Positions 1 to 64,000 of a stretch of 64,000 nucleotides of DNA are shown piece by piece; within the stretch, counting starts at the first letter, position 1; every line of letters starts with the position of its first letter. The DNA is taken from contig NZ_LMZQ01000004.1 in NCBI RefSeq assembly GCF_001442625.1, positions 62,001-126,000 on the forward strand, in the 5' to 3' direction. Origin of the DNA: Pedobacter ginsenosidimutans. Lineage in GTDB: Bacteria > Bacteroidota > Bacteroidia > Sphingobacteriales > Sphingobacteriaceae. The translations under genes were made by a program, and so were the position numbers. The notes beneath the pieces are model-generated. The model did not search any database and was not told the DNA's origin. It saw nothing but the letters and a program-made list of their open reading frames with translations.

Positions 1-746
<746 letters not shown>

Positions 747-756
747 AATATAAAAA

Positions 757-787
757 AAAGCGAGTGTAAATACTCGCTTTTTTTTGT
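757..787 (+). terminator. Rho-independent terminator after pgi
   Basis: AGCGAGT (759-765) pairs with ACTCGCT (772-778) around a 6-base loop, followed by a run of eight or more T. It is preceded by A-rich sequence, so it could also work weakly on the other strand. Confidence 0.85.
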
Positions 788-912
788 TTAAATCCATAAT
801 TTAGGCCCATCCTTATTATTCTTCACGCTAGTGAAAAATCCAAATTAACTTATTAATGAAATAGTTGCTCGCTTTCGCCTTTGATTATTTCTAATCATTT
901 AAAAAACTACTA

Positions 913-973
913 ATGAAACCATCATTAGCATGCTATTCATCATAACAAAAAAACATGCTAATGATAGCTTCAT
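913..973. promoter_or_regulatory. Long inverted repeat upstream of the M16 peptidase genes
   Basis: ATCATTAGCATG (921-932) is repeated perfectly inverted as CATGCTAATGAT (954-965). The symmetry extends outward to 913 and 973 with two mismatches, giving arms of about 20 bases around a 21-base AT-rich centre. There is no T tract, so it is not an ordinary terminator. It ends 26 bases before the start at 1000, so it could be an operator or a structured 5' leader. Function is inferred only. Confidence 0.5.
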
Positions 974-999
974 AACCATTAAAAAACAATTATAAACTT

Positions 1000-2313
1000 A
1001 TGAAAAAAAGAATTCTTTTTGCTTTGGCTATTTCCAGTCTGTGCTTAAGTGCCTCTGCCCAAAAAGTACAGTTTACGGAATTCGACCTTGACAATGGCCT
1101 CCATGTCATTCTACACCAAGACAAAACCGCTCCAGTAGTTGCCGTTTCGGTAATGTATCATGTTGGGTCTAAAGATGAAGAAACCCAGCGTACAGGTTTT
1201 GCTCACTTTTTCGAACACTTATTATTCGAAGGTTCGGATAATATCAAAAAAGGTGAATTTATGAAATTAGTGAGCAGTAACGGCGGCCAGAACAATGCCA
1301 ATACTTCTCAAGACCGTACTTTTTATTATGAACTTTTTCCATCAAACCAGTTAGAACTGGGTCTATGGCTGGAAAGCGAAAGAATGTTACACCCGGTAAT
1401 TAACGAAAGTGGAGTAAAAACACAAAATGAAGTAGTAAAAGAAGAGAAACGTTTACGTATAGACAACTCCCCTTACGGAAAATTTACAGAGAAAATTTTC
1501 GGTCATTTGTTTGATGGCCATCCTTACCGCTGGCAGCCAATTGGTTCAATGGAGCACTTAGATGCTGCAAAATTGAGTGAATTTATTGCTTTCTTTAAAA
1601 AGTATTATGTGCCTAACAATGCGGTTTTAACCATTGCCGGCGATTTGGATATAGAGAAGACTAAAGCTTTAGTAAAATCATACTTTGCTGAAGTACCTAA
1701 AGGTGCACCAATTGTTCGTCAAGAATTCAAATTACCAGAAATCACCAAAGAAATTATCGATACGGCTTACGATGCCAATATCCAGATTCCAGCCATCTTC
1801 GCGGCTTACCGTGTACCAGGGATGAAGAGCAGAGAGAGCAAGGTTTTAGGGATGATCAGCTCTATTTTATCAGAAGGCGGAAGCTCGAGATTAAGTACTA
1901 AAATGGTCGATCAAAAGAAAACAGCATTACAGGTTGCTGCTTTTAACTATTCGCTTGAAGATTATGGCGCTTATATCACCTTGGCTTTACCCAATAAGAA
2001 TACACCGCTTAACGATTTATTAAAAGATATTGATGAAGAAGTTTTACGCCTTCAAACCGATTTAATTAGCGAAAGTGATTATAAAAAACTGCAGAATAAA
2101 TTCGAAAACAACTACGTGAGTGCAAACAGTAAAATGCTAGGTGTTGCCGAAAACCTGGCTGATGGTTATACTTTCCATGATAAGGATACAAACGATATCA
2201 ACAAGGAATTAGAGGTAATCAGATCAATCACCCGCGAGGAGATCAGAGATGTTGCTAAAAAATACCTGAACAAAAACCAAAGAGTTGTATTGTATTACTT
2301 ACCTAAGAAATAA
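1000..2313 (+). CDS. Secreted M16 family zinc metallopeptidase (catalytic member)
   Basis: 437 residues, starting with a signal peptide that ends near ASAQ (residue 21). The inverted zinc motif HxxEH is present as H69-F-F-E-H73, with the downstream Glu expected in the NEVVKEEKR segment around residue 145-150. This is the half-size M16B type (similar to PqqL or processing peptidase halves), with N- and C-terminal M16 domains. It probably degrades or processes peptides in the periplasm. The next gene, 32 bases downstream, encodes the partner type that lacks the zinc motif, so the two probably form a heterodimer like mitochondrial processing peptidase alpha and beta. A long inverted repeat lies just upstream. 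Confidence 0.92.
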   Translation: MKKRILFALAISSLCLSASAQKVQFTEFDLDNGLHVILHQDKTAPVVAVSVMYHVGSKDEETQRTGFAHFFEHLLFEGSDNIKKGEFMKLVSSNGGQNNANTSQDRTFYYELFPSNQLELGLWLESERMLHPVINESGVKTQNEVVKEEKRLRIDNSPYGKFTEKIFGHLFDGHPYRWQPIGSMEHLDAAKLSEFIAFFKKYYVPNNAVLTIAGDLDIEKTKALVKSYFAEVPKGAPIVRQEFKLPEITKEIIDTAYDANIQIPAIFAAYRVPGMKSRESKVLGMISSILSEGGSSRLSTKMVDQKKTALQVAAFNYSLEDYGAYITLALPNKNTPLNDLLKDIDEEVLRLQTDLISESDYKKLQNKFENNYVSANSKMLGVAENLADGYTFHDKDTNDINKELEVIRSITREEIRDVAKKYLNKNQRVVLYYLPKK

Positions 2314-2345
2314 GCTGATCGCTTTTCATTTTAATTATTAAAAAC

Positions 2346-4424
2346 ATGAAGAAATTATTCATTATAGCTGCAGTTTCCTTATTGGCTCAAGGTATTTCAG
2401 CACAAACAATAGACCGAAGCCACAAACCAAAACCTGGCCCGGCACCCGTTATCACCGTTGGCGATCCTGTGATTTATAAATTAGCAAACGGTATTACTGT
2501 TTTAGTGGTAGAAAACCATAAACTACCAAAAGTATCGGCAAGTTATAGCATCGACGCAGGTCCTATTACCGAAGGCGCAAAAGCAGGCGTAGTAGGCTTG
2601 ATGGGCAGTATGCTGAACGAAGGAACCACAACTAAGACAAAAGCACAATTTGATGAAGCAGTAGATCAGCTAGGTGCCGATGTAAGTGCAGGGGCTAATG
2701 GGGGCTCTGCTTCTGCTTTAACCCGTTATTTCCCTCAGGCATTTGCTTTAATGGCGGAGAGTATCCGTAAACCTGCTTTTCCTGCAGAATCTTTCGAAAA
2801 ACTAAAATCGCAAACCATTACCGGATTAAAATCTAACGAGAAAAGTGCGAAAGCCATTTCAGCACGTGTGGTAAATGCATTGGCTTATGGTAAAAACCAT
2901 CCGTATGGAGAGTTTGAAACGGAGGCTTCTATTACAGGCATTACTTTAGACGACGTGAAAGCAGCTTATAAGAAATACATTACCCCATCAAGAGGTTATT
3001 TAACTTTTGTTGGTGATATTAAACCAGAAGCAGCCAAAGCCTTAGCAGAGAAAGCCTTTGGCGATTGGAAAGGAACTGCCTTAACTTTACCGGTACTTAC
3101 TAAAGTTGCTAATCCTGCCAAAACTGAAGTTGACATCATAAATGTGAGCAATGCTGTTCAATCTGAAATTACAGTTGTGAACTTAATCGACCTGCCAATG
3201 AGCAGCCCAGATTATTTCCCGGTTTTATTGGCAAACCAGATTCTAGGTGGTGGTGGCGAATCGAGATTATTTGATAATCTCCGCGAGAAACATGGCTTTA
3301 CTTATGGTGCATACTCAAGCACAGGTTCTGGCCGTTTCCAATCTAAATTTTCGGCCAATGCAGCTGTTAGAAATGAAAAAGTTGATAGTGCAGTGGTAGA
3401 ATTTTTAAGAGAAATTAACACTATCCGCACGACCAAGGTGACCGCTGACGAATTACAGAATGCGAAAAATCTTTTCAATGGATCGTTTGCACTGGGCTTA
3501 GAAAATCCGGCACGTACTGCAGGTTTTGCAAGCAATATCTTAATTAATAACTTACCTAAAGATTTTTACCGCACTTATTTACAAAAGATTAATGCCGTAA
3601 CAACCGATGATATTTTAAGGGTAACTAAAAAATACTTTAACCATGATAATACACGTATTGTTATTGTAGGTAAAACTGATGCCTTTGCAACAGGCTTGAC
3701 CAAAGCAGGTTTTAAAACACAGCTTTATGATAACTATGCGAATGCGGTTAAAGCAACCGAAACTGCTGCTGTACCAACAGCTGCACCTGCAGAAATTATC
3801 AAAAACTACATTAAGGCGATTGGTGGTGAAGAAGCTATTAAAAAAATCACTTCATTACAGCAAAATGGTGAAATGGAAATGCAAGGTCAAAAGCTTACGG
3901 TTACCATTAAAAACATGGCGCCTAACTTAAGCAGCATGGAAATTTCCATGGGCGGCCAAACGGCAATGAAACAGGTTTACAATGGTAAAACAGGTTACGC
4001 GATGCAGATGGGCCAAAAGGCTGAATTAACTGGCGATGACCTGGCTGAAAAGAAAGATGATAAAGGTTATGGTAGTCAAGTGTACTACGCAACTGATGGA
4101 ACGAAAATTGAAGCAGCTGGAACAGCCAAGGTAGGTACTGCTGATGCATTTAAATTAAATATTACTTCTCCATCGGGCAAAAAGAAAACTGAATATTACG
4201 ACACCAAATCAGGCCTACTTTTAAAAGAGGAGAGTACCACTACCAAAGGCGGAGCTGAAATTAGCGAGTCTGTGGAATATTCAAACTACAAAAAAGTTGG
4301 TGATGTGTTATTTCCGTTTACCTTAACTCAATCGGTAGCAACTCCGCAAGGCGCTCAGGAGTTTTCAGTTGTAATTAAAGACATTAAAATTAATCCGCCA
4401 TTAAAAGCCGAAGATTTTAACTAA
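2346..4424 (+). CDS. Secreted M16 family protein without zinc motif, with a C-terminal LolA-like domain
   Basis: 692 residues with a signal peptide (cleavage near GISAQ, residue 20). Residues about 45-465 are two M16 domains, but the zinc motif is absent: the equivalent place reads GLMGSMLNEG. The region SRLFDNLREKHGFTYGAYS carries the Arg/Tyr pair that substrate-binding M16 subunits keep. Residues about 480-692 form an extra domain, starting EIIKNYIKAIGGEEAI, that resembles outer-membrane lipoprotein-sorting or LolA-like beta domains. Co-transcribed with the active partner upstream (32-base gap). Known families pair one active and one inactive M16 chain; that this pair does so is inference. 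A terminator follows. Confidence 0.88.
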   Translation: MKKLFIIAAVSLLAQGISAQTIDRSHKPKPGPAPVITVGDPVIYKLANGITVLVVENHKLPKVSASYSIDAGPITEGAKAGVVGLMGSMLNEGTTTKTKAQFDEAVDQLGADVSAGANGGSASALTRYFPQAFALMAESIRKPAFPAESFEKLKSQTITGLKSNEKSAKAISARVVNALAYGKNHPYGEFETEASITGITLDDVKAAYKKYITPSRGYLTFVGDIKPEAAKALAEKAFGDWKGTALTLPVLTKVANPAKTEVDIINVSNAVQSEITVVNLIDLPMSSPDYFPVLLANQILGGGGESRLFDNLREKHGFTYGAYSSTGSGRFQSKFSANAAVRNEKVDSAVVEFLREINTIRTTKVTADELQNAKNLFNGSFALGLENPARTAGFASNILINNLPKDFYRTYLQKINAVTTDDILRVTKKYFNHDNTRIVIVGKTDAFATGLTKAGFKTQLYDNYANAVKATETAAVPTAAPAEIIKNYIKAIGGEEAIKKITSLQQNGEMEMQGQKLTVTIKNMAPNLSSMEISMGGQTAMKQVYNGKTGYAMQMGQKAELTGDDLAEKKDDKGYGSQVYYATDGTKIEAAGTAKVGTADAFKLNITSPSGKKKTEYYDTKSGLLLKEESTTTKGGAEISESVEYSNYKKVGDVLFPFTLTQSVATPQGAQEFSVVIKDIKINPPLKAEDFN

Positions 4425-4445
4425 GTTTTAGATAGAATTTATCTC

Positions 4446-4483
4446 GAAAGCCGTCCTGATGTAAAATCGGGGCGGCTTTTTTT
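4446..4483 (+). terminator. Rho-independent terminator after the M16 pair
   Basis: AAAGCCGTCC (from 4448) pairs with GGGGCGGCTTT (to about 4480) around a short loop, followed by TTTTTATTTTTTTTT. The stem contains one G-T wobble. Confidence 0.85.
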
Positions 4484-4627
4484 ATTTTTTTTTATTGCAG
4501 GCAACCAATTTTAAAAAGCTTACGTATCGATTAAGATTTCAACAGAAATTTCATTTAAAAACCACTGCCAATACAAAAACAGCAATGATTCTTAAATAAA
4601 CAAAACTTAAACTTAAAAAATTCGGAT

Positions 4628-4762
4628 ATGACTGCTAAAAAACAAGTTATCGCGATTTTATTCGCTGCATTCCTGATCATGTTATGCATTTCCGTAAAGG
4701 CAAAAGGCAATTCAGTCCTCATTAACAAAATTTTAGCTGTTTCGCTTACCAATCGACTGTGA
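4628..4762 (+). CDS. Possible small secreted or membrane peptide (44 aa)
   Basis: ATG at 4628 opens a 44-codon frame ending TGA at 4760-4762. The product begins MTAKKQ, then has a hydrophobic stretch VIAILFAAFLIMLCISV followed by KAKGNS, which looks like a signal peptide or a single membrane segment. It ends 47 bases before the cytochrome c-like lipoprotein start and has the same orientation, so it could be the first gene of that cluster. No family is recognised and the coding evidence is only the signal-like composition. Confidence 0.4.
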   Translation: MTAKKQVIAILFAAFLIMLCISVKAKGNSVLINKILAVSLTNRL

Positions 4763-4809
4763 TTATCAAGAAATCTATCTTTTACAAAATTAATTTAAAC
4801 AAAAACCTT

Positions 4810-5178
4810 ATGAAAAAACAAAATTCAATTTTTTTACTAGCCGCACTCACTGCTTTACTTTTTGCCTGCTCAAAAAAACAAGCAGAGGAAATAAAACCCG
4901 AAACACCAACACCAAATGGTCCAACACCTGTAACCACTGCGAATGTAACCTACTCAAATTTTGCCGGGGCATTGTTTCAAACCAAATGTAACAGCTGTCA
5001 TGGCCCTAATGGGGGAATGAAGGCGGTATGGGCATTGAATGGTTTAGCCTCTATAAAAAATGATGCACGTGTAGCTAATTCAGTTTTGGTTACCAGAACA
5101 ATGCCCAGAGGCGGTTCTTTAACCGCGAGCGAAAGAGAATTATTACAGGCCTGGGTTGATAAAGGTATGCCAGAATAA
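4810..5178 (+). CDS. Small c-type cytochrome domain lipoprotein
   Basis: From the ATG at 4810 the product is 122 residues: signal peptide with lipobox LLFACS, a Pro/Thr-rich linker (KPETPTPNGPTP), then a cytochrome c domain with the haem motif CNSCH and a probable axial Met in TRTMPRG. An in-frame ATG at 4759 would put 17 polar residues in front of the signal peptide, so the later start is preferred. The spacing CxxCH to Met and the C-terminal LLQAWVDKGMPE match single-haem cytochromes of Bacteroidota. It would sit on the periplasmic side of a membrane and carry electrons. It is followed by the YceI-like gene (57-base gap) and the DUF5777 barrel gene, a probable operon. Confidence 0.85.
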   Translation: MKKQNSIFLLAALTALLFACSKKQAEEIKPETPTPNGPTPVTTANVTYSNFAGALFQTKCNSCHGPNGGMKAVWALNGLASIKNDARVANSVLVTRTMPRGGSLTASERELLQAWVDKGMPE

Positions 5179-5235
5179 TAAATAAGGATTAACGCTGATC
5201 AAGATGGTTCCATAAAAATTTAAATAAATACACCA

Positions 5236-5778
5236 ATGCAAAAACTACTTTTCACCTTAATAGCCCTGTTATTATGCACAGGTATAAAAGCGCAGATATG
5301 GGTAAGTAAAAACGTAACTTCTTCATTTTTCTCTTCAACACCTGTTGAAGATATCGATGCGTTAAGCAAAACAGGCGCTTCGGCCCTCAACATCAAAACC
5401 AACGATATTATTTTCAAAATCAACAATACTTCTTTTCAATTTAAGAAAAAGTTGATGCAGGAGCATTTTAACGAAAACTATATCGAAAGCGATAAATACC
5501 CAACTTCAGATTTCAAAGGAAAAATTATAGAACAGATTGATTTTTCAAAACCAGGTACCTATCCAATCACCGTAAAAGGAAATCTGCAAATCCATGGAGT
5601 TACCAAAGAATATCAGGTGAAAGGTTCTCTGGTTATCACAGCTGATGAGGTAAAGGCTACTTCGGCTTTTAATGTAAAACTTGCTGATCACGACATCAAA
5701 ATTCCAACAATTGTTTTCAAACAAATTGCCGAAACCATACAGGTAAAAATGACGGCTACTTATCAACCTAAAAAATAA
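5236..5778 (+). CDS. YceI-like periplasmic protein
   Basis: 180 residues with a signal peptide (cleavage near IKAQ). The rest has the YceI/lipocalin-like pattern: QFKKKLMQEHFNENYIESDKYP, TSDFKGKI, a mid-protein PITVKGNLQIHGVTKEY segment and a final IQVKMTATYQ strand. YceI proteins bind isoprenoid-like molecules such as polyprenyl quinones in a beta barrel, and the ligand here is unknown. It starts 57 bases after the cytochrome c gene and ends 6 bases before the next gene, so the three are probably one transcript. Confidence 0.85.
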   Translation: MQKLLFTLIALLLCTGIKAQIWVSKNVTSSFFSSTPVEDIDALSKTGASALNIKTNDIIFKINNTSFQFKKKLMQEHFNENYIESDKYPTSDFKGKIIEQIDFSKPGTYPITVKGNLQIHGVTKEYQVKGSLVITADEVKATSAFNVKLADHDIKIPTIVFKQIAETIQVKMTATYQPKK

Positions 5779-5784
5779 AACCTT

Positions 5785-6732
5785 ATGAAATATCATCTAA
5801 AATCACTTTTATACTTGTTTGTCCTTTGTCTACCAATAGTTGCTTCTGCACAGGATTCGCTTGAAAATGCATTGCAGATGCCTGTAGAAAAAAAGAATGT
5901 AAAGGCCACATTTAAAGCAACCAAACTCATTAACATACAAACCAATGAAACCATTTACAAAAATGAACTGGATTTCAGGGTAGACCACCGGTTTGGAGAT
6001 ATTGCCGGATCTGGCGGCGGGATTAAAAACTTTTTCGGCCTGGATCAATCTACCGATATCCGAATAGGTTTTGAATATGGAATCAGCGATAAACTTTCTG
6101 TAGGCTTAGCCAGGGCAAAAGGCGCCGGAGTTGTAACACAATTGTATGAAGGAAACTTAAAATACCGGTTGCTGGAACAAACAGATGACGAAAAAATACC
6201 CGTAGCGGTAACATTGTTTGGCAGTACAACCATTGCAGCCGTAAAGGCTTCAACTGATCCAACAGCGGTAAATGCTTACAGCAAATTTCAAGATCGTTTG
6301 ACCTATGTGGTGCAAGCGGTAATTGCGCGTAAATTTAATTCGAACTTCTCGATGCTGGTTATGCCATCATACATACACCGCAACTTTACCGTTTTTGGCG
6401 ATCAGAACGATATGCTTGCACTGTCGGTTGGTGGGCGTATCAAGATCACTAAACGGATGGCTTTTGTTGCCGACTATACTATTCCATTCAGGGATAAAGA
6501 TAAAAAAGCCTACCTCGAAAGCACATTGGGAACGCAATATTACAAGACACTTGGTGCCGGACTGGAATTTGAAACCGGAGGTCATATTTTCCACCTTAAT
6601 TTTACCAATGCCACGGCTATACAGGAGTCGCAATTTATTACCGATACCAATACCTCCTGGCTTAAGGGACAATACCGTTGGGGTTTTAGCATCGCCCGTA
6701 GATTTTCTTTTGATAAGAAGAAAGCAAAATAA
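5785..6732 (+). CDS. DUF5777 family outer-membrane beta-barrel protein
   Basis: 315 residues. A signal peptide ends near ASAQ, then comes a series of alternating amphipathic strands (ELDFRVDHRFGDIAGSGGG, STDIRIGFEYGISDKLSVGLAR, RFSFDKKKAK at the end) typical of DUF5777. Proteins of this family are predicted outer-membrane barrels of unknown function. It follows the YceI-like gene by 6 bases, so the cluster encodes a lipoprotein cytochrome, a lipid or quinone binder and a barrel. This combination suggests a shared envelope redox or transport task, but that is inference from neighbourhood. Confidence 0.82.
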   Translation: MKYHLKSLLYLFVLCLPIVASAQDSLENALQMPVEKKNVKATFKATKLINIQTNETIYKNELDFRVDHRFGDIAGSGGGIKNFFGLDQSTDIRIGFEYGISDKLSVGLARAKGAGVVTQLYEGNLKYRLLEQTDDEKIPVAVTLFGSTTIAAVKASTDPTAVNAYSKFQDRLTYVVQAVIARKFNSNFSMLVMPSYIHRNFTVFGDQNDMLALSVGGRIKITKRMAFVADYTIPFRDKDKKAYLESTLGTQYYKTLGAGLEFETGGHIFHLNFTNATAIQESQFITDTNTSWLKGQYRWGFSIARRFSFDKKKAK

Positions 6733-6772
6733 TCAAACTTATAACAAACGATTAAGTTTTGTTTTTAAGGGT

Positions 6773-6804
6773 AAGCAGTATCGTAATTGGTACTGCTTTT
6801 TTTT
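6773..6804 (+). terminator. Terminator between convergent DUF5777 and permease genes
   Basis: AAGCAGTA (6773-6780) pairs with TACTGCTT (6791-6798), followed by TTTTTT. It lies between convergent genes that end at 6732 and 6815. The 5' flank lacks an A run, so it acts mainly on the forward strand. Confidence 0.8.
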
Positions 6805-6814
6805 ATGATAATGA

Positions 6815-7957
6815 TTAAACGGTTACATTCTGCCCTTTTACATCAAATGCATCACGTAAGCCTATGGCCAGCACATTAAAGGCATAAACCGTAAACATAA
6901 TGGCTAAACCGGGCAAAACCGCTAAGTAGGCTGCATCCATAATAATATATCCATAATGTTCTTTAATCATGCTCCCCCAGCTTGGCATAGGTGGTTGAGC
7001 GCCAAAGCCCAAAAAGCTTAACCCTGTTTCCAGCAATATGGCTGAGGCAAAATTAGATGAGGCAACAACCAAAATTGGCCCCGCGATGTTTGGTAATATA
7101 TGTCTGATAATGGTTCTGCTCGTACTAAAACCCAAAGCTCTTGCGGCCTCCACAAATTCGACTTCTTTTAAAGCCATTACCTGCCCGCGTACTAACCTTG
7201 CTACATCTACCCAGGTTGACAAGCCTACCGCAATAAAAATCTGCCAGAAACCCTTGCCTAAAGCGAATGATATGGCAATTACCAGCAGTAAGGAGGGTAA
7301 TGACCAAACTACATTCATAAACCAACTGATGGCTGCATCTACGCGACCACCAAAATAGCCAGCAATGGCTCCTAAACTCACGCCAATAAAAAGAGAGATT
7401 AGAACGGCCATTAAACCTACAGATAACGAAACTCTGATACCTAAAATCAACCGGCTTAATAAATCACGTCCGTAAATATCTGTGCCCAAAATATACGTGC
7501 GTGTATAGATGTTATTTTCTTTGAAAAGAGCTTGTGGTGTTCCTGTTTTTGAAGGTAAAACACAACTTGGACACAAATCTTTCAGTTCGTATCTGGTTTC
7601 CTTGGCTTTTTCATCCTCGCCAATATATTCCTGTACAAGAACATCTTTACCTTTTATCTTATAAGAAGTAATCGGGATGCCTTTAAACGTTGATGTTTGC
7701 CCGTTTAACATTCTTTCGAAAAAGTTAAGCTTTTCTACTTTCGGGTTCCTACTGACAATTAAAAACGTAAATCTACTTCCGGGTTTCTTTTTGTTTAACT
7801 GGAGAATCTGAACATTCGCATTTGGAGAATCATCGGGCATAATTAAATAACCCAAAATACCCATAACCATCAAAAGTAAAATAAAGACAAATCCGCCGAA
7901 GGCAAATTTATTCCGTTTAAACTTTAACCATACTTTTTTTGATGGGCTATTATCCAT
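6815..7957 (-). CDS. OppC/DppC-type ABC transporter permease
   Basis: 380 residues. The N-terminal OppC_N segment (KVWLKFKRNKFAFGGFVF) and first membrane helix are followed by a long extracytoplasmic part (about residues 45-155, with CPSC at about 130). The core has about five further helices and the coupling-loop motif EAARALGFSTSRTIIRHILPN typical of peptide or nickel permeases. The usual partners (OppB, ATPase, binding protein) are not in this window. Its start codon shares bases with the stop of the upstream glycosyltransferase (TAATG), so the two are translationally coupled. The likely substrate is a peptide, but the sequence does not show which one. Confidence 0.88.
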   Translation of the reverse strand: MDNSPSKKVWLKFKRNKFAFGGFVFILLLMVMGILGYLIMPDDSPNANVQILQLNKKKPGSRFTFLIVSRNPKVEKLNFFERMLNGQTSTFKGIPITSYKIKGKDVLVQEYIGEDEKAKETRYELKDLCPSCVLPSKTGTPQALFKENNIYTRTYILGTDIYGRDLLSRLILGIRVSLSVGLMAVLISLFIGVSLGAIAGYFGGRVDAAISWFMNVVWSLPSLLLVIAISFALGKGFWQIFIAVGLSTWVDVARLVRGQVMALKEVEFVEAARALGFSTSRTIIRHILPNIAGPILVVASSNFASAILLETGLSFLGFGAQPPMPSWGSMIKEHYGYIIMDAAYLAVLPGLAIMFTVYAFNVLAIGLRDAFDVKGQNVTV

Positions 7958-9093
7958 TATCTAACCATTCTGCCTTTCCAATTGTATTTTCCACTGTTTC
8001 CAGCAATGCCGATGTAAACCATATAAAGTACGTGCAGCACATTTAAAACAGGGATCAAAATGAGTAAACTGCGCCTTTTGGCAAAGCCGGTTACATCCCA
8101 TAAAAATAAGGTTTCTAAAACCATTTTAACCAATAGTTGATAAAATGTGATGGTCAAAAAACCTGGAATAAAAAGCCCTGTAATAAAGTTTGCCAGAATA
8201 GTGAGGTTAAAGATCCAAATCAGAACCCCTAATACGATAATGGCCTTATTTTTATAACGGGTACTTTTCGAAGCCCAACGTTTCCGTTGCTGAATAAATG
8301 CGCCCAAGGTTTCTTTTGCATGCGTATACACAATGGCTTCTCTATTTTTGAGAAAACCGATCTGATCAGGGTACTTGGCAGCAATTTTATGCAACAGTAG
8401 CTCGTCATCGCCCGAAGCCAGATCATCTATGCCCTGAAAGCCACCAACTTCATAAAAGGTTGTTTTCTCGTAAGCCAAATTTGCTCCATTACAGGTTGAG
8501 GGTTCCTTATTGCCAATAGTAGAGGCCCCCAAACCGATCAGGTATAGAAATTCTAACGATTGCAGGCGCTCAAAGAAACTTTTCTCCTGGAAATAGGCTA
8601 CCGGAGAGGAGATCATTTTATAATTTTTCTGCTCATATAGGTTTACAATAGTAGCGAGCCAATCTACACCCATTCTGCAATCGGCATCGGTGGTGATAAT
8701 CAGATCGCCAGAACAAGTTCCTATTGCAGTTTGTATAGCCTTTTTTTTGTATGAATTCAACGCCCTATCTTCATTCAGTTTGATCAGTTTCACATTCCGG
8801 TCTGCATAACTCAACACAATTTCTGCCGTACGATCGGTAGAATGGTCGTCGATAATAATAATTTCAGTTAAAACCTTAGGGTACTGCTGTGCAACAAGGT
8901 CATCGATGGTTTTAGTAATATTAGCTTCCTCATCCCTTGCGGCAACAATGATAGAAACTTTGGTTTGTGGATCGGATTTTTGCGGAGTAAAATAAACCAG
9001 GTTATGCCATCCTCTGATAAAATTAAGGACTAAAAAACCATAGATTAAGGTTAAAGCAGCAGATACTAGACTAATTAGATTTAAGATTTCCAA
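7957..9093 (-). CDS. Family 2 glycosyltransferase, membrane-anchored
   Basis: 378 residues: an N-terminal membrane helix, then a GT-A fold with VSIIVAARDEEANI, IIIDDHSTD and TTDADCRM (the DxD-type metal site). QQRKRW (QxxRW) is found near residue 265, and two or three C-terminal membrane helices follow. This resembles processive or lipid-linked sugar transferases (cellulose synthase or dolichol-phosphate type). It overlaps the upstream UPF0104-type gene by 23 bases and is coupled to the downstream permease by TAATG. The neighbours suggest building or moving a lipid-linked glycan; donor and acceptor are unknown. Confidence 0.88.
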   Translation of the reverse strand: MEILNLISLVSAALTLIYGFLVLNFIRGWHNLVYFTPQKSDPQTKVSIIVAARDEEANITKTIDDLVAQQYPKVLTEIIIIDDHSTDRTAEIVLSYADRNVKLIKLNEDRALNSYKKKAIQTAIGTCSGDLIITTDADCRMGVDWLATIVNLYEQKNYKMISSPVAYFQEKSFFERLQSLEFLYLIGLGASTIGNKEPSTCNGANLAYEKTTFYEVGGFQGIDDLASGDDELLLHKIAAKYPDQIGFLKNREAIVYTHAKETLGAFIQQRKRWASKSTRYKNKAIIVLGVLIWIFNLTILANFITGLFIPGFLTITFYQLLVKMVLETLFLWDVTGFAKRRSLLILIPVLNVLHVLYMVYIGIAGNSGKYNWKGRMVR

Positions 9094-10069
9094 AAAAATT
9101 GAGTTTAAAAACGAAATAAGTTCCTAAGATAGCAGGAATTATAATATTTATGAGCCAAATACTTGCAGTACATGCAATAACAGCCACATGTTGGTCAGTT
9201 ACGTGTTTAAATAATTCAACAGCGGTAACACTCCTGATACCCACATCAAAAAGATCAAGTGAAGGTAATGCCGATTGTACCAAAAAGAGCAAACAGGTCA
9301 TCATAATGATATCTGCATAATGCAACCCTGGTATTAACCAGATAAACAGAATGAAATATTGCGAGCTAAATACCAGATAACGGGCAAAACAATAAATGAT
9401 GATTTTGAACAGCTCTCTTTTTCGGTAACGGCCTAAAATGCTGTAAAACTTCTTGTATTTCCTTGTGAATTTAATAGAGAGCAAAATCCCATTTAACCAT
9501 CGGATATTAAAGTAGAAGATCAGGAAAAACAGACAGAAAAATACCGCCAGAAATACTACTGCGATAAACAGCACATGATCGATCGGGATAAAACGATAAA
9601 CAAAAAAACAGGCGGCAATGGCTCCAAAAACATTCGTTAATACCAGTTGACCAATGCTGCCAACACTCATGGCCACTATACCCACAATCCTTCTTTTAGG
9701 TGATAGGAAAAATACCCTTCCTCCATACTCTCCTAGCCTGTTGGGTGTGAAAATGGCCAATGTTAATCCGCAAAATACCGATTCGATAGCGCGATAAAAA
9801 CTGATAGGCTCGATGTGGCTCATGAGGTATTTCCATTTTCCCGCCTCCAAAAACCAATTCACAAACATCAACAATACCACGATACCAATTACCGTAATAA
9901 TTTCTGTTTGAGGGATATTTTTTAATAATGTACTAAAATCGTGCAGGTTTTTATTCGCAACGAGTTTATGGTAAATAAACCAAAAAGCAAATATTACGAT
10001 TGCAGCTTTGATGAAGATTGATAATATTTTTTTGTTCTTGCCTGTCAAGATTATCTTTTTAGTTTGCAA
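9071..10069 (-). CDS. UPF0104 / lysylphosphatidylglycerol-synthase-like transmembrane protein
   Basis: 332 residues with about eight hydrophobic helices. The segments WFLEAGKWKYLM, TPNRLGEYGGRVFFL and LPSLDLFDVGIRS are characteristic of the LPG_synthase_TM (AglD/UPF0104) family. The soluble aminoacyl-transfer domain of true MprF is absent, so transfer of lysine to lipid is not expected. Family members often accompany glycosyltransferases and act in lipid-linked sugar handling. It is first in a run of three overlapping reverse-strand genes. Its start codon lies only 20 bases from the probable ruvC start on the other strand. Confidence 0.85.
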   Translation of the reverse strand: MQTKKIILTGKNKKILSIFIKAAIVIFAFWFIYHKLVANKNLHDFSTLLKNIPQTEIITVIGIVVLLMFVNWFLEAGKWKYLMSHIEPISFYRAIESVFCGLTLAIFTPNRLGEYGGRVFFLSPKRRIVGIVAMSVGSIGQLVLTNVFGAIAACFFVYRFIPIDHVLFIAVVFLAVFFCLFFLIFYFNIRWLNGILLSIKFTRKYKKFYSILGRYRKRELFKIIIYCFARYLVFSSQYFILFIWLIPGLHYADIIMMTCLLFLVQSALPSLDLFDVGIRSVTAVELFKHVTDQHVAVIACTASIWLINIIIPAILGTYFVFKLNFFGNLKSN

Positions 10070-10089
10070 ATATGCTTAATATTGCTGTA

Positions 10090-10677
10090 ATGTTGAACGA
10101 AAAAAAGGAACGGGTTATTATGGGCATTGATCCAGGCACAGCGGTGATGGGTTATGGCGTAATTTTAGAGAAGGGAAATAAAACAGAACTGATCAGTTTA
10201 GGGGTGGTAAAGATGACCCATTTAGATGATCCATTCCTTAAACTTCAACGTATATTCGAAAAGACTGTGGTTTTAATCGATCAGTACAAACCTGATGTTT
10301 TGGCCATCGAAGCACCGTTTTATGGAAAAAACATTCAGGTGTTATTAAAATTGGGTCGCGCACAGGGCATTGCCATTGCAGCTGCACTCTCCAGAAATAT
10401 CTCGGTGACTGAATATTCGCCGCGTAAAATCAAACAATCCATTACCGGCAGCGGAAATGCCACTAAAGAGCAAGTGGCGGCGATGCTGCAACGTTTGTTA
10501 AATTTCAAGGAAACACCAGAATTTTTAGATGCAACAGATGGTCTAGCTGTTGCAGTTTGCCATTCTTTTCAAAAAATTACCTCCGGTGGAAAATCTAAAA
10601 CCTATTCGGGCTGGGAATCTTTCGTAAGTGATAATAAAACCAAGGTTAAAGGTTTGGTTGCAAAAGTCAAGAAATAG
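10090..10677 (+). CDS. ruvC: Crossover junction endodeoxyribonuclease RuvC
   Basis: From the ATG at 10090 (MLNEKKERVIMGIDPG) the product is 195 residues, close to family length plus a short tail. Catalytic acids are visible: Asp in MGIDPGTAVMGYGV, Glu in VLAIEAPFYGKNIQ, and the Asp pair in FLDATDGLAVAVCH. RuvC resolves Holliday junctions as a dimer with RuvAB. An earlier in-frame ATG at 10072 leaves only 2 bases to the divergent gene's start codon, so the later start is preferred. The C-terminal extension (about residues 165-195) is Lys/Ser-rich. Confidence 0.94.
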   Translation: MLNEKKERVIMGIDPGTAVMGYGVILEKGNKTELISLGVVKMTHLDDPFLKLQRIFEKTVVLIDQYKPDVLAIEAPFYGKNIQVLLKLGRAQGIAIAAALSRNISVTEYSPRKIKQSITGSGNATKEQVAAMLQRLLNFKETPEFLDATDGLAVAVCHSFQKITSGGKSKTYSGWESFVSDNKTKVKGLVAKVKK

Positions 10678-10731
10678 TCGGCCGGTGTCCCACCGACCGA
10701 CGGGTAATCTTCATTAAATCTCCATACTTTC

Positions 10732-11094
10732 CTATTTATTGGGAGTCAGATATAAGATTAGACTATCTTTTGAAACTGAATTATAGTTGTTTTTCTCCCG
10801 GTATTCATCAAAGTCAATTGCAAGCATATCAAAACCATCTTTTCTTAGCACAATTCTAGCATCTGGACAGTCTGGTACACACCCCACAAAGCGGCTACCT
10901 GTAAAAAAACCTTGTTCATCAGAATAACAACTGTCTGCAATATTACCATCTAGTTGAAGTACAACTTTAACTCCTTTTAAAGGAAGTTTGGTCTGTGAGT
11001 CATATACATGACCATCACCTCCCACAATCCCCTCGCATGCTAGTAGAAAGGTCAGTAATCCAAAAAACATGATATTAAATATGACCTTTTTCAT
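10732..11094 (-). CDS. Small lipoprotein with a carboxypeptidase-regulatory-like domain
   Basis: From the ATG at 11094 (MKKVIFN) the product is 120 residues: signal peptide with lipobox FLLACE, then GGDGHVYDSQTKLPLKGVKVVL, the opening strands of a CarboxypepD_reg-like beta sandwich, and a C-terminal DSLILYLTPNK. Two Cys pairs (SCYS and CVPDCPDA) may form disulfides. An upstream in-frame ATG at 11124 would put 10 polar residues before the signal and is less likely. Such lipoproteins are surface or periplasmic and of unknown function. It follows the DUF4349 gene on the same strand (39-base gap to 11134). Confidence 0.7.
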   Translation of the reverse strand: MKKVIFNIMFFGLLTFLLACEGIVGGDGHVYDSQTKLPLKGVKVVLQLDGNIADSCYSDEQGFFTGSRFVGCVPDCPDARIVLRKDGFDMLAIDFDEYREKNNYNSVSKDSLILYLTPNK

Positions 11095-11133
11095 TTTCAG
11101 GTTATTATTGGCATTCCAATACATGAAATAAAT

Positions 11134-12027
11134 TTAATTGTTCGGGTGATTATCGATTAAACTTTTGGTCGCTTCATCTATTGCTAATTTATTCTTACGA
11201 ATAAAGTATTTTATAGTGAAGAAGATTGCAATACCTACTAATATTAACATCCATAAATTGGAAATTGCGATGATGATTTCTTTAAAAATTGTCCAACCAT
11301 TTACAATGCCCAACCAAAGTCTGTTAGCAAATGCCGGACGGTAATCGTACAGATTGTCATTGGCCACAATCATCGTTTTAACGGTATTATCCTGATAAAA
11401 ATTAAGGGTAATGGTACTGAATTTTACACGGCTATCGATTTGCATATTCTCAATTCTCTTGTCTACATAATCGTCTTTGATGTAAAGAGAAGATTCTACA
11501 TTAGCGCTTTTCTTCGAGGCTACTTTATTAATCTTTTCAATCGCATCGACCCGATTCTGTGCTTTTAGCTTATTGGATAAATAGGCGATGCTTTGATCAT
11601 CCATCTTCATTGATTGGTTATCCACAAAAACCGCCATTTTTGCGATGGTATTGGTAAATTCATCCAGTTTCTCCGACGGAACTTTTGCCACCAGATAACC
11701 CTGTGTACGATAGGAGGTAATTTCTTTTAACGAATCGGTAGATTGTTTTACTTTATCGGTTTCCTGGATGGAGCTTTCGATGGAGAACTCTGCAACAGTC
11801 CCCCCTTCGGCTTTAATGGTTTTGCTAAGCTGTTCTTTTGTACTTTGAACATTTTTAACCCTAAAACGCATATCAGCAGTTTTGATAATCTTAGCTACAG
11901 CTGTACTATCTGTGGGCATTCTTAATTCATTTGCGACGATAACTTCGGAGCTAGCATACTTTTCATTCGATTTTTGGCAGCCAAAAATTGTTAAAACTAT
12001 GGCTATAGCAATAATATTCCTTTTCAT
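11134..12027 (-). CDS. DUF4349 family lipoprotein
   Basis: 297 residues: lipobox TIFGCQ, a beta region beginning IIKTADMRFRVKNV, a central alpha-helical part (residues about 150-185, rich in Lys and Asn), a second region with VKFSTITLNFYQ, and a C-terminal membrane helix (LWMLILVGIAIFFTIKYF) followed by basic residues. This is the standard DUF4349 architecture. The protein would be held in the envelope by both a lipid and a C-terminal helix. Function is unknown. The 416 bases upstream to 12444 hold repeats and a terminator but no convincing gene. Confidence 0.85.
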   Translation of the reverse strand: MKRNIIAIAIVLTIFGCQKSNEKYASSEVIVANELRMPTDSTAVAKIIKTADMRFRVKNVQSTKEQLSKTIKAEGGTVAEFSIESSIQETDKVKQSTDSLKEITSYRTQGYLVAKVPSEKLDEFTNTIAKMAVFVDNQSMKMDDQSIAYLSNKLKAQNRVDAIEKINKVASKKSANVESSLYIKDDYVDKRIENMQIDSRVKFSTITLNFYQDNTVKTMIVANDNLYDYRPAFANRLWLGIVNGWTIFKEIIIAISNLWMLILVGIAIFFTIKYFIRKNKLAIDEATKSLIDNHPNN

Positions 12028-12240
12028 GATTCAGTGGTTCTAAAAAATTAATCATTTTAAATATCTGCTTCAAATGGCCATTAGAAGTTTTGCGTTTTGG
12101 GTTGGTTTGTAACGCTCTTTTCACTTAATACTACAAAGTGATTTAGGTAACCCAAAAAACAAATTGTTTATATACAGATGTTATATAGCCTACATTTCCA
12201 TAAAGTAAAAATGCAAAAACAAAAATGCCAGTCACAATGC

Positions 12241-12381
12241 AAAAACCGAAAGCCGCAGAACTGTCTGGTTTTGGATAGAAAGGTTTGCCCAAGTGATTTA
12301 AACCTGACAGGAGCGGGCACCGAACGCAATGAGGTAAAGCGGATTGCTAAACCTATCAGGCTTTTAAAACCTGATAGGTTT
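12241..12381. repeat. REP-like intergenic repeat element
   Basis: The gap between genes at 12027 and 12444 contains a GC-richer stretch with nested inverted repeats. The clearest is AAACCTATCAGG (12349-12360) against CCTGATAGGTTT (12370-12381), with the inner bases TTTTAAAA also self-complementary. A degenerate copy AAACCTGACAGG lies at 12299-12310. The stretch between contains GAGCGGGCACCGAACGC. The look is that of interspersed Bacteroidota REP-type elements. A 76-codon frame across it is not credible. Confidence 0.55.
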
Positions 12382-12387
12382 GTTCAC

Positions 12388-12424
12388 AAAAAAGCCGATC
12401 ATGAATGAACATGACCGGCTTTTA
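12388..12424 (-). terminator. Terminator downstream of the 72-aa membrane protein gene
   Basis: AAAGCCGATCATG (12391-12403) pairs with CATGACCGGCTTT (12410-12422) with one A-C mismatch. Read on the reverse strand it ends in TTTTTT, so it terminates the gene ending at 12444. It also has T's on the forward side. Confidence 0.75.
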
Positions 12425-12443
12425 TATCTTGATCGCAATTGGC

Positions 12444-12662
12444 TTATGCGTCTAATATTTTGAATACCCCTTTAATGGCAATAATTGCACCGATGAACAA
12501 AACAATCCAGGATGCTAAAGATACTTGCCACGAATCATAAGCGAAACGTGCATAAGTACCCACCATGCAAACCAGTACACCAAAAATCATTAATTTATAA
12601 ATTCCTGGCTGGTTAGCCGTTTTCATACTTTCTGTATTGTGCTTTAATTCGTTGTTCTCCAT
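12444..12662 (-). CDS. Small two-helix membrane protein, unknown function
   Basis: 72 residues: about 23 polar N-terminal residues (MENNELKHNTESMKTANQ), then two hydrophobic helices, YKLMIFGVLVCMVGTYARFAY and ASWIVLFIGAIIAIKGVFKIL, with a short loop containing DSWQVS. No family is recognised with certainty. It has its own terminator downstream. The start is the only ATG giving a complete first helix. Confidence 0.7.
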   Translation of the reverse strand: MENNELKHNTESMKTANQPGIYKLMIFGVLVCMVGTYARFAYDSWQVSLASWIVLFIGAIIAIKGVFKILDA

Positions 12663-12719
12663 AATGTTTATTTTTATGATGCTGCAAAAGTAATACTTAT
12701 TGCTGAATAATTATAAAAC

Positions 12720-13487
12720 TTAATAACTTTTTAATCGTTCTAATCTTTGTTTCGCTTTATCCTTATCACTAAGTTTTTCTCCCTGATACAAAGGCTTTTC
12801 CCAATCGCCGTACATTGGGTTTGGCAACACGATATACTTTGTGCCAAATAGGTTCTGATTTGTGTTTACCTGTTCAAAGGTATTTTTATTTTCGCGATAA
12901 AAAATATTGCTGAAATCGCTTAAATTATCGCCACATAACAAGAGAATATTATGCGTTTCAGTAATTTTTTGGCGGCGCGGTTCTTTATTTGATGTTCCTT
13001 TCGAAACCACTAAATGCGCATCATCTGCATATGGAAAGCCAAAGCGTTGAAGATTTTTCAATGTTGCGGTATAATCCTTTTCATCACGGTTGCTCACATA
13101 AAATGTTTCGATATGCTTTGATGCTGCAAACTTTAAAAAAGCCAAAGCCCCCGGAACAGTATCAGCCTGGGCTAAACTTGTCCATTCCGTCCAATCTTCT
13201 GGCACATAACTCAGTCCTTTTTTAATTTCATGTCCCTGAAAAGCCGAATTGTCTAAAACCGTCTCGTCTATATCAACAATTACACAATTTGGCTTCTTAC
13301 TGGTATCAGCCCATAAAGCTTCCTTTAATGATAAACGGGCAAAGTTATAAGCCTGAAAGCATAACGCCCTATACTCGCCCGAAGTTTGCTGCCAAAGCAC
13401 TGCATTGGTGTAATCACGGGCAGGATTTTGGGCTGCAGCAAAAATCGGCAGTAAAAACGATATAACGATGAGTAGGTGTTTTTTCAT
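12720..13487 (-). CDS. 5'-nucleotidase / acid phosphatase, lipoprotein e(P4) family
   Basis: 255 residues with a signal peptide ending near FAAAQ. The HAD phosphatase motif DIDETVLDN (nucleophile and acid Asp) is followed by the family's N-terminal partner region and FYVSNRDEKDY (motif II). GDNLSDF (motif IV) comes later. Unlike Haemophilus e(P4), the signal has no clear lipobox Cys at the end, so the protein may be soluble in the periplasm. It removes phosphate from nucleotides or other monoesters. Transcribed toward the small membrane protein gene, 58 bases away. Confidence 0.88.
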   Translation of the reverse strand: MKKHLLIVISFLLPIFAAAQNPARDYTNAVLWQQTSGEYRALCFQAYNFARLSLKEALWADTSKKPNCVIVDIDETVLDNSAFQGHEIKKGLSYVPEDWTEWTSLAQADTVPGALAFLKFAASKHIETFYVSNRDEKDYTATLKNLQRFGFPYADDAHLVVSKGTSNKEPRRQKITETHNILLLCGDNLSDFSNIFYRENKNTFEQVNTNQNLFGTKYIVLPNPMYGDWEKPLYQGEKLSDKDKAKQRLERLKSY

Positions 13488-13604
13488 GATTTGGAATTAA
13501 TGCCCAAAGATATTAAACTCCTGTGATGCAGCATTCATTTAAACATCATTTAAATCATATCGCAAATAATTTTACCTATTAATTTTTTAGTTATAGAAAT
13601 TTAT

Positions 13605-13612
13605 TAGTTTTG
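13605..13612 (+). promoter_or_regulatory. Candidate -7 promoter box (TAGTTTTG)
   Basis: Matches the Bacteroidota TAnnTTTG consensus exactly, 26 bases before the ATG at 13638. No clear -33 element is seen. Confidence 0.45.
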
Positions 13613-13637
13613 GGCACACACAAATAAAATCAAAAAT

Positions 13638-14333
13638 ATGAAAATCAAAAGTTTACTAGGGATAGTTATTGCCCTATTTTTCTTTGCGGCCTGCAAGAAG
13701 GATAACCCGGTTAATGAGCCAAAAAACTCAATAGAATTACTTAAAGATTCAGCATCATATGTTATTAATGGGAAATCCTATACTGCTATTGGTATTGATA
13801 AAAACATGACTTATGTAACACAATCAAATCTTAAAATTACTTCAGGCGAAAATTTTAATTATTTATTGGTGGGAGACAAAGATTCTCTACTATTTGTAAG
13901 AGAATATAGTATTAGAGCAGCCTATACCAACATTGCAGTTTCGTTTATAAAAATCTACAACAAAAATGAAACAGAATATACCAATGAAAATAATGGCGGA
14001 TATCTAAGTTATCCAAAGAACAAGACAGATATATTTTCTCCTGGTTCATATAGATACTCAACTGAGTTTAATAGAAGCAATTCTACTTCTGGAATTGCAT
14101 TTACATTAATCAACCAACAAGGCATATTTAAATCATATAGTCAATCAGATTTAGGGAAACAGGCATCTGTTACACCAATTGATCAAAAGGATTCCAAATT
14201 TGAAATTATAAGTTTAAAAAAACGAAAATCGGATTATCTGTTAGAAGCTAAATTCAATCTAAATGTTTTCGATGAAAATAAGAAACCATTAAAAATAGAA
14301 AATGGATATTTAAGACTCAGCATCTTAAAATAA
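13638..14333 (+). CDS. Hypothetical lipoprotein
   Basis: 231 residues with a signal peptide and lipobox FFAACK. The mature part is rich in Ser, Asn, Lys and Tyr and reads as a beta-rich fold (SASYVINGKSYTAIGIDKN near the start, SKFEIISLKKRKSDYLLEAKFNLNVF near the end). The pattern resembles many Bacteroidota surface lipoproteins of about 200 residues, but no family is recognised. The gene is more AT-rich than its neighbours. A promoter -7 box lies upstream and a hairpin terminator follows, so it is probably a single-gene unit. Confidence 0.7.
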   Translation: MKIKSLLGIVIALFFFAACKKDNPVNEPKNSIELLKDSASYVINGKSYTAIGIDKNMTYVTQSNLKITSGENFNYLLVGDKDSLLFVREYSIRAAYTNIAVSFIKIYNKNETEYTNENNGGYLSYPKNKTDIFSPGSYRYSTEFNRSNSTSGIAFTLINQQGIFKSYSQSDLGKQASVTPIDQKDSKFEIISLKKRKSDYLLEAKFNLNVFDENKKPLKIENGYLRLSILK

Positions 14334-14349
14334 TTAATAAAATAACTAC

Positions 14350-14385
14350 AAAAAGCCCATTTCAATTAAGAAATGGGCTTTCTAT
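14350..14385. terminator. Bidirectional terminator between convergent genes
   Basis: AAAGCCCATTTC (14352-14363) pairs perfectly with GAAATGGGCTTT (14370-14381). A-rich on the left and T-rich on the right, so it can serve both the gene ending at 14333 and the one ending at 14400. An almost identical copy lies at 15651-15681. Confidence 0.85.
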
Positions 14386-14399
14386 TTTATTGCCAAACT

Positions 14400-15527
14400 T
14401 TAACCATTCAAAAAGCCTCCCCTATCGGCTTTTGATAAGATGAGTGTTTCTGCTTCTGGATAGGCCTGCGTAAAAGTTGCAGGAATTTTATTTTTACCTC
14501 TTTCGTTCCATTTAAACTCAACAGCTAAAAACCTCTCTTTCGTTTTTTCAACATAGTCTATTTCTTGCTGCTGTGTAGTGCGCCAAAAAAAGCAATCAGC
14601 TTCCATTTGATGCTGATGCAAAAACTTCATCCGCTCAGCAATCATATAATTTTCAAACAATGCACCAACGTCATTTCTATTGGCTATTGGATTAAAATTC
14701 CGGGTAATTGCATTCACAATACCGGTATCATAAAAATAGATTTTTTTATTCTTTTTAATTTCATTGCGTACATTGCCTGCAAAGGCTGGTAAGGTAAAAA
14801 TCACAAAAGATTTTTCAAGCAAGCTGATGTATTTATCTACTGTTTTCTGATCAGCCTTTACTAGCTGAGCAAGTTCCGAGAAATTAACTTCGCTCCCAAT
14901 CTGCAAAGCTAAAGCCTTTACAATTTTTTCGAACAACAATGGCTTTTTCACTTCTTCGAGCGCAAATAGGTCTTTATATAGATAACTATCTGCAAGTAAT
15001 TTTAAATGCTCTTCTGCATTTTGTGGGTCGTTAATAATTTCTGGATAAGCACCATAAATCAAACGTTGTGCTAAAGATCGTTCTTCGGTCAGGAAATCAG
15101 TATTGTTTACCAACTCCGCATACGAAAAAGGCAACAGCATCATTTCGTATTTCCTACCCGTTAACGGCTCGTTAATCTTTCCCGACAACTCAAAAGCCGA
15201 CGAGCCTGTAGCAATTACCTGAACGCTTTTAAAGCGATCTACAATGATTTTAATTAATAAGCCTACATCACTTATGCGTTGCGCCTCATCTATAAAGAGC
15301 ACCTCATAATTACCGAGCATTTGTGCAATCTGTGTTGCATTAGGTTTGGCTAAGGTTTCTCTTACATCTGTATCATCTCCATTAAGGTATAATGTCTTCT
15401 TATCTACTTTTGCTAATAATTGCTCTACGAAAGTAGTTTTGCCAACTTGCCTTGGGCCAAATATAATAAATGCTTTACCCTTAAAGAGTCTTGAAACGGC
15501 ATAATCCAATTGTTTCCTAACGATCAT
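14400..15527 (-). CDS. AAA family ATPase with DUF4143 domain
   Basis: 375 residues. Walker A is GPRQVGKTT (near residue 25), Walker B VLFIDEAQRISDVG, and the sensor-like VQVIATGSSAFELSGK; a C-terminal DUF4143 part includes a winged-helix-like SELAQLVKADQKTVDKYISLLEKSFVI and a degenerate PD-(D/E)XK-like end (AVEFKWN). Such genes are sporadic accessory genes in bacteria and archaea, and their role is not established. Three 32-bp tandem repeats lie directly upstream, and near-identical 31-base hairpins flank the gene on both sides, suggesting a self-contained accessory unit. Confidence 0.9.
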   Translation of the reverse strand: MIVRKQLDYAVSRLFKGKAFIIFGPRQVGKTTFVEQLLAKVDKKTLYLNGDDTDVRETLAKPNATQIAQMLGNYEVLFIDEAQRISDVGLLIKIIVDRFKSVQVIATGSSAFELSGKINEPLTGRKYEMMLLPFSYAELVNNTDFLTEERSLAQRLIYGAYPEIINDPQNAEEHLKLLADSYLYKDLFALEEVKKPLLFEKIVKALALQIGSEVNFSELAQLVKADQKTVDKYISLLEKSFVIFTLPAFAGNVRNEIKKNKKIYFYDTGIVNAITRNFNPIANRNDVGALFENYMIAERMKFLHQHQMEADCFFWRTTQQQEIDYVEKTKERFLAVEFKWNERGKNKIPATFTQAYPEAETLILSKADRGGFLNG

Positions 15528-15550
15528 AGCAAATATTTAACATACAAAAG

Positions 15551-15632
15551 TATAATAATTTTGGATTACAATCCATAAAAAACATAATAATTTTGGATTA
15601 TAATCTTTAAAAAACATAATAATTTTGGATTT
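15551..15632. repeat. Three tandem 32-bp repeats upstream of the DUF4143 ATPase gene
   Basis: TAATAATTTTGGATT occurs at 15553, 15585 and 15617, an exact 32-base period. Copy 1 contains the palindrome TGGATTACAATCCA, copy 2 contains GATTATAATC, and copy 3 has lost the right half. The array begins 24 bases before the ATPase start codon, the position expected for repeated operators. No regulator gene adjoins it. Confidence 0.7.
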
Positions 15633-15650
15633 TAAAGTTCTAAGTGCATA

Positions 15651-15681
15651 AAAAAGCCCATTTCAATAAAGAAATGGGCTT
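15651..15681 (-). terminator. Terminator of the ATP synthase operon (after atpG)
   Basis: AAAGCCCATTTC (15653-15664) pairs with GAAATGGGCTT (15671-15681). On the reverse strand it is followed by TTTTT, as required for the atp genes ending at 15732. It differs by one base over 31 from the hairpin at 14350. Confidence 0.85.
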
Positions 15682-15731
15682 AAATAATTTTGACTATTGA
15701 CTAAAGACTTCCGACTCCAGACTTTAAAGCC

Positions 15732-16616
15732 TTATCCGTTCAAGGCTGCTGCACCACTTACAATCTCAGTTAACTCAGTTGTAATTGCTGCCTGGCGTGC
15801 CTGGTTATATGAAAGTTTTAAGGCTTTCAATAATTCGCCGGCATTTTCAGTTGCTTTATCCATTGAGGTCATACGTGCACCATGCTCAGAAGCGTGAGAA
15901 TCTAAAACAGCTTTATATAACTGAATTTTAACCGATTTAGGGATCAACTGTTCTACAATCTCTTCTTGCGAAGGCTCTAGAATGTAATCAACATTGGTTG
16001 TTTTACTTTCAACCTTTGTTTCTTCCGCTTTTGGTAAAGGCAACAACTGTTCAGTTGTAATAAACTGAACCGCTGCATTTTTAAAACGATTGTAAACAAC
16101 CTCCACTTTATCGAATTCACCTTTAATAAAACCGGCCATAATCACATCGGTAATTTTGGTTATGTTTTCGAAAGTTAAGGCAGCGTATACCTCATTATTA
16201 TTACCAATTACGTTATAATTACGTTTTTCGTAAAAATCCTGAGTTTTCTTACCGATAGAAATAATGCTTACATTACCGTTTTTCAACTGCTCGCTATATT
16301 TCTCAGCAATTAAATTGTTCGCCGCTTTAATCACGTTCATGTTAAAAGCACCAGCCAAACCGCGGTTTGATGATACTGTTACAATTAAAACCTTATTAGG
16401 TTCACGCTCTTGTATAAAAGGCGATGAAGACCCTTCTAAACTTGCTGATAGATTACCTAAAATCTCTTTCAGTTTAGTTGCATAAGGACGTAAAGCGATA
16501 ATTGCATTAGTAGCACGTTTCAACTTAGCTGCCGAAACCATTTTCATAGCCTTGGTAATCTGCTGCGTTGATTGTACCGATGCAATCCGGTTTCTTACTT
16601 CTTTTAAATTAGCCAT
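15732..16616 (-). CDS. atpG: ATP synthase F1 gamma subunit
   Basis: 294 residues. The N-terminal coiled coil MANLKEVRNRIASVQSTQQI and TKAMKMVSAAKLKRA, and the C-terminal coiled coil with ARMTSMDKATENAGELLK and YNQARQAAITTELTEIVSGAAAL, are diagnostic. Gamma is the central rotor shaft of F1. It is the last gene of the operon (atpZ-orf-B-E-F-H-A-G) and is followed by a terminator. An insertion of about 10 residues with Glu/Lys (LPKAEETKVESKT, near residue 205) is typical of Bacteroidota. Confidence 0.96.
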   Translation of the reverse strand: MANLKEVRNRIASVQSTQQITKAMKMVSAAKLKRATNAIIALRPYATKLKEILGNLSASLEGSSSPFIQEREPNKVLIVTVSSNRGLAGAFNMNVIKAANNLIAEKYSEQLKNGNVSIISIGKKTQDFYEKRNYNVIGNNNEVYAALTFENITKITDVIMAGFIKGEFDKVEVVYNRFKNAAVQFITTEQLLPLPKAEETKVESKTTNVDYILEPSQEEIVEQLIPKSVKIQLYKAVLDSHASEHGARMTSMDKATENAGELLKALKLSYNQARQAAITTELTEIVSGAAALNG

Positions 16617-16636
16617 TTTTTAAGTATCGAGTATTA

Positions 16637-16687
16637 AGTGTCAAGTATCAAGAATGGATTCGTTTATCTGTCTTGATACTTGATACT
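16637..16687. repeat. Word repeat forming a 17-bp hairpin between atpA and atpG
   Basis: AGTGTCAAGTATCAAGA (16637-16653) pairs with TCTTGATACTTGATACT (16671-16687) over 17 positions with a single G-T wobble, around a 17-base loop. The word AAGTATC also recurs at 16622 and in inverted form near 16695. No T tract follows, and it lies inside the operon, so it may be an mRNA stability or attenuation element. Confidence 0.7.
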
Positions 16688-16703
16688 CATTACTTGTATC
16701 TAA

Positions 16704-18278
16704 TTAGTATTTACTTGAAATCTCTTTTGCTACTGTATCTAAAACACCAGTGATGGTATCGTCAAATTTACCAGCTTTTAATGCCGCTAAAGTTTCTGGA
16801 TGACGTAATTCCAATTGCGTTAAATATTCAGTTTCGAATTCTTTTACTTTATCAACCGGTACGCTACGCATTAAGTTTTTAGTACCTGCATAAACGATAG
16901 CTACCTGTTTCTCAACTGTAAAAGGTGTAAACTGAGCTTGTTTTAACATTTGTACGTTACGTGCACCTTTATCTAAAACCGATTTCGTTGCAGCATCTAA
17001 ATCAGAACCGAATTTAGAGAAAGCCTCTAACTCGCGGTATTGAGCCTGATCTAATTTTAAAGTACCCGCTACTTTTTTCATCGATTTGATCTGCGCATTA
17101 CCACCCACACGTGATACCGAAATACCTACGTTAATTGCCGGACGGATACCTGAGTTGAATAAGTTCGATTCCAAGAAGATCTGACCATCAGTAATCGAAA
17201 TTACGTTGGTTGGGATATATGCTGATACGTCACCTGCCTGAGTTTCGATAATCGGTAAAGCTGTTAATGAACCACCGCCTTTAACGATATGTTTAATCGA
17301 TTCAGGTAAATCGTTCATCGCTTTTGCGATATCATCGTTAGAGTTGATTTTCGCGGCTCTTTCTAACAAACGACTGTGTAAGTAAAAAACGTCACCTGGA
17401 TAAGCTTCACGGCCCGGTGGACGACGAAGTAATAAAGATACCTCACGGTAAGCTACAGCTTGTTTAGATAAATCATCATAAACAATTAAAGCTGGTCTAC
17501 CTGTATCGCGGAAAAACTCACCAATTGCAGCACCTGCAAACGGCGCATAGAACTGCATTGGAGCAGGATCTGCAGCCGAAGCAGCAACAACAACTGTATA
17601 TGGTAAAGCGCCATTTTCTTCTAATGTACGTACAATGTTAGCTACAGTAGAGTTTTTCTGACCGATAGCAACATAAATACAGAACACAGGCTGGCCTGCT
17701 TCATAAAATTCTTTTTGGTTGATAATGGTATCGATACAAACGGCAGTTTTACCAATCTGACGATCGCCAATAACCAACTCACGTTGACCACGACCGATTG
17801 GAATCATCGCATCAATTGCTTTAATACCAGTTTGTAAAGGCTCATTTACCGGCTGACGATAAATTACACCTGGTGCTTTACGCTCTAAAGGCATTTCGTA
17901 AGTTTCACCTAAGATTGGTCCTTTACCATCTAAAGGCTCACCTAAAGTGTTCACTACGCGGCCAAGCATACCTTCACCAACTTTAATAGAGGCAATTTTT
18001 TTGGTACGTTTAATCGTATCACCTTCTTTGATCTCGTCTGAAGCACCTAAAAGTACCACACCAACGTTATCTTCTTCAAGGTTTAATACAATACCTTGTA
18101 GGCCGTTTGCAAATTCAACTAATTCTCCCGATTGAACTTTAGTTAAACCGTAAACACGGGCAATACCGTCGCCCACTTGCAACACGGTACCAACTTCTTC
18201 CAGTTCGGTTTCTGATTTGAAGCCCGCCAATTGCTGTCTGATAATTGCCGATACTTCGTCTGGTCTTACCTCTACCAT
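16704..18278 (-). CDS. atpA: ATP synthase F1 alpha subunit
   Basis: 524 residues, the usual length for Bacteroidota. Walker A is [10 protein letters not shown], the Walker B region ends in [16 protein letters not shown], and the signature [17 protein letters not shown] is present. Alpha binds nucleotide at noncatalytic sites and forms the hexamer with beta. Beta (atpD) and epsilon (atpC) are not in this operon or window, as is usual in this phylum. Spacers to atpG (87 bases) and atpH (141 bases) are unusually long for an atp operon and hold repeats. Confidence 0.97.
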
Positions 18279-18310
18279 AATTTTACTTTATATCTTTTTG
18301 TAAATGTTTA

Positions 18311-18415
18311 GTGCTTAGCGCATGGCGCTTGGCATTTATTCGCCATCCGCTTATCGCAATACTGTTTTGTTTGGCGTTTGGCGCACGGCGTTTTCCGCTA
18401 TACGCTTATCGCCTC
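18311..18415. repeat. GC-rich duplicated word repeat between atpH and atpA
   Basis: Two related halves, GCGCATGGCGCTTGGC (18318-18333) then CGCCATCCGCTTATCGC (18341-18357), and GGCGTTTGGCGCACGGCG (18373-18390) then CCGCTATACGCTTATCGCC (18395-18413). The GGCG and CGCC words are complementary, so foldback is possible. Its base composition is clearly higher in GC than the flanking genes. No coding evidence. Confidence 0.65.
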
Positions 18416-18419
18416 GCGC

Positions 18420-18959
18420 TTACTGCGCAAATTCTTTTTTTAGTTTACTTAAACCGCTGGCAATACTTGCATCAAATTGCTTATCACCAACTTTTAATAT
18501 AAAACCACCAATTAATTTTTCGTTAATTTTTTCGTTAACAATAACCTGGTTGGCGTTTAATTCTCTTTTAACAATCGCAATAATCTGCTCTTTAGCTGCA
18601 GGGCTTAGTGCACTTGCAGTAGTTACATCAGCAGTAACAATACCCTTAATTAAGTTATATTGTTGAACGAACTGTTTAGCAGTGGCAAATAAAATCGCCG
18701 AACGGCCTTTGTTTACTACAATCTTGAAAAACGAGATGGTTAGCTTACTTACTTTATCAGCAAAAATACCGTTCAAAATACCCGTCTTTTTATCTAAAGG
18801 TACAATCGGGTTTTTTAATATTGCTTCTAGTTCAGGGGTTTCATCAACCACTTTCTCAAACAAAACCATATCATTATAAGAAGCCTCTAGCGCATTGTTT
18901 TCAACAGCTAGGTCTATTAATGATTTGGCGTATCTGCTTGCAACTTTAATTTCTGACAT
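18420..18959 (-). CDS. atpH: ATP synthase F1 delta subunit (OSCP)
   Basis: 179 residues. The start MSEIKVASRYAKSLIDLAVEN and the C-terminal EKINEKLIGGFILKVGDKQFDASIASGLSKLKKEF match delta/OSCP. The protein joins the top of F1 to the peripheral stalk formed by the b subunits. It lies between atpF and atpA in the operon, with repeat-filled spacers on both sides. Confidence 0.95.
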   Translation of the reverse strand: MSEIKVASRYAKSLIDLAVENNALEASYNDMVLFEKVVDETPELEAILKNPIVPLDKKTGILNGIFADKVSKLTISFFKIVVNKGRSAILFATAKQFVQQYNLIKGIVTADVTTASALSPAAKEQIIAIVKRELNANQVIVNEKINEKLIGGFILKVGDKQFDASIASGLSKLKKEFAQ

Positions 18960-18968
18960 ATTCTTAGG

Positions 18969-19040
18969 TGTGAGATGTGAGATGTGAGATGTGAGACGTG
19001 AGAACCAATCTCAAATCTAATATCTAATGTCTCAAATCTA
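18969..19040. repeat. Heptad word repeat between atpF and atpH
   Basis: Four exact TGTGAGA heptads (18969-18996) followed by CGTGAGA (to 19003), then the complementary words TCTCAAATCT repeated near 19010 and 19031. TGAGA and TCTCA can pair, so the transcript could fold into several registers. It lies between co-directional atp genes, has no terminator tract and no reading frame. Confidence 0.7.
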
Positions 19041-19051
19041 TTTTCTCAAAA

Positions 19052-19546
19052 CTAGTTTAATTCAACGTCTTTTAACAAGTTAGCTACTAAAGTTTCTTGT
19101 TTTGCTTTATCATCCAATTGCGTACGTAAAACGCGTTCTGCAATTTCTAATGATAATGAAGAAACCTGGTCTTTAACTTCAGCCAAAGCTGCTTTCTTTT
19201 GGTTCTCGATTTCGATTTTAGCTTTCTCGATCAATTTAGCACCTTCAACCTGAGCTTGTTTTTTAGCTTCGTTTAAAATACCATCTTTTAAAGTTTTAGC
19301 TTCCTTTAAAATCTCATCACGTTCTGCGCGAGCTTGTTGCATCAAATCTTGATTTTGGCTGGTTAAACGAGCCATTTCTTGTTTGGCTAATTCAGCTTTG
19401 TTAAGCGCCTCATCAATGCTTTGCTCACGTTCGTGAATAGCACCTAAAATAGGTTTCCATGCAAATTTTCTAAGTAATATCAATAAGCAGATGAACGATA
19501 TTCCAGTCCAAAAAATTAATCCTATGCTTGGGGTTACTAAATCCAT
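19052..19546 (-). CDS. atpF: ATP synthase F0 b subunit
   Basis: From the ATG at 19546 (MDLVTPSIGLIFWTGISF) the product is 164 residues: one N-terminal membrane helix, KFAWKPILGAIHERE, then a long charged coiled coil typical of the peripheral stalk. An in-frame ATG at 19600 would add 18 basic residues not found in the family, so the later start is preferred. b dimerises and contacts delta at its far end. 88 bases separate it from atpE. Confidence 0.94.
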   Translation of the reverse strand: MDLVTPSIGLIFWTGISFICLLILLRKFAWKPILGAIHEREQSIDEALNKAELAKQEMARLTSQNQDLMQQARAERDEILKEAKTLKDGILNEAKKQAQVEGAKLIEKAKIEIENQKKAALAEVKDQVSSLSLEIAERVLRTQLDDKAKQETLVANLLKDVELN

Positions 19547-19634
19547 TTTATCTAATTTTTTTAATCTTAATCTCTTTAATAAGATTGGGTAAATAACCAA
19601 TCGTTAAATACCCAACCTAATTTTTTCAGGTGAA

Positions 19635-21016
<1,382 letters not shown>

Positions 21017-21030
21017 TTATTGGCAGTTTT

Positions 21031-21420
21031 TTACTTTAAATTTTGGTGGCGCAAGTTACGTAACAAACAGTAAATTTCAAAGGCCGTAAACAATAAATAT
21101 AAAGAAAAAAAATTAAGCAGAAATACAAGCCCAATTCCCTTCGCTTTTATACTGTAAATCAACACAAAAGCCATACAAAAAATCATCTTCACTGCAATCG
21201 ATCCCATAATCGCCATAATGCCTACTTCCGGATCACGTTTTATACCGATATCAACAAGCATATAAGCCACGTAAGTTATGCCGGCCAAAAAGCCAAACAT
21301 CACCCAAAAATTGTTTACAAACAATTGTTTATCAGGAAATACGAAAGGTAAAACGGCAATTAAACCTATTAAAAGGCCTACAAAAATGAAATAGATACTG
21401 GTAAATTTGGCTAGAGTCAA
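21031..21420 (-). CDS. ATP synthase operon-associated membrane protein
   Basis: 129 residues with four predicted membrane helices (IYFIFVGLLIGLIAVLPFVF, FWVMFGFLAGITYVAYML, MAIMGSIAVKMIFCMAFVLIYSI and GLVFLLNFFSLYLLFTAFEIY). It lies 14 bases upstream of atpB. Size, topology and place match the AtpI-like protein of other phyla, which helps assemble the c ring or import Mg2+, but sequence similarity is not clear by eye. The assignment rests mainly on position. Confidence 0.8.
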   Translation of the reverse strand: MTLAKFTSIYFIFVGLLIGLIAVLPFVFPDKQLFVNNFWVMFGFLAGITYVAYMLVDIGIKRDPEVGIMAIMGSIAVKMIFCMAFVLIYSIKAKGIGLVFLLNFFSLYLLFTAFEIYCLLRNLRHQNLK

Positions 21421-21511
21421 TGTATAATTTCTTAGCAGATAAAAACTTTTGCAAAGATAAGGTTTTTAGTATCAAGTAAGTAGTGAGGGAGATAATTATT
21501 ATGAAGGTTGG

Positions 21512-21697
21512 TTAACTGTTTAAATTGATTAACCGGTTAACTGAAGCAAACAGCAAATTGTTCTATTGCTTAATTGTTTTAAATTGGTTAATCTGTTAAG
21601 CGAAACAAAACTTCTAATTTAAATTGTTTTATATTAACTGCTGATAGCAAACTGTCGATTGAAAACCGAGAATTGCCTACTGAAAACTGCCAACTGA
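21512..21697. repeat. Word repeats between atpZ and the AtpI-like gene
   Basis: The 281-base gap between the genes ending at 21420 and 21702 contains an imperfect direct repeat of about 39 bases, copy 1 at 21512-21550 and copy 2 at 21569-21607, sharing TTTAAATTG and GGTTAA words. The palindrome TTAACCGGTTAA is at 21529-21540. Then comes a second word family, CTGAAAACTGCCAACTGAAAAC (about 21679-21699). Nothing coding is seen. Confidence 0.55.
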
Positions 21698-21701
21698 AAA
21701 C

Positions 21702-21926
21702 TTACGACTTAGTAGCCTGCCTAATGGCCTGGTATAATGCAATCCCTACCCCCGCCAAAGCAAAAGCAGCAGTAATTAAATTAGTTTTGCTGTTTCTGTG
21801 CTCATCAATCTTGTAACCAATAAAAGTAAGCAGACCAATGGTTGCAATCATCTGGAAGCCAATAGCAGAATATTTGGCGGCCGCATTTACCTTTTTCTTT
21901 GTATCTTCTTCTTTCGGATTTTCCAT
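21702..21926 (-). CDS. atpZ: AtpZ/AtpI family protein
   Basis: 74 residues: charged N-terminus MENPKEEDTKKK, then two membrane helices, YSAIGFQMIATIGLLTFIGYKIDEH and LITAAFALAGVGIALYQAI. This is the AtpZ/AtpI short family found at the head of F-ATPase operons, implicated in Mg2+ or Ca2+ transport for assembly. It is the first gene of the operon here, divergent from the SprE-like gene. Confidence 0.85.
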   Translation of the reverse strand: MENPKEEDTKKKVNAAAKYSAIGFQMIATIGLLTFIGYKIDEHRNSKTNLITAAFALAGVGIALYQAIRQATKS

Positions 21927-22036
21927 TTTTTAATGCAATAATTAAATTAACTTTGAATAATTAAAATTTGTTGCCAAATAGAATATTTTTCTACATATAT
22001 TGTTTATTGTATATCCACCTAAGAGATTTATCATAC

Positions 22037-24802
22037 TTGAAAAATTACGCTAACAAAAACTTAAATCCCTTCTTCATCCTTATAAGTGTCCTCCTTATTT
22101 ATGGCTGTGTCGCAAATAAAGATACAGCAGTAGATCGCAGGTTTCAAAACTTAACGGCAAGGTATAACTATATCTACAATTCCAATGTTTTACTAACTGA
22201 GTACAATGAGAGCTTATTACAAAGTTATGCCGATAATTATGAAAAAACACTGCCTGTTTACCTCGATCCTGAACCACAGGTAAATCTGGTGCTTACACCA
22301 GGGGTAGCCAATAAACAGCTCGACGACGTTATTACCAAAGGACAAACTGTTATAAACGATAAAAGTTTTAGTAATTATATTGATGATGCCTATATGCTTT
22401 TGGGTAAAGCAAATTATTTAAAAGGCAATTATTTTATCGCATCAGAATATTTCGATTATACGGCAAAAACCTATAATAACGATTTAAAAACATTCATTAT
22501 GGCCATGAACTGGAAAGCACGTAGCCAAATGCAACTGAACAATATGGTACTGGCCGATAAAATTATTGATACCATGTTGCGTGCTTCTGACGAGCTGAAG
22601 AAAGATCTGGCTGAACCTTTAGCCACTGCCGCTCAAATGCGTATTTATCAAAAACGCAATAAAGAAGCTATTCTTTTTTTAGAATCGGCAATTGCCCTTC
22701 CGTCCGAAAAACAGTTACGTATCCGCTGGCGCTTTATCCTTGCTCAATTGCAAGAAAAAGAGAAAAATCTTCAGGATGCTTATGCCAATTTTACCAAGGT
22801 TGAAAAAAGCAACGCTCCATTTGAAATGTATTTTCACGCCAATTTAAACCGGATTAAATTAAAAGCATTATTAAGCGGCGTTAAGCTAAATAAAGAAGAA
22901 CAGCTTTTAGCATTACTTAAAGACGATAAAAACTTCGATTATACCGATCAGATTTACTATCAGGTTGGAGAACTTTTCTCCTCCGAAGGAAACTTTGCAA
23001 AAGCTGAAGAAAATTACCACAAATCAGTTGCAAAAAGCACCAGGAACCAAACTCAAAAGGCGTTGTCCTATTTAAGAATTGCCGACTTAAACTTTAAAGA
23101 GTTTAACAACTACATTAAAGCAAAACTGTATTACGATAGTACGGTGATGATTTTACCTAAAAACTTTCCTGACTACGACAACATTGTTAAAAAAGCCGAT
23201 AACCTGAAATATTTAACTGATAGGTATGCCATTATTGCTAAAGAAGACACTGCTCAAGCTATTGCCAAACTTCCTGCAGGCGAGCGCGAGGCTAAGGTTA
23301 AAGCCTATTTAACACCTAAAGTTGAAGTGAGCAATACCGAAGGGGTAATCAGCAATCAATATTTAAATGATCCTGATTTCCCTAATCGATCGTTAAATGC
23401 CTCGAATAATACTGCGGGGAACACCTTTTACTTTAATAACAATGCTGCAATAAGCAATGGTTTTGGCGATTTCAAAAAACGTTGGGGCAACAGGCAGCTG
23501 GAAGATAACTGGCGACAAAGCATCCGTTCATCGGCCCAGGAAACCAATCAGGTTTTGGCAGGTGGAAATGTAGCCACCGGAATCACGCCTGCAAATGGAG
23601 AAACGAATCAAACGGCGGTAGACCAAACCACATTAGAAAAACAGTTTTTAGATGGTTTGCCAACCACTCCGGCTCTATTGGCTACCTCCGATCAAAAAAT
23701 CATTGATGCTTATTTCGAAATCGCCAGCTTCTACCAACAAGAGCTAAACGACAAAGCAGAAGCAAATAAGATTTACCTGGAACTGATTAAAAGGTATCCG
23801 GATAATAACCATTTAGTTGCCATTTATTACAGTTTATATCTAAATTACAAGGGTGTTGATGAAGTAAAATCAGATCAGTACAAACAATTAGTGCTTACAA
23901 AGTTTCCCGAATCTAATTTTGCAAAGAACATCTTAGATCCATCATACTCGGCCAAACAAACAGAGATGGAAAACATAGCCATCAACAATTACAATGTGGC
24001 CTTTGATGCCTACGCGAAAAAAGATTATGCAAATGTGGTAAAACAGGCTGACGATAACATTACTGCTTTTCCCAATAATGATTTAGCACCACAGTATGCC
24101 TACTTAAAAGCAATTGCTGTTGGCCGTACAGCAAAGGTTGATGCCCTGCTTACCGAATTCAATCTGATTACCACACTTTATCCAAACGATAAAATTATTA
24201 CACCATTGGTCCGCGATCATTTAAAATATATTGACGCAAATTTGGAAGAGTTTAAACAACGACCACTAGCACTTATCGATTTTGATGCTAATGCGCCACG
24301 TTTTGTAAGCCAGGCTACGCCAATTGCCGTTCCAACAAAACCTTTAGTAACTGATAATACCGCTGTAAAAACAGCAGATCCTACCACTGTATCTAAACCT
24401 GTTGAGGTTAAACCAGCAGATCCGACTAAACCGGCCAGCATTTTTAGTGCAGCTAAATCAGAAGAGTACTATTATGTGATCGACGTTGCCGACGCAACCT
24501 TAACCTTAAGTTCATCGCGTTTCGGAATAGGCCAGTTTAACCGTGGCAATTACCCCGATAATGATTTGGTACATAAATTGGTGGAGTTAGATAACGACCA
24601 ACTGATTTACATTACTAGTTTTATAGATCTTGAAGATGCCAAAATTTACGAATCAAGCATTACAGGGCAGTTAAAGAACATTATGAAAGTTCCAGCCAAT
24701 CTATATAAGGGTTTTATCATCAGCAAAGAAAACTTCGAAAAGCTAACAGACCGATCGCGCATTAACGAGTATCTGGAGTTTTTAAAAGACAATTACAAAT
24801 AA
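22037..24802 (+). CDS. sprE: Type IX secretion lipoprotein SprE/PorW (TPR protein)
   Basis: About 922 residues from a TTG at 22037, giving a short signal peptide with lipobox LLIYGC (Cys at residue 24). The alternative in-frame ATG at 21968 gives 944 residues with an unusually long N-terminus and only 41 bases from the divergent atpZ start. The mature N-terminus (DRRFQNLTARYNYIYNS) matches SprE/PorW. TPR-like helix pairs follow through about residue 700 (YMLLGKANYLKGNYFIASEYFDYT and others). A C-terminal beta domain begins YYYVIDVADATLTLSSSRFGIGQFNR. SprE/PorW is needed for type IX secretion and gliding in Flavobacterium and links to the GldK/GldN ring. GldKLMN are encoded 5 kb away on the other strand. 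Confidence 0.85.
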   Translation: MKNYANKNLNPFFILISVLLIYGCVANKDTAVDRRFQNLTARYNYIYNSNVLLTEYNESLLQSYADNYEKTLPVYLDPEPQVNLVLTPGVANKQLDDVITKGQTVINDKSFSNYIDDAYMLLGKANYLKGNYFIASEYFDYTAKTYNNDLKTFIMAMNWKARSQMQLNNMVLADKIIDTMLRASDELKKDLAEPLATAAQMRIYQKRNKEAILFLESAIALPSEKQLRIRWRFILAQLQEKEKNLQDAYANFTKVEKSNAPFEMYFHANLNRIKLKALLSGVKLNKEEQLLALLKDDKNFDYTDQIYYQVGELFSSEGNFAKAEENYHKSVAKSTRNQTQKALSYLRIADLNFKEFNNYIKAKLYYDSTVMILPKNFPDYDNIVKKADNLKYLTDRYAIIAKEDTAQAIAKLPAGEREAKVKAYLTPKVEVSNTEGVISNQYLNDPDFPNRSLNASNNTAGNTFYFNNNAAISNGFGDFKKRWGNRQLEDNWRQSIRSSAQETNQVLAGGNVATGITPANGETNQTAVDQTTLEKQFLDGLPTTPALLATSDQKIIDAYFEIASFYQQELNDKAEANKIYLELIKRYPDNNHLVAIYYSLYLNYKGVDEVKSDQYKQLVLTKFPESNFAKNILDPSYSAKQTEMENIAINNYNVAFDAYAKKDYANVVKQADDNITAFPNNDLAPQYAYLKAIAVGRTAKVDALLTEFNLITTLYPNDKIITPLVRDHLKYIDANLEEFKQRPLALIDFDANAPRFVSQATPIAVPTKPLVTDNTAVKTADPTTVSKPVEVKPADPTKPASIFSAAKSEEYYYVIDVADATLTLSSSRFGIGQFNRGNYPDNDLVHKLVELDNDQLIYITSFIDLEDAKIYESSITGQLKNIMKVPANLYKGFIISKENFEKLTDRSRINEYLEFLKDNYK

Positions 24803-24851
24803 GTAATATGGTTTAAGCTGGTAGAGAAAAACCTATTCTATAAAAAATTAA

Positions 24852-24859
24852 TAAATTTG
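24852..24859 (+). promoter_or_regulatory. Candidate -7 promoter box (TAAATTTG)
   Basis: Exact TAnnTTTG match, 47 bases before the PBP1A start at 24907, in the gap after the SprE gene. Confidence 0.45.
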
Positions 24860-24906
24860 CATCCAAATCTTCTATTCTGGAGATGATTGGAAAATAACAA
24901 CACAAA

Positions 24907-27126
24907 ATGAATAAGTCCCTTTCTGCACAAGAAACAAAAAGATATAGTTTAGTCATCTGGAAAATACTGATCGGGGGAATAGCCCTGTTTGCCATTTTCA
25001 TTTCGATGATCGGGTTGGGCCTTTTTGGTGCACTGCCCTCTTTCAGGGATATTGAACATCCAAAAAGTAATCAGGCTTCAGAAATTATTGCAGAGGATGG
25101 TCGCCCTTTAGGCACTTATTTTGTTCAGAACAGATCGAATGTTACTTATAAAGATATTTCGGAAAACGTAATTAATGGGCTAATAGCCACAGAAGATACC
25201 CGCTTTAAAGAACACTCGGGCATAGATTTCAAACGTACCTTCACCATTATCGGATATAATTTAATCGGCAAAAAACAAGGAGCAAGTACCATTACACAGC
25301 AATTGGCTAAAAATCTTTTTCCAAGAGAATCGAACCTGAATTTTTTCTCCCTGGTGTTAACCAAGTTTAAAGAGTGGATTGTAGCTGTTAAACTAGAGCG
25401 TAACTATACCAAAGAAGAAATTATTACCATGTATTTAAATACGGTCGATTTTGGTAACCAGGCTTATGGCATAAAATCGGCGGCAAGGGTTTATTTTAAT
25501 ACTACCCCTGATAAACTTACCTTAACAGAGGCTGCAACGCTTGTAGGGATGCAAAAAGGGATAACCATGTACTCGCCAACTCGCCATCCTGAGCGCTCAA
25601 GAGACCGTAGAAATACCGTAATGGCCATGATGGTTAAATCAGAGCTCTTAACCCAACAGGAATTTGATGAGCAAAAAGAGAAACCCTTAAACCTGCATTT
25701 TAATGCAGCAACCGTTAACGATGGCATTGCACCATATTTCCGTTCGGTATTGAAAAATGATATCAAAAATATTTTTCAGGAGCAGTCGATTACCAAACCC
25801 GATGGCACACCTTACGATTTAGACCGCGATGGTTTGAAAATTTATACCACATTGAATTATGATATGCAGGTATATGCCGAAGAAGCGCAAAAAGAATACA
25901 TGAAAGTATTACAGGCGCAGTTTATCGCCAGCTGGAAAGGCAGAAACCCTTTTAAGGATAAAGCTTTACAGATTGAACAGGGGATTAAAAGATCAGACCG
26001 TTATAAATCGTTAAAACTGGAAGGTAAATCGGACGATGAAATTAAAGATGATTTCAACACCAAAACAGAAATGACCATCTTTACCTGGAAAGGTAATATT
26101 GATACGGTGATGAAACCGATCGACTCTGTACGTTATTACAAAATGTTGCTGCGTAATGCTATGATGACCATGGACCCCACAAATGGCCATGTAAAAGCAT
26201 GGGTTGGCGGAATCAATTACGAGCATTTTAAATACGATCAGGTTAAAATGGGAACCAGGCAAGTAGGCTCAACCGCAAAACCTTTTACTTATGCTGTAGC
26301 GATTGAAAATGGTTATTCTCCTTGTTACACTGTGCCAAATGTACCAGTAACGATAGATGGCTATGGAGAGCCATGGACGCCAAGAAATTCGGGTAAACCT
26401 CTACCGGGCAGCATAACTTTACAAAAAGCCCTGGCTTACTCTCAAAATTATGTTACCGCTTATTTAATGAAACAGGTTGGTCCTGTGGCCGTATCAACAT
26501 TGGCAACCAAAATGGGGATCCCTAATGTTCCTGCATTTCCTTCCATCTGTTTAGGTACATTCGATTCATCTGTCTACAATATGGTAGGCGCTTATGGCGC
26601 TTTTGCAAACAAAGGAACCTATACCAAGCCGATTTATCTATTAAGGATAGAAGATAAAAATGGTGTAGTATTGTTTTCTCAAAAGGAAATACCAAAACCG
26701 ATAATGAGCGAAGAAGTTGCTTATGTAATGACTAGGATGTTAAAAGGTGTAGTAACTAACGGAACCGGATCGAGGCTGAATTATAAATACAAAGTAAACG
26801 CACCTATCGGAGCTAAAACAGGTACTACCCAAAATAACTCAGATGGTTGGTTTATGGCCATTACCCCTCAATTGGTAACAGGTATATGGACTGGTTGCGA
26901 GGATAGGGCATTCCACTTTATCAGCACCAACCAGGGTGAAGGTGCCAATACCGCGCTACCGATTTTTGCAGGATTTATAAAGAGGGTATATGCCAATCCA
27001 GCATTAAAAATTAGTCATGCTGATTTTGAGGCACCAAAATCTGGTGTTTCTATTACCTACGATTGCAACCAATACCAGCAACAGGAAGAGGGTGCAACAG
27101 AATTGGATGAGAAACTTGGTTTTTAG
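24907..27126 (+). CDS. Class A penicillin-binding protein (PBP1A)
   Basis: 739 residues. A cytoplasmic tail and one membrane helix (about residues 17-42) precede the GT51 transglycosylase domain with catalytic Glu in ATEDTRFKEHSGID (near residue 96) and QGASTITQQLAKNLF. The transpeptidase domain has all three motifs: S455-T-A-K in GSTAKPFTYA, SQN in LAYSQNYVT, and KTGTT. It polymerises and cross-links peptidoglycan on the outer face of the inner membrane. No defect is visible. Its neighbours are functionally unrelated. Confidence 0.95.
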   Translation: MNKSLSAQETKRYSLVIWKILIGGIALFAIFISMIGLGLFGALPSFRDIEHPKSNQASEIIAEDGRPLGTYFVQNRSNVTYKDISENVINGLIATEDTRFKEHSGIDFKRTFTIIGYNLIGKKQGASTITQQLAKNLFPRESNLNFFSLVLTKFKEWIVAVKLERNYTKEEIITMYLNTVDFGNQAYGIKSAARVYFNTTPDKLTLTEAATLVGMQKGITMYSPTRHPERSRDRRNTVMAMMVKSELLTQQEFDEQKEKPLNLHFNAATVNDGIAPYFRSVLKNDIKNIFQEQSITKPDGTPYDLDRDGLKIYTTLNYDMQVYAEEAQKEYMKVLQAQFIASWKGRNPFKDKALQIEQGIKRSDRYKSLKLEGKSDDEIKDDFNTKTEMTIFTWKGNIDTVMKPIDSVRYYKMLLRNAMMTMDPTNGHVKAWVGGINYEHFKYDQVKMGTRQVGSTAKPFTYAVAIENGYSPCYTVPNVPVTIDGYGEPWTPRNSGKPLPGSITLQKALAYSQNYVTAYLMKQVGPVAVSTLATKMGIPNVPAFPSICLGTFDSSVYNMVGAYGAFANKGTYTKPIYLLRIEDKNGVVLFSQKEIPKPIMSEEVAYVMTRMLKGVVTNGTGSRLNYKYKVNAPIGAKTGTTQNNSDGWFMAITPQLVTGIWTGCEDRAFHFISTNQGEGANTALPIFAGFIKRVYANPALKISHADFEAPKSGVSITYDCNQYQQQEEGATELDEKLGF

Positions 27127-27175
27127 ACACTATTTACAACCAAAAGTTTTCACCTAAATTTTAGGAGATAAACAT

Positions 27176-27183
27176 TAAATTTG
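27176..27183 (+). promoter_or_regulatory. Candidate -7 promoter box of the toxin-antitoxin pair (TAAATTTG)
   Basis: Exact TAnnTTTG match 19 bases upstream of the antitoxin ATG at 27203. The nearby words CACCTAAATTTTAGGAG (27151-27167) form a short inverted repeat (CCTAAA/TTTAGG) that could be an operator. Confidence 0.45.
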
Positions 27184-27202
27184 TAATAGAAAATTGAAAT
27201 AT

Positions 27203-27430
27203 ATGAGAGTTACACTGGAAATAGCAGATTTTGATGAGATGAAAAAACTCCTTTCTTTATTTCAGACCATGAAATTAGAGAGTATTAAAATTATTTCTCC
27301 TAAGAATGAGGTTAAGCCTAATATCTTGAAAGGAGACAAAACAATCAATCCAAAAGATCTTTTTGGCATTTGGAAAGATGCCCCAAAAAATATAGAAGAC
27401 ATAAGAACTAAAGCCTGGGATCGTAAGTAA
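27203..27430 (+). CDS. Antitoxin of a PIN-domain toxin-antitoxin pair
   Basis: 75 residues from the ATG at 27203; a TTG three codons earlier is possible. The C-terminal half NPKDLFGIWKDAPKNIEDIRTKAW is a motif common in antitoxins that mask PIN toxins in Bacteroidota, and the N-terminal half (EMKKLLSLFQTMKLESIKI) is probably the structured DNA-binding or dimer part. It is 5 bases from the toxin gene, in the usual antitoxin-first order. Likely autoregulated through the small inverted repeat at 27151-27167. Confidence 0.8.
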   Translation: MRVTLEIADFDEMKKLLSLFQTMKLESIKIISPKNEVKPNILKGDKTINPKDLFGIWKDAPKNIEDIRTKAWDRK

Positions 27431-27435
27431 CAGTT

Positions 27436-27804
27436 ATGGTTTTGTGCGATACTAATATTCTAATACATGCATTTAATGGTAATACAACTACCATCGAAGC
27501 TTTGGAAGAAATAGGCTTTGCAAATATTGTGCTTTCATCAATTACAACAATGGAGCTATTGCAGGGCATGGGAAATAAAGCTGAGCTGGTACAGATGAAG
27601 AAAAAGATTAAGTATTACGACATTATTCATTTTGATAGCCATATATCGCAGAAATCTATAGAACTTATTGAAGGTTTTAAGTTAAGTCATCATCTTCAAA
27701 TTCCAGATGCAATTATTGGAGCAACCGCGATTGTTAACGAAATAGAATTGTTTACTTACAACAAAAAAGACTTCGATTTTATGCCTAATATTACACTCTA
27801 TTAA
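27436..27804 (+). CDS. PIN domain toxin (VapC-like ribonuclease)
   Basis: 122 residues with the four acidic residues of PIN nucleases: Asp5 (VLCDTNILI), Glu40 (TTMELLQG), Asp91 (QIPDAIIGATA) and Asp112 (YNKKDFDF). VapC toxins cut tRNA or rRNA in the absence of antitoxin; the target here is unknown. The catalytic set is complete, so the toxin appears intact. It is followed 31 bases later by uvrC, which has its own promoter box. Confidence 0.88.
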   Translation: MVLCDTNILIHAFNGNTTTIEALEEIGFANIVLSSITTMELLQGMGNKAELVQMKKKIKYYDIIHFDSHISQKSIELIEGFKLSHHLQIPDAIIGATAIVNEIELFTYNKKDFDFMPNITLY

Positions 27805-27812
27805 AATCACCT

Positions 27813-27820
27813 TAATTTTG
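27813..27820 (+). promoter_or_regulatory. Candidate -7 promoter box of uvrC (TAATTTTG)
   Basis: Exact TAnnTTTG match 15 bases before the uvrC ATG. It would allow expression independent of the toxin-antitoxin pair. Confidence 0.45.
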
Positions 27821-27835
27821 CTCCATTAATCCCTC

Positions 27836-29638
27836 ATGAGCAGTTTCGACCATAAAGCAGCATTAACCGCAATTCCGCATAAACCTGGTGTTTACCAATA
27901 TTGGGATGCTGATGGAAAGCTCATGTATATTGGAAAGGCGAAAGACCTGCGCAACCGTGTAGGTTCTTATTTCAATAGCGACAGGAATCAATTTAATGGT
28001 AAAACAAGGGTACTCGTTTCCAAAATCCGTAAAATTACATTTACCATTGTTGATACGGAGATTGATGCCTGGTTACTCGAAAATAGCTTAATTAAAAAGC
28101 ATCAGCCAAAATTTAACATCAACCTAAAGGACGACAAAACGTATCCCTGGATTATTGTTAAAAATGAAAACTATCCACGGATTTACTGGACAAGGAAAGT
28201 GATTAAAGATGGTTCTACCTATTTTGGTCCTTATGGTTCGATAGGCATGATGCATACCATTTTGGATCTGATTAAAGAAACCTATCCCCTTCGTACCTGC
28301 AGTTTACCACTAACGGAGAAAAATATAGCTGAAGGGAAATTTAAAGTTTGCCTGGAATATCAAATTGGTAACTGTAAAGGTCCTTGTCAGAATTACCAAA
28401 CCGAAACGGACTACGATAAAAATATAGGTGAGATTAAAGAGATCCTGAATGGCAAAATCGGAAATGTAATCCGGGATGTTAAAGGGATCATTAAATCGGC
28501 ATCAGAAAACCTGAACTTCGAGCTGGCGCATCAATATGCAAGGAGACTAGAAGTACTGGAGAAATACCAGAGTAAATCTACCGTGGTAAATAGCGCCATT
28601 ACTAATGTGGATGTTGTGAGTATTGCATCGGATGAACGCTATGCATTTGTGAATTACCTGAAAGTGATGAACGGAACGATTATCCAGACGCAGACCATCG
28701 AGGTTAAAAAGCAATTGGATGAGAGTGACGATGAGATTCTAACCCTCGCCATGTTGGAGTTCAGAACGAAATTCAGCAGCACTTCCAAAGAGATTATTGT
28801 TCCTTTTGAGCCGTCGTTAGAAGATGAAAGTTTAAAATTTACTGTACCTAAGCTCGGCGAGAAGAAAAAACTCCTGGAGCTTTCGCAAAAGAATGTTTTG
28901 TTCTTTAAAAAAGAGAAACTTAATCAATACGAAAAATTAAATCCTGATTTACGCACTGATCGTATTTTAACGACCATGCAGAAAGATCTGCGTTTAACTC
29001 AGCTTCCAAAACATATAGAATGCTTTGATAACTCCAACTTTCAGGGGAAATATCCGGTTTCAGCGATCGTTGTTTTTAAAGATGCAAAACCATCGAAAAA
29101 AGACTACCGCCATTTTAATGTGAAAACGGTAGAGGGCCCTAACGATTTTGCGACCATGGAAGAAGCCGTTTTCCGCCGCTACAGGAGAATGTTGGATGAA
29201 AACCAGACTTTGCCTCAGCTCATCATCATTGATGGCGGCAAAGGGCAGCTTTCGTCCGCCCTGAAGAGTTTAAAGTTATTGGGCATAGAGAACAAAGTTA
29301 CCGTAATTGGTATTGCCAAACGTTTGGAAGAGCTGTTCTATCCTGGCGATTCCTATCCTTTGTATCTGGATAAAAAATCGGAAACCTTAAAAGTGATCCA
29401 ACAGCTACGTGATGAAGCCCACCGCTTTGGAATTACCTTCCACCGCAAGAAACGCGATCAAGGAACACTTAAAACAGAACTGGAGCAGATTGAAGGTATC
29501 GGCAAAACTACCGCAGATAAACTACTGACGCATTTTAAATCAGTTAAAAAAATTAAAGAGGCTACCGAAAAAGAACTGGCAGAAGTGCTGAATAAAAAGC
29601 AGATGATTACCCTTCAGGCCTATTTTAATCAGGAATAG
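27836..29638 (+). CDS. uvrC: Excinuclease ABC subunit C
   Basis: 600 residues. The GIY-YIG nuclease domain opens with KPGVYQYWDADGKLMYIGKAKDLRNRV. The Cys cluster CLEYQIGNCKGPC follows, then a UVR helix pair for UvrB binding (about residues 200-235), the RNase H-like endonuclease domain (ECFDNSNFQGKYPVSAIVVF and IIDGGKGQLSSA), and a final helix-hairpin-helix (QIEGIGKTTADKLL). UvrC makes both incisions in nucleotide excision repair. It ends at a shared terminator facing gldN. Confidence 0.96.
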   Translation: MSSFDHKAALTAIPHKPGVYQYWDADGKLMYIGKAKDLRNRVGSYFNSDRNQFNGKTRVLVSKIRKITFTIVDTEIDAWLLENSLIKKHQPKFNINLKDDKTYPWIIVKNENYPRIYWTRKVIKDGSTYFGPYGSIGMMHTILDLIKETYPLRTCSLPLTEKNIAEGKFKVCLEYQIGNCKGPCQNYQTETDYDKNIGEIKEILNGKIGNVIRDVKGIIKSASENLNFELAHQYARRLEVLEKYQSKSTVVNSAITNVDVVSIASDERYAFVNYLKVMNGTIIQTQTIEVKKQLDESDDEILTLAMLEFRTKFSSTSKEIIVPFEPSLEDESLKFTVPKLGEKKKLLELSQKNVLFFKKEKLNQYEKLNPDLRTDRILTTMQKDLRLTQLPKHIECFDNSNFQGKYPVSAIVVFKDAKPSKKDYRHFNVKTVEGPNDFATMEEAVFRRYRRMLDENQTLPQLIIIDGGKGQLSSALKSLKLLGIENKVTVIGIAKRLEELFYPGDSYPLYLDKKSETLKVIQQLRDEAHRFGITFHRKKRDQGTLKTELEQIEGIGKTTADKLLTHFKSVKKIKEATEKELAEVLNKKQMITLQAYFNQE

Positions 29639-29681
29639 CTCTTTAATCCTGTTTTCTTTGAAGAATGATTAAGATTTCTCC

Positions 29682-29701
29682 TCCAAAGGAGTTCCTTTGG
29701 A
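29682..29701. repeat. Small inverted repeat after uvrC
   Basis: TCCAAAGG (29682-29689) and CCTTTGGA (29694-29701), part of the phrase TCCTCCAAAGGAGTTCC. It has the look of the word repeats in other spacers of this window. No T tract. Confidence 0.5.
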
Positions 29702-29722
29702 ACACTACGGAAATGAGGATAT

Positions 29723-29756
29723 AAAAAAAGCTCCGATTTTCATCGGAGCTTTTTGT
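29723..29756. terminator. Bidirectional terminator between uvrC and gldN
   Basis: AAAAAGCTCCGAT (ending 29737) pairs with ATCGGAGCTTTTT (ending about 29754) around a very short loop. A's on one side and T's on the other serve both convergent genes. Confidence 0.88.
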
Positions 29757-29762
29757 TAATAT

Positions 29763-30677
29763 TTAGTATTCCCAAAGACCTTGTTCGTAATCAAGAACAG
29801 ATTTTTTAATCCTTTCTGATTCGTACAACCTTTCTCTAGGATCGGTAATAATATCTCTGATCTTATTGTCGCCAGGATTCGACTCTTTAACAATATAGCT
29901 GCTGAATAAGCGACGGATAAAGAAATCATCGAAACTCAATGCCGAAGCATCGTTATTGGTATTAATCAAACGTTTCTTCGTTAATATCTCCCTAGCCTCT
30001 GGATAGTACACCCAAAATACCGGTTGCCATTGTTTAGAAACCTCATTGTATTTTAATGGAGCAATGCCTACAATACGCGGTTCGAAAACAGAACGCTTGG
30101 TATCGAAAATCCAGTCTTCTTTAATTCTGAATTTCAGGAATAACTCCGGGTTAAAATCATTAACTACAGTGGTAACCGTTCCGGTTTTATTGTTCGAAAC
30201 CTCTGCTGTTCCTAAAGCCGATTTGGAAGCAGAATCTGCCGACATTGGATTAAGGAAAGCATCATCTTCGTTCAACGCGCTATCAATTGGTGAATACGCT
30301 GTTAATTCATCTTTCTTAATTGCGGCAATCAATACATCAATTAATCGAGATTTAGGTGATTTTAAGGCTGAGTTAACCGTATCACGCAAGTCAATTTCTC
30401 TCCAGATCCGTTTTGCATAAAAAACATCCTCTTCTCTTACATCTGCCAAAGGAACCATTTCAGTACTATCAATGTCCTTACGGGCATAGAAACCATCTTT
30501 AGGTGGTACCTTAAGTTTCTTTTTAGCTGTTTTAACAGGAGCTTTCACTGTATCTACCACTGGAGGAGCGGCAACTACTGGTGCAGCTTTCTTTGGTGCT
30601 AACTTGGTTGGTTTTTTTTGTGCAAAAGCAAACGAGGTTAACAAAACTAAAATAGCAATACTTAAAATCCTTTTCAT
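29763..30677 (-). CDS. gldN: Type IX secretion / gliding protein GldN (PorN)
   Basis: 304 residues. A signal peptide ends at FAFAQ, followed by a Lys/Pro/Ala/Val-rich stretch (residues 22-60) and the conserved core EDVFYAKRIWREIDLRDTVN, PLKYNEVSKQWQPVFWVYYPEAREIL and a C-terminal YESERIKKSVLDYEQGLWEY. GldN with GldK forms the periplasmic ring that contacts the GldLM motor. It is last in the gldK-L-M-N operon, 7 bases after gldM. Confidence 0.95.
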   Translation of the reverse strand: MKRILSIAILVLLTSFAFAQKKPTKLAPKKAAPVVAAPPVVDTVKAPVKTAKKKLKVPPKDGFYARKDIDSTEMVPLADVREEDVFYAKRIWREIDLRDTVNSALKSPKSRLIDVLIAAIKKDELTAYSPIDSALNEDDAFLNPMSADSASKSALGTAEVSNNKTGTVTTVVNDFNPELFLKFRIKEDWIFDTKRSVFEPRIVGIAPLKYNEVSKQWQPVFWVYYPEAREILTKKRLINTNNDASALSFDDFFIRRLFSSYIVKESNPGDNKIRDIITDPRERLYESERIKKSVLDYEQGLWEY

Positions 30678-30684
30678 CTTCTTT

Positions 30685-32217
30685 TTATTTTACGCTAAAC
30701 GCTAATGAAGGCAAAATTCTTTGACGACCATCTGGCCCTACAGAAACAATATCTTCAAAAAATACCCTTGTACCAGGCGTAATTGAGTTTATTGCACCTT
30801 TAACCGCACCTGCAAAACTTCCACCATTACCAGGAATGGTAACGGCATCAGAACGCGGTTTTATAATTGTTAACTTATAACGTTGTATTTTAAACTTAAC
30901 ATCGAAAGGAAAATCATCCAGATCTGCTTCAATTTCAGTTTCACTTTTTAGCTGTACTGAAGCTACATCACCTCCGGCGCGGCCACCAACCTTAGCTACC
31001 GGAGCAGGGATAGCTTTAACCCTGAATTTTTGTGAGCCTAAGCTAACCGTTTTACCAGCATTATTTGCCGATACATTAATGGATACTTCCTGACCAACCA
31101 TGCTTCCCGGGACATTAACATTATAGTTTCCGTTACCACCAGACATTGAACCTCCTGAAATAGAAGCACGAACGCTTTCTAGTGGGAAACCTGCTGCCGA
31201 AACTGTAAATGGATTAGCAATACCTGCATAAATTACATTCAGTTTGGTTGAAGAAACAGATGCTGATGGTTTCGCTACCTGATAAGTTTGTGGCTGGGTT
31301 TTGTATTCTTTTACCTGACCATCGGTTTGGCGAACACGAATCGTACCAACCCATGTAAACTGGCCAACACTACCTGTACCACCACTATAAGTTCCTTTAC
31401 CATCTTTAACAGATAATTTACTTCCATTAACGGTAATATCAGGAGTTGATCTCGAATCGCTGGCTGTTAAAAATACTTCAGCAGTATATGGCTGACCTTG
31501 GATTACATAAGAAGTAGGTGCTACTGCAACTGCTGCAAACTGATCCAAATTAACCTGTGCTTTATCCATATTTCCGAACAATTTTTTAACTACTTCTGCT
31601 TCAGCATTTTTGGTGTCTGTTTGCAGTTTGGTTAAAATCGTCATTGCAGCAGTTAATGGCGTTCCTTCACCAAAGTAAGTTTCCTGCCAGTTTCCTTTTC
31701 TTTTTCTTGCAGGATCTTTAGCTTCAAGAGAGAATGAAACATTTGCTCTATCAGCCGGGTCTAGCAAAGAGATTAATTTTTCGCGTGTGGCGTTAATTCT
31801 CTTTTTCAACTCATCTGCTTTCTTTTGATTGATCATGATATTCTGTGCAATATCCTGATTTGATCTATTTACCAAATCGTCAGTTTCCGGATCGATTCCA
31901 TCACCTGCCTGGGTAAACTCTTTTTTAATGCTTTCAATATAATTATTTAAGTCATCAGCTGCCTTTTGTGCCTGTTTTGCCTTATCGTAAATTGGCTGTG
32001 CACGGGCTGGCTCTTCTTTCAACTTCGAATTTTCGAAGGCAGAAAACAACTGATTAATACTTGTATTTACATTGTTTTTAGAAGTATCCAAACTATCGTT
32101 GATATTTTTGAATGCATCTAAAATGGTATCTGATACGTTTAAGGCGAGCATCGCCAACAATACCAAATACATGATATTGATCATCCGCTGCCTTGTTGTT
32201 TCTTTTCCGCCTGCCAT
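30685..32217 (-). CDS. gldM: Type IX secretion / gliding protein GldM (PorM)
   Basis: 510 residues. The N-terminus MAGGKETTRQRMINIMYLVLLAMLALNVSD holds the single membrane helix, with a Glu near residue 5 and the GldL-contacting segment. A long coiled-coil and several beta domains follow in the periplasm (KLNVIYAGIANPFTVSAAGFP, VSINVSANNAGKTVSLG). GldM spans the periplasm and transmits motion driven by the proton gradient through GldL to the GldKN ring. Its position after gldL (42-base gap) is canonical. Confidence 0.96.
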   Translation of the reverse strand: MAGGKETTRQRMINIMYLVLLAMLALNVSDTILDAFKNINDSLDTSKNNVNTSINQLFSAFENSKLKEEPARAQPIYDKAKQAQKAADDLNNYIESIKKEFTQAGDGIDPETDDLVNRSNQDIAQNIMINQKKADELKKRINATREKLISLLDPADRANVSFSLEAKDPARKRKGNWQETYFGEGTPLTAAMTILTKLQTDTKNAEAEVVKKLFGNMDKAQVNLDQFAAVAVAPTSYVIQGQPYTAEVFLTASDSRSTPDITVNGSKLSVKDGKGTYSGGTGSVGQFTWVGTIRVRQTDGQVKEYKTQPQTYQVAKPSASVSSTKLNVIYAGIANPFTVSAAGFPLESVRASISGGSMSGGNGNYNVNVPGSMVGQEVSINVSANNAGKTVSLGSQKFRVKAIPAPVAKVGGRAGGDVASVQLKSETEIEADLDDFPFDVKFKIQRYKLTIIKPRSDAVTIPGNGGSFAGAVKGAINSITPGTRVFFEDIVSVGPDGRQRILPSLAFSVK

Positions 32218-32259
32218 GTTTGATGTAGCTTTTCCTTTTAAAATTAAAAACTAAACAAA

Positions 32260-33063
32260 TTATACACGTGGGCTGTTCATAGCCGATAACATATTGCCAT
32301 AAATTGCATTAAGCGATGATAGGTTTTTAGCCAACTTATTCACCTCTTCTTTAAACTGTTTCGAATCTTCCATCGATTCGTTAAAGTTCTGCATGGTTAA
32401 CGATAAGTTTGAATAGAATTTATTCATCGATTTTAGATGCGCGCTAGAATCTTGTAATTCTAATTCATATACCGCATTTAAAGCTGATAAATTTTTAGCC
32501 AAATTGTTAACCTGATCATGGTAAGCCTGAGAATCTACGGTGCTCTCGCCCATTGCTTTCAAATTAGCCGTGGCTTTATCAAAAGATGCACTTAAATTAT
32601 CGAAACCTGCTGATGCTGTTTTAATTTTGCCCGTAAACTCGTTTGTTGCGGTAGATGCATCTGCAACATTAGAAATTGTTGCTACTTTATCACCAAAAGT
32701 ACGCAAACCAGAGCCTAAACTTTCAATCAATTCAGGACCAATTTTAGCATCTGATAACATTTTATCCAAAGCTGCTGTGTTCGATGCCGTTGCTGCAACT
32801 GGTCTTGCCGAGGCTGTTGGTAATTCTCCTTTAAAATCCGGTTTTAATTCAGGATAAACTCTTTCCCATGCTGGTTCTGGTTCTGGCGGGAAGAAACCTG
32901 TTAAGAAGAATAATAAAGCCTCAACGCCCAAACCAGCGCCTATAATTAAATTCGCCCATGATCCACCAAGATGCGTAATTTTAAATAACGCTCCAATAAT
33001 TACAATACTTGCTCCCCATGAAATCGCTACGTGTAACCAGCCTGGTTGTTTCTTTGCTGCCAT
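32260..33063 (-). CDS. gldL: Type IX secretion / gliding motor protein GldL (PorL)
   Basis: 267 residues. Two N-terminal membrane helices, VAISWGASIVIIGALFKITHLG and ANLIIGAGLGVEALLFFLTGFF, followed by EPEPAWERVYPEL. The Glu in GVEALLFF lies in the second helix and corresponds to the proton-carrying Glu of GldL. The cytoplasmic part is helical, with two related segments (NNLAKNLSALNAVYELEL and NKLAKNLSSLNAIYGNML) forming a near repeat. GldL pentamers around GldM make the rotary motor of the system. Confidence 0.95.
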   Translation of the reverse strand: MAAKKQPGWLHVAISWGASIVIIGALFKITHLGGSWANLIIGAGLGVEALLFFLTGFFPPEPEPAWERVYPELKPDFKGELPTASARPVAATASNTAALDKMLSDAKIGPELIESLGSGLRTFGDKVATISNVADASTATNEFTGKIKTASAGFDNLSASFDKATANLKAMGESTVDSQAYHDQVNNLAKNLSALNAVYELELQDSSAHLKSMNKFYSNLSLTMQNFNESMEDSKQFKEEVNKLAKNLSSLNAIYGNMLSAMNSPRV

Positions 33064-33103
33064 AAAATTTTGATGTTTTTCTTTAGTTTTTAGTTTGTTT
33101 GGT

Positions 33104-34429
33104 TTAATGTCTTAAGTCGGTACCAGGATAAGATGAAACGCATCTGAAACCAATGTATGATCTTTGTGTATCCTGATATTCATATGTAGCTACGGCATTT
33201 TGTAGAAAATAGCCTGTATCTTTCCACGAACCACCTTTTACCACTTTACGCTTTTTGTATTTGCTGTCGGTTGCACCAGCATCGTAAGTAAAATTCGGGT
33301 TCAAATCATGCAATAATGGGCTTGCACCTTTATTGTAAGCGGTTAATGTCCATTCAGAAACATTACCTGCCATGTTGTACAAACCATAATCATTAGGAAA
33401 ATACGATCTAACACCTACGGTATAAATACCACCATCGCTTGAATAATCGCCACGGCCTGGTTTAAAGTTAGCCTGTAAACATCCTTTTGTATTCCTAATG
33501 TAAGGACCTCCCCAAGGGTATTTGGTTTTGGTATTACCACCTCTTGCTGCATATTCAAATTCAGTTTCGGCTGGTAATCTATAATCTGATCTGGATCCTA
33601 CGGGCAATTTTCTTGCTGTTGCAACGCCATCATATAACCTCGTTCTCCAATGAGAGAATGCTTTTGCCTGCTCCCAGCTTACACCAACTACAGGATAATC
33701 ATCGTAAGAAGGGTGGTTGTAGTAACCACGTACCATAGGATCGTTCTGTGAATAAGAATAATCTGTTTTCCATACCATGGTATCAGGATAAATAGCAACG
33801 GTATAGCGATCGATATAATCCTGGCGTTTGCTGTTTGGATCTTTATGCCCTAGAGCAGCTTTCTCCATATTTAATTCTGCATAAGAATATTCGAATTTAC
33901 GAACATCCAGTTCTTTTTTTCCAGGAAGTGCATCCAAACCTGAGTAATACATGCCATCTAACTGGCTCACTTGAGCGGCAGCTGCACCCTTACCTTTATT
34001 GCGCCAAATGTTGGCACCGTTTGGTCCAACTTTCCTCCAATCGATGTATTTCTCACCACCAACAGCATTTGCGGCATTTCCTTTAGGAGTAACCATAAAT
34101 TGTTGAGGGTTGCCCATCATCACAATTGCAATCGAATCGCGTACCCAGTTGGTAAACTGGCGGTATTCTGCATTGGAAATCTCGGTCTGGTCCATAAAGA
34201 ACGCGCTAATCGTAACCATTTTACTTGGCCCGTTCTGAGAGAAAGTAATATCTTCATCCGATCCTCCCAGTGGAGTATGCCCTGGCGGCACATAAACCAT
34301 TCCTAGCGGGATTCTATCGTTTTTGAATTTTCGGTTATAAGCACCAACCAGCTCACCTTGGCCGCCATGACCACAGCTTGCTAGCATTACAGTTATACCT
34401 ACAATAGCTAGAAGGTAGATTTTCTTCAT
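33104..34429 (-). CDS. gldK: Type IX secretion / gliding lipoprotein GldK (PorK)
   Basis: 441 residues from the ATG at 34429: signal peptide and lipobox VMLASC, then a formylglycine-generating-enzyme-like (FGE-sulfatase) fold with IPLGMVYVPPGHTPLGGSDED, VVGVSWEQAKAFSHWR, LPAETEFEYAARGG, NVSEWTLTAY and the ending YIGFRCVSSYPGTD. An in-frame ATG at 34501 would bury the signal peptide and is less likely. GldK is an outer-membrane lipoprotein forming the ring with GldN. First gene of the operon; a strong hairpin lies about 155 bases upstream. Confidence 0.95.
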   Translation of the reverse strand: MKKIYLLAIVGITVMLASCGHGGQGELVGAYNRKFKNDRIPLGMVYVPPGHTPLGGSDEDITFSQNGPSKMVTISAFFMDQTEISNAEYRQFTNWVRDSIAIVMMGNPQQFMVTPKGNAANAVGGEKYIDWRKVGPNGANIWRNKGKGAAAAQVSQLDGMYYSGLDALPGKKELDVRKFEYSYAELNMEKAALGHKDPNSKRQDYIDRYTVAIYPDTMVWKTDYSYSQNDPMVRGYYNHPSYDDYPVVGVSWEQAKAFSHWRTRLYDGVATARKLPVGSRSDYRLPAETEFEYAARGGNTKTKYPWGGPYIRNTKGCLQANFKPGRGDYSSDGGIYTVGVRSYFPNDYGLYNMAGNVSEWTLTAYNKGASPLLHDLNPNFTYDAGATDSKYKKRKVVKGGSWKDTGYFLQNAVATYEYQDTQRSYIGFRCVSSYPGTDLRH

Positions 34430-34583
34430 ATTTTTTATAGTGTGCACAGCACGATTAGGAGCAATTTTATCAAAAATCACTGAAATTATCAACAAAAGCA
34501 AATATTTTACGTTAAATCATCACTCAAAGGCAATTAAAGTTATATTAACATTTCTCTAACAGCCTTATATTTTGTTCAACAAT

Positions 34584-34619
34584 ATGCGTAACTCTCTTAC
34601 TAAGAGTAAAGTTACGCAT
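34584..34619. other. Strong hairpin between hemD and gldK
   Basis: ATGCGTAACT (34584-34593) pairs with AGTTACGCAT (34610-34619), and inside it CTCTTA pairs with TAAGAG around a single C, leaving only a small bulge. Total stem about 16 pairs. Only a weak T-rich tail exists on either strand. In the reverse direction it lies just after the hemD stop, so it could be a terminator or a leader structure for gldK. Confidence 0.6.
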
Positions 34620-34654
34620 TTATTATGTTGACTTAAAATAAATTATTTATCGTA

Positions 34655-35425
34655 TTATTTATTAGATATTTTGATGTAATTTTCGATAGCCATCGTCATA
34701 GATGGAACGCCTGGGGTTGGCGCAGCAATATCCACTATCAGGTCCATATCGGTACAAGCTTTACTCGTGTTAGTTCCAAAAGCAGCAATCCGGGTATTAT
34801 TCTGTTTAAAATTGGGGAAATTTTTAAACAACGACTGGATACTTGACGGACTAAAAAACGCAATAACATCGTAGAATACTTCAGCTAAATCAGATAGATC
34901 GCTCACTACTGTTCTAAACAAAACTGCAGGGGTAAAATTATATCCACTTTTTTCCAGGAACTTCATCGTGTCTTCGGTAGCCATATCAGAGCAAGGATAT
35001 AAAAACTTCTCGTTTGCGTGTTTTTTTAGCACTTCTGCTAAATCTGCGGCAGTTTGTTTACCGAAAAAGATTTTACGCTTCCTATACTGAATATACTTCT
35101 GCAGATACAACGCAATAGTCTCAGACAGACAAAAATATTTCAGTTCTGCCGGCACTTCATAACGCATTTCTTCGCAGATTCTAAAAAAATGATCTGCTGC
35201 ATTACGGCTGGTAAAAATTACCGCCGTAAAATCGGCCAGGTTAATCTTATCCTTTCTAAAGTCTCTTGCGGGCACACCTTCAACGTGAATAAAGGACCTA
35301 AAATCAACTTTTAAGTTGTGTTTTTTGGCCAAATCGTAGTAAGGAGATTTTTCTGTTTCAGGTTTTGGTAAAGTAACCAAAATACTTTTTACTTTGCGGA
35401 TTCTAGAGTCGTTCTTTTCTTGCAT
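34655..35425 (-). CDS. hemD: Uroporphyrinogen-III synthase
   Basis: 256 residues. SILVTLPKPETEKSPYYDLAKKHNLKVDFRSFIHVEG is the Bacteroidota form of the N-terminal half, with AVIFTSRNAADHFF; the C-terminal half has VIAFFSPSSIQSLFKNF and RIAAFGTNTSKACTDM. The enzyme closes hydroxymethylbilane to uroporphyrinogen III in haem and sirohaem synthesis. Low sequence conservation is normal for this family. It follows the DUF4271 gene by 14 bases on the same strand; that pairing is common in this phylum as far as I recall. Confidence 0.9.
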   Translation of the reverse strand: MQEKNDSRIRKVKSILVTLPKPETEKSPYYDLAKKHNLKVDFRSFIHVEGVPARDFRKDKINLADFTAVIFTSRNAADHFFRICEEMRYEVPAELKYFCLSETIALYLQKYIQYRKRKIFFGKQTAADLAEVLKKHANEKFLYPCSDMATEDTMKFLEKSGYNFTPAVLFRTVVSDLSDLAEVFYDVIAFFSPSSIQSLFKNFPNFKQNNTRIAAFGTNTSKACTDMDLIVDIAAPTPGVPSMTMAIENYIKISNK

Positions 35426-35439
35426 TTTCCTTTTTCCTG

Positions 35440-36417
35440 CTACAGTCCTATCGTTTTAATTAGTATAAGGATAGGACATATTTCGAGGGCGCAAAAGTAC
35501 AAAAATAAATGCATTCTAGAAAACTTATTATTAGAAAGTATCGTTATACCTGCCCGCAATAGCTGAAAAGCAAAAATAATGCCTAACAGTAAGAATGCCA
35601 ACACGATATACACCCCGCCGTATTTAAGTGGCGATAGGGCAAAAGCAACAACTAAAGGAATAAACAATAGCGATGCATTAAAGTAGCTGAGGTACAAAAT
35701 TGAGATGTATTCGCCCACCGGCTTCTGCACATTGAACAGATAACCCAAAAAGCGCAAAAGAACCAGCTTGAGGGCATAAAAAACAATTATAGTAATCGAT
35801 ATACTAAAAAAGAACTTAAACCCATCTTTAGCCTGATACATGTCATTCCACTGCGCTACCAGAAAAAAGAACATCCCAAAAACAAATCCAAACTGCACAA
35901 AAAGTAACAAAAAAGGCCAGGAACTAAACAGGTTATCTTCCTTGTTAATATTATTCAAAATCCTGTTGCTGAAAAACGATTGAACGATTGCCGACAATTG
36001 TTTCGAAAAAGCATTTTTTAGAACGGCAAAGATGATAAGCATACCAAAAATAAATCCAAGCAAACCAACATTGCCTTTTGGGATTTTTGTCCCTAGCTGA
36101 TAGGGATTTGCCTTTTTCTTTAAGTGCTGATATTTCTTTTGCCAGGCCAGTAAATCGAGTTTAGGAAAAAGATATTCCTTTTCGATGGTATCGAGCAAAG
36201 CTCCCTTATTAATTAAACTATCGGGCAGCACCCAGGTATGGTGAACAAGCGAATCGGTCGAAAATTTCTGTCTGGCAAGGGTTGCCGAATCGGGCCGGTA
36301 TCTTCGATATTGATATTGATTTACAGCTATGCTATCTGTTTGAGCAGGAATTTCTTGTGCTGCTACAAAATTAGCAGACCATATAAACGCGAACAAAAAG
36401 AAAATAAATTTCGGCAT
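35440..36417 (-). CDS. DUF4271 family membrane protein
   Basis: 325 residues from the ATG at 36417 (MPKFIFFLFAFIWSANFVAAQ), which gives a normal signal peptide; the ATG at 36429 adds four residues. A periplasmic part of about 90 residues includes YRRYRPDSATLARQKFS. Seven or so membrane helices follow, with PKGNVGLLGFIFGMLIIFAVLK and the ending LFLYFCALEICPILILIKTIGL, typical of DUF4271. Function is unknown. It is coupled to hemD (14-base gap). Confidence 0.85.
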   Translation of the reverse strand: MPKFIFFLFAFIWSANFVAAQEIPAQTDSIAVNQYQYRRYRPDSATLARQKFSTDSLVHHTWVLPDSLINKGALLDTIEKEYLFPKLDLLAWQKKYQHLKKKANPYQLGTKIPKGNVGLLGFIFGMLIIFAVLKNAFSKQLSAIVQSFFSNRILNNINKEDNLFSSWPFLLLFVQFGFVFGMFFFLVAQWNDMYQAKDGFKFFFSISITIIVFYALKLVLLRFLGYLFNVQKPVGEYISILYLSYFNASLLFIPLVVAFALSPLKYGGVYIVLAFLLLGIIFAFQLLRAGITILSNNKFSRMHLFLYFCALEICPILILIKTIGL

Positions 36418-36519
36418 GCTGTAAATCAAAACTTAAGGATGCAAAAGTAGTCGAATAATCATGGTTTACCTAAAGAAAATAAATGGATTTAGGATAAGTT
36501 ACCTCGCGCCCTCTACATG

Positions 36520-37116
36520 CTACGATCTGGCAAACCGAAGAAGCGCTTCATAATTACCTGAATCTGCCAATTTCAGTGCATTTAGATATTGTTTTCTGTT
36601 CTCACTTTCTTTTGAAAGATTTCCTGCACCCCACGTAAATACTGGTCTATCAAATATCATTTCAATAATCATATCAGCCATTAAGCGGCTATGCCTTCCG
36701 TTCCCATTAGAAAAACAATGAATACTTACTATACGATGTTTAAAACGTATAGCAATTTCATCAGGAGAATAGGTACTGTTTTCAATCCAAAACCCCGCAT
36801 CCTCCAGCAAATTCTTTAATTCAATAGCAATCTGCCATCTATCTACCCCAATATTTTTGTTTGTTTTGCGAAAAGCCCCCGCCCAAAGCCAAACATCTTT
36901 ATACATACGTTTATGTACATTTTTAATAAAGGATTCAGTAAACAGTTTATCAGATTTAATTTTTTTTCCGATGGACCATTTTACGGCTTCCTCAATATTT
37001 TGTTGCTCAAACTCATCAAGTTCCTCTCTTGTAGCAATGGTAGAAATAAGCAAATCCTCTTTTTCATCCTCATCCAAAGGGGTTTGTCCATCAATATAAA
37101 TTAAATCTAATCCCAT
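36520..37116 (-). CDS. Mobile mystery protein B (Fic family)
   Basis: 198 residues. The Fic core has IKNVHKRMYKDVWLWAGAFRKTNKNIGV and the active loop HCFSNGNGRHSR (H133 to R144). The canonical motif is HxFx(D/E)GNGRxxR. Here the metal-binding acid is Asn137, a substitution I recall as usual for mobile mystery B. Fic enzymes transfer AMP or other groups to proteins. It overlaps mobile mystery A by 10 bases. A sequence SKESEN (168-173) fits the Fic inhibitory pattern (S/T)xxxE(G/N), but its place 24 residues after the motif makes this uncertain. Confidence 0.88.
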   Translation of the reverse strand: MGLDLIYIDGQTPLDEDEKEDLLISTIATREELDEFEQQNIEEAVKWSIGKKIKSDKLFTESFIKNVHKRMYKDVWLWAGAFRKTNKNIGVDRWQIAIELKNLLEDAGFWIENSTYSPDEIAIRFKHRIVSIHCFSNGNGRHSRLMADMIIEMIFDRPVFTWGAGNLSKESENRKQYLNALKLADSGNYEALLRFARS

Positions 37117-37565
37117 AAAATTTTAGGCATTTCATTTTTAATTTCTTCCGTTCTTTCAATTATTGCTTTTTTGATCCTTTCTTTTGAATTACCCTGATCT
37201 TCTAATTTCATTGTGTTTGAAGTTCGAAGTACAATTTTCGTAGCCAGTTCATTGGCTTTTTTTTCAATCATAGCTTCCAATGATCCATCTTTAGGCACAA
37301 AGCCATAAACCAGCTCCATATCTAAAACTCTACCTAATTCCCTTAGAGATTTTATAGTTATCGAACCGTCTGCCTCTCTTTTTTCGATATCTAAAACCGC
37401 TTGTTTACTTACTGATAATTTATTGGCCAATTGCTGCATAGACATACCGAGTGTGTTACGAATGGCTTTAATCCAACCACTTGGCGGAATTGCAATCCTG
37501 CTTAAAATGGCAAAACTTAAAAGCTTGCCATTTAGTTGTTGCAACATTAATGATTTCTTTCCCAT
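37107..37565 (-). CDS. Mobile mystery protein A (XRE-type HTH)
   Basis: 152 residues. A family-typical PPSGWIKAIRNTLGMSMQQLANKLSVSKQAVLDIEKREADGSITIKSL forms the helix-turn-helix. LDMELVYGFVPKDGSLEAMIEKKA follows, and a basic and acidic C-terminus. With mobile mystery B it forms a two-gene unit of scattered distribution, proposed to behave like a toxin-antitoxin or mobile element cargo. Three palindromic repeats start 10 bases upstream of its ATG and are the natural candidate binding sites for this protein. Confidence 0.9.
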   Translation of the reverse strand: MGKKSLMLQQLNGKLLSFAILSRIAIPPSGWIKAIRNTLGMSMQQLANKLSVSKQAVLDIEKREADGSITIKSLRELGRVLDMELVYGFVPKDGSLEAMIEKKANELATKIVLRTSNTMKLEDQGNSKERIKKAIIERTEEIKNEMPKILWD

Positions 37566-37574
37566 AGCATTTAT

Positions 37575-37660
37575 AGTAAAGCTATTACTTTACTTTATCA
37601 ACACAAAAGTAAAGCTATTACTTTACAAAATCAAGAAATAAGTAAAGCTATTACTTTACT
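37575..37660. promoter_or_regulatory. Three palindromic operator-like repeats upstream of mobile mystery A
   Basis: AGTAAAG-CTATTA-CTTTACT occurs at 37575-37594, 37608-37627 (last base A) and 37641-37660, with starts exactly 33 bases apart. Arms of 7 bases are perfectly complementary and the 6-base centre is identical in all three. Distance to the HTH gene start is 10 bases. The exact period puts the sites on nearly one face of the helix (about three turns). This is the arrangement of an autoregulated operator. Confidence 0.8.
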
Positions 37661-37733
37661 TACCCGATTTCCATTAATCGTTATATAAACTAATTGCTTA
37701 TTATTTATAACAATAAAGAAAAATTAACTTCGC

Positions 37734-37741
37734 TATCTTTG
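37734..37741 (+). promoter_or_regulatory. Candidate -7 promoter box of hemW (TATCTTTG)
   Basis: Exact TAnnTTTG match with only 5 bases between it and the ATG at 37747, so the message would be nearly leaderless. The iterons end 73 bases upstream. Confidence 0.5.
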
Positions 37742-37746
37742 CAGCA

Positions 37747-38880
37747 ATGTCCGGTATCTATATTCATATCCCTTTCTGTAAAAAGGCCTGTCACTATTGC
37801 GATTTTCACTTCAGCACTTCCTTAAAATATGCTGATGAAATGATTGATGCAATCTGCAAAGAGATCAAAATGAAAAAAGACCGGATTAGCGGACAAGTTG
37901 GAAGCATCTATTTTGGCGGCGGAACACCCTCTATTTTGTCGCAGGCAGCTTTACAAAAGATTTTTGACACCATTAACCGCACTTTTTCGGTTGATGCAAA
38001 TGCTGAAATTACCATCGAAACCAATCCCGATGATTTAACGGCGCAGAAATTAAAGGAGCTGAAACAATTGCCCGTTAACCGCTTTAGTGTAGGTATTCAA
38101 TCTTTTTATGATGAAGACCTGATCTGGATGAATCGAGCACACCAAGCAAGAGAGGCTGAGGATTGTATCAGAAGAAGTCAGGATGCCGGTTTTGAGAATC
38201 TAACTCTCGATTTAATTTATGGCTATCCTTTGCTTACCGATCAAAAATGGCTAAGTAATATCCAAAAAGCAATTGAGCTCGAGGTTCCACATATTTCAGC
38301 CTACGCGCTAACGGTAGAACCACGGACGGCTTTAGCCCATGCCATTAAAAACAAAAAACAAACTCCTGTAAACGATAATCAAAGTGCTGCTCAGTTTGTA
38401 ATTTTGATGGAGAAATTGATAGATGCCGGGTTTGAACACTATGAAATTTCGAATTTTGCAAAACCTAACCACTATGCCGTACATAACACAAATTATTGGA
38501 AAGGCATAGATTACATTGGCATAGGTCCATCAGCACATGGCTTTAATGGCCAGAACCGCTATATGAACCCCGCCAATAACGCCCTGTATATGGAAACATT
38601 AGGCCATAACAAACTTCCTGAAATTGTTGAAGAACTGAGTTTAAACGACAGATTTAACGAGTACATCATGACTTCGTTAAGAACGATGTGGGGAACTGAT
38701 TTACAAAAAATAAATACCGATTTCGGGAAAGACTTTTTAATAGAAACAAAACACAATCTTAAAAATTTTGAGGATAAAGATTGGTTAGTGGTTAACGGAG
38801 ATAGGATTCGTTTAAGTCAAAATGGAAAATTATTTGCCGATCATATTGCTTCGGAATTGTTTATTATTGAGAATGACTGA
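37747..38880 (+). CDS. hemW: Radical SAM haem chaperone HemW
   Basis: 377 residues. The iron-sulfur motif CKKACHYCDFHF (CxxxCxxC) and IYFGGGTPSIL are at the N-terminus. FSVGIQSFYDEDLIWMNRAH and LDLIYGYP follow, and a C-terminal HemN_C part with HYEISNFAKPNHYAVHNTNYWKGIDYIGIGPSAHGF. The fourth Cys of true HemN (CxxxCxxCxC) is absent, which points to HemW, a haem-inserting chaperone, rather than coproporphyrinogen dehydrogenase. Probable single-gene unit. Confidence 0.9.
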   Translation: MSGIYIHIPFCKKACHYCDFHFSTSLKYADEMIDAICKEIKMKKDRISGQVGSIYFGGGTPSILSQAALQKIFDTINRTFSVDANAEITIETNPDDLTAQKLKELKQLPVNRFSVGIQSFYDEDLIWMNRAHQAREAEDCIRRSQDAGFENLTLDLIYGYPLLTDQKWLSNIQKAIELEVPHISAYALTVEPRTALAHAIKNKKQTPVNDNQSAAQFVILMEKLIDAGFEHYEISNFAKPNHYAVHNTNYWKGIDYIGIGPSAHGFNGQNRYMNPANNALYMETLGHNKLPEIVEELSLNDRFNEYIMTSLRTMWGTDLQKINTDFGKDFLIETKHNLKNFEDKDWLVVNGDRIRLSQNGKLFADHIASELFIIEND

Positions 38881-38882
38881 AG

Positions 38883-38960
38883 GAATGAATTTTGAATGAT
38901 TGAATTTATTTTACTGCAGAAACCAACTATTCTTTCATTCAATCATTCTTTAATTCAATA
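38883..38960. repeat. Word repeat (GAATGATTGAAT) with inverted copy
   Basis: GAATGATTGAAT (38894-38905) is perfectly inverted as ATTCAATCATTC (38937-38948), and the flanks GAATGAATTT and TTTAATTC extend it imperfectly. It fills the gap between hemW and the SDR gene. A related word fills the gap at 41738. Confidence 0.65.
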
Positions 38961-38970
38961 ATTATATATT

Positions 38971-39753
38971 ATGTCAAAAATTGTATGGATTACAGGTGCA
39001 TCATCAGGTATTGGAGAGGCCTTGGTATATGAATATTTTAAAGCTGGCAATAAACTGATCATCTCGGGAAGAAATCGCGATGAGCTATTCCGTGTAAAAG
39101 GAAACTGCCAAAACTCTTTTAATGTACATGTTTTACCATTCGATTTAAGCGAAACGGCTACACTCGAAAACAAAGCTGCCGATGTCATCCGTATTTTTGG
39201 AAAAATAGATTTACTGATCAATAGCGGCGGCATAAGTCAGCGGAGTTTAGCCCTTGAAACCAACCTGCAAACAGAACAACAGATTATGGACACCAATTTC
39301 TGGGGAACAGTTGTACTGAGCAAAGCGGTTTTGCCTTTGATGATTGCCAACGGTGGTGGACAAATAGTTGTAATTAGTAGCCTTGTCGGGAAATTCGGCA
39401 CGAAATTCCGCTCTACTTATGCGGCGTCAAAACATGCACTACATGGTTATTTCGATTCACTCCGATCGGAAGTTTACGATAAAAACATCGATATTACCAT
39501 CATCTGCCCAGGCTTTATCAAAACAAATGTAACCTACAATGCACTTACAGGAGATGGTAACCCACTCAATAAGATGGGCGATGCGCATGAAAATGCTATG
39601 ACTCCGGCCGAATGTGCCAAACAAATTGTAGTGGCTGTTAGCAACAAAAAAGAAGAGGCTTATGTTGGTGGAAAAGAAACGAGAGCAGTATTATTGAAAC
39701 GATTTTTTCCGAAGATTTTTTCTAAAAAAGTAAGAACAGCCAAGGTGAACTAG
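38971..39753 (+). CDS. Short-chain dehydrogenase/reductase
   Basis: 260 residues with the Rossmann motif TGASSGIGEAL, INSGGIS in place of the usual NNAG, catalytic Ser in VVISSLVGKFG and the YAASKHALHGY Tyr-Lys pair. The YDKNIDITIICPGFIKTN segment follows. It uses NAD(P)H on an unknown alcohol or carbonyl substrate. No substrate clue comes from the neighbours; the closest are hemW upstream and the fasciclin protein downstream, which starts 326 bases later after a repeat element. Confidence 0.92.
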   Translation: MSKIVWITGASSGIGEALVYEYFKAGNKLIISGRNRDELFRVKGNCQNSFNVHVLPFDLSETATLENKAADVIRIFGKIDLLINSGGISQRSLALETNLQTEQQIMDTNFWGTVVLSKAVLPLMIANGGGQIVVISSLVGKFGTKFRSTYAASKHALHGYFDSLRSEVYDKNIDITIICPGFIKTNVTYNALTGDGNPLNKMGDAHENAMTPAECAKQIVVAVSNKKEEAYVGGKETRAVLLKRFFPKIFSKKVRTAKVN

Positions 39754-39763
39754 CACTGCGTTT

Positions 39764-39945
39764 TGAGGTTGGTGTTAAGCGTGACCAGCGAAGTTAATAA
39801 AGGATACGACTTAGGGACGAACCCAATTGATCTAAACCCGGTTGAAGCGATATCCTTTTGGCGCCATGCTGAGCGGAGTCGAAGCACAGCCAAAAGATTT
39901 AGCGAAAAACGGGACTAGCCCACCCGAAGAACTACCACAGCACCT
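39764..39945. repeat. REP-like intergenic repeat element
   Basis: The 326 bases after the SDR gene hold a GC-richer stretch with nested inverted repeats: AAAGGATA (from 39799) against TATCCTTT (39851-39858), and TTTTGGC (39856-39862) against GCCAAAA (39889-39895). The inner phrase CGCCATGCTGAGCGGAGTCG looks like the CATGCTGAGCG-type repeats I recall from Bacteroidota genomes. The rest of the gap, to 40079, is AT-rich and shows no feature. Confidence 0.55.
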
Positions 39946-40079
39946 TTACAAATCGAAAAAAACAAAAATTAAAACACTAACAATCAATACATTAAAAATT
40001 ATTTTTTATTTCTAAAAACCAAGTATCTGTAAGCCATCGTAAATGGAATCAAATAACAGAAACTTAAAAATTAGAAATA

Positions 40080-40631
40080 ATGAAAAATTTAATCTTAACC
40101 GCATTTGCCGTAATTACCATGGCATTCACTACTCAAGTTTACGCTCAAAAAAATCCAATGGTTGGTGGAGCAGCTATGTATTCGACTAAGGATATTGTAG
40201 ACAATGCTGTAAATTCAAAAGACCACACTACACTGGTAGCGGCAGTTAAAGCTGCGGGCTTGGTTGAAACTTTAAAAAGTGCTGGCCCTTTCACTGTTTT
40301 TGCACCGACTAACGCTGCATTTGATAAACTTCCTGCAGGAACTGTTGATAATTTGGTTAAACCAGAAAACAAAGCAACCCTTACTACTATTTTAACCTAC
40401 CATGTTGTTGCCGGTAAAATGGATAGCAAAGCAATTGCAAAAGCAATAAAAGCTGGTGGTGGTAAAGCAGAACTTACAACAGTACAAGGGGGTAAACTTT
40501 GGGCCTGGATGGAAGGTAAAAAATTAGTGCTAAAAGATGAAAAAGGCGGAATGAGCACTGTAACCATTGCAGATGTTTATCAAAAAAATGGAGTAATCCA
40601 TGTAATTGATACTGTTTTAATGCCCAAATAA
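40080..40631 (+). CDS. Secreted fasciclin (FAS1) domain protein
   Basis: 183 residues with a signal peptide ending near VYAQ. One FAS1 domain: start YSTKDIVDNAVNSKDHTTLVAAVKAAGL, the H1 block GPFTVFAPTNAAFDKLP, YHVVAGKM, and the ending KNGVIHVIDTVLMPK (H2). FAS1 proteins are cell-surface adhesion or ligand-binding modules. It is probably a single-gene unit, with a good terminator 58 bases after the stop. Confidence 0.92.
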   Translation: MKNLILTAFAVITMAFTTQVYAQKNPMVGGAAMYSTKDIVDNAVNSKDHTTLVAAVKAAGLVETLKSAGPFTVFAPTNAAFDKLPAGTVDNLVKPENKATLTTILTYHVVAGKMDSKAIAKAIKAGGGKAELTTVQGGKLWAWMEGKKLVLKDEKGGMSTVTIADVYQKNGVIHVIDTVLMPK

Positions 40632-40688
40632 CATTTAAAAGATATCCTTATTAAAACCACAAATCACGCCCTAAGTGATTTTAACATT

Positions 40689-40719
40689 AACGCACTTGCT
40701 CATAAGTAAGTGCGTTTTT
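40689..40719 (+). terminator. Terminator after the fasciclin gene
   Basis: AACGCACTT (40689-40697) pairs with AAGTGCGTT (40708-40716), followed by TTT and T-rich sequence. Confidence 0.8.
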
Positions 40720-40814
40720 CGTTGTCAAGCATCATAACTTCTGACTTTTTTTGATGAATTGTCAGTTTTTTTTAAAGTTTTTGTATTTGTAATGTTTAGT
40801 GTTTTTTAACTATT

Positions 40815-40822
40815 TAATTTTG
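40815..40822 (+). promoter_or_regulatory. Candidate -7 promoter box (TAATTTTG)
   Basis: Exact TAnnTTTG match 21 bases before the first cupin_8 gene. A TTTG at 40786-40789 lies 25 bases upstream and may be the -33 element, slightly farther than usual. Confidence 0.5.
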
Positions 40823-40843
40823 CTGTATTAATAGTTTTTTAAC

Positions 40844-41725
40844 ATGAAATTCAATTTATCTCCGATAGATGTAGTTGAAGACATATCTAAATCAGATTTC
40901 GAGCTGAACTACCTTAAACCGCGTAAACCTTTGGTAATAAAAAATATGGCCAAAAAATGGCCGGCTTACCAAAAATGGACAATGGAATATATGAAAGAAG
41001 TTGTTGGTGATAAAACTGTTCCACTTTACGACAGTTCTAAAGCCGATCCTTCTAAACCTATAAATGCCTCTGCCGCCGAAATGAAATTTGGCGATTATAT
41101 AGACCTGATTAAAGAAACACCGACTGATCTGCGTATCTTTTTGTTCGATCCGATAAAATTTGCACCAAAACTACTCGAAGATTATATCGCACCGAAAGAT
41201 TTAATGGGCGGTTTTTTAGATAGTTATCCAAATATGTTCTTTGGCGGTAAGGGATCAGTAACATTTTTACACTATGACATTGATTTAGCACACATTTTCC
41301 ATACACACTTTAATGGCCGTAAGCATGTGATCTTATTCGATTACAAATGGAAAGAACGTTTGTATCAAATCCCGTATGCTACTTATGCCTTAGAAGATTA
41401 TGATGTGGAGAATCCCGATTTTGATAAATTCCCGGCTCTAAAGGGCGTTCAGGGCGTTGAAGCCTTTTTAGAACATGGCGACACCTTATTTATGCCAACC
41501 GGATACTGGCACTGGATGAAATATCTGGATGGTTCTTTCTCAATTAGTTTAAGGGCATGGGACAAAAGCTGGGCGGTAAAAGCAAAAAGCTTGTATAACT
41601 TAACTTTACAGCGTAAATTTGACGACTTTATGAAAGCAAACTACCGCGAAAAATACATGCAATGGAAAGAAGAACTTGCAGTTAAAAGAGCAAGTAGAGC
41701 GCTAGAGAAGAATTTACCAAAATAA
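40844..41725 (+). CDS. Cupin_8 / JmjC-like iron oxygenase, first paralogue
   Basis: 293 residues. The N-terminal NYLKPRKPLVIKNMAKKWPAYQKW is the entry to the JmjC-like fold. Probable iron ligands are H143 and D145 in FLHYDIDL and H223 in PTGYWHWM; K160 (GRKH) may bind 2-oxoglutarate. These enzymes hydroxylate proteins or small molecules. It aligns without gaps through at least residue 223 with the paralogue at 42726, roughly 60% identical by eye. The DUF3050 gene lies between them. No signal peptide, so cytoplasmic. Confidence 0.88.
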   Translation: MKFNLSPIDVVEDISKSDFELNYLKPRKPLVIKNMAKKWPAYQKWTMEYMKEVVGDKTVPLYDSSKADPSKPINASAAEMKFGDYIDLIKETPTDLRIFLFDPIKFAPKLLEDYIAPKDLMGGFLDSYPNMFFGGKGSVTFLHYDIDLAHIFHTHFNGRKHVILFDYKWKERLYQIPYATYALEDYDVENPDFDKFPALKGVQGVEAFLEHGDTLFMPTGYWHWMKYLDGSFSISLRAWDKSWAVKAKSLYNLTLQRKFDDFMKANYREKYMQWKEELAVKRASRALEKNLPK

Positions 41726-41737
41726 ATAATCATAGAA

Positions 41738-41806
41738 TTATTGAATGATGGAGTGAGAGAATTATCTCCCCTCAAAAACATTCACTCATTCAAATATTCA
41801 TTCATT
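41738..41806. repeat. Word repeat with imperfect inverted copies (TTGAATGA family)
   Basis: TTGAATGATGGAGTGA (from 41741) is answered by TTCACTCATTCAA (41781-41793) and TATTCATTCATT just before the DUF3050 start. The words match those between hemW and the SDR gene at 38883. Confidence 0.6.
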
Positions 41807-41812
41807 AAACAA

Positions 41813-42598
41813 ATGCATCCCAACATTATAAAAATCCAGGAAAGAATAGAGCCCCTTAGGCAGGAAATCATTAACCATAAAGTTTATTCGGCCATTAGTG
41901 AAATAGAAGATCTCCGGGTTTTTATGGAACACCACATTTTCGCCGTTTGGGATTTTATGTCGTTGCTTAAAGCCCTACAAATTAATTTAACCTGTACTAC
42001 TTTGCCATGGTTCCCGGTAGGCGACCCTGTTACCCGACAACTGATCAATGAAATTGTAGCAGGTGAAGAATCGGATGTAGATGCCAATGGAACGATTAAA
42101 AGCCACTTTGAGTTATATTTAGATGCCATGGATCAATGCGGTGCCAATACCAAACCCATCAATATCTTTTTACAGGAACTAAAAAACGGAAAAAGTTTTA
42201 ACGAAGCTTTCGCGAAAGCGGATGTTCCTGCAACGGCAAGGGATTTTGTAAATGCGACTTTCGAAACCATCAACAGTGGAAAAACACATTTACAAGCAGC
42301 AAGTTTTACTTTTGGCCGCGAGGATTTAATTCCAAACATGTTTTTTAGCATGGTAAATGACCTGAACAGTACGCAGGCAGATAAAGTTTCTATCTTTAAA
42401 TATTACTTAGCGCGCCATATCGAAGTAGATGGCGATCACCATAGCCATTTAGCACTCTCCATGACAGAGAAACTTTGTGAAAAAGATGAAGCCTTTTGGG
42501 CTGAGGCAGAGGAAACCACAAAACAGGCACTACAAAAAAGGATCGACCTGTGGGACGCTGCCTATGCCGAAATTGTTAAAAATAAAGTTGAGGCGTAA
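41813..42598 (+). CDS. DUF3050 family protein, possible metal-dependent oxygenase
   Basis: 261 residues from the ATG at 41813 (MHPNIIKIQERIEPLRQ). The in-frame ATG at 41741 would include the word repeat and is unlikely. The segment LRVFMEHHIFAVWDFMSLLKAL and the later RHIEVDGDHHSH are the best-conserved parts. H202-xxx-D206-xx-H209 matches the third-helix pattern of haem-oxygenase-like diiron oxygenases, and E39, H40, H41 and E80 or E85 could supply the other ligands. DUF3050 has, to my knowledge, no described activity. It is bracketed by two cupin_8 paralogues. Confidence 0.85.
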   Translation: MHPNIIKIQERIEPLRQEIINHKVYSAISEIEDLRVFMEHHIFAVWDFMSLLKALQINLTCTTLPWFPVGDPVTRQLINEIVAGEESDVDANGTIKSHFELYLDAMDQCGANTKPINIFLQELKNGKSFNEAFAKADVPATARDFVNATFETINSGKTHLQAASFTFGREDLIPNMFFSMVNDLNSTQADKVSIFKYYLARHIEVDGDHHSHLALSMTEKLCEKDEAFWAEAEETTKQALQKRIDLWDAAYAEIVKNKVEA

Positions 42599-42725
42599 TT
42601 ACTAAATTGTTAAGTATTTGCTAATTTAGATTACGTGATTTTAGTCACATTTACCTGTTAACATCAATTTTGTAAAATAAAATTTACACATTTGTTGTTC
42701 GGCACAAATAACCGATTTTAAGCGC

Positions 42726-43604
42726 ATGAGTTTCATTTTAAAACCTGTTGATATCGTTGAGAGCATCACTCCCGAAGATTTTAAGAAAAATTATCTGAAA
42801 ACTAAACGTCCGTTAGTAATCAGGGGCCTAACTAAAGACTGGCCTGCCAGAGAAAAATGGACGACTGAATATTTAAAGGAAATTGGTGGCGAGCTTGAAG
42901 TTCCACTTTACGACAACTCTAAAGCAGATCCATCTAAACCAATCAATGCAGCTACGGCGCATATGAAATTTGGCGATTACCTTGACCTGATCAAACGCGA
43001 GCCAACTGAACTGCGTATTTTCTTTTTTAACCTCTTTAAAAAAGTACCTAGCTTAATCAATGATGTAAAAATCCCTAAAGATTTAATGGGTGGTTTCATC
43101 GAAAGTATGCCTGCTATGTTTTTTGGAGGTTCTAACTCGGTGACCTTTTTACATTATGATATCGATTTACCGCATATTTTTCATACGCACTTTGGAGGTA
43201 GAAAGCACATCGTTCTTTTCGACAACAAATGGAAAGACAGATTGTATTGCCTGCCAAATGCAACTTATGCTTTGGAAGATTATGATGTAGCCAACCCCGA
43301 TTTCGAAAAATTCCCGGCACTAAATGGTGTAGAAGGTTATGAAGTTTTCTTAGAGCATGGTGATACTTTATTTATGCCAACCGGAATGTGGCACTGGATG
43401 AAATACCTGGATGGGTCGTTTTCTTTAAGCTTAAGAGCCTGGGATCAATCAATTACGCGCAAAGTAGCTAGTGTTTGGAGTTTATTTACCCACGGCGCTA
43501 TAGACAGTTTAATCAAAATGACTTTCAAAGAAAAATACGCCCACTGGAGAGAGAAAAAAGCAGTTAAAATTGCTGAAAGAGCTTTAGCTAAAGGCAGACC
43601 ATAG
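42726..43604 (+). CDS. Cupin_8 / JmjC-like iron oxygenase, second paralogue
   Basis: 292 residues, colinear with the paralogue at 40844, including H143, D145 (FLHYDIDL), K160 and H223 (PTGMWHWM). The differences are concentrated at residues 100-115 (FNLFKKVPSLINDVKI against FDPIKFAPKLLEDYIA) and in the C-terminal 45 residues, which are the likely substrate-facing parts. The 128 bases upstream separate it from DUF3050. A terminator follows, so the three genes may be one unit although the first has its own promoter box. Confidence 0.88.
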   Translation: MSFILKPVDIVESITPEDFKKNYLKTKRPLVIRGLTKDWPAREKWTTEYLKEIGGELEVPLYDNSKADPSKPINAATAHMKFGDYLDLIKREPTELRIFFFNLFKKVPSLINDVKIPKDLMGGFIESMPAMFFGGSNSVTFLHYDIDLPHIFHTHFGGRKHIVLFDNKWKDRLYCLPNATYALEDYDVANPDFEKFPALNGVEGYEVFLEHGDTLFMPTGMWHWMKYLDGSFSLSLRAWDQSITRKVASVWSLFTHGAIDSLIKMTFKEKYAHWREKKAVKIAERALAKGRP

Positions 43605-43628
43605 AAAAGTATTGAAAAAGTAAAATAC

Positions 43629-43661
43629 AACGGGGCATCGTTTACGATAGCCCCGTTTTTT
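43629..43661 (+). terminator. Terminator after the cupin_8 cluster
   Basis: CGGGGCATCGT (43631-43641) pairs with ACGATAGCCCCG (43644-43655), with one bulged A, followed by TTTTTT. Confidence 0.88.
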
Positions 43662-43709
43662 GTTATAATTGCGCTTAAACACCGAGAATCAAAAAATCAG
43701 ATACTAAAG

Positions 43710-44324
43710 ATGGAAAACAATACCCTTAGCGAAAAAGAAAAAATGCTGGCCGGCAAAGCTTATCAGGCTGGCGGCGAAGAACTATCAAAAGAAAGATTAA
43801 AAGCGCGTGAAATTGTTTTCGAGTTTAATAACCTCGCGCCAAAATTTATCAAACAACGAAAAGAGTTATTAAAAAGGTTATTCGGAAAAACAGAACGGAT
43901 GTTTTATGTAGAACCTCCATTTAGATGCGATTATGGCTACAACATCGAAATTGGTGATAATTTTTACGCAAATTTTAACCTTGTTATTTTAGATTGTGCT
44001 AAGGTACGCATTGGCAATAGCGTTTTCATTGCGCCAAATGTGGCTATTTATACTGCAGGCCACCCTATCCATGCACATTTACGCGATCAGGAATATGAGT
44101 GGGCGCAGGAAGTGACCATTGGCAACAGTGTTTGGATCGGTGGAAACGTGGTGATTAACCCAGGGGTAAAAATCGGATCCAATGTGGTAATCGGATCAGG
44201 TAGTATTGTAACCAGGGATATTCCGGATAATGTTTTTGCCGCAGGAAACCCATGCAGGGTAATCCGCCAGTTAACAGATGCTGATAAGGATTATTATTAT
44301 AAGGATTTTAAGTTGGGAGAGTAA
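43710..44324 (+). CDS. Sugar O-acetyltransferase (maltose/galactoside type)
   Basis: 204 residues. The Mac domain at the start (EKEKMLAGKAYQAGGEELSKERLKA) is followed by a left-handed beta helix of hexapeptide repeats. These include YNIEIGDNFYANFNLVILD, NVAIYTAGHPIHAH (catalytic His), and SVWIGGNVVINPGVKIGSNVVIGSGSIVTRDIP. It acetylates the 6-position of sugars using acetyl-CoA. Separated from the cupin_8 gene by a terminator, so independently expressed. Confidence 0.93.
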   Translation: MENNTLSEKEKMLAGKAYQAGGEELSKERLKAREIVFEFNNLAPKFIKQRKELLKRLFGKTERMFYVEPPFRCDYGYNIEIGDNFYANFNLVILDCAKVRIGNSVFIAPNVAIYTAGHPIHAHLRDQEYEWAQEVTIGNSVWIGGNVVINPGVKIGSNVVIGSGSIVTRDIPDNVFAAGNPCRVIRQLTDADKDYYYKDFKLGE

Positions 44325-44326
44325 AT

Positions 44327-44372
44327 AATCGTCCCGATTTGCAATCGGCATGCATGAGAGGGGCGATTTTAT
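44327..44372 (+). terminator. Possible terminator after the acetyltransferase gene
   Basis: AATCGTCCC (44327-44335) pairs with GGGGCGATT (44360-44368) with a G-T wobble, with a small inner hairpin GATTTGCAATC, followed by a short T run. The loop is long. Confidence 0.5.
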
Positions 44373-44473
44373 CACCATTAATTTATTTATTACACAGCTT
44401 TAAAAATGCTGATCTCGTTAAAAATGAGAATAATTTAGATTAATTGTTCAACGTTATTGTTAATAACCTCTCA

Positions 44474-45016
44474 TTAATTTACTTTAAACGAGCTGATCAA
44501 CGAATCGAGCAATTTCTGATAATGCTTGGCTTCTATTGCTTCGCCACTGAATATAAAAGAATAGGTTTTACCATTCAATTTAAAAAGAGTGATATTCCCA
44601 ATATTTCTATCCGCAATGATTGAGGTTTGAAAACCCACCCTAAGCACTTCTTTATTTCCAATTTTAATATTACGAGCAGTATCGAGCAATCCAAAAGTTA
44701 TCTTTCTTTGCTGATAACTACTTCTGCAAGAGCGAATGGTCTTTTCAAGAAATGAGTTTAGATTAAGGTCTTCATTAATTTGCGTCAAAATCAAATAAGC
44801 ATCCTTGCTTAAGGGCTCATCATTCTCCATAGAGATTATACGGGTCCCTTTTGCTCCTTCAATCGTTCTGTCTTTTTTAACCTTCCAATATTTATTGGGC
44901 AACAGGAAGCTCAATCCATTTTTTTGGTAAACGACGGGTTGGTCTTTACGGTTTGAAGCGTAATTGCAAGAAGCGAATAGCATTAAAGAAAAAATTATTA
45001 TAAATATATTTTTCAC
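44474..45016 (-). CDS. Hypothetical lipoprotein
   Basis: 180 residues with lipobox LMLFASC. The mature protein begins NYASNRKDQPVVYQKNGLSFLLPNKYWKVKKD and ends YQKLLDSLISSFKVN. The run of an N-terminal strand GLSFLLPNKYW, a central ITLFKLNGKTYSFIFSG and a final helix resembles a PsbP/DcrB-like fold, but this is only a visual likeness. It follows the DUF4440 gene on the same strand by 19 bases. Confidence 0.72.
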   Translation of the reverse strand: MKNIFIIIFSLMLFASCNYASNRKDQPVVYQKNGLSFLLPNKYWKVKKDRTIEGAKGTRIISMENDEPLSKDAYLILTQINEDLNLNSFLEKTIRSCRSSYQQRKITFGLLDTARNIKIGNKEVLRVGFQTSIIADRNIGNITLFKLNGKTYSFIFSGEAIEAKHYQKLLDSLISSFKVN

Positions 45017-45035
45017 GTTTTATGCAAATTACGGC

Positions 45036-45461
45036 TTATGAACTATGATCAGCAACTACTTTCCATTCGCCCTTAATTTTTTTAATTAACAAGGTAAAAT
45101 ATCCTTTAAGTTCATCCTTTTCGCGTTTAACATTCCAGCTGCCCAATACAAAAGCCAAATCAGGCTTTAAAAAATCGACCTTTTTAATTCCGAACACCAA
45201 AAAACCCATTGCCGATTTATCCGGATAACCCTTTTTATAATTATCCAATGTTTTCTGCCAGCCATAAGTTGGTCCGTTTTTACCTACAAAAAGTAAACTA
45301 TCCGATTTTTCATAACCCTGCATAAAAGCTTCAACATCGCCTTTGTTCCAATCTGCGCGTTGCTTTTCGAGTAAATTAAGTATGGCCTGTTTATCTTTCA
45401 CATTTTGAGCAAAAGCGCCAAAGGAAGCTAAAAACAATGTAATTACAAGTATTCTTTTCAT
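45036..45461 (-). CDS. Secreted NTF2-like (DUF4440/SnoaL-like) protein
   Basis: 141 residues with a signal peptide ending near FGAFAQ. The fold is shown by DKQAILNLLEKQRADWNKGDVEAFMQGYEKSDSLLFVGKNGPTYGWQKTLDNYKKGYPD, and FTLLIKKIKGEWKVVADHSS at the end. NTF2-like cones bind small ligands or act as simple enzymes. It is first in a two-gene reverse-strand unit with the lipoprotein downstream, and divergent from the PfkB kinase. Confidence 0.85.
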   Translation of the reverse strand: MKRILVITLFLASFGAFAQNVKDKQAILNLLEKQRADWNKGDVEAFMQGYEKSDSLLFVGKNGPTYGWQKTLDNYKKGYPDKSAMGFLVFGIKKVDFLKPDLAFVLGSWNVKREKDELKGYFTLLIKKIKGEWKVVADHSS

Positions 45462-45554
45462 GATTATTTGAGTTGGGGTAAAAATTAAAGATATGAAACA
45501 AATTATTTTGTTCCATGAGGAAAAATTCTTTATTTACATATCTATAAATCTCCT

Positions 45555-46436
45555 ATGCAAAATAAAGTAATCACAATTGGCGAAATACTCTGGGATGTTT
45601 TTCCAGAGGGTAAAAAAGCTGGCGGCTCGAGCATGAACGTTGCGCTTAATTTACACAAACAAAGTATAGATAGCAGTTTTATTAGCGCAATTGGTGATGA
45701 TGAAAATGGAAAAGAGCTATTCGATTTTCTAGCCAGCAATCATTTTGCAACTGATTTGATTCAAATAAATGACCAATTACCAACCAGTACGGTTGTGGTG
45801 CAGTTGGATGAAAACCATCAGGCCACGTATACGATTAAACAACCTGTAGCATGGGATGACATCAAAATCACCGATAAAAACATAGCCGCTGTAAAACAGG
45901 CCGATGCCTTAGTATATTGCAGCTTAACCTGCAGAGCGGAAGAATCCAAAAAAACTATCCTTACGCTTTTAGAAAATGCCAGGACTAAAATATTCGATAT
46001 AAACCTTCGCGCTCCTTTTTATACAAAAGAATTAATTGAAGCCCTTTTGGCGAAAGCGGATATCCTAAAAATAAATGAAGATGAAATTTTATGGGTAAAA
46101 GAATCTTTTGGCTTAAGCGGTAATACAGATGAGCAACTTTTAAAACAACTTTCCAGTCAGTTTAATATCGAAATCATCTGCCTCACGCTTGGCGATAAAG
46201 GTGCCTGTGTTTTAAAAGATGGCAAATTGTTTAAACATCCTGGCTACAAGGTGCAGGTGGCCGATACAGTTGGTGCCGGTGATGCTTTTTTAGCTACATT
46301 TATTGCCTGTTACCTACAGGGTTACCCAATGGAAACCACATTAGATAACGCCTGCAAAGTTGGGGCTTTTGTAGCCTCGCAAGCTGGTGCAAACCCGAAT
46401 TACAATAAAAAGATTTATCATATGGCGTTGGGTTAG
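45555..46436 (+). CDS. PfkB family carbohydrate kinase (fructokinase-like)
   Basis: 293 residues. GEILWDVFPEGKKAGGSSMNVALNLHKQ, FISAIGDDENGKELFDFL and the anion-hole block DTVGAGDAFLATFIACYLQG are diagnostic. The residue Asp in VGAGDAF is the catalytic base. The substrate is probably fructose or a related sugar. The next gene starts 356 bases downstream after a repeat-rich gap. Confidence 0.9.
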   Translation: MQNKVITIGEILWDVFPEGKKAGGSSMNVALNLHKQSIDSSFISAIGDDENGKELFDFLASNHFATDLIQINDQLPTSTVVVQLDENHQATYTIKQPVAWDDIKITDKNIAAVKQADALVYCSLTCRAEESKKTILTLLENARTKIFDINLRAPFYTKELIEALLAKADILKINEDEILWVKESFGLSGNTDEQLLKQLSSQFNIEIICLTLGDKGACVLKDGKLFKHPGYKVQVADTVGAGDAFLATFIACYLQGYPMETTLDNACKVGAFVASQAGANPNYNKKIYHMALG

Positions 46437-46439
46437 CTT

Positions 46440-46660
46440 TATTTTTTAGCCACGGAAACACAGATTGACACGGAATTTTATTTCTAAAAGGGTGGGTTTT
46501 GCGTTAGGGATTGTAAGGGTTCAGTGCCGATTAAGCATCTGTTTTTATTTAATCACGGTATGCTTACTTGTTTCACAGGTCTTCATCGGTACCGGAGCGA
46601 AGCGCAGCCCTGTAAAGCCCGACCCTTGCGCAGCTTGGGGAACGCCCATATCAGTTTGAC
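46440..46660. repeat. Repeat-rich intergenic region after the PfkB kinase
   Basis: The 356-base gap holds the phrase CCACGGAAACACAGATTGAC (46450-46469) and a GC-rich part (46490-46650) with GGAGCGAAGCGCAGCCCTG and TTGCGCAGCTTGGGGAACGC. Short frames on both strands here have no coding character. The segment 46660-46792 is ordinary AT-rich DNA, with TATCTTCG (46763-46770) resembling a -7 box for the next gene. Confidence 0.5.
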
Positions 46661-46792
46661 AGTTTTCAATTGGCAATTCAATCTGCTTTAGTCTTTCGAC
46701 TTTTACCTTCCTGCTTGTCTCCAAATATGACACCCCGCTTAAATTAATGCAAAGCGAAACTTTTATCTTCGATAAATCGTTAATATAAGCAC

Positions 46793-47890
46793 ATGAGAGG
46801 TTTTCGTTTTTCTGATTATAAGCCAGGCGATGCGCCAAAAGGTGGCTTTGATGAGTTGCTGAAATTATTTAGCGAACTGCTGAATTATACAGCTGGAGAT
46901 GCAGCAGAGGCTTTAAGCTGGCTGAACGAGCTCGACAAGCAATATAAACTAACCAATAACGATTATGGTATTGGTAATTTTATCGACGACCTGAAAGACA
47001 AAGGTTATCTTACTGAAGACAATCAATCCGGAGAATTTAAAATTACGGCCAAAACCGAACAGACGATCCGCAAATCGGCGCTTGATGAAATTTTCGGGAA
47101 ACTAAAAAAATCGGGGCGGGGAAACCATAACAGTAACCAATCAGGTGTTGGCGAAGAGAAAAATGCCGACAGACGTGAATATAGTTTTGGGGATAGTTTG
47201 GATCAGATTGATATGACGGCCTCTATTCACAATGCGCAGATTAACCATGGCATTGGCGATTTCACCTTAACTGATCGCGATCTGGAAGTAGAGGAAAAGG
47301 ATTTTAAAACCTTAACATCTACAGTATTGATGATCGATATTTCGCACTCGATGATCCTATATGGCGAAGACCGGATTACTCCTGCAAAAAAAGTTGCGAT
47401 GGCTTTGGCCGAGCTGATTAAAACGAAATACCCTAAAGATACTTTAGACATTGTGGTTTTCGGAAATGATGCCTGGCCAATTAGCGTGAAAGACCTGCCT
47501 TATTTACAGGTTGGTCCTTATCATACCAATACCTATGCGGGATTAGAATTGGCTGCTGATTTACTCCGTCGAAGGAAAACGCATAATAAGCAGATTTTCA
47601 TGATTACCGACGGAAAACCAACCTGCTTAAAAGAAAATGGTAAATACTATAAAAACAGTATGGGTTTGGACAGGAAGGTAATTAATAAAACCTTAAACAT
47701 GGCTGCCCAATGTAAGCGCCTGAAGATCCCGATTACCACATTTATGATTGCCAAAGACCCTTACCTGCAACAGTTTGTGCGCCAGTTTACCGAAATTAAT
47801 GGTGGCAGGGCTTTTTATAGCTCATTGAATGGCTTGGGCGAATACATTTTTGAAGATTACATTAAAAACAGACGTAAGACAGTTAAATAA
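46793..47890 (+). CDS. VWA domain protein paired with an AAA ATPase
   Basis: 365 residues. The N-terminal 120 residues are mixed charged (SELLNYTAGDAAEALSWLNELDKQYK and IDDLKDKGYLTE). A von Willebrand A domain follows with the MIDAS motif MIDISHSM (DxSxS), the NTYAGLELAA threonine region and ITDGKPT (Asp). The metal site looks complete. Such VWA proteins work with a MoxR/ChlI-type ATPase, and that gene lies 156 bases downstream. The function may be complex assembly or chelation. Confidence 0.85.
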   Translation: MRGFRFSDYKPGDAPKGGFDELLKLFSELLNYTAGDAAEALSWLNELDKQYKLTNNDYGIGNFIDDLKDKGYLTEDNQSGEFKITAKTEQTIRKSALDEIFGKLKKSGRGNHNSNQSGVGEEKNADRREYSFGDSLDQIDMTASIHNAQINHGIGDFTLTDRDLEVEEKDFKTLTSTVLMIDISHSMILYGEDRITPAKKVAMALAELIKTKYPKDTLDIVVFGNDAWPISVKDLPYLQVGPYHTNTYAGLELAADLLRRRKTHNKQIFMITDGKPTCLKENGKYYKNSMGLDRKVINKTLNMAAQCKRLKIPITTFMIAKDPYLQQFVRQFTEINGGRAFYSSLNGLGEYIFEDYIKNRRKTVK

Positions 47891-47912
47891 GGTAAAGGGC
47901 AGAAAGGTGGAA

Positions 47913-48034
47913 GGTTTAAGGCAAACCCAAAGCCGGAAACACCTACCTAACGAGTCTAAGAAAACATTTTAAACAGGCGAAGATTTAATGGTTGAATGCT
48001 GCGCGCTGCAACCCTAAACCCTAAACCTTAAACC
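47913..48034. repeat. Word repeats between the VWA and AAA genes
   Basis: GGTTTAAGG (47913-47921) is matched inverted by CCTTAAACC (48026-48034). The second copy is the end of CCCTAAACCCTAAACCTTAAACC (48012-48034), about three heptamers of CCTAAAC. Nothing coding. Confidence 0.6.
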
Positions 48035-48046
48035 GATTTTAAAAAG

Positions 48047-49534
48047 ATGCAAAACACCACATTAGGCGAATTAAAAACCACAGGATATAAATCGAGATCT
48101 GTAAAAGAAGAGCTTAGAGAAAATCTTATTAAAGTGCTCCGCGATAAAAAAACTGAATTTGAGGGCATTATCGGCTACGATGAAACGGTGATTCCTGAAC
48201 TGCAAACAGCCATTTTATCGCGCCACAACATTTTACTTTTAGGTTTACGTGGGCAGGCAAAAACGCGTATTGCCCGTTTGATGGTAAACTTATTGGATGA
48301 ATATGTGCCTTATGTTGCCGGAAGCGAAATTTTTGATGATCCATTGAACCCGATTTCTTGGTATGCGAAAAATGAAATTGCCATAAAAGGCGATGATACC
48401 GAAATCGCCTGGTTACACCGCAGCGAAAGATACACCGAAAAACTGGCCACACCAGATGTTACTGTTGCCGATTTAATTGGTGATGTTGACCCCATTAAAG
48501 CCGCAACATTGAAATTAACCTATAATGATGAGCGTGTAATCCACTTTGGTTTAATTCCGCGTGCACACCGGAGCATATTCGTAATTAATGAGCTTCCGGA
48601 TTTACAGGCCCGTATCCAGGTGGCATTATTTAACATGCTACAGGAGAAAGATATCCAGATCCGTGGTTTTAAACTGCGTTTACCCCTGGATATCCAGTTT
48701 GTATTTACCGCAAATCCTGAAGATTATACCAACCGTGGAAGCATTGTTACACCTTTGAAAGACAGGATTGAGAGTCAGATTTTGACACACTACCCTAAAA
48801 CGGTCGAAATTTCGCGCAAAATTACTTTTCAGGAGGCAAAATTAACCACCGATCAAAAAGCCAATATAGAGGCCGATGGTTTGGTGAAAGATTTAATAGA
48901 GCAGATTGCTTTTGAAGCACGTAAAAGTGAGTATATCGATCAAAAGTCAGGTGTTTCAGCAAGGTTAACCATTTCGGCTTATGAAAATTTAATCAGCACT
49001 GCTGAAAGGAGAATGCTGATCTCAGGTGAGAAAAATACTTTTGTACGTTTATCCGATCTTGCAGGAATTATCCCGGCAATAACCGGTAAAATAGAACTGG
49101 TTTACGAAGGCGAACTGGAAGGGCCGGCGCATGTAGCTACTACGTTAATCGGCAAAGCGGTTAAAACTTTGTTTGCACGTTACTTCCCTGATCCTGAAAA
49201 AGCGAAGAAAAGTAAAACAGCCAATCCTTATACCGAAGTAACCGAATGGTTTACCGAAGGTAATAATGTAGATGTTACCGATGCTTTAACCAATGCACAG
49301 TATAAAAAAGCACTGATGCTGGTACCGAACCTGTACGATCTGGTTAAAAAATTCCATCCTAAATTAAGCGAAAATCAAACTCTATTGTTAATGGAGTTCG
49401 TATTGCATGGTTTAGCTGAATATTCGCAATTAAGCAAAAATTATTTAAATGGCGGCTTCGGTTTCGCTGATATGTTTGGCAGTTTATTTAACGCCGAATT
49501 TGACGAAGAAGAGGATGAAGACGATTTCAGATAA
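48047..49534 (+). CDS. MoxR/ChlI-like AAA ATPase paired with the VWA protein
   Basis: 495 residues. Walker A LLGLRGQAKTRIARL; the Walker B equivalent is SIFVINELPDL, with Asn in the place of the usual Asp next to Glu. Sensor-1 VFTANPEDYTNRGSI and the RDRIES-like LKDRIESQIL follow. The long C-terminus includes GVSARLTISAYENLISTAERR, typical of Mg-chelatase-like lids. The VWA-AAA pairing matches chelatase D/I and RavA/ViaA systems, but the substrate is unknown. Confidence 0.86.
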   Translation: MQNTTLGELKTTGYKSRSVKEELRENLIKVLRDKKTEFEGIIGYDETVIPELQTAILSRHNILLLGLRGQAKTRIARLMVNLLDEYVPYVAGSEIFDDPLNPISWYAKNEIAIKGDDTEIAWLHRSERYTEKLATPDVTVADLIGDVDPIKAATLKLTYNDERVIHFGLIPRAHRSIFVINELPDLQARIQVALFNMLQEKDIQIRGFKLRLPLDIQFVFTANPEDYTNRGSIVTPLKDRIESQILTHYPKTVEISRKITFQEAKLTTDQKANIEADGLVKDLIEQIAFEARKSEYIDQKSGVSARLTISAYENLISTAERRMLISGEKNTFVRLSDLAGIIPAITGKIELVYEGELEGPAHVATTLIGKAVKTLFARYFPDPEKAKKSKTANPYTEVTEWFTEGNNVDVTDALTNAQYKKALMLVPNLYDLVKKFHPKLSENQTLLLMEFVLHGLAEYSQLSKNYLNGGFGFADMFGSLFNAEFDEEEDEDDFR

Positions 49535-49557
49535 TATTGAATTTCTCTAATTTGATT

Positions 49558-49605
49558 AGCTTTGACAAATTCTTTCTCTAGGGAGAATGTGTCGAAGCTT
49601 TTTAT
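49558..49605 (+). terminator. Terminator after the AAA ATPase gene
   Basis: AGCTTTGACAAATTCT (49558-49573) pairs with AGAATGTGTCGAAGCT (49584-49599) with one wobble and one mismatch, followed by TTTTTA. Confidence 0.78.
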
Positions 49606-49623
49606 TTATAAATCCTAAACATA

Positions 49624-50874
49624 ATGGGAAGACTACCTTTCATCATTGCTGCCTGCATATTCATCATTGCTTTTGATATTTATTGTTACAAAGCCATAAT
49701 CGCTGTTTTTAAAAAATGGAAACCGACTACTAAAAAAGTATTCGCTATTGCATATTGGAGTTATAGCCTACTCTTAATTTTCGGCGTTTTCTGTGGAATA
49801 TACCTTAACCTTTTCCTTACATTAAGAGCCATTATTTTAGTTGCCTTCTTTTTAACCGTTGCCTGTAAACTGGCTATGCTTCCATTTTTGATCTTGGATG
49901 ATTTACGAAGGTTGTTCATTAAAATTTTCAGGAGGAACAAAAAAAGTGAAGTTTCAACAGCGCAAAATACAACAGCAGACCCCATTTCACGCTCTGAGTT
50001 TCTGGTTAAAGCCGGATTGGTGGCAGCAGCAGTACCCTTAACTTCATTAAGCTGGGGCATTATTTCTGGCGCCTACGATTATCAGGTGCGACGGGTAAAT
50101 TTAATCCTCCCTAACCTACCTAAAGCTTTTGACGGCATTACCATGGGGCAGATTTCTGATATCCACTCTGGAAGTTTTTACAATAAAACAGCCGTAAAGG
50201 GCGGGGTAGAAATGCTATTGGCTGAAAAACCCGATTTCGTTTTTTTTACCGGCGATTTAGTCAATAACCTGACCAACGAGGTAAGGGATTATCAGGATAT
50301 ATTTTCGAAAGTAAAAGCACCTTTAGGTGTATATTCAACGTTGGGTAACCACGATTATGGTGATTATTTTTTTGGCAAAGAATCTTCTCCTGCAAAGGTA
50401 AAAAACCTGAAAGATATGGTTGATGTGCATAAAGTAATGGGATACGATTTACTCATGAACGAAAACCGGAGATTAAAAGTAGATGGAGAAGAAATCGGAA
50501 TTTTAGGTATCGAAAACTGGGGCATGGGCCGCTTTCCTAAATATGGAAAAATGGAGCTTGCAGTTCAGCATACAGACGATTTACCGGTTAAACTTTTGCT
50601 TAGTCACGATCCTTCACACTGGCGAGGAGAGGTTTTAAAGAAATACCCTCAAATAGATGCGATGTTCAGTGGCCACACACACGGAATGCAGTTTGGCGTT
50701 CGTTTCAAAGAGGTTCAATGGAGCCCGGTGCAATACATTTACAAAGAATGGGCTGGTTTATACCAGGAGCAAAAACAACAGCTTTACGTTAACGTGGGCT
50801 ATGGCTTTTTAGGCTACCCGGGCAGGGTTGGTATTTTACCTGAGATTACAATATTTACTTTAAAAAGAGCATAG
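49624..50874 (+). CDS. Membrane-anchored metallophosphoesterase
   Basis: 416 residues. About three membrane helices come first (IIAACIFIIAFDIYCYKAII, AYWSYSLLLIFGVFCGIYLNLF and a third to about residue 95), then a linker to about residue 165. The calcineurin-like core has GQISDIHSG, FFTGDLV, STLGNHDYGD, LLSHDPSHW and FSGHTHGMQFG, so the full set of metal ligands is present. It resembles YaeI-type phosphodiesterases. It is followed by a large palindrome and then converges on the response regulator gene. Confidence 0.9.
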   Translation: MGRLPFIIAACIFIIAFDIYCYKAIIAVFKKWKPTTKKVFAIAYWSYSLLLIFGVFCGIYLNLFLTLRAIILVAFFLTVACKLAMLPFLILDDLRRLFIKIFRRNKKSEVSTAQNTTADPISRSEFLVKAGLVAAAVPLTSLSWGIISGAYDYQVRRVNLILPNLPKAFDGITMGQISDIHSGSFYNKTAVKGGVEMLLAEKPDFVFFTGDLVNNLTNEVRDYQDIFSKVKAPLGVYSTLGNHDYGDYFFGKESSPAKVKNLKDMVDVHKVMGYDLLMNENRRLKVDGEEIGILGIENWGMGRFPKYGKMELAVQHTDDLPVKLLLSHDPSHWRGEVLKKYPQIDAMFSGHTHGMQFGVRFKEVQWSPVQYIYKEWAGLYQEQKQQLYVNVGYGFLGYPGRVGILPEITIFTLKRA

Positions 50875-50884
50875 TAATAAAATT

Positions 50885-50978
50885 CGTCATTTCGACTGAA
50901 GAGCAACGAAATGGAGAAATCTATAAAAGAGATTTAAGTAAATCATCCATAGATTTCTCCGCTACGGTCGAAATGACG
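50885..50978. repeat. 94-bp imperfect palindrome (REP-like) between convergent genes
   Basis: CGTCATTTCGAC (50885-50896) and GTCGAAATGACG (50967-50978) are perfectly inverted; inside, GGAGAAATCTAT (50913-50924) and ATAGATTTCTCC (50949-50960) are also perfect. The two stems are separated by short unpaired parts. The phrase GTCATTTCGAC with GAGAAATCT is, as I recall, a dispersed repeat in many Bacteroidota. It lies between genes ending at 50874 and 50987 and could act as a bidirectional terminator. Confidence 0.75.
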
Positions 50979-50986
50979 ACTGTTAT

Positions 50987-51676
50987 TTATCCCGCGTTAA
51001 AGCGATAACCTACTCCCCTAACAGTCTGTAACAACTGCGGATTATCAGGGTTCAATTCTATCTTCTTACGTAAGCGCACAATATGCATATCAAGCGTTCT
51101 GGTGTTCACATCAGAGTTGTAGCCCCACACCACCAACATCAATTCGTCACGGTTGATTACTTTACCGGGGTTGCGCAAGAAATAAAGGAGGATACGGTTT
51201 TCCAATATCGTTAACTCGATTTTCTTTCCATCTCTAAACAACGTGTGGATGTTTGGATGATGTTCCATATTACCAAAACGGTGAATTTCAGCTGTATCTT
51301 TATTCACGATAAATTTCACCTTGCTCTCCAACATCGCAACCAAAACATCCATATTAAATGGTTTGGTGATATAATCAGATGCGCCAAAGTTATAGGCATC
51401 AATTTTATCTACATCCTGCGCTTTAGCAGTCATCATAATGATCAGGTTTTCGAATCCTTGCTTGCGCACGTTCTCGCAAACTTCGGCGCCCTGTTTACCC
51501 GGCATCATCCAATCCAATAAAACAATATCAGGCTGATCGGCAACAATCATTCTTTCACCAGCTTCGCCATCATTTGCTTCAAGCACAGTATAACCTTCAG
51601 CCTTTAAACGGTGGGCCACAAGAAAGCGAAGATTTTCATCATCTTCTACGATTAATATTTTTACTTCTTTTGACAT
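50987..51676 (-). CDS. OmpR/PhoB-type response regulator
   Basis: 229 residues. The receiver domain has ILIVEDDENLRFLVAHRLKAEGY, phospho-acceptor Asp in DIVLLDWMMPGKQG and the conserved Lys in ASDYITKPFN. A C-terminal winged helix follows with VINRDELMLVVWGYNSDVNTRTLDMHIVRLRKKIE and VRGVGYRFN. It is third in a reverse-strand operon after the S9-like protein and histidine kinase. RprY is a possible orthologue but I cannot confirm it. Confidence 0.93.
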   Translation of the reverse strand: MSKEVKILIVEDDENLRFLVAHRLKAEGYTVLEANDGEAGERMIVADQPDIVLLDWMMPGKQGAEVCENVRKQGFENLIIMMTAKAQDVDKIDAYNFGASDYITKPFNMDVLVAMLESKVKFIVNKDTAEIHRFGNMEHHPNIHTLFRDGKKIELTILENRILLYFLRNPGKVINRDELMLVVWGYNSDVNTRTLDMHIVRLRKKIELNPDNPQLLQTVRGVGYRFNAG

Positions 51677-51785
51677 TTGTATGTGTGTTTTATATGCGGT
51701 TGTAATGTTGAAACGCTGTGATATTTAAAGGGTTAAATTCAACTTTATAACACCTTCCAACCCGTAAGCTTCCAACTCCTAAAAT

Positions 51786-53459
51786 TTAACTATTATAAGG
51801 CAGCACTATTTTAAATTCGGTACCACTTCCTACTTTACTTTTTACAGAGATTTCCCCATCCATAAAGTTAACCAGTTCTTTGCAGAATGCCAAACCCAGG
51901 CCTACACTGCCCATTTGGTTATATTCATTCTGAATCCTGAAAAACTTCTTAAATATATTGTTTAATTCTGATGCTGCGATACCTATCCCTTTATCAGCAA
52001 ACCGGAAAACCAGCACCCCTTTAATCAACTTTGCACTAATGTGTAATTTTTTCTGCTCTGGCTTCGAATATTTGTAGGCATTCTCTGCCAGATTATCGAA
52101 TAAACTTCCCAATAATACCGGATCGGTAATAAAGGTTTTAAAGCCCACCACCTCATAGGTAATCTTAAAATCGGGATGCTTCAACGTATGCGATTCGATG
52201 GTACTTTCAATAAAATCTACAATATTAACTTCTTCCTGGTTCAGCTTAATCGCCTTATTTTCGATCTGCGTAAAGGCCAGTAATTTATTCATTAAACCGT
52301 TCAGCTTGTCGGCTTCTTCATCCAGTATCTTGCCATACAGTTGCTGTTCCCTCTGGCTTAATGCGGTAGCACTTTTAATATTGTTTCCCGCAATCTTAAT
52401 CACGCTGACGGGTGTTTTAAACTCATGCGTAAGGTTATTCACAAAATCGTACTGTAGCTTAAACATTTTACTATTGATATTCAGGTTACGGTAAATTAAA
52501 AATGCAACCAATAAAAGCACGCCGTATACCAATAATAGCACCAGGGCGATCGGCATGAAGTAAATAAAAATTTCTTTCTTGATGTAAGATCTTGATGAAA
52601 TGAGGTATAACTTAAAATCAGAAAATGCGCCTGGCAGGGCAATTTCGGTATTAATATTTTCATCAGAAGTATCAATCGGATCGTAAGTCAACGGCTCAAT
52701 CCTGATCGTTTGGTATAACAATGGTCTGGTATTGATAATCTTTATTTTATGCGCATCGAGATTAAAAACCAGTACATCCTGTTGATAAACAGGCGCCGGA
52801 TTTAACTTCCGCCTGATCATATCTTTATAGGCCCTTAAATCTTCCCGGCGGGGAATATTTAAATAGGTAATTTTATTTTCATTCGAGTTAACGATAGAAA
52901 AATTAGTAAACAATTCTTCTTGTGTAGGCACCGATGCTGTATCCAGATCCTCAACCAAAGTGGCAAGTTTAATGGCTATTGCATTAAAATCGCTTCCCAC
53001 ATTAAAAGATCTGGTATCATCTTCTGAATATAACTTTACCGAATCGGGTTTAACACCTTTACCAAACTGAAAAATAGATTTAGGGCCTATACCTAAGTGG
53101 TTTGCATTGATCCCATCCTTAACAGGAACATTCTTTACCTCGGTATCGTAAAAAGTAACCTTCGAGATAAAAGGATACTTTAACATCACGGTATCTACAA
53201 ACTTTGCTGCTGTAGAAGAATCTAAAAAGCCACTATAATACGAAATCTCGGGCATTTTATTCTGAAAGAAATCGTTATAAGGCTTAATACTTTGCTCTAG
53301 CACGTTTACTTTCTCAGATACAAAATCGTTCTCAATCGATTTCTTGCTGTAGTTAAACGCTAAAAAAAGCGATAGGATAAAAAGAATGGAAATGAGTACA
53401 ATGAAGGTTATACCGAGCGAGAAATTTTTACGATAACCACTTTTTTTATCTAAGGCCAT
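51786..53459 (-). CDS. Sensor histidine kinase
   Basis: 557 residues. Membrane helix 1 is about residues 13-33 (LGITFIVLISILFILSLFLA), followed by a periplasmic sensor region of about 260 residues, and helix 2 is about 295-325 (FIYFMPIALVLLLVYGVLLLVAF). The kinase core has phospho-acceptor His in NNLTHEFKTPVSVIKI, the N box LFDNLAENAYKYS, ADKGIGIA (G1) and GLGLAFC (G2). It phosphorylates the regulator downstream. The S9-like lipoprotein gene lies 3 bases upstream, so the three genes are co-transcribed. Confidence 0.93.
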   Translation of the reverse strand: MALDKKSGYRKNFSLGITFIVLISILFILSLFLAFNYSKKSIENDFVSEKVNVLEQSIKPYNDFFQNKMPEISYYSGFLDSSTAAKFVDTVMLKYPFISKVTFYDTEVKNVPVKDGINANHLGIGPKSIFQFGKGVKPDSVKLYSEDDTRSFNVGSDFNAIAIKLATLVEDLDTASVPTQEELFTNFSIVNSNENKITYLNIPRREDLRAYKDMIRRKLNPAPVYQQDVLVFNLDAHKIKIINTRPLLYQTIRIEPLTYDPIDTSDENINTEIALPGAFSDFKLYLISSRSYIKKEIFIYFMPIALVLLLVYGVLLLVAFLIYRNLNINSKMFKLQYDFVNNLTHEFKTPVSVIKIAGNNIKSATALSQREQQLYGKILDEEADKLNGLMNKLLAFTQIENKAIKLNQEEVNIVDFIESTIESHTLKHPDFKITYEVVGFKTFITDPVLLGSLFDNLAENAYKYSKPEQKKLHISAKLIKGVLVFRFADKGIGIAASELNNIFKKFFRIQNEYNQMGSVGLGLAFCKELVNFMDGEISVKSKVGSGTEFKIVLPYNS

Positions 53460-53462
53460 ACC

Positions 53463-55346
53463 TTATTTCTTACCTAGATTTTCTTGTAAAAATTCTTCTA
53501 ACGCTTTGTACAGAGCCGTTCTACTCTGTTGACGTACTATAGGGTTTGGACCTTCTTCCTTTTCGATATAGGTAACCTGAACATTCCTTTTTTTCAGCTC
53601 TTTGATAAACTGAACACCTTCTGCTACATTAACACGTGGATCTTTAGGATTCTGTGCTATAAAAACAGGCGATTTAAACCGATCGGCATGGAAAACAGGC
53701 GATGCAAACCGCATATAATCGGTATCGGTTACCGGATTGCCAACAATTTCATAATACATCTGCAAATTCGCTTTTAAAAACGGCGGGATGGTTTTCAGGT
53801 AACTAAACAAATTGATTACTCCTGAATTTGATCCACCACATTTATAAAGATCGGGATTTTTATACAAACAATTTAATGCGATATAACCACCAAAACCATT
53901 GCCATAAATGGCGATTTTTTTAGGATTGGCAATTTTTTGCGCGATCAACCATTTTACACCATCATTAACGTCTTCCTGGATTTTATCGCTCCACTGCTTA
54001 AAACCAGCAGCATAAAAAGATTTACCATAGCCGGTAGATCCACGATAGTTTACCTGCAAAACAGCATAACCACGGTTAGCCAAGAATTGAACTTCTGCAT
54101 TATAGCCCCAACTATTTCGCCCTGCAGGGCCATTATGCGGCAGCACCACTACAGGTAAATTAACAGGCTTTTTATTTTTGGGTAAAGTTAAATAACCGTT
54201 AATGGTTAAATTATCTGAGCTTTTAAAAGAGATTGGTTTCATGGCACTCATATCGCCCTGTTTAATAGATGGGCTAATATCAGTTAGTTTTTTAAGTTTG
54301 TTCTCGCTAACGGTATAGAGATAATAAGAACCCGGATTTTTATCGGTAAATGTTCTTACCACAAAAACCTTATCCATTTTATCTTTATCCATAATCTTCC
54401 ATTCAGTACCTGGCAAAAGCCGATCTATTTTGGAATAGGTAATCTTCGTACTGTCATCAAGGTAATATTTTTCCTTTTTCCAGGTTTCGCAGGTTACAAA
54501 GAGCATTTTCTTTTGTGGTCGCGAATATTTTGCATCTACTACATTTAAGGTATCATTTGCAAAAAGCACCTGTTTTTCTTTGCCTGTTTTTAAATCGAGT
54601 GCCACTAGTGCATTCTTATCCCTATTTACGTTAGAAATGACATAAAGTATATTGGGTTGGCTTTCTGAGAAGGCAACTGGCTGCAAAGTGGTTTCGAAAT
54701 TGTTTGTAATTACCGGAGCAAAGGCCTGGTTTTCGTTTTCCCGGTACATTAAGGTTTCGTTCACTCCATCGCTCGCTACAGCAATTTTCAACACCCCTCT
54801 GTTATCCGTCATCCATTCGGTGATATTGCCAGGGTTTTTAGCTGCAATATCCATTTTACCATTCCGAACATTTAAGCGGTAAACATCGAAAACTGTCGAA
54901 TCGCGTTTATTGGATGCAACAATAATGTATTTATCATCAATTAACTGATCTTCTATTACCCTTAACCTGTTTTTCTCATTTGCACTCAGCTGAACCTGCT
55001 TGCTCCCATCTTTATTGATCACGAAAATATCCGATTTGCGCTCTTTAGATTCATCTTCAGTATAATAAATCAACTCATTATTGCTGGTCCAGAAATGAAA
55101 ACTGATATTCTTCCCATTCAAATGGGTTAACTGAAGACTATTTCCCGTAGCAAGATCTTCAACAAAAAGATCAAGCTTTTTATCATGAAGCTTTAAGTAA
55201 GAAAGACTTTTCCCGTCTGGAGAAATGCGATAATAGGCTTTATCCTGCGTTTTAAAGAAATCGTCCACAGGAATAGTATCATTGTTAGTGCCTTTACAGG
55301 CCAAGATCAATGCAACCATTAACAATAGAAAAATCTTTTTTAGCAT
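53463..55346 (-). CDS. S9 peptidase-like lipoprotein lacking catalytic Ser and His (pseudoenzyme)
   Basis: 627 residues. Lipobox LILACK (Cys17). Residues about 35-360 form a beta propeller (ISPDGKSLSYLKL and IFVINKDGSKQ), and 370-627 an alpha/beta-hydrolase fold (VVVLPHNGPAGRNSWGYN, LQVNYRGSTGYGKSFYAAG). The serine elbow expected as GxSxGG is YGNGFGG: the nucleophile position is Gly484. Asp569 is kept (NPKDPRVN), but the usual EGH is EEGP (Pro600). Both changes were read from the DNA. It therefore cannot act as a normal serine peptidase. Its gene is the first of the histidine kinase operon (gap of 3 bases), which suggests a sensing partner. Confidence 0.88.
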   Translation of the reverse strand: MLKKIFLLLMVALILACKGTNNDTIPVDDFFKTQDKAYYRISPDGKSLSYLKLHDKKLDLFVEDLATGNSLQLTHLNGKNISFHFWTSNNELIYYTEDESKERKSDIFVINKDGSKQVQLSANEKNRLRVIEDQLIDDKYIIVASNKRDSTVFDVYRLNVRNGKMDIAAKNPGNITEWMTDNRGVLKIAVASDGVNETLMYRENENQAFAPVITNNFETTLQPVAFSESQPNILYVISNVNRDKNALVALDLKTGKEKQVLFANDTLNVVDAKYSRPQKKMLFVTCETWKKEKYYLDDSTKITYSKIDRLLPGTEWKIMDKDKMDKVFVVRTFTDKNPGSYYLYTVSENKLKKLTDISPSIKQGDMSAMKPISFKSSDNLTINGYLTLPKNKKPVNLPVVVLPHNGPAGRNSWGYNAEVQFLANRGYAVLQVNYRGSTGYGKSFYAAGFKQWSDKIQEDVNDGVKWLIAQKIANPKKIAIYGNGFGGYIALNCLYKNPDLYKCGGSNSGVINLFSYLKTIPPFLKANLQMYYEIVGNPVTDTDYMRFASPVFHADRFKSPVFIAQNPKDPRVNVAEGVQFIKELKKRNVQVTYIEKEEGPNPIVRQQSRTALYKALEEFLQENLGKK

Positions 55347-55574
55347 AAATAAATCCTTTACGGGATGACAAAAATAAGTATCATAACAACTTAACTGCGA
55401 TTTACACCAACAATGTTACTTATGCAATCAATAATAAGTCGTGGTTCAATTTAGTATTTATAAAATACCTACAAAATAAAATACAGGTAACATTTAAAAT
55501 ACGTTTAATATCAATTGATGCTTTAGCTAAAGATGTATTAAAATGTTACATTTAAAACTTATAATTTAGGGTTT

Positions 55575-57398
55575 ATGAACCGCTTGCTTTTCATCATATT
55601 CTTATTTCTATCTCTTGGGGTCAATGCACAAATCTTCCGTCCCAATCAACAGATTGCACCTGATGAAAGTAGCCTGGCCATTCAATACTATAATGATGGA
55701 GATTATGAAAAAGCAGTTGTGCTACTGGAAAAACTTTATGCCATACCCAATAATGAAGCCTATTTCGATATTTACTTTAATACATTGGTAAAATTAAAGC
55801 GTTATGATGTTGCGGAGAAAGTGGTTAAAAGAGAAATAAAAAAAAATCCTCAAGGCGATGTTTATCCAATAGCATTGGGCAAACTTTATCAAGAGAAGGG
55901 CGATGTACAAGCAGCCAACAAGATTTTTACCGATGTAATTAATAAACTTCCGAAAGATGAATTTAAGATCAGGAATTTAGCTAATAGTTTTTATCGTTTT
56001 GAAAATTATGAATTTGCGGTTCAAACTTTTAAGCAGGGCAGAAAACTGTTGGGCAACGATCAGCTATTTGTCTTTGAGCTATTGAACATTTACCGCTTTA
56101 AAAAGGATAAAGCCATGCTCATGCAAGAGTACCTTGATGCCATGGGTACCATGCCTCAGCTTTTACCGCAGGCTGAAGCCGTACTGGCTTCTATTTTTGA
56201 AGATAAAAACGATTATCAAACTTTTCAGACGGCCATTTTAAAAAAGATACAGAAAGAACCTGATGCCGAAATTTATATTCAGTTACTAACCTGGAACTAT
56301 ATTCAACAACAGGAATTCGATATGGCCCTGCGCCAGCTAATTGCATACGATAAACGCACCAAAGCTGATGGTGGGACCTTATTTAATGCTATTTATACAT
56401 TTGTTGACAATGGTGCATACGAAACAGCGATTAAAGCCTACGATTACCTATTAACTAAAGGAAAGGATAACCAGTATTATCTTCCTTCAAAAATAGAAAT
56501 GCTGAATACCAAGTATAACCTTCGTACCAACGGAAAATATACAGTAGCTGACCTTGATCTGTTAGCGAAAGATTATCAGTCCCTACTGGATGAAAACGGC
56601 AAAAACAGAAATACACTTTTCGCGATAAAAAAACTCGCAAACTTGCAGGCTTATTATTTAAATCAACCCAGCAGTGCAGAAAAAGAACTGGAAGAAGCAA
56701 TAAAAATGCCTGGCATTAACGATCAGGAGTTAGGCCAGTTAAAACTCGATTTAGGCGATATTTACATTTTAACCAACCAACCCTGGGAAGCTTTTTTAGT
56801 GTACGAGCAAGTGAGCAAACAATTTGAAGGACAACCCGTAGGAAATGAGGCACGTTTCAGGAGTGCTAAACTTTCCTTTTATCAGGGTAATTTCGAATAC
56901 AGCAATGGCCAATGCCTGGTTTTAAAGGCCGCAACTTCACAACTCATTGCAAATGATGCGCTGAACCTGAGTTTACTGATTAACGATAATATTCAAACCC
57001 CTGCGGATAGCAACGCACTAAAAATGTATGCCGATGCAGAGATGCTTTTATTCAGAAACCTCCCTGAGCGTGCACTTAAAAAAATGGACAGTATTGCGAT
57101 AGCCTTTCCACAAAATAGCCTAACCGACGCTATAATGATGAGTAAAGCAAGAATTTTCATCAAAGCAAACGATTTCCAAAAAGCAGCTGATATCCTAAAA
57201 AAAGTAACTGAAGATTTTAAAGATGGGATTTGGACAGATGATGCACTTTTTACATTGGGCGATCTTTATGAAAAGAAATTAAACGACATTACGCAGGCCA
57301 AAATCTATTTCCAGAAACTGATTACCGATTACCCGGGGAGCATGTTCAGTGCCGAAGCCAGGAAAAGGTTTAGAAATTTACGCGGAGATGGGGTTTGA
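55575..57398 (+). CDS. Secreted TPR repeat protein
   Basis: 607 residues with a signal peptide ending near GVNAQ. The rest is a long row of TPR-type helix pairs, for example SSLAIQYYNDGDYEKAVVLLEKLYA, YPIALGKLYQEKGDVQAANKIF and DALFTLGDLYEKKLNDITQAKIYFQKLI. Likely a periplasmic scaffold. The 228 bases upstream to the divergent S9-like gene are AT-rich and hold no clear element. It could be a part of an envelope machine, but no family is recognised. Confidence 0.82.
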   Translation: MNRLLFIIFLFLSLGVNAQIFRPNQQIAPDESSLAIQYYNDGDYEKAVVLLEKLYAIPNNEAYFDIYFNTLVKLKRYDVAEKVVKREIKKNPQGDVYPIALGKLYQEKGDVQAANKIFTDVINKLPKDEFKIRNLANSFYRFENYEFAVQTFKQGRKLLGNDQLFVFELLNIYRFKKDKAMLMQEYLDAMGTMPQLLPQAEAVLASIFEDKNDYQTFQTAILKKIQKEPDAEIYIQLLTWNYIQQQEFDMALRQLIAYDKRTKADGGTLFNAIYTFVDNGAYETAIKAYDYLLTKGKDNQYYLPSKIEMLNTKYNLRTNGKYTVADLDLLAKDYQSLLDENGKNRNTLFAIKKLANLQAYYLNQPSSAEKELEEAIKMPGINDQELGQLKLDLGDIYILTNQPWEAFLVYEQVSKQFEGQPVGNEARFRSAKLSFYQGNFEYSNGQCLVLKAATSQLIANDALNLSLLINDNIQTPADSNALKMYADAEMLLFRNLPERALKKMDSIAIAFPQNSLTDAIMMSKARIFIKANDFQKAADILKKVTEDFKDGIWTDDALFTLGDLYEKKLNDITQAKIYFQKLITDYPGSMFSAEARKRFRNLRGDGV

Positions 57399-57474
57399 TT
57401 AGTTCAATGGTTCATTAGTCATTAGTTCATTCGTAATGGTTAATCGGTTAATTGATGCTAAACGCCAAACCAAT

Positions 57475-58032
57475 CTACCGTTTCCAGTCCCAAACCACAA
57501 CATTCCATTCTACAGCGCTGTTATCGGTATAAGTATGAACAACCTCAAAACCAATACGTTTATGTGCATTCATAGATCGTAAATTGATGCTTGCAATTTC
57601 GGTGATTGCGAAATCGTATTTAAACTTAAAATAGTCTTTATAAGCGCGATAACATTGATCGAACAAACCTTTACCTCGATAAGCCTGACTAACGCAAACC
57701 TGCCCTACAACAATATAGGAATAAGAAGAAACGGATTTACCTTGATATTGGATGTGATCGAAACTTTCGTACATTTCAACCAGTCTTGGGATATCATTTT
57801 TAGAATCATCGGTCATTGCTAACACATAAGCTACAACCAATTCTCCATCTTTTGCAATAATGTTGGGTTCGTACCGATGCATCTTTTCCAGATCATCAAG
57901 AGAATGCGAAACGGTAACAAAGCCTTCTTCTTTTATTTGTTCGGGAGTTAAATCTTTCTTTAAGTTTTGCTTTTGAAGCTTAAGAATCCCTTCAAGTTCC
58001 TTAGTGGTAGACGAATTGGTAATGGTAATCAT
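57475..58032 (-). CDS. GNAT family N-acetyltransferase
   Basis: 185 residues from the ATG at 58032 (MITITNSSTTKELEGIL). The in-frame ATG at 58098 would overlap the next gene and add 22 residues not typical for GNAT. The acetyl-CoA binding block is VGQVCVSQAYRGKGLFDQCYRAYK (RGKG), and the end NLRSMNAHKRIGFEVVHTYTD is typical. Substrate unknown. The 76 bases beyond its stop, up to the TPR gene, hold repeated words TTAGTTCA and CATTAG. Confidence 0.88.
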   Translation of the reverse strand: MITITNSSTTKELEGILKLQKQNLKKDLTPEQIKEEGFVTVSHSLDDLEKMHRYEPNIIAKDGELVVAYVLAMTDDSKNDIPRLVEMYESFDHIQYQGKSVSSYSYIVVGQVCVSQAYRGKGLFDQCYRAYKDYFKFKYDFAITEIASINLRSMNAHKRIGFEVVHTYTDNSAVEWNVVVWDWKR

Positions 58033-58049
58033 TTCTGGATCCAGATGGT

Positions 58050-58313
58050 TTAGGCATCTAATGCAATAATAGTTAAGGTTAGCAACAAAATGAAGCAAAT
58101 TCCTGATAAAATTAAGATCCTCGCACCGTGTTGTCTATCGGTTAGCGAATAAGAGAAAACTTTCTCACCCGTACTCAATTTCCTTTTTTTCTTCATTAAA
58201 TCCCAACCAATCACCAGCCCCAAAATACCGCCGAAAATTGCAGTTAGGTAACCAGTATAAATATAATTACGAGTGGAATTGTCTATTTTTTGAGAGTCGT
58301 TAGTTCGTATCAT
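58050..58313 (-). CDS. Small two-helix membrane protein
   Basis: 87 residues from the ATG at 58313 (MIRTND). Two membrane helices, YTGYLTAIFGGILGLVIGWDLM and ILILSGICFILLLTLTIIAL, with the cytoplasmic KKKRKLSTGEKVFSYSLTDRQHGAR between them. The pattern is that of a widespread but unnamed family in this phylum. An ATG at 58325 is an alternative start. It precedes the GNAT gene by 17 bases on the same strand. Confidence 0.68.
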   Translation of the reverse strand: MIRTNDSQKIDNSTRNYIYTGYLTAIFGGILGLVIGWDLMKKKRKLSTGEKVFSYSLTDRQHGARILILSGICFILLLTLTIIALDA

Positions 58314-58409
58314 GCTTAAAAACAATGGGAATCGTCAAATTTAACAGATTGACACCACTTTAAAGAATAAAATCCATTATCACCAATTTTTTAACATTTA
58401 TATATTATT

Positions 58410-58417
58410 TACCTTTG
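58410..58417 (+). promoter_or_regulatory. Candidate -7 promoter box of the DUF4286 gene (TACCTTTG)
   Basis: Exact TAnnTTTG match with only 4 bases between it and the ATG at 58422, suggesting a nearly leaderless message, similar to hemW. Confidence 0.5.
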
Positions 58418-58421
58418 TACC

Positions 58422-58733
58422 ATGTTTTTATATAATGTTACGCTCATCCTTGATGATGCAGCAGCCGAAGAGTGGTTACAGTGGATGCAAGATGTTCATA
58501 TACCTGAAGTGATGGCTACGGGTATGTTTATCTCCAACCGTTTATTAAAGGTTGTAGATTCACCGAACGAAGGGGTAACCTATTGCGCACAGTACGTTGC
58601 CGAAACATTAGATCATTACAATAAATACCAGGAAGTATTTGCGCCTGCTTTACAGGCTGAACTAAACGAAAGGTACAAAAACCGCTTTGTGGCTTATCGT
58701 ACCTTAATGGAATTTGTACCTCCAACCTCCTAA
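58422..58733 (+). CDS. DUF4286 family protein
   Basis: 103 residues. The motif MFLYNVTLILDDAAAEEWLQWMQDVHIPEVMATGMF with FAPALQAELNERYKNRFVAYRTLMEFV at the end is diagnostic for DUF4286, a ferredoxin-like fold of unknown role. No signal peptide. The stop codon is inside an inverted repeat that separates it from the convergent MazG-like gene. Confidence 0.88.
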   Translation: MFLYNVTLILDDAAAEEWLQWMQDVHIPEVMATGMFISNRLLKVVDSPNEGVTYCAQYVAETLDHYNKYQEVFAPALQAELNERYKNRFVAYRTLMEFVPPTS

Positions 58734-58773
58734 AGGGGGCTTAAACCATTAAAAATCTAAAGTCCCCTTTAGG
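58729..58773. terminator. Inverted repeat / probable bidirectional terminator
   Basis: CCTAAAGGGGGCTT (58729-58742) pairs with AAGTCCCCTTTAGG (58760-58773) over 14 positions with one G-T wobble. The left arm contains the DUF4286 stop codon. A second phrase AGGGGATTTAGGGG follows. No strong T tract, so it may be a word repeat that happens to block transcription. Confidence 0.55.
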
Positions 58774-58777
58774 GGAT

Positions 58778-59107
58778 TTAGGGGTTTAGCTTCTCATTAT
58801 TCTTATGCCTATCTGCATCGCGGATGCTCTTTTTCTCCAGGTTTTTTTCTAAAGCGTCAGTTAAGTTTATACCCGTTTGATTAGCCAGACAGATTAAAAC
58901 GAACATTACATCGGCCATTTCATCGGCGAGGTTTACCTCTTCGTCGCTTTTTTTAAACGACTGCTCTCCATACTTACGCGCCATAATCCGTGCAACTTCT
59001 CCAACTTCTTCCATCAAAATGGCAGTATTGGTGAGTTCGTTAAAATAGCGGATGCCTGTGGTTTTAATCCAACGGTCTACGGTTTCCTGTGCTTCGTTAA
59101 TGGTCAT
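58778..59107 (-). CDS. MazG-like nucleotide pyrophosphohydrolase
   Basis: 109 residues with EEVGEVARIMARKYGEQS and DEMADVMFVLICLANQTGI (the ExxE...ExxD metal site of MazG/dCTPase-like enzymes). It hydrolyses NTP or dNTP to the monophosphate. It overlaps the upstream GT39 gene by 11 bases. The C-terminus DALEKNLEKKSIRDADRHKN is typical. Confidence 0.9.
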   Translation of the reverse strand: MTINEAQETVDRWIKTTGIRYFNELTNTAILMEEVGEVARIMARKYGEQSFKKSDEEVNLADEMADVMFVLICLANQTGINLTDALEKNLEKKSIRDADRHKNNEKLNP

Positions 59108-60638
59108 GTTTTTCTTCTTCTATTTCTGATTTTATGATGCTATTCACATCAATATTAGCATCTTCAAGCAAAAACACACCTGCGCCTTCTTCTCTCGCGT
59201 AAGGTGTTTTTATCTCTCCAATTTTAGTAATCCTGGCAAAATAGGGCTGCTCTCTCTTGCGCTGTGGATCTTCATCGTTCCACCAAGTGATCATAATTAA
59301 ATCCTTGATCGGTTTATCTATTTTAAACCAATAAAGATAATCAGCATTATACGATACAGCATTTATATTTTTATATTTTGAATAATAGTTAATCGCACCA
59401 GCTTGTCCATAATTATCGGCACGTACCAATACGGTAGATTTATCTTTAACCATTCCGTAAGCGGAATCAACAAGTGCTGCCAATTCCTTCCAGCCTTGCA
59501 TATCGGCATAATCTTGTGGCAACTGGTGGTTTTTACCGTCCTCCCATCGCAAGGCACCTACCCGTTCAAATCTTTTATGATGTGCAACAATTTCATCAGG
59601 ACTATAAACTGGCATGATAAGCGGTATCAAATAAATGAACGAGCCAATATTAAAGGCAAACAGTAATCCCGTCAGTACATATTTCTTAGCTAAAACCCTA
59701 CTTAAATAATGGGCTCCAAAAGCCAATAAAACAGGGTACAAACCTAATGCATAATAATCTTTTGCCTTAAAATAGCTAAATACAATAAGTGTAAACAGGT
59801 AGGTGAGAATAATCCATCTGTATTTGCTAAAATCCTTATAAAAAATCAGGCTGCCGATGCCTGCTAAAAGAATAAAGATTGAACTGATAAAAAAGAGAAA
59901 TTGTCCGATAAAAAAATCAATCCGGTTTACATGAACCAATTGCGTTGCCTGTAAAAGTTTCATGTGGGCGAGCACCGGAAAGTGATTGTTAATCTGCCAG
60001 ATTACATTGGGCGAAATGATTAAAAGCGCCAGTAAAATGGCCAGATAAAGATGTTTATCAGTAAATATTTTTCGTTTTGAAGTAATGAGTATAGCTGGTA
60101 GTAAACCAATTATGAGAAAAAGGATGTTGTACTTATTTAAAAAACCTAAGGCCACAAAAATGGCAAAGGCATACAGATATCTGGCTTCGTTTTTATCAAA
60201 ATATTTTAACAGATAATAGAATATAGCTGTCCACGCCAAAACATCGAAAGAATTAGGCTGGTAAAGGGTATTTAGCCTTAGCATAGCAGAACACAGGCAG
60301 GCTACAGCAACCAGGCATTTGGCCAATAGGTTACCCTTCAAAAAACCGACAATTTTCCAGCAGTAAAATATAGTGAGGGCACCTAATAATGCAGGAACAA
60401 GCTTTACCACGAAATATCCATTGCCAAAAGCTTTAATAAGCCATGAAAATAGAGAGGTTAACGGCGGAACTGATGTGAAACCCGCAGCGAGGTGGTTCGC
60501 CTGATCTAAATGCAGAAATTCATCACGGTGCAATTCGTAAACTGAATTGACCAATACAAAAGATAACACTAACTTTAAAATCAAAAAAAACACAAGACAA
60601 CCGTACTCCGCTAGCCGGTTCGGATTTTTATCCTCCAT
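59097..60638 (-). CDS. Family 39-type membrane glycosyltransferase (ArnT/PMT-like)
   Basis: 513 residues. About ten membrane helices. The first loop has the catalytic acid motif LHRDEFLHLDQANHLAAGFTSVPPLTSLFSWL. A soluble C-terminal domain follows (about residues 340-490; LVRADNYGQAGAINYYSKYKNINAVSY). PMT_2 enzymes transfer sugar from a polyprenyl phosphate donor to protein or lipid on the outer face of the membrane. Coupled to the MazG-like gene by an overlap of 11 bases. Confidence 0.9.
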   Translation of the reverse strand: MEDKNPNRLAEYGCLVFFLILKLVLSFVLVNSVYELHRDEFLHLDQANHLAAGFTSVPPLTSLFSWLIKAFGNGYFVVKLVPALLGALTIFYCWKIVGFLKGNLLAKCLVAVACLCSAMLRLNTLYQPNSFDVLAWTAIFYYLLKYFDKNEARYLYAFAIFVALGFLNKYNILFLIIGLLPAILITSKRKIFTDKHLYLAILLALLIISPNVIWQINNHFPVLAHMKLLQATQLVHVNRIDFFIGQFLFFISSIFILLAGIGSLIFYKDFSKYRWIILTYLFTLIVFSYFKAKDYYALGLYPVLLAFGAHYLSRVLAKKYVLTGLLFAFNIGSFIYLIPLIMPVYSPDEIVAHHKRFERVGALRWEDGKNHQLPQDYADMQGWKELAALVDSAYGMVKDKSTVLVRADNYGQAGAINYYSKYKNINAVSYNADYLYWFKIDKPIKDLIMITWWNDEDPQRKREQPYFARITKIGEIKTPYAREEGAGVFLLEDANIDVNSIIKSEIEEEKHDH

Positions 60639-60730
60639 ATTAGTTTAGGTTAAAAGTTTGGAATAAATTAATATTGTTTTTTTGACAATTTAAGACTTAA
60701 TAAGTTACGCCGCTACTGTTTAAATTTTAA

Positions 60731-61183
60731 TTATTCCTTATCTTTTGTATCAATCAAAATCGTAACTGGTCCATCGTTTAAAAGTGCGATTTTCATATCA
60801 GCACCAAAAATTCCGGTTTTTACTTTTTTACCCGATAAAGCAGATAGTTTTTCGATCATTTTCTCGTAAAGGGGAATGGCCACATCTGGTCGTGCTGCTC
60901 TGGTAAAACCTGGACGGTTTCCTTTTTTGGTAGATGCAAATAAGGTAAACTGGCTGATCAATAAAATATCTCCACCCACATCGGCAAGTGCTTTATTCAT
61001 CATTCCGTTTTCGTCTCCAAAAACACGCATACCAATAATTTTCTGTGCTAACCAATCCAAATCCTCTAATGCATCGGCGTCTTCTATGCCTAACAACACT
61101 AGGAATCCGGTATCAATCGCTCCCGTTACCTCACCATCAACTGTGCAACTTGCCTGTGTAACTCTTTGTAAAACTGCTCGCAT
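60731..61183 (-). CDS. dtd: D-aminoacyl-tRNA deacylase
   Basis: 150 residues. The start MRAVLQRVTQASCTVDGEVTG, the active-site block SQFTLFASTKKGNRPGFTRAA and the cross-subunit GPVTILIDT motif are all present. It removes D-amino acids (and glycine from tRNA-Ala) and forms a dimer. Divergent from the lipoprotein gene, with 30 bases between start codons. Confidence 0.95.
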   Translation of the reverse strand: MRAVLQRVTQASCTVDGEVTGAIDTGFLVLLGIEDADALEDLDWLAQKIIGMRVFGDENGMMNKALADVGGDILLISQFTLFASTKKGNRPGFTRAARPDVAIPLYEKMIEKLSALSGKKVKTGIFGADMKIALLNDGPVTILIDTKDKE

Positions 61184-61213
61184 TTTATACTACTTTTGCT
61201 CAATAAAATTGAT

Positions 61214-62239
61214 ATGCGCAAGATAAGTATTTTAGTGATTTCTGTGTTTCTCTTCCTTGGTTGTAGGCAAAAATCAACCGTTCACCCTACTTTTTATTAT
61301 TGGAAAACGGATTATCAGAACAAAAAGGAAGAAACCGGTTATCTTGATCAATTTAAATCTAAATCTTTGTACGTGCGGATTATGGATGTAGATTTTAATC
61401 CAGATCTGCAGCTACCAGTACCCATTTCGCCGATTAAATTTTCGGATCCCCTACCTAAACAGATCGACATTATCCCCGTTGTGTTTATCGTTAACGAGGT
61501 TTTTAACAAGATTGACACCATGCAAACAGCGGTTATGGCCGATCGAATTGTCAAATTTGTAGCCGCAAAGGTAAAACAGGCCGGAAAGCAAAATTATGCG
61601 GAATTACAGATTGATTGTGATTGGACCAAAGGCACCAGAAACAGGTATTTTAAATTCCTCGAACAATTAAAGGCGAATCCGCTTTTAAAGGGAAAAACCA
61701 TTTCGGTAACCTTGCGGTTGCATCAGGTTAAAAACATCGTATCAAGCGGCGTACCTCCTGTAGAAAAGGCCATGTTAATGTGTTACAATATGGGTAACCT
61801 GCGCAAATATGGTGAGCAGAACTCTATATTGGATCAACACGAAATGGATCTTTACTTAAAAGATTTCCTGGAACAATATCCCTTATCACTTGATGTGGCC
61901 TTACCGATTTTTGAATGGGCGGTGGTATTCAGGAACGGGCAATATGCGGGCATCTCCAAAAGAATCAGCAAAATCCAGATCGGGGATAAAAAACTTTTTA
62001 AACAGAGGGGAAATTCCATTCTTTATGATCTTTTGGTTGATTATCCTGCAGCCGGGTTAAAAAAAGGAGATGTGGTAAGGTGGGAAGATATTTCCACTAA
62101 AGATTTACTTGTTACATCCAAATTTTTATCACGATATTTAAGTCCTAGAGAACGAAACCTCGTTTTTTACCATTTAGACACCGACCTTTTAAAACATTTC
62201 ACCGATGAAGATTTTCAAAAAGTTATCGCTAATTTTTAG
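61214..62239 (+). CDS. Lipoprotein with a probable TIM-barrel (DUF3142-like) fold
   Basis: 341 residues from the ATG at 61214 (MRKISILVISVFLFLGCRQ); an in-frame ATG at 61196 adds six. Lipobox FLFLGC. The run of YVRIMDVDFN, IDIIPVVFIVNEVF, YAELQIDCDWTKGTRNRYFKFLEQL, ISVTLRLHQVK and VEKAMLMCYNMGNLR looks like the strand order of a barrel of the DUF3142 type, by visual comparison. The next gene begins inside its last 35 bases, in another frame. Confidence 0.75.
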   Translation: MRKISILVISVFLFLGCRQKSTVHPTFYYWKTDYQNKKEETGYLDQFKSKSLYVRIMDVDFNPDLQLPVPISPIKFSDPLPKQIDIIPVVFIVNEVFNKIDTMQTAVMADRIVKFVAAKVKQAGKQNYAELQIDCDWTKGTRNRYFKFLEQLKANPLLKGKTISVTLRLHQVKNIVSSGVPPVEKAMLMCYNMGNLRKYGEQNSILDQHEMDLYLKDFLEQYPLSLDVALPIFEWAVVFRNGQYAGISKRISKIQIGDKKLFKQRGNSILYDLLVDYPAAGLKKGDVVRWEDISTKDLLVTSKFLSRYLSPRERNLVFYHLDTDLLKHFTDEDFQKVIANF

Positions 62240-64000
62240 TGTATTTCTGATAGCTTTTTTTGGTGAAATTGCCATAAACCTTGCCTGCGGCCCAGAGGCC
62301 GATCCATATGATTACTACCCTACCTATTTCCTCAATAATGTACAGGGGGATGAATATGCTTCGTTTGCCTACAACCAGATGGTTTACCTATACAATGATA
62401 GAGATTTCGAAACCGAAGAAGATGTTAATGGCCAGGAGTGGGGTAAATACCTAGGCGTAAAAAAAGACGATGTAATTGATGCCATGTACGATGTTGACAG
62501 CGCAACAAGTGTTTTGCTGAAAACCTTTTCAAAACAGACCTTTAAGAAATTTCCAGACAGCCTAAGAAAAAATCATTTTCTAAACAGACTAACTAAAAAC
62601 CCCAACGCGTCAAAATATTTCCGTTTTACAAAAAGCTGTGAGCCATACATCGCCGTTAATTTTGATTACTGGAATGTAAAACAGAAAGATTCTGCTGCAA
62701 TGATTCAGAAAGGTTGCGATGCCTTGGATTCGATAAATAAAGTAAGTACCGATAACTTCTTAAAGCTACGGTATGCATTTCAGGCACAAAGGATGTTTAG
62801 TTACGCCGGAGACTCTGGCCAGGCCGAATCTACCTACCACAAATTTATTAAAGATGCAAAAATTGTTAGTGTGATAAAAGGCTGGTCACTGGCAATACAT
62901 GCTGGAACGGTAGCAGACAATAACGAATCAGCTTACCTTTTTTCAAAAGTGTTTAACAAGAATCCCGAAAAAAGGGTGCTTGCCTATAAAAACTATAGGT
63001 ATATGAAAAGTGATGTTGACGAAGTTTTAAAGCTTGCAAAAAACAATGATGAAAAAGCCACTATTTTAGCTATAAACGGATTTGGAGAACCTACCTATAA
63101 TTTAAAAATGCTCAAAGCAGTATATAAATTAAGTCCTAAAAGTTTGTTAAACGGAGCTCTTCTTGTTCGCGAAGTAAATAAGCTCGAAGAAAAAATAATC
63201 AAAAGTGAACAAATCGCAAAAGATTTCCCAACCATCTATTATGAAAGATGGGATAATGCCATAAATAAGGATAGTTTGCGAAATGTTGGCTTATCGGATC
63301 TACAAAACATCAAAGCTTTTGCACTTCAGCTGGCCAACGAAAAAAAGTACCCTCAACCAGAACTTGGTACCTTAACCGCCGCATATTTATTGTGGATGGA
63401 AAAAAAAGATGCATTAGCAAATACTTATATAAAAAAATTAAATCTCACAAAGCTTCCTGAAAGATTAAAGGATCAATACCGCATAATCGATTTATTAATT
63501 AAAGCCAGAAACATAAAAGTAGGGAATGATTTTAACGAGAACGAACTTATTCCTACCTTAAAATGGCTTGACAAAAAAAGGTTCGCTGAAAACTCAAAAA
63601 AAACAGCGCAAGAATATTACTATAACTGGGGTGATGCCGAAAACCGTTTTACAAAAACAACACGTAATTTTTATCAACAGATCCTTGCACCTGCATATTT
63701 AAAAAAAGGAGATACGGCAAAAGCGGCATTGGCCATGCTAAAAGGAGATGCTAGGCATAAGAGTTACGGAAAGCGGTTTAGATTTAAGCAGGTCAGTTAT
63801 CAAACCACTATGTTCTGGCAAAAACAGCTAACAACAAGAATAATGGCCAGGTTGGCAAAATACAGATCAGCAAAAAACCGTAATGGTATGGATTCGTTAT
63901 TGGCAATGAGCTCGAAAAGTGTAGATAAAGATGATTTTTATGAACTTTATGGTACTACTTATCTCCGCGAACATAAATATGACAGTGCATTAAAAATGTT
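62205..64000 (+). CDS. Secreted protein with CGPExDPYDYY N-terminus, 3' end outside window
   Basis: ATG at 62205 opens a frame that stays open to the window end (about 598 residues visible). The signal peptide KLSLIFSVFLIAFFGEIAINLACG is followed by PEADPYDYYPTYFLNN; the Cys may be lipidated or the signal cut nearby. The remainder is mainly helical, with pairs such as DNFLKLRYAFQAQRMFSYAGDSGQAESTYHKF and GTLTAAYLLWMEKKDALANTYIKKL that look like TPR-type repeats. It overlaps the upstream lipoprotein gene by 35 bases, so translation is probably coupled. I do not recognise a named family. Confidence 0.8.
   Translation, partial: MKIFKKLSLIFSVFLIAFFGEIAINLACGPEADPYDYYPTYFLNNVQGDEYASFAYNQMVYLYNDRDFETEEDVNGQEWGKYLGVKKDDVIDAMYDVDSATSVLLKTFSKQTFKKFPDSLRKNHFLNRLTKNPNASKYFRFTKSCEPYIAVNFDYWNVKQKDSAAMIQKGCDALDSINKVSTDNFLKLRYAFQAQRMFSYAGDSGQAESTYHKFIKDAKIVSVIKGWSLAIHAGTVADNNESAYLFSKVFNKNPEKRVLAYKNYRYMKSDVDEVLKLAKNNDEKATILAINGFGEPTYNLKMLKAVYKLSPKSLLNGALLVREVNKLEEKIIKSEQIAKDFPTIYYERWDNAINKDSLRNVGLSDLQNIKAFALQLANEKKYPQPELGTLTAAYLLWMEKKDALANTYIKKLNLTKLPERLKDQYRIIDLLIKARNIKVGNDFNENELIPTLKWLDKKRFAENSKKTAQEYYYNWGDAENRFTKTTRNFYQQILAPAYLKKGDTAKAALAMLKGDARHKSYGKRFRFKQVSYQTTMFWQKQLTTRIMARLAKYRSAKNRNGMDSLLAMSSKSVDKDDFYELYGTTYLREHKYDSALKM

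Follow-up and report, generated by a model that had tools for sequence, protein, structure and literature searches.

An S9-fold lipoprotein gene upstream of a histidine kinase gene

The window analyzed here is a 64,000-nucleotide stretch of the Pedobacter ginsenosidimutans genome. On its reverse strand lies a putative operon of three genes, encoding a lipoprotein with the fold of S9 peptidases, a sensor histidine kinase, and a response regulator, and divergent from it lies a gene for a TPR protein (Table 1). As originally predicted, the S9 gene ends 3 bases before the kinase gene: only bases 53460 to 53462 lie between the two open reading frames (ORFs), which share the same frame.

Table 1. 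Features of the S9-kinase-regulator locus, with positions in the window
Feature	Position	Strand	Size or remark
OmpR/PhoB-type response regulator	50987..51676	-	229 aa
Sensor histidine kinase	51786..53459	-	557 aa; intact kinase motifs
Kinase phospho-acceptor His345 codon	52425..52427	-	invariant in 96 homologues
S9-fold pseudo-peptidase lipoprotein (predicted)	53463..55346	-	627 aa
S9 protein, beta-propeller			residues about 26-370
S9 protein, alpha/beta hydrolase domain			residues 371-627
Pro600-Asn601, site of the lost His	53544..53549	-	from homologue alignment
Asp569 codon, triad Asp (KDPRVN)	53640..53642	-	kept in 115/116 operon members
Gly484 codon, nucleophile position	53895..53897	-	GNGFGG
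Lipobox Cys17 codon	55296..55298	-	invariant, 94/94 aligned homologues
Operon promoter: TATTTTTG, -7 box of Bacteroidetes type (TAnnTTTG)	55369..55376	-	
Conserved 19-bp element GTAACATTGTTGGTGTAAA, candidate operator	55401..55419	-	43-44 bp upstream of promoter box in most Pedobacter
Divergent TPR protein gene	55575..57398	+	607 aa; conserved beside operon

The S9 protein matched the PF00326 (peptidase S9) profile (E=3.7e-37), and its AlphaFold2 model (pLDDT 92.5, pTM 0.90) found its best solved matches among acylaminoacyl/S9 peptidases, with 7c72, 5l8s, and 1ve6 matching at Z 33 over about 550-577 residues. By catalytic-domain profile and propeller-hydrolase fold it fits the Peptidase S9 fold family. 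It lacks the Ser-Asp-His triad of an active S9 peptidase, of which Asp569, kept as predicted, alone remains. The nucleophile elbow reads IYGNGFGG, and the replacement of the GxSxGG Ser by Gly484 is read directly in the ORF translation. The His loop of this protein is EKEEGPNPIV, versus ILKEEEGHFFN in Daejeonella. The original prediction had placed Pro600 at the His site; the absence of His held up, and a one-residue gap in the alignment puts the column on either Pro600 or Asn601, so that no His occupies it. In the same genome, every other PF00326 protein whose elbow was readable had kept the Ser there along with a late His, judgment being impossible for a fragment and an unmatched hit. The S9 gene of the operon was the sole exception, and its loss of both sites is therefore not attributable to chance.

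In the kinase, the ATP-site residues, like His345, were invariant across 96 homologues. Its extracytoplasmic domain (about residues 36-298) is family specific and matched nothing in Pfam or NCBIfam and no PDB sequence; a search of the kinase for a HAMP match found none, and fold searches with the full kinase returned the kinase core and said little about the sensor domain. Kinase orthologues were confined to Sphingobacteriaceae at E<=1e-55 among 295 class-wide genomes. We rejected the idea that the regulator is the RprY orthologue of an RprXY system: it scored 134 bits against a cut-off of 370, and six other loci in the genome outscored it (best, 306 bits).

The 19-bp element upstream of the promoter box, which has only one exact occurrence in the genome, may be an autoregulatory site. 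A genome search at up to 3 mismatches returned 54 matches versus 47 for the reversed control, and no regulon was found. The intergenic region shared by the S9 and TPR genes also contains three copies of AATGTTAC/GTAACATT. In most lineages other than the Sphingobacterium/Parapedobacter-like branch the TPR gene adjoins the operon, as read in loci of Pedobacter, Daejeonella-like genomes, Mucilaginibacter, and Solitalea; in that branch none was seen beside it.

The operon and its catalytic residues across Sphingobacteriaceae

The S9-kinase-regulator trio spans the family. An S9 orthologue was present in 22 of 25 genera and in 290 of 301 genomes, with an intact ORF in nearly all of them, and it lay directly upstream of the kinase gene, mostly overlapping it or at most 20 nt away. 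A lipoprotein gene is thus a conserved part of this kinase/regulator operon, as in three-component-type systems. All 25 genomes of the same genus had the S9 orthologue, the downstream kinase, and no His at the catalytic site. The Ser was likewise gone from all but one of them, G021 (GTSFGG), which also lacks the His. We therefore rejected loss in a single strain, since homologues in the same operon, within the genus and across the family, also lack these residues.

For site reading, loci were taken from about 20 genera, and clustering at 90% identity left 126 S9 proteins, 116 kinase adjacent and 10 not. In a tree rooted on the 10 unlinked proteins, the 116 operon-linked ones formed one side of a branch with support of 82. 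Ser and His were both missing from 85 of these 116, both kept in 21 (the Daejeonella-like g37, g22, g31, and g40 and others), and singly missing in 10, where eight retained only His and two only Ser. Every unlinked homologue (10/10) kept both. A simple reading, in which both sites are lost wherever the gene adjoins the kinase, is contradicted by the 21, and so a dead S9 protein does not define the operon. In the 93 proteins in which the Ser was replaced, the substitute was Gly in 88, Arg in 3, and Asn in 2. Judged by these residues, "S9 peptidase" annotations beside the kinase of the Sphingobacteriaceae operon are usually wrong on activity.

The two Ser-only proteins (L031 and L215) carry a lone Ser at the nucleophile position within Gly clades, with the His absent. 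They look like late regains of a nonfunctional Ser.

Repeated loss of catalysis in a retained protein

We counted the changes on an S9 tree built without both site segments and found minima of at least 15 changes at the Ser and at least 10 losses of the His; a losses-only count also gave 10 His losses. On a tree of the kinase and regulator, which holds no S9 signal, the minima were 13 and 9, and its supported branches alone forced at least 7 changes of the dead state. Since both were quick trees built without bootstrap, the exact counts may shift, although the multiplicity should hold. All intermediates of the loss are found in living members: Ser and His, His only, Ser only, and neither. Dead S9 proteins arose by repeated later loss within the operon, about ten times.

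Median dN/dS among Pedobacter pairs with moderate dS was 0.036 (S9), 0.021 (kinase), and 0.011 (regulator), ratios that are approximate because the median dS of 0.93 is near saturation. In the former active-site segments of S9 (residues 400-412 and 478-492), the median dN was zero. Consistent differences between dead and active members were nearly confined to columns 484 and 601. Because dN/dS is low, these differences are few, and no catalytic residues were gained (see below), we regard S9 as a kept protein with a constrained pocket rather than as debris. These comparisons bear out a part of the original interpretation: a lipoprotein that is S9 in fold and apparently dead in catalysis, itself conserved and under selection, does belong to a conserved kinase/regulator operon. 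Taken together, the multiple losses, the active members and unlinked homologues, and the strong purifying selection in Pedobacter indicate that the enzyme was still active when the operon formed, that catalysis repeatedly became dispensable, and that the protein was retained.

Two alternatives bear directly on this conclusion. The S9 protein might still be an enzyme that works through other residues, and the continued conservation of His404, Asp569, and the oxyanion-region motif PH(N/D)GP speaks for it. However, a conservation comparison of dead and active members found no replacement catalytic residue in the hydrolase domains of the dead ones: the only Ser, His, or Cys positions at 90% or more were H404, S437, C503, and S549, which are equally kept in active members and so are not a gained nucleophile or base. 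Since, in addition, Gly, Arg, or Asn occupies the nucleophile position, we regard continued catalysis as highly improbable. A second alternative is decay, in which the substrate vanished, catalysis was lost, and the gene is now on its way out. It draws on three genomes. In G050, a 2-Mb genome of genus g27, kinase and regulator are in place beside the TPR gene, but S9 is cleanly missing from between TPR and kinase (L246, 3276-7589). In G179 (L241) and G223 (L242), single-contig genomes of g32, the S9 frame is broken, at a different point in each, next to an intact kinase, which could reflect either decay or sequencing error. Given these cases, the kinase can do without S9 in some lineages. Set against decay are the intact ORF in nearly all genomes, the low dN/dS, the invariant lipobox, and the survival of S9 in parallel after at least 9 to 10 losses of catalysis, and we give this explanation very little weight.

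A candidate accessory subunit of the kinase

We consider it somewhat likelier than even that the noncutting S9 lipoprotein serves the histidine kinase encoded with it as an accessory or ligand-binding subunit, and the residues and operon together suggest a retired enzyme now serving in a sensor. In the mechanism we propose, the protein would have stopped cutting while keeping its propeller/hydrolase shape and former pocket. It would meet the extracytoplasmic domain of the kinase in the periplasm, where the old substrate pocket or the propeller channel would bind a signal, either a peptide or an envelope fragment, and this binding would alter kinase activity. The ancestor was probably both an active enzyme and a partner of the kinase, from the start or early on, with catalysis dispensable to the partnership; cutting, being unneeded for it, would then have been lost repeatedly. 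Going further, we put at about an even chance the idea that S9 is a family-wide, exported co-receptor of one kinase in which the step from enzyme to receptor was taken about ten times independently in the same operon, with all intermediates still living.

An explanation that we find less probable, but still deserving of weight, is that dead S9 acts in the periplasm as a scaffold, chaperone, or binding protein in a role independent of the kinase, the kinase and regulator only controlling its expression or sharing its promoter. Contact does not follow from cotranscription alone, G050 retains its kinase without S9, and the conserved element upstream of the operon is unique, all of which would suit such a role. 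So would the mirror-tree analysis, a partial distance correlation, which gave no specific signal of S9-sensor coevolution: the propeller-sensor value of 0.19 was not above propeller-TPR (0.20) or sensor-TPR (0.26). An apparent propeller-sensor signal of 0.41 was rejected because it fell to that 0.19, the level of the controls, once the TPR gene was added. These correlations, like the G050 and g32 genomes, also speak against the accessory-subunit reading. On the other hand, S9 has stayed directly upstream of the kinase, mostly overlapping or within 20 nt, over family-wide divergence, and the kinase sensor is as family specific as the operon itself.

As an accessory subunit of the kinase, S9 would belong to a new candidate class of accessory sensors for bacterial two-component systems. 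It would also provide naturally replicated cases of an enzyme turning into a signaling subunit, with one operon, one partner kinase, at least 9 separate catalytic losses, and living intermediates. The original prediction knew of no described system of this type, and our search of the literature, which covered few subscription journals, also found none of this exact type.

The nearest well-studied parallel is DPP10, an S9B pseudo-peptidase in which the nucleophile Ser is changed to Gly (PMC4350108). Like DPP6/DPP10, the Pedobacter protein combines an S9 propeller and hydrolase with a replaced nucleophile Ser (GNGFGG here versus GKGYGG in DPP10). DPP6/DPP10 partner a membrane signaling protein, the Kv4 channel, and we propose by analogy the same kind of role for Pedobacter S9. 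Mammalian DPP10 is dead, and the enzymatically active form from the fly likewise serves Kv4 as a subunit (PMC4873792). Dead and active orthologues thus share the partner role there, and the Pedobacter-type operon has active members too. Unlike Pedobacter S9, however, DPP6/DPP10 are animal type II membrane proteins of S9B with an 8-bladed propeller; Pedobacter S9 is a lipoprotein with no channel partner, and the structures and sequences nearest to it are of the acylaminoacyl-peptidase type. DPP10 also keeps its His and Asp, whereas the bacterial lipoprotein lost the His as well, and many times over.

Among bacterial systems, QseG is an operon-encoded lipoprotein that activates the kinase QseE from the periplasm (PMC6075780). 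As in QseG-QseE-QseF, the Pedobacter lipoprotein is encoded with a kinase and regulator, and we propose for it a similar periplasmic action on the kinase. For QseG, contact and kinase activation were shown, whereas for S9 they are inferred; QseG has no described S9 fold, and the kinase and regulator families differ. CspC is a bacterial pseudoprotease that senses germinants (PMC6636752). RsbQ is the alpha/beta hydrolase half of a sensing module, and such hydrolases are encoded beside signaling proteins, histidine kinases included, in RsbQ-RsbP/RsbQ-PAS-kinase arrangements (PMC3183031), as here. RsbQ, however, is cytoplasmic and needs the intact catalytic triad that defines the RsbQ-PAS module; Pedobacter S9 is exported, and its triad is gone.

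The gibberellin receptor GID1 has a hydrolase fold that became a receptor with loss of the active-site His (PMC3531792). It resembles Pedobacter S9 in this loss but is a soluble plant protein that has no propeller and has kept its Ser. The closest solved sequences and folds remain the acylaminoacyl peptidase 5l8s and its relatives (S9C), which, unlike Pedobacter S9, are catalytically active, with an intact triad and no kinase linkage.
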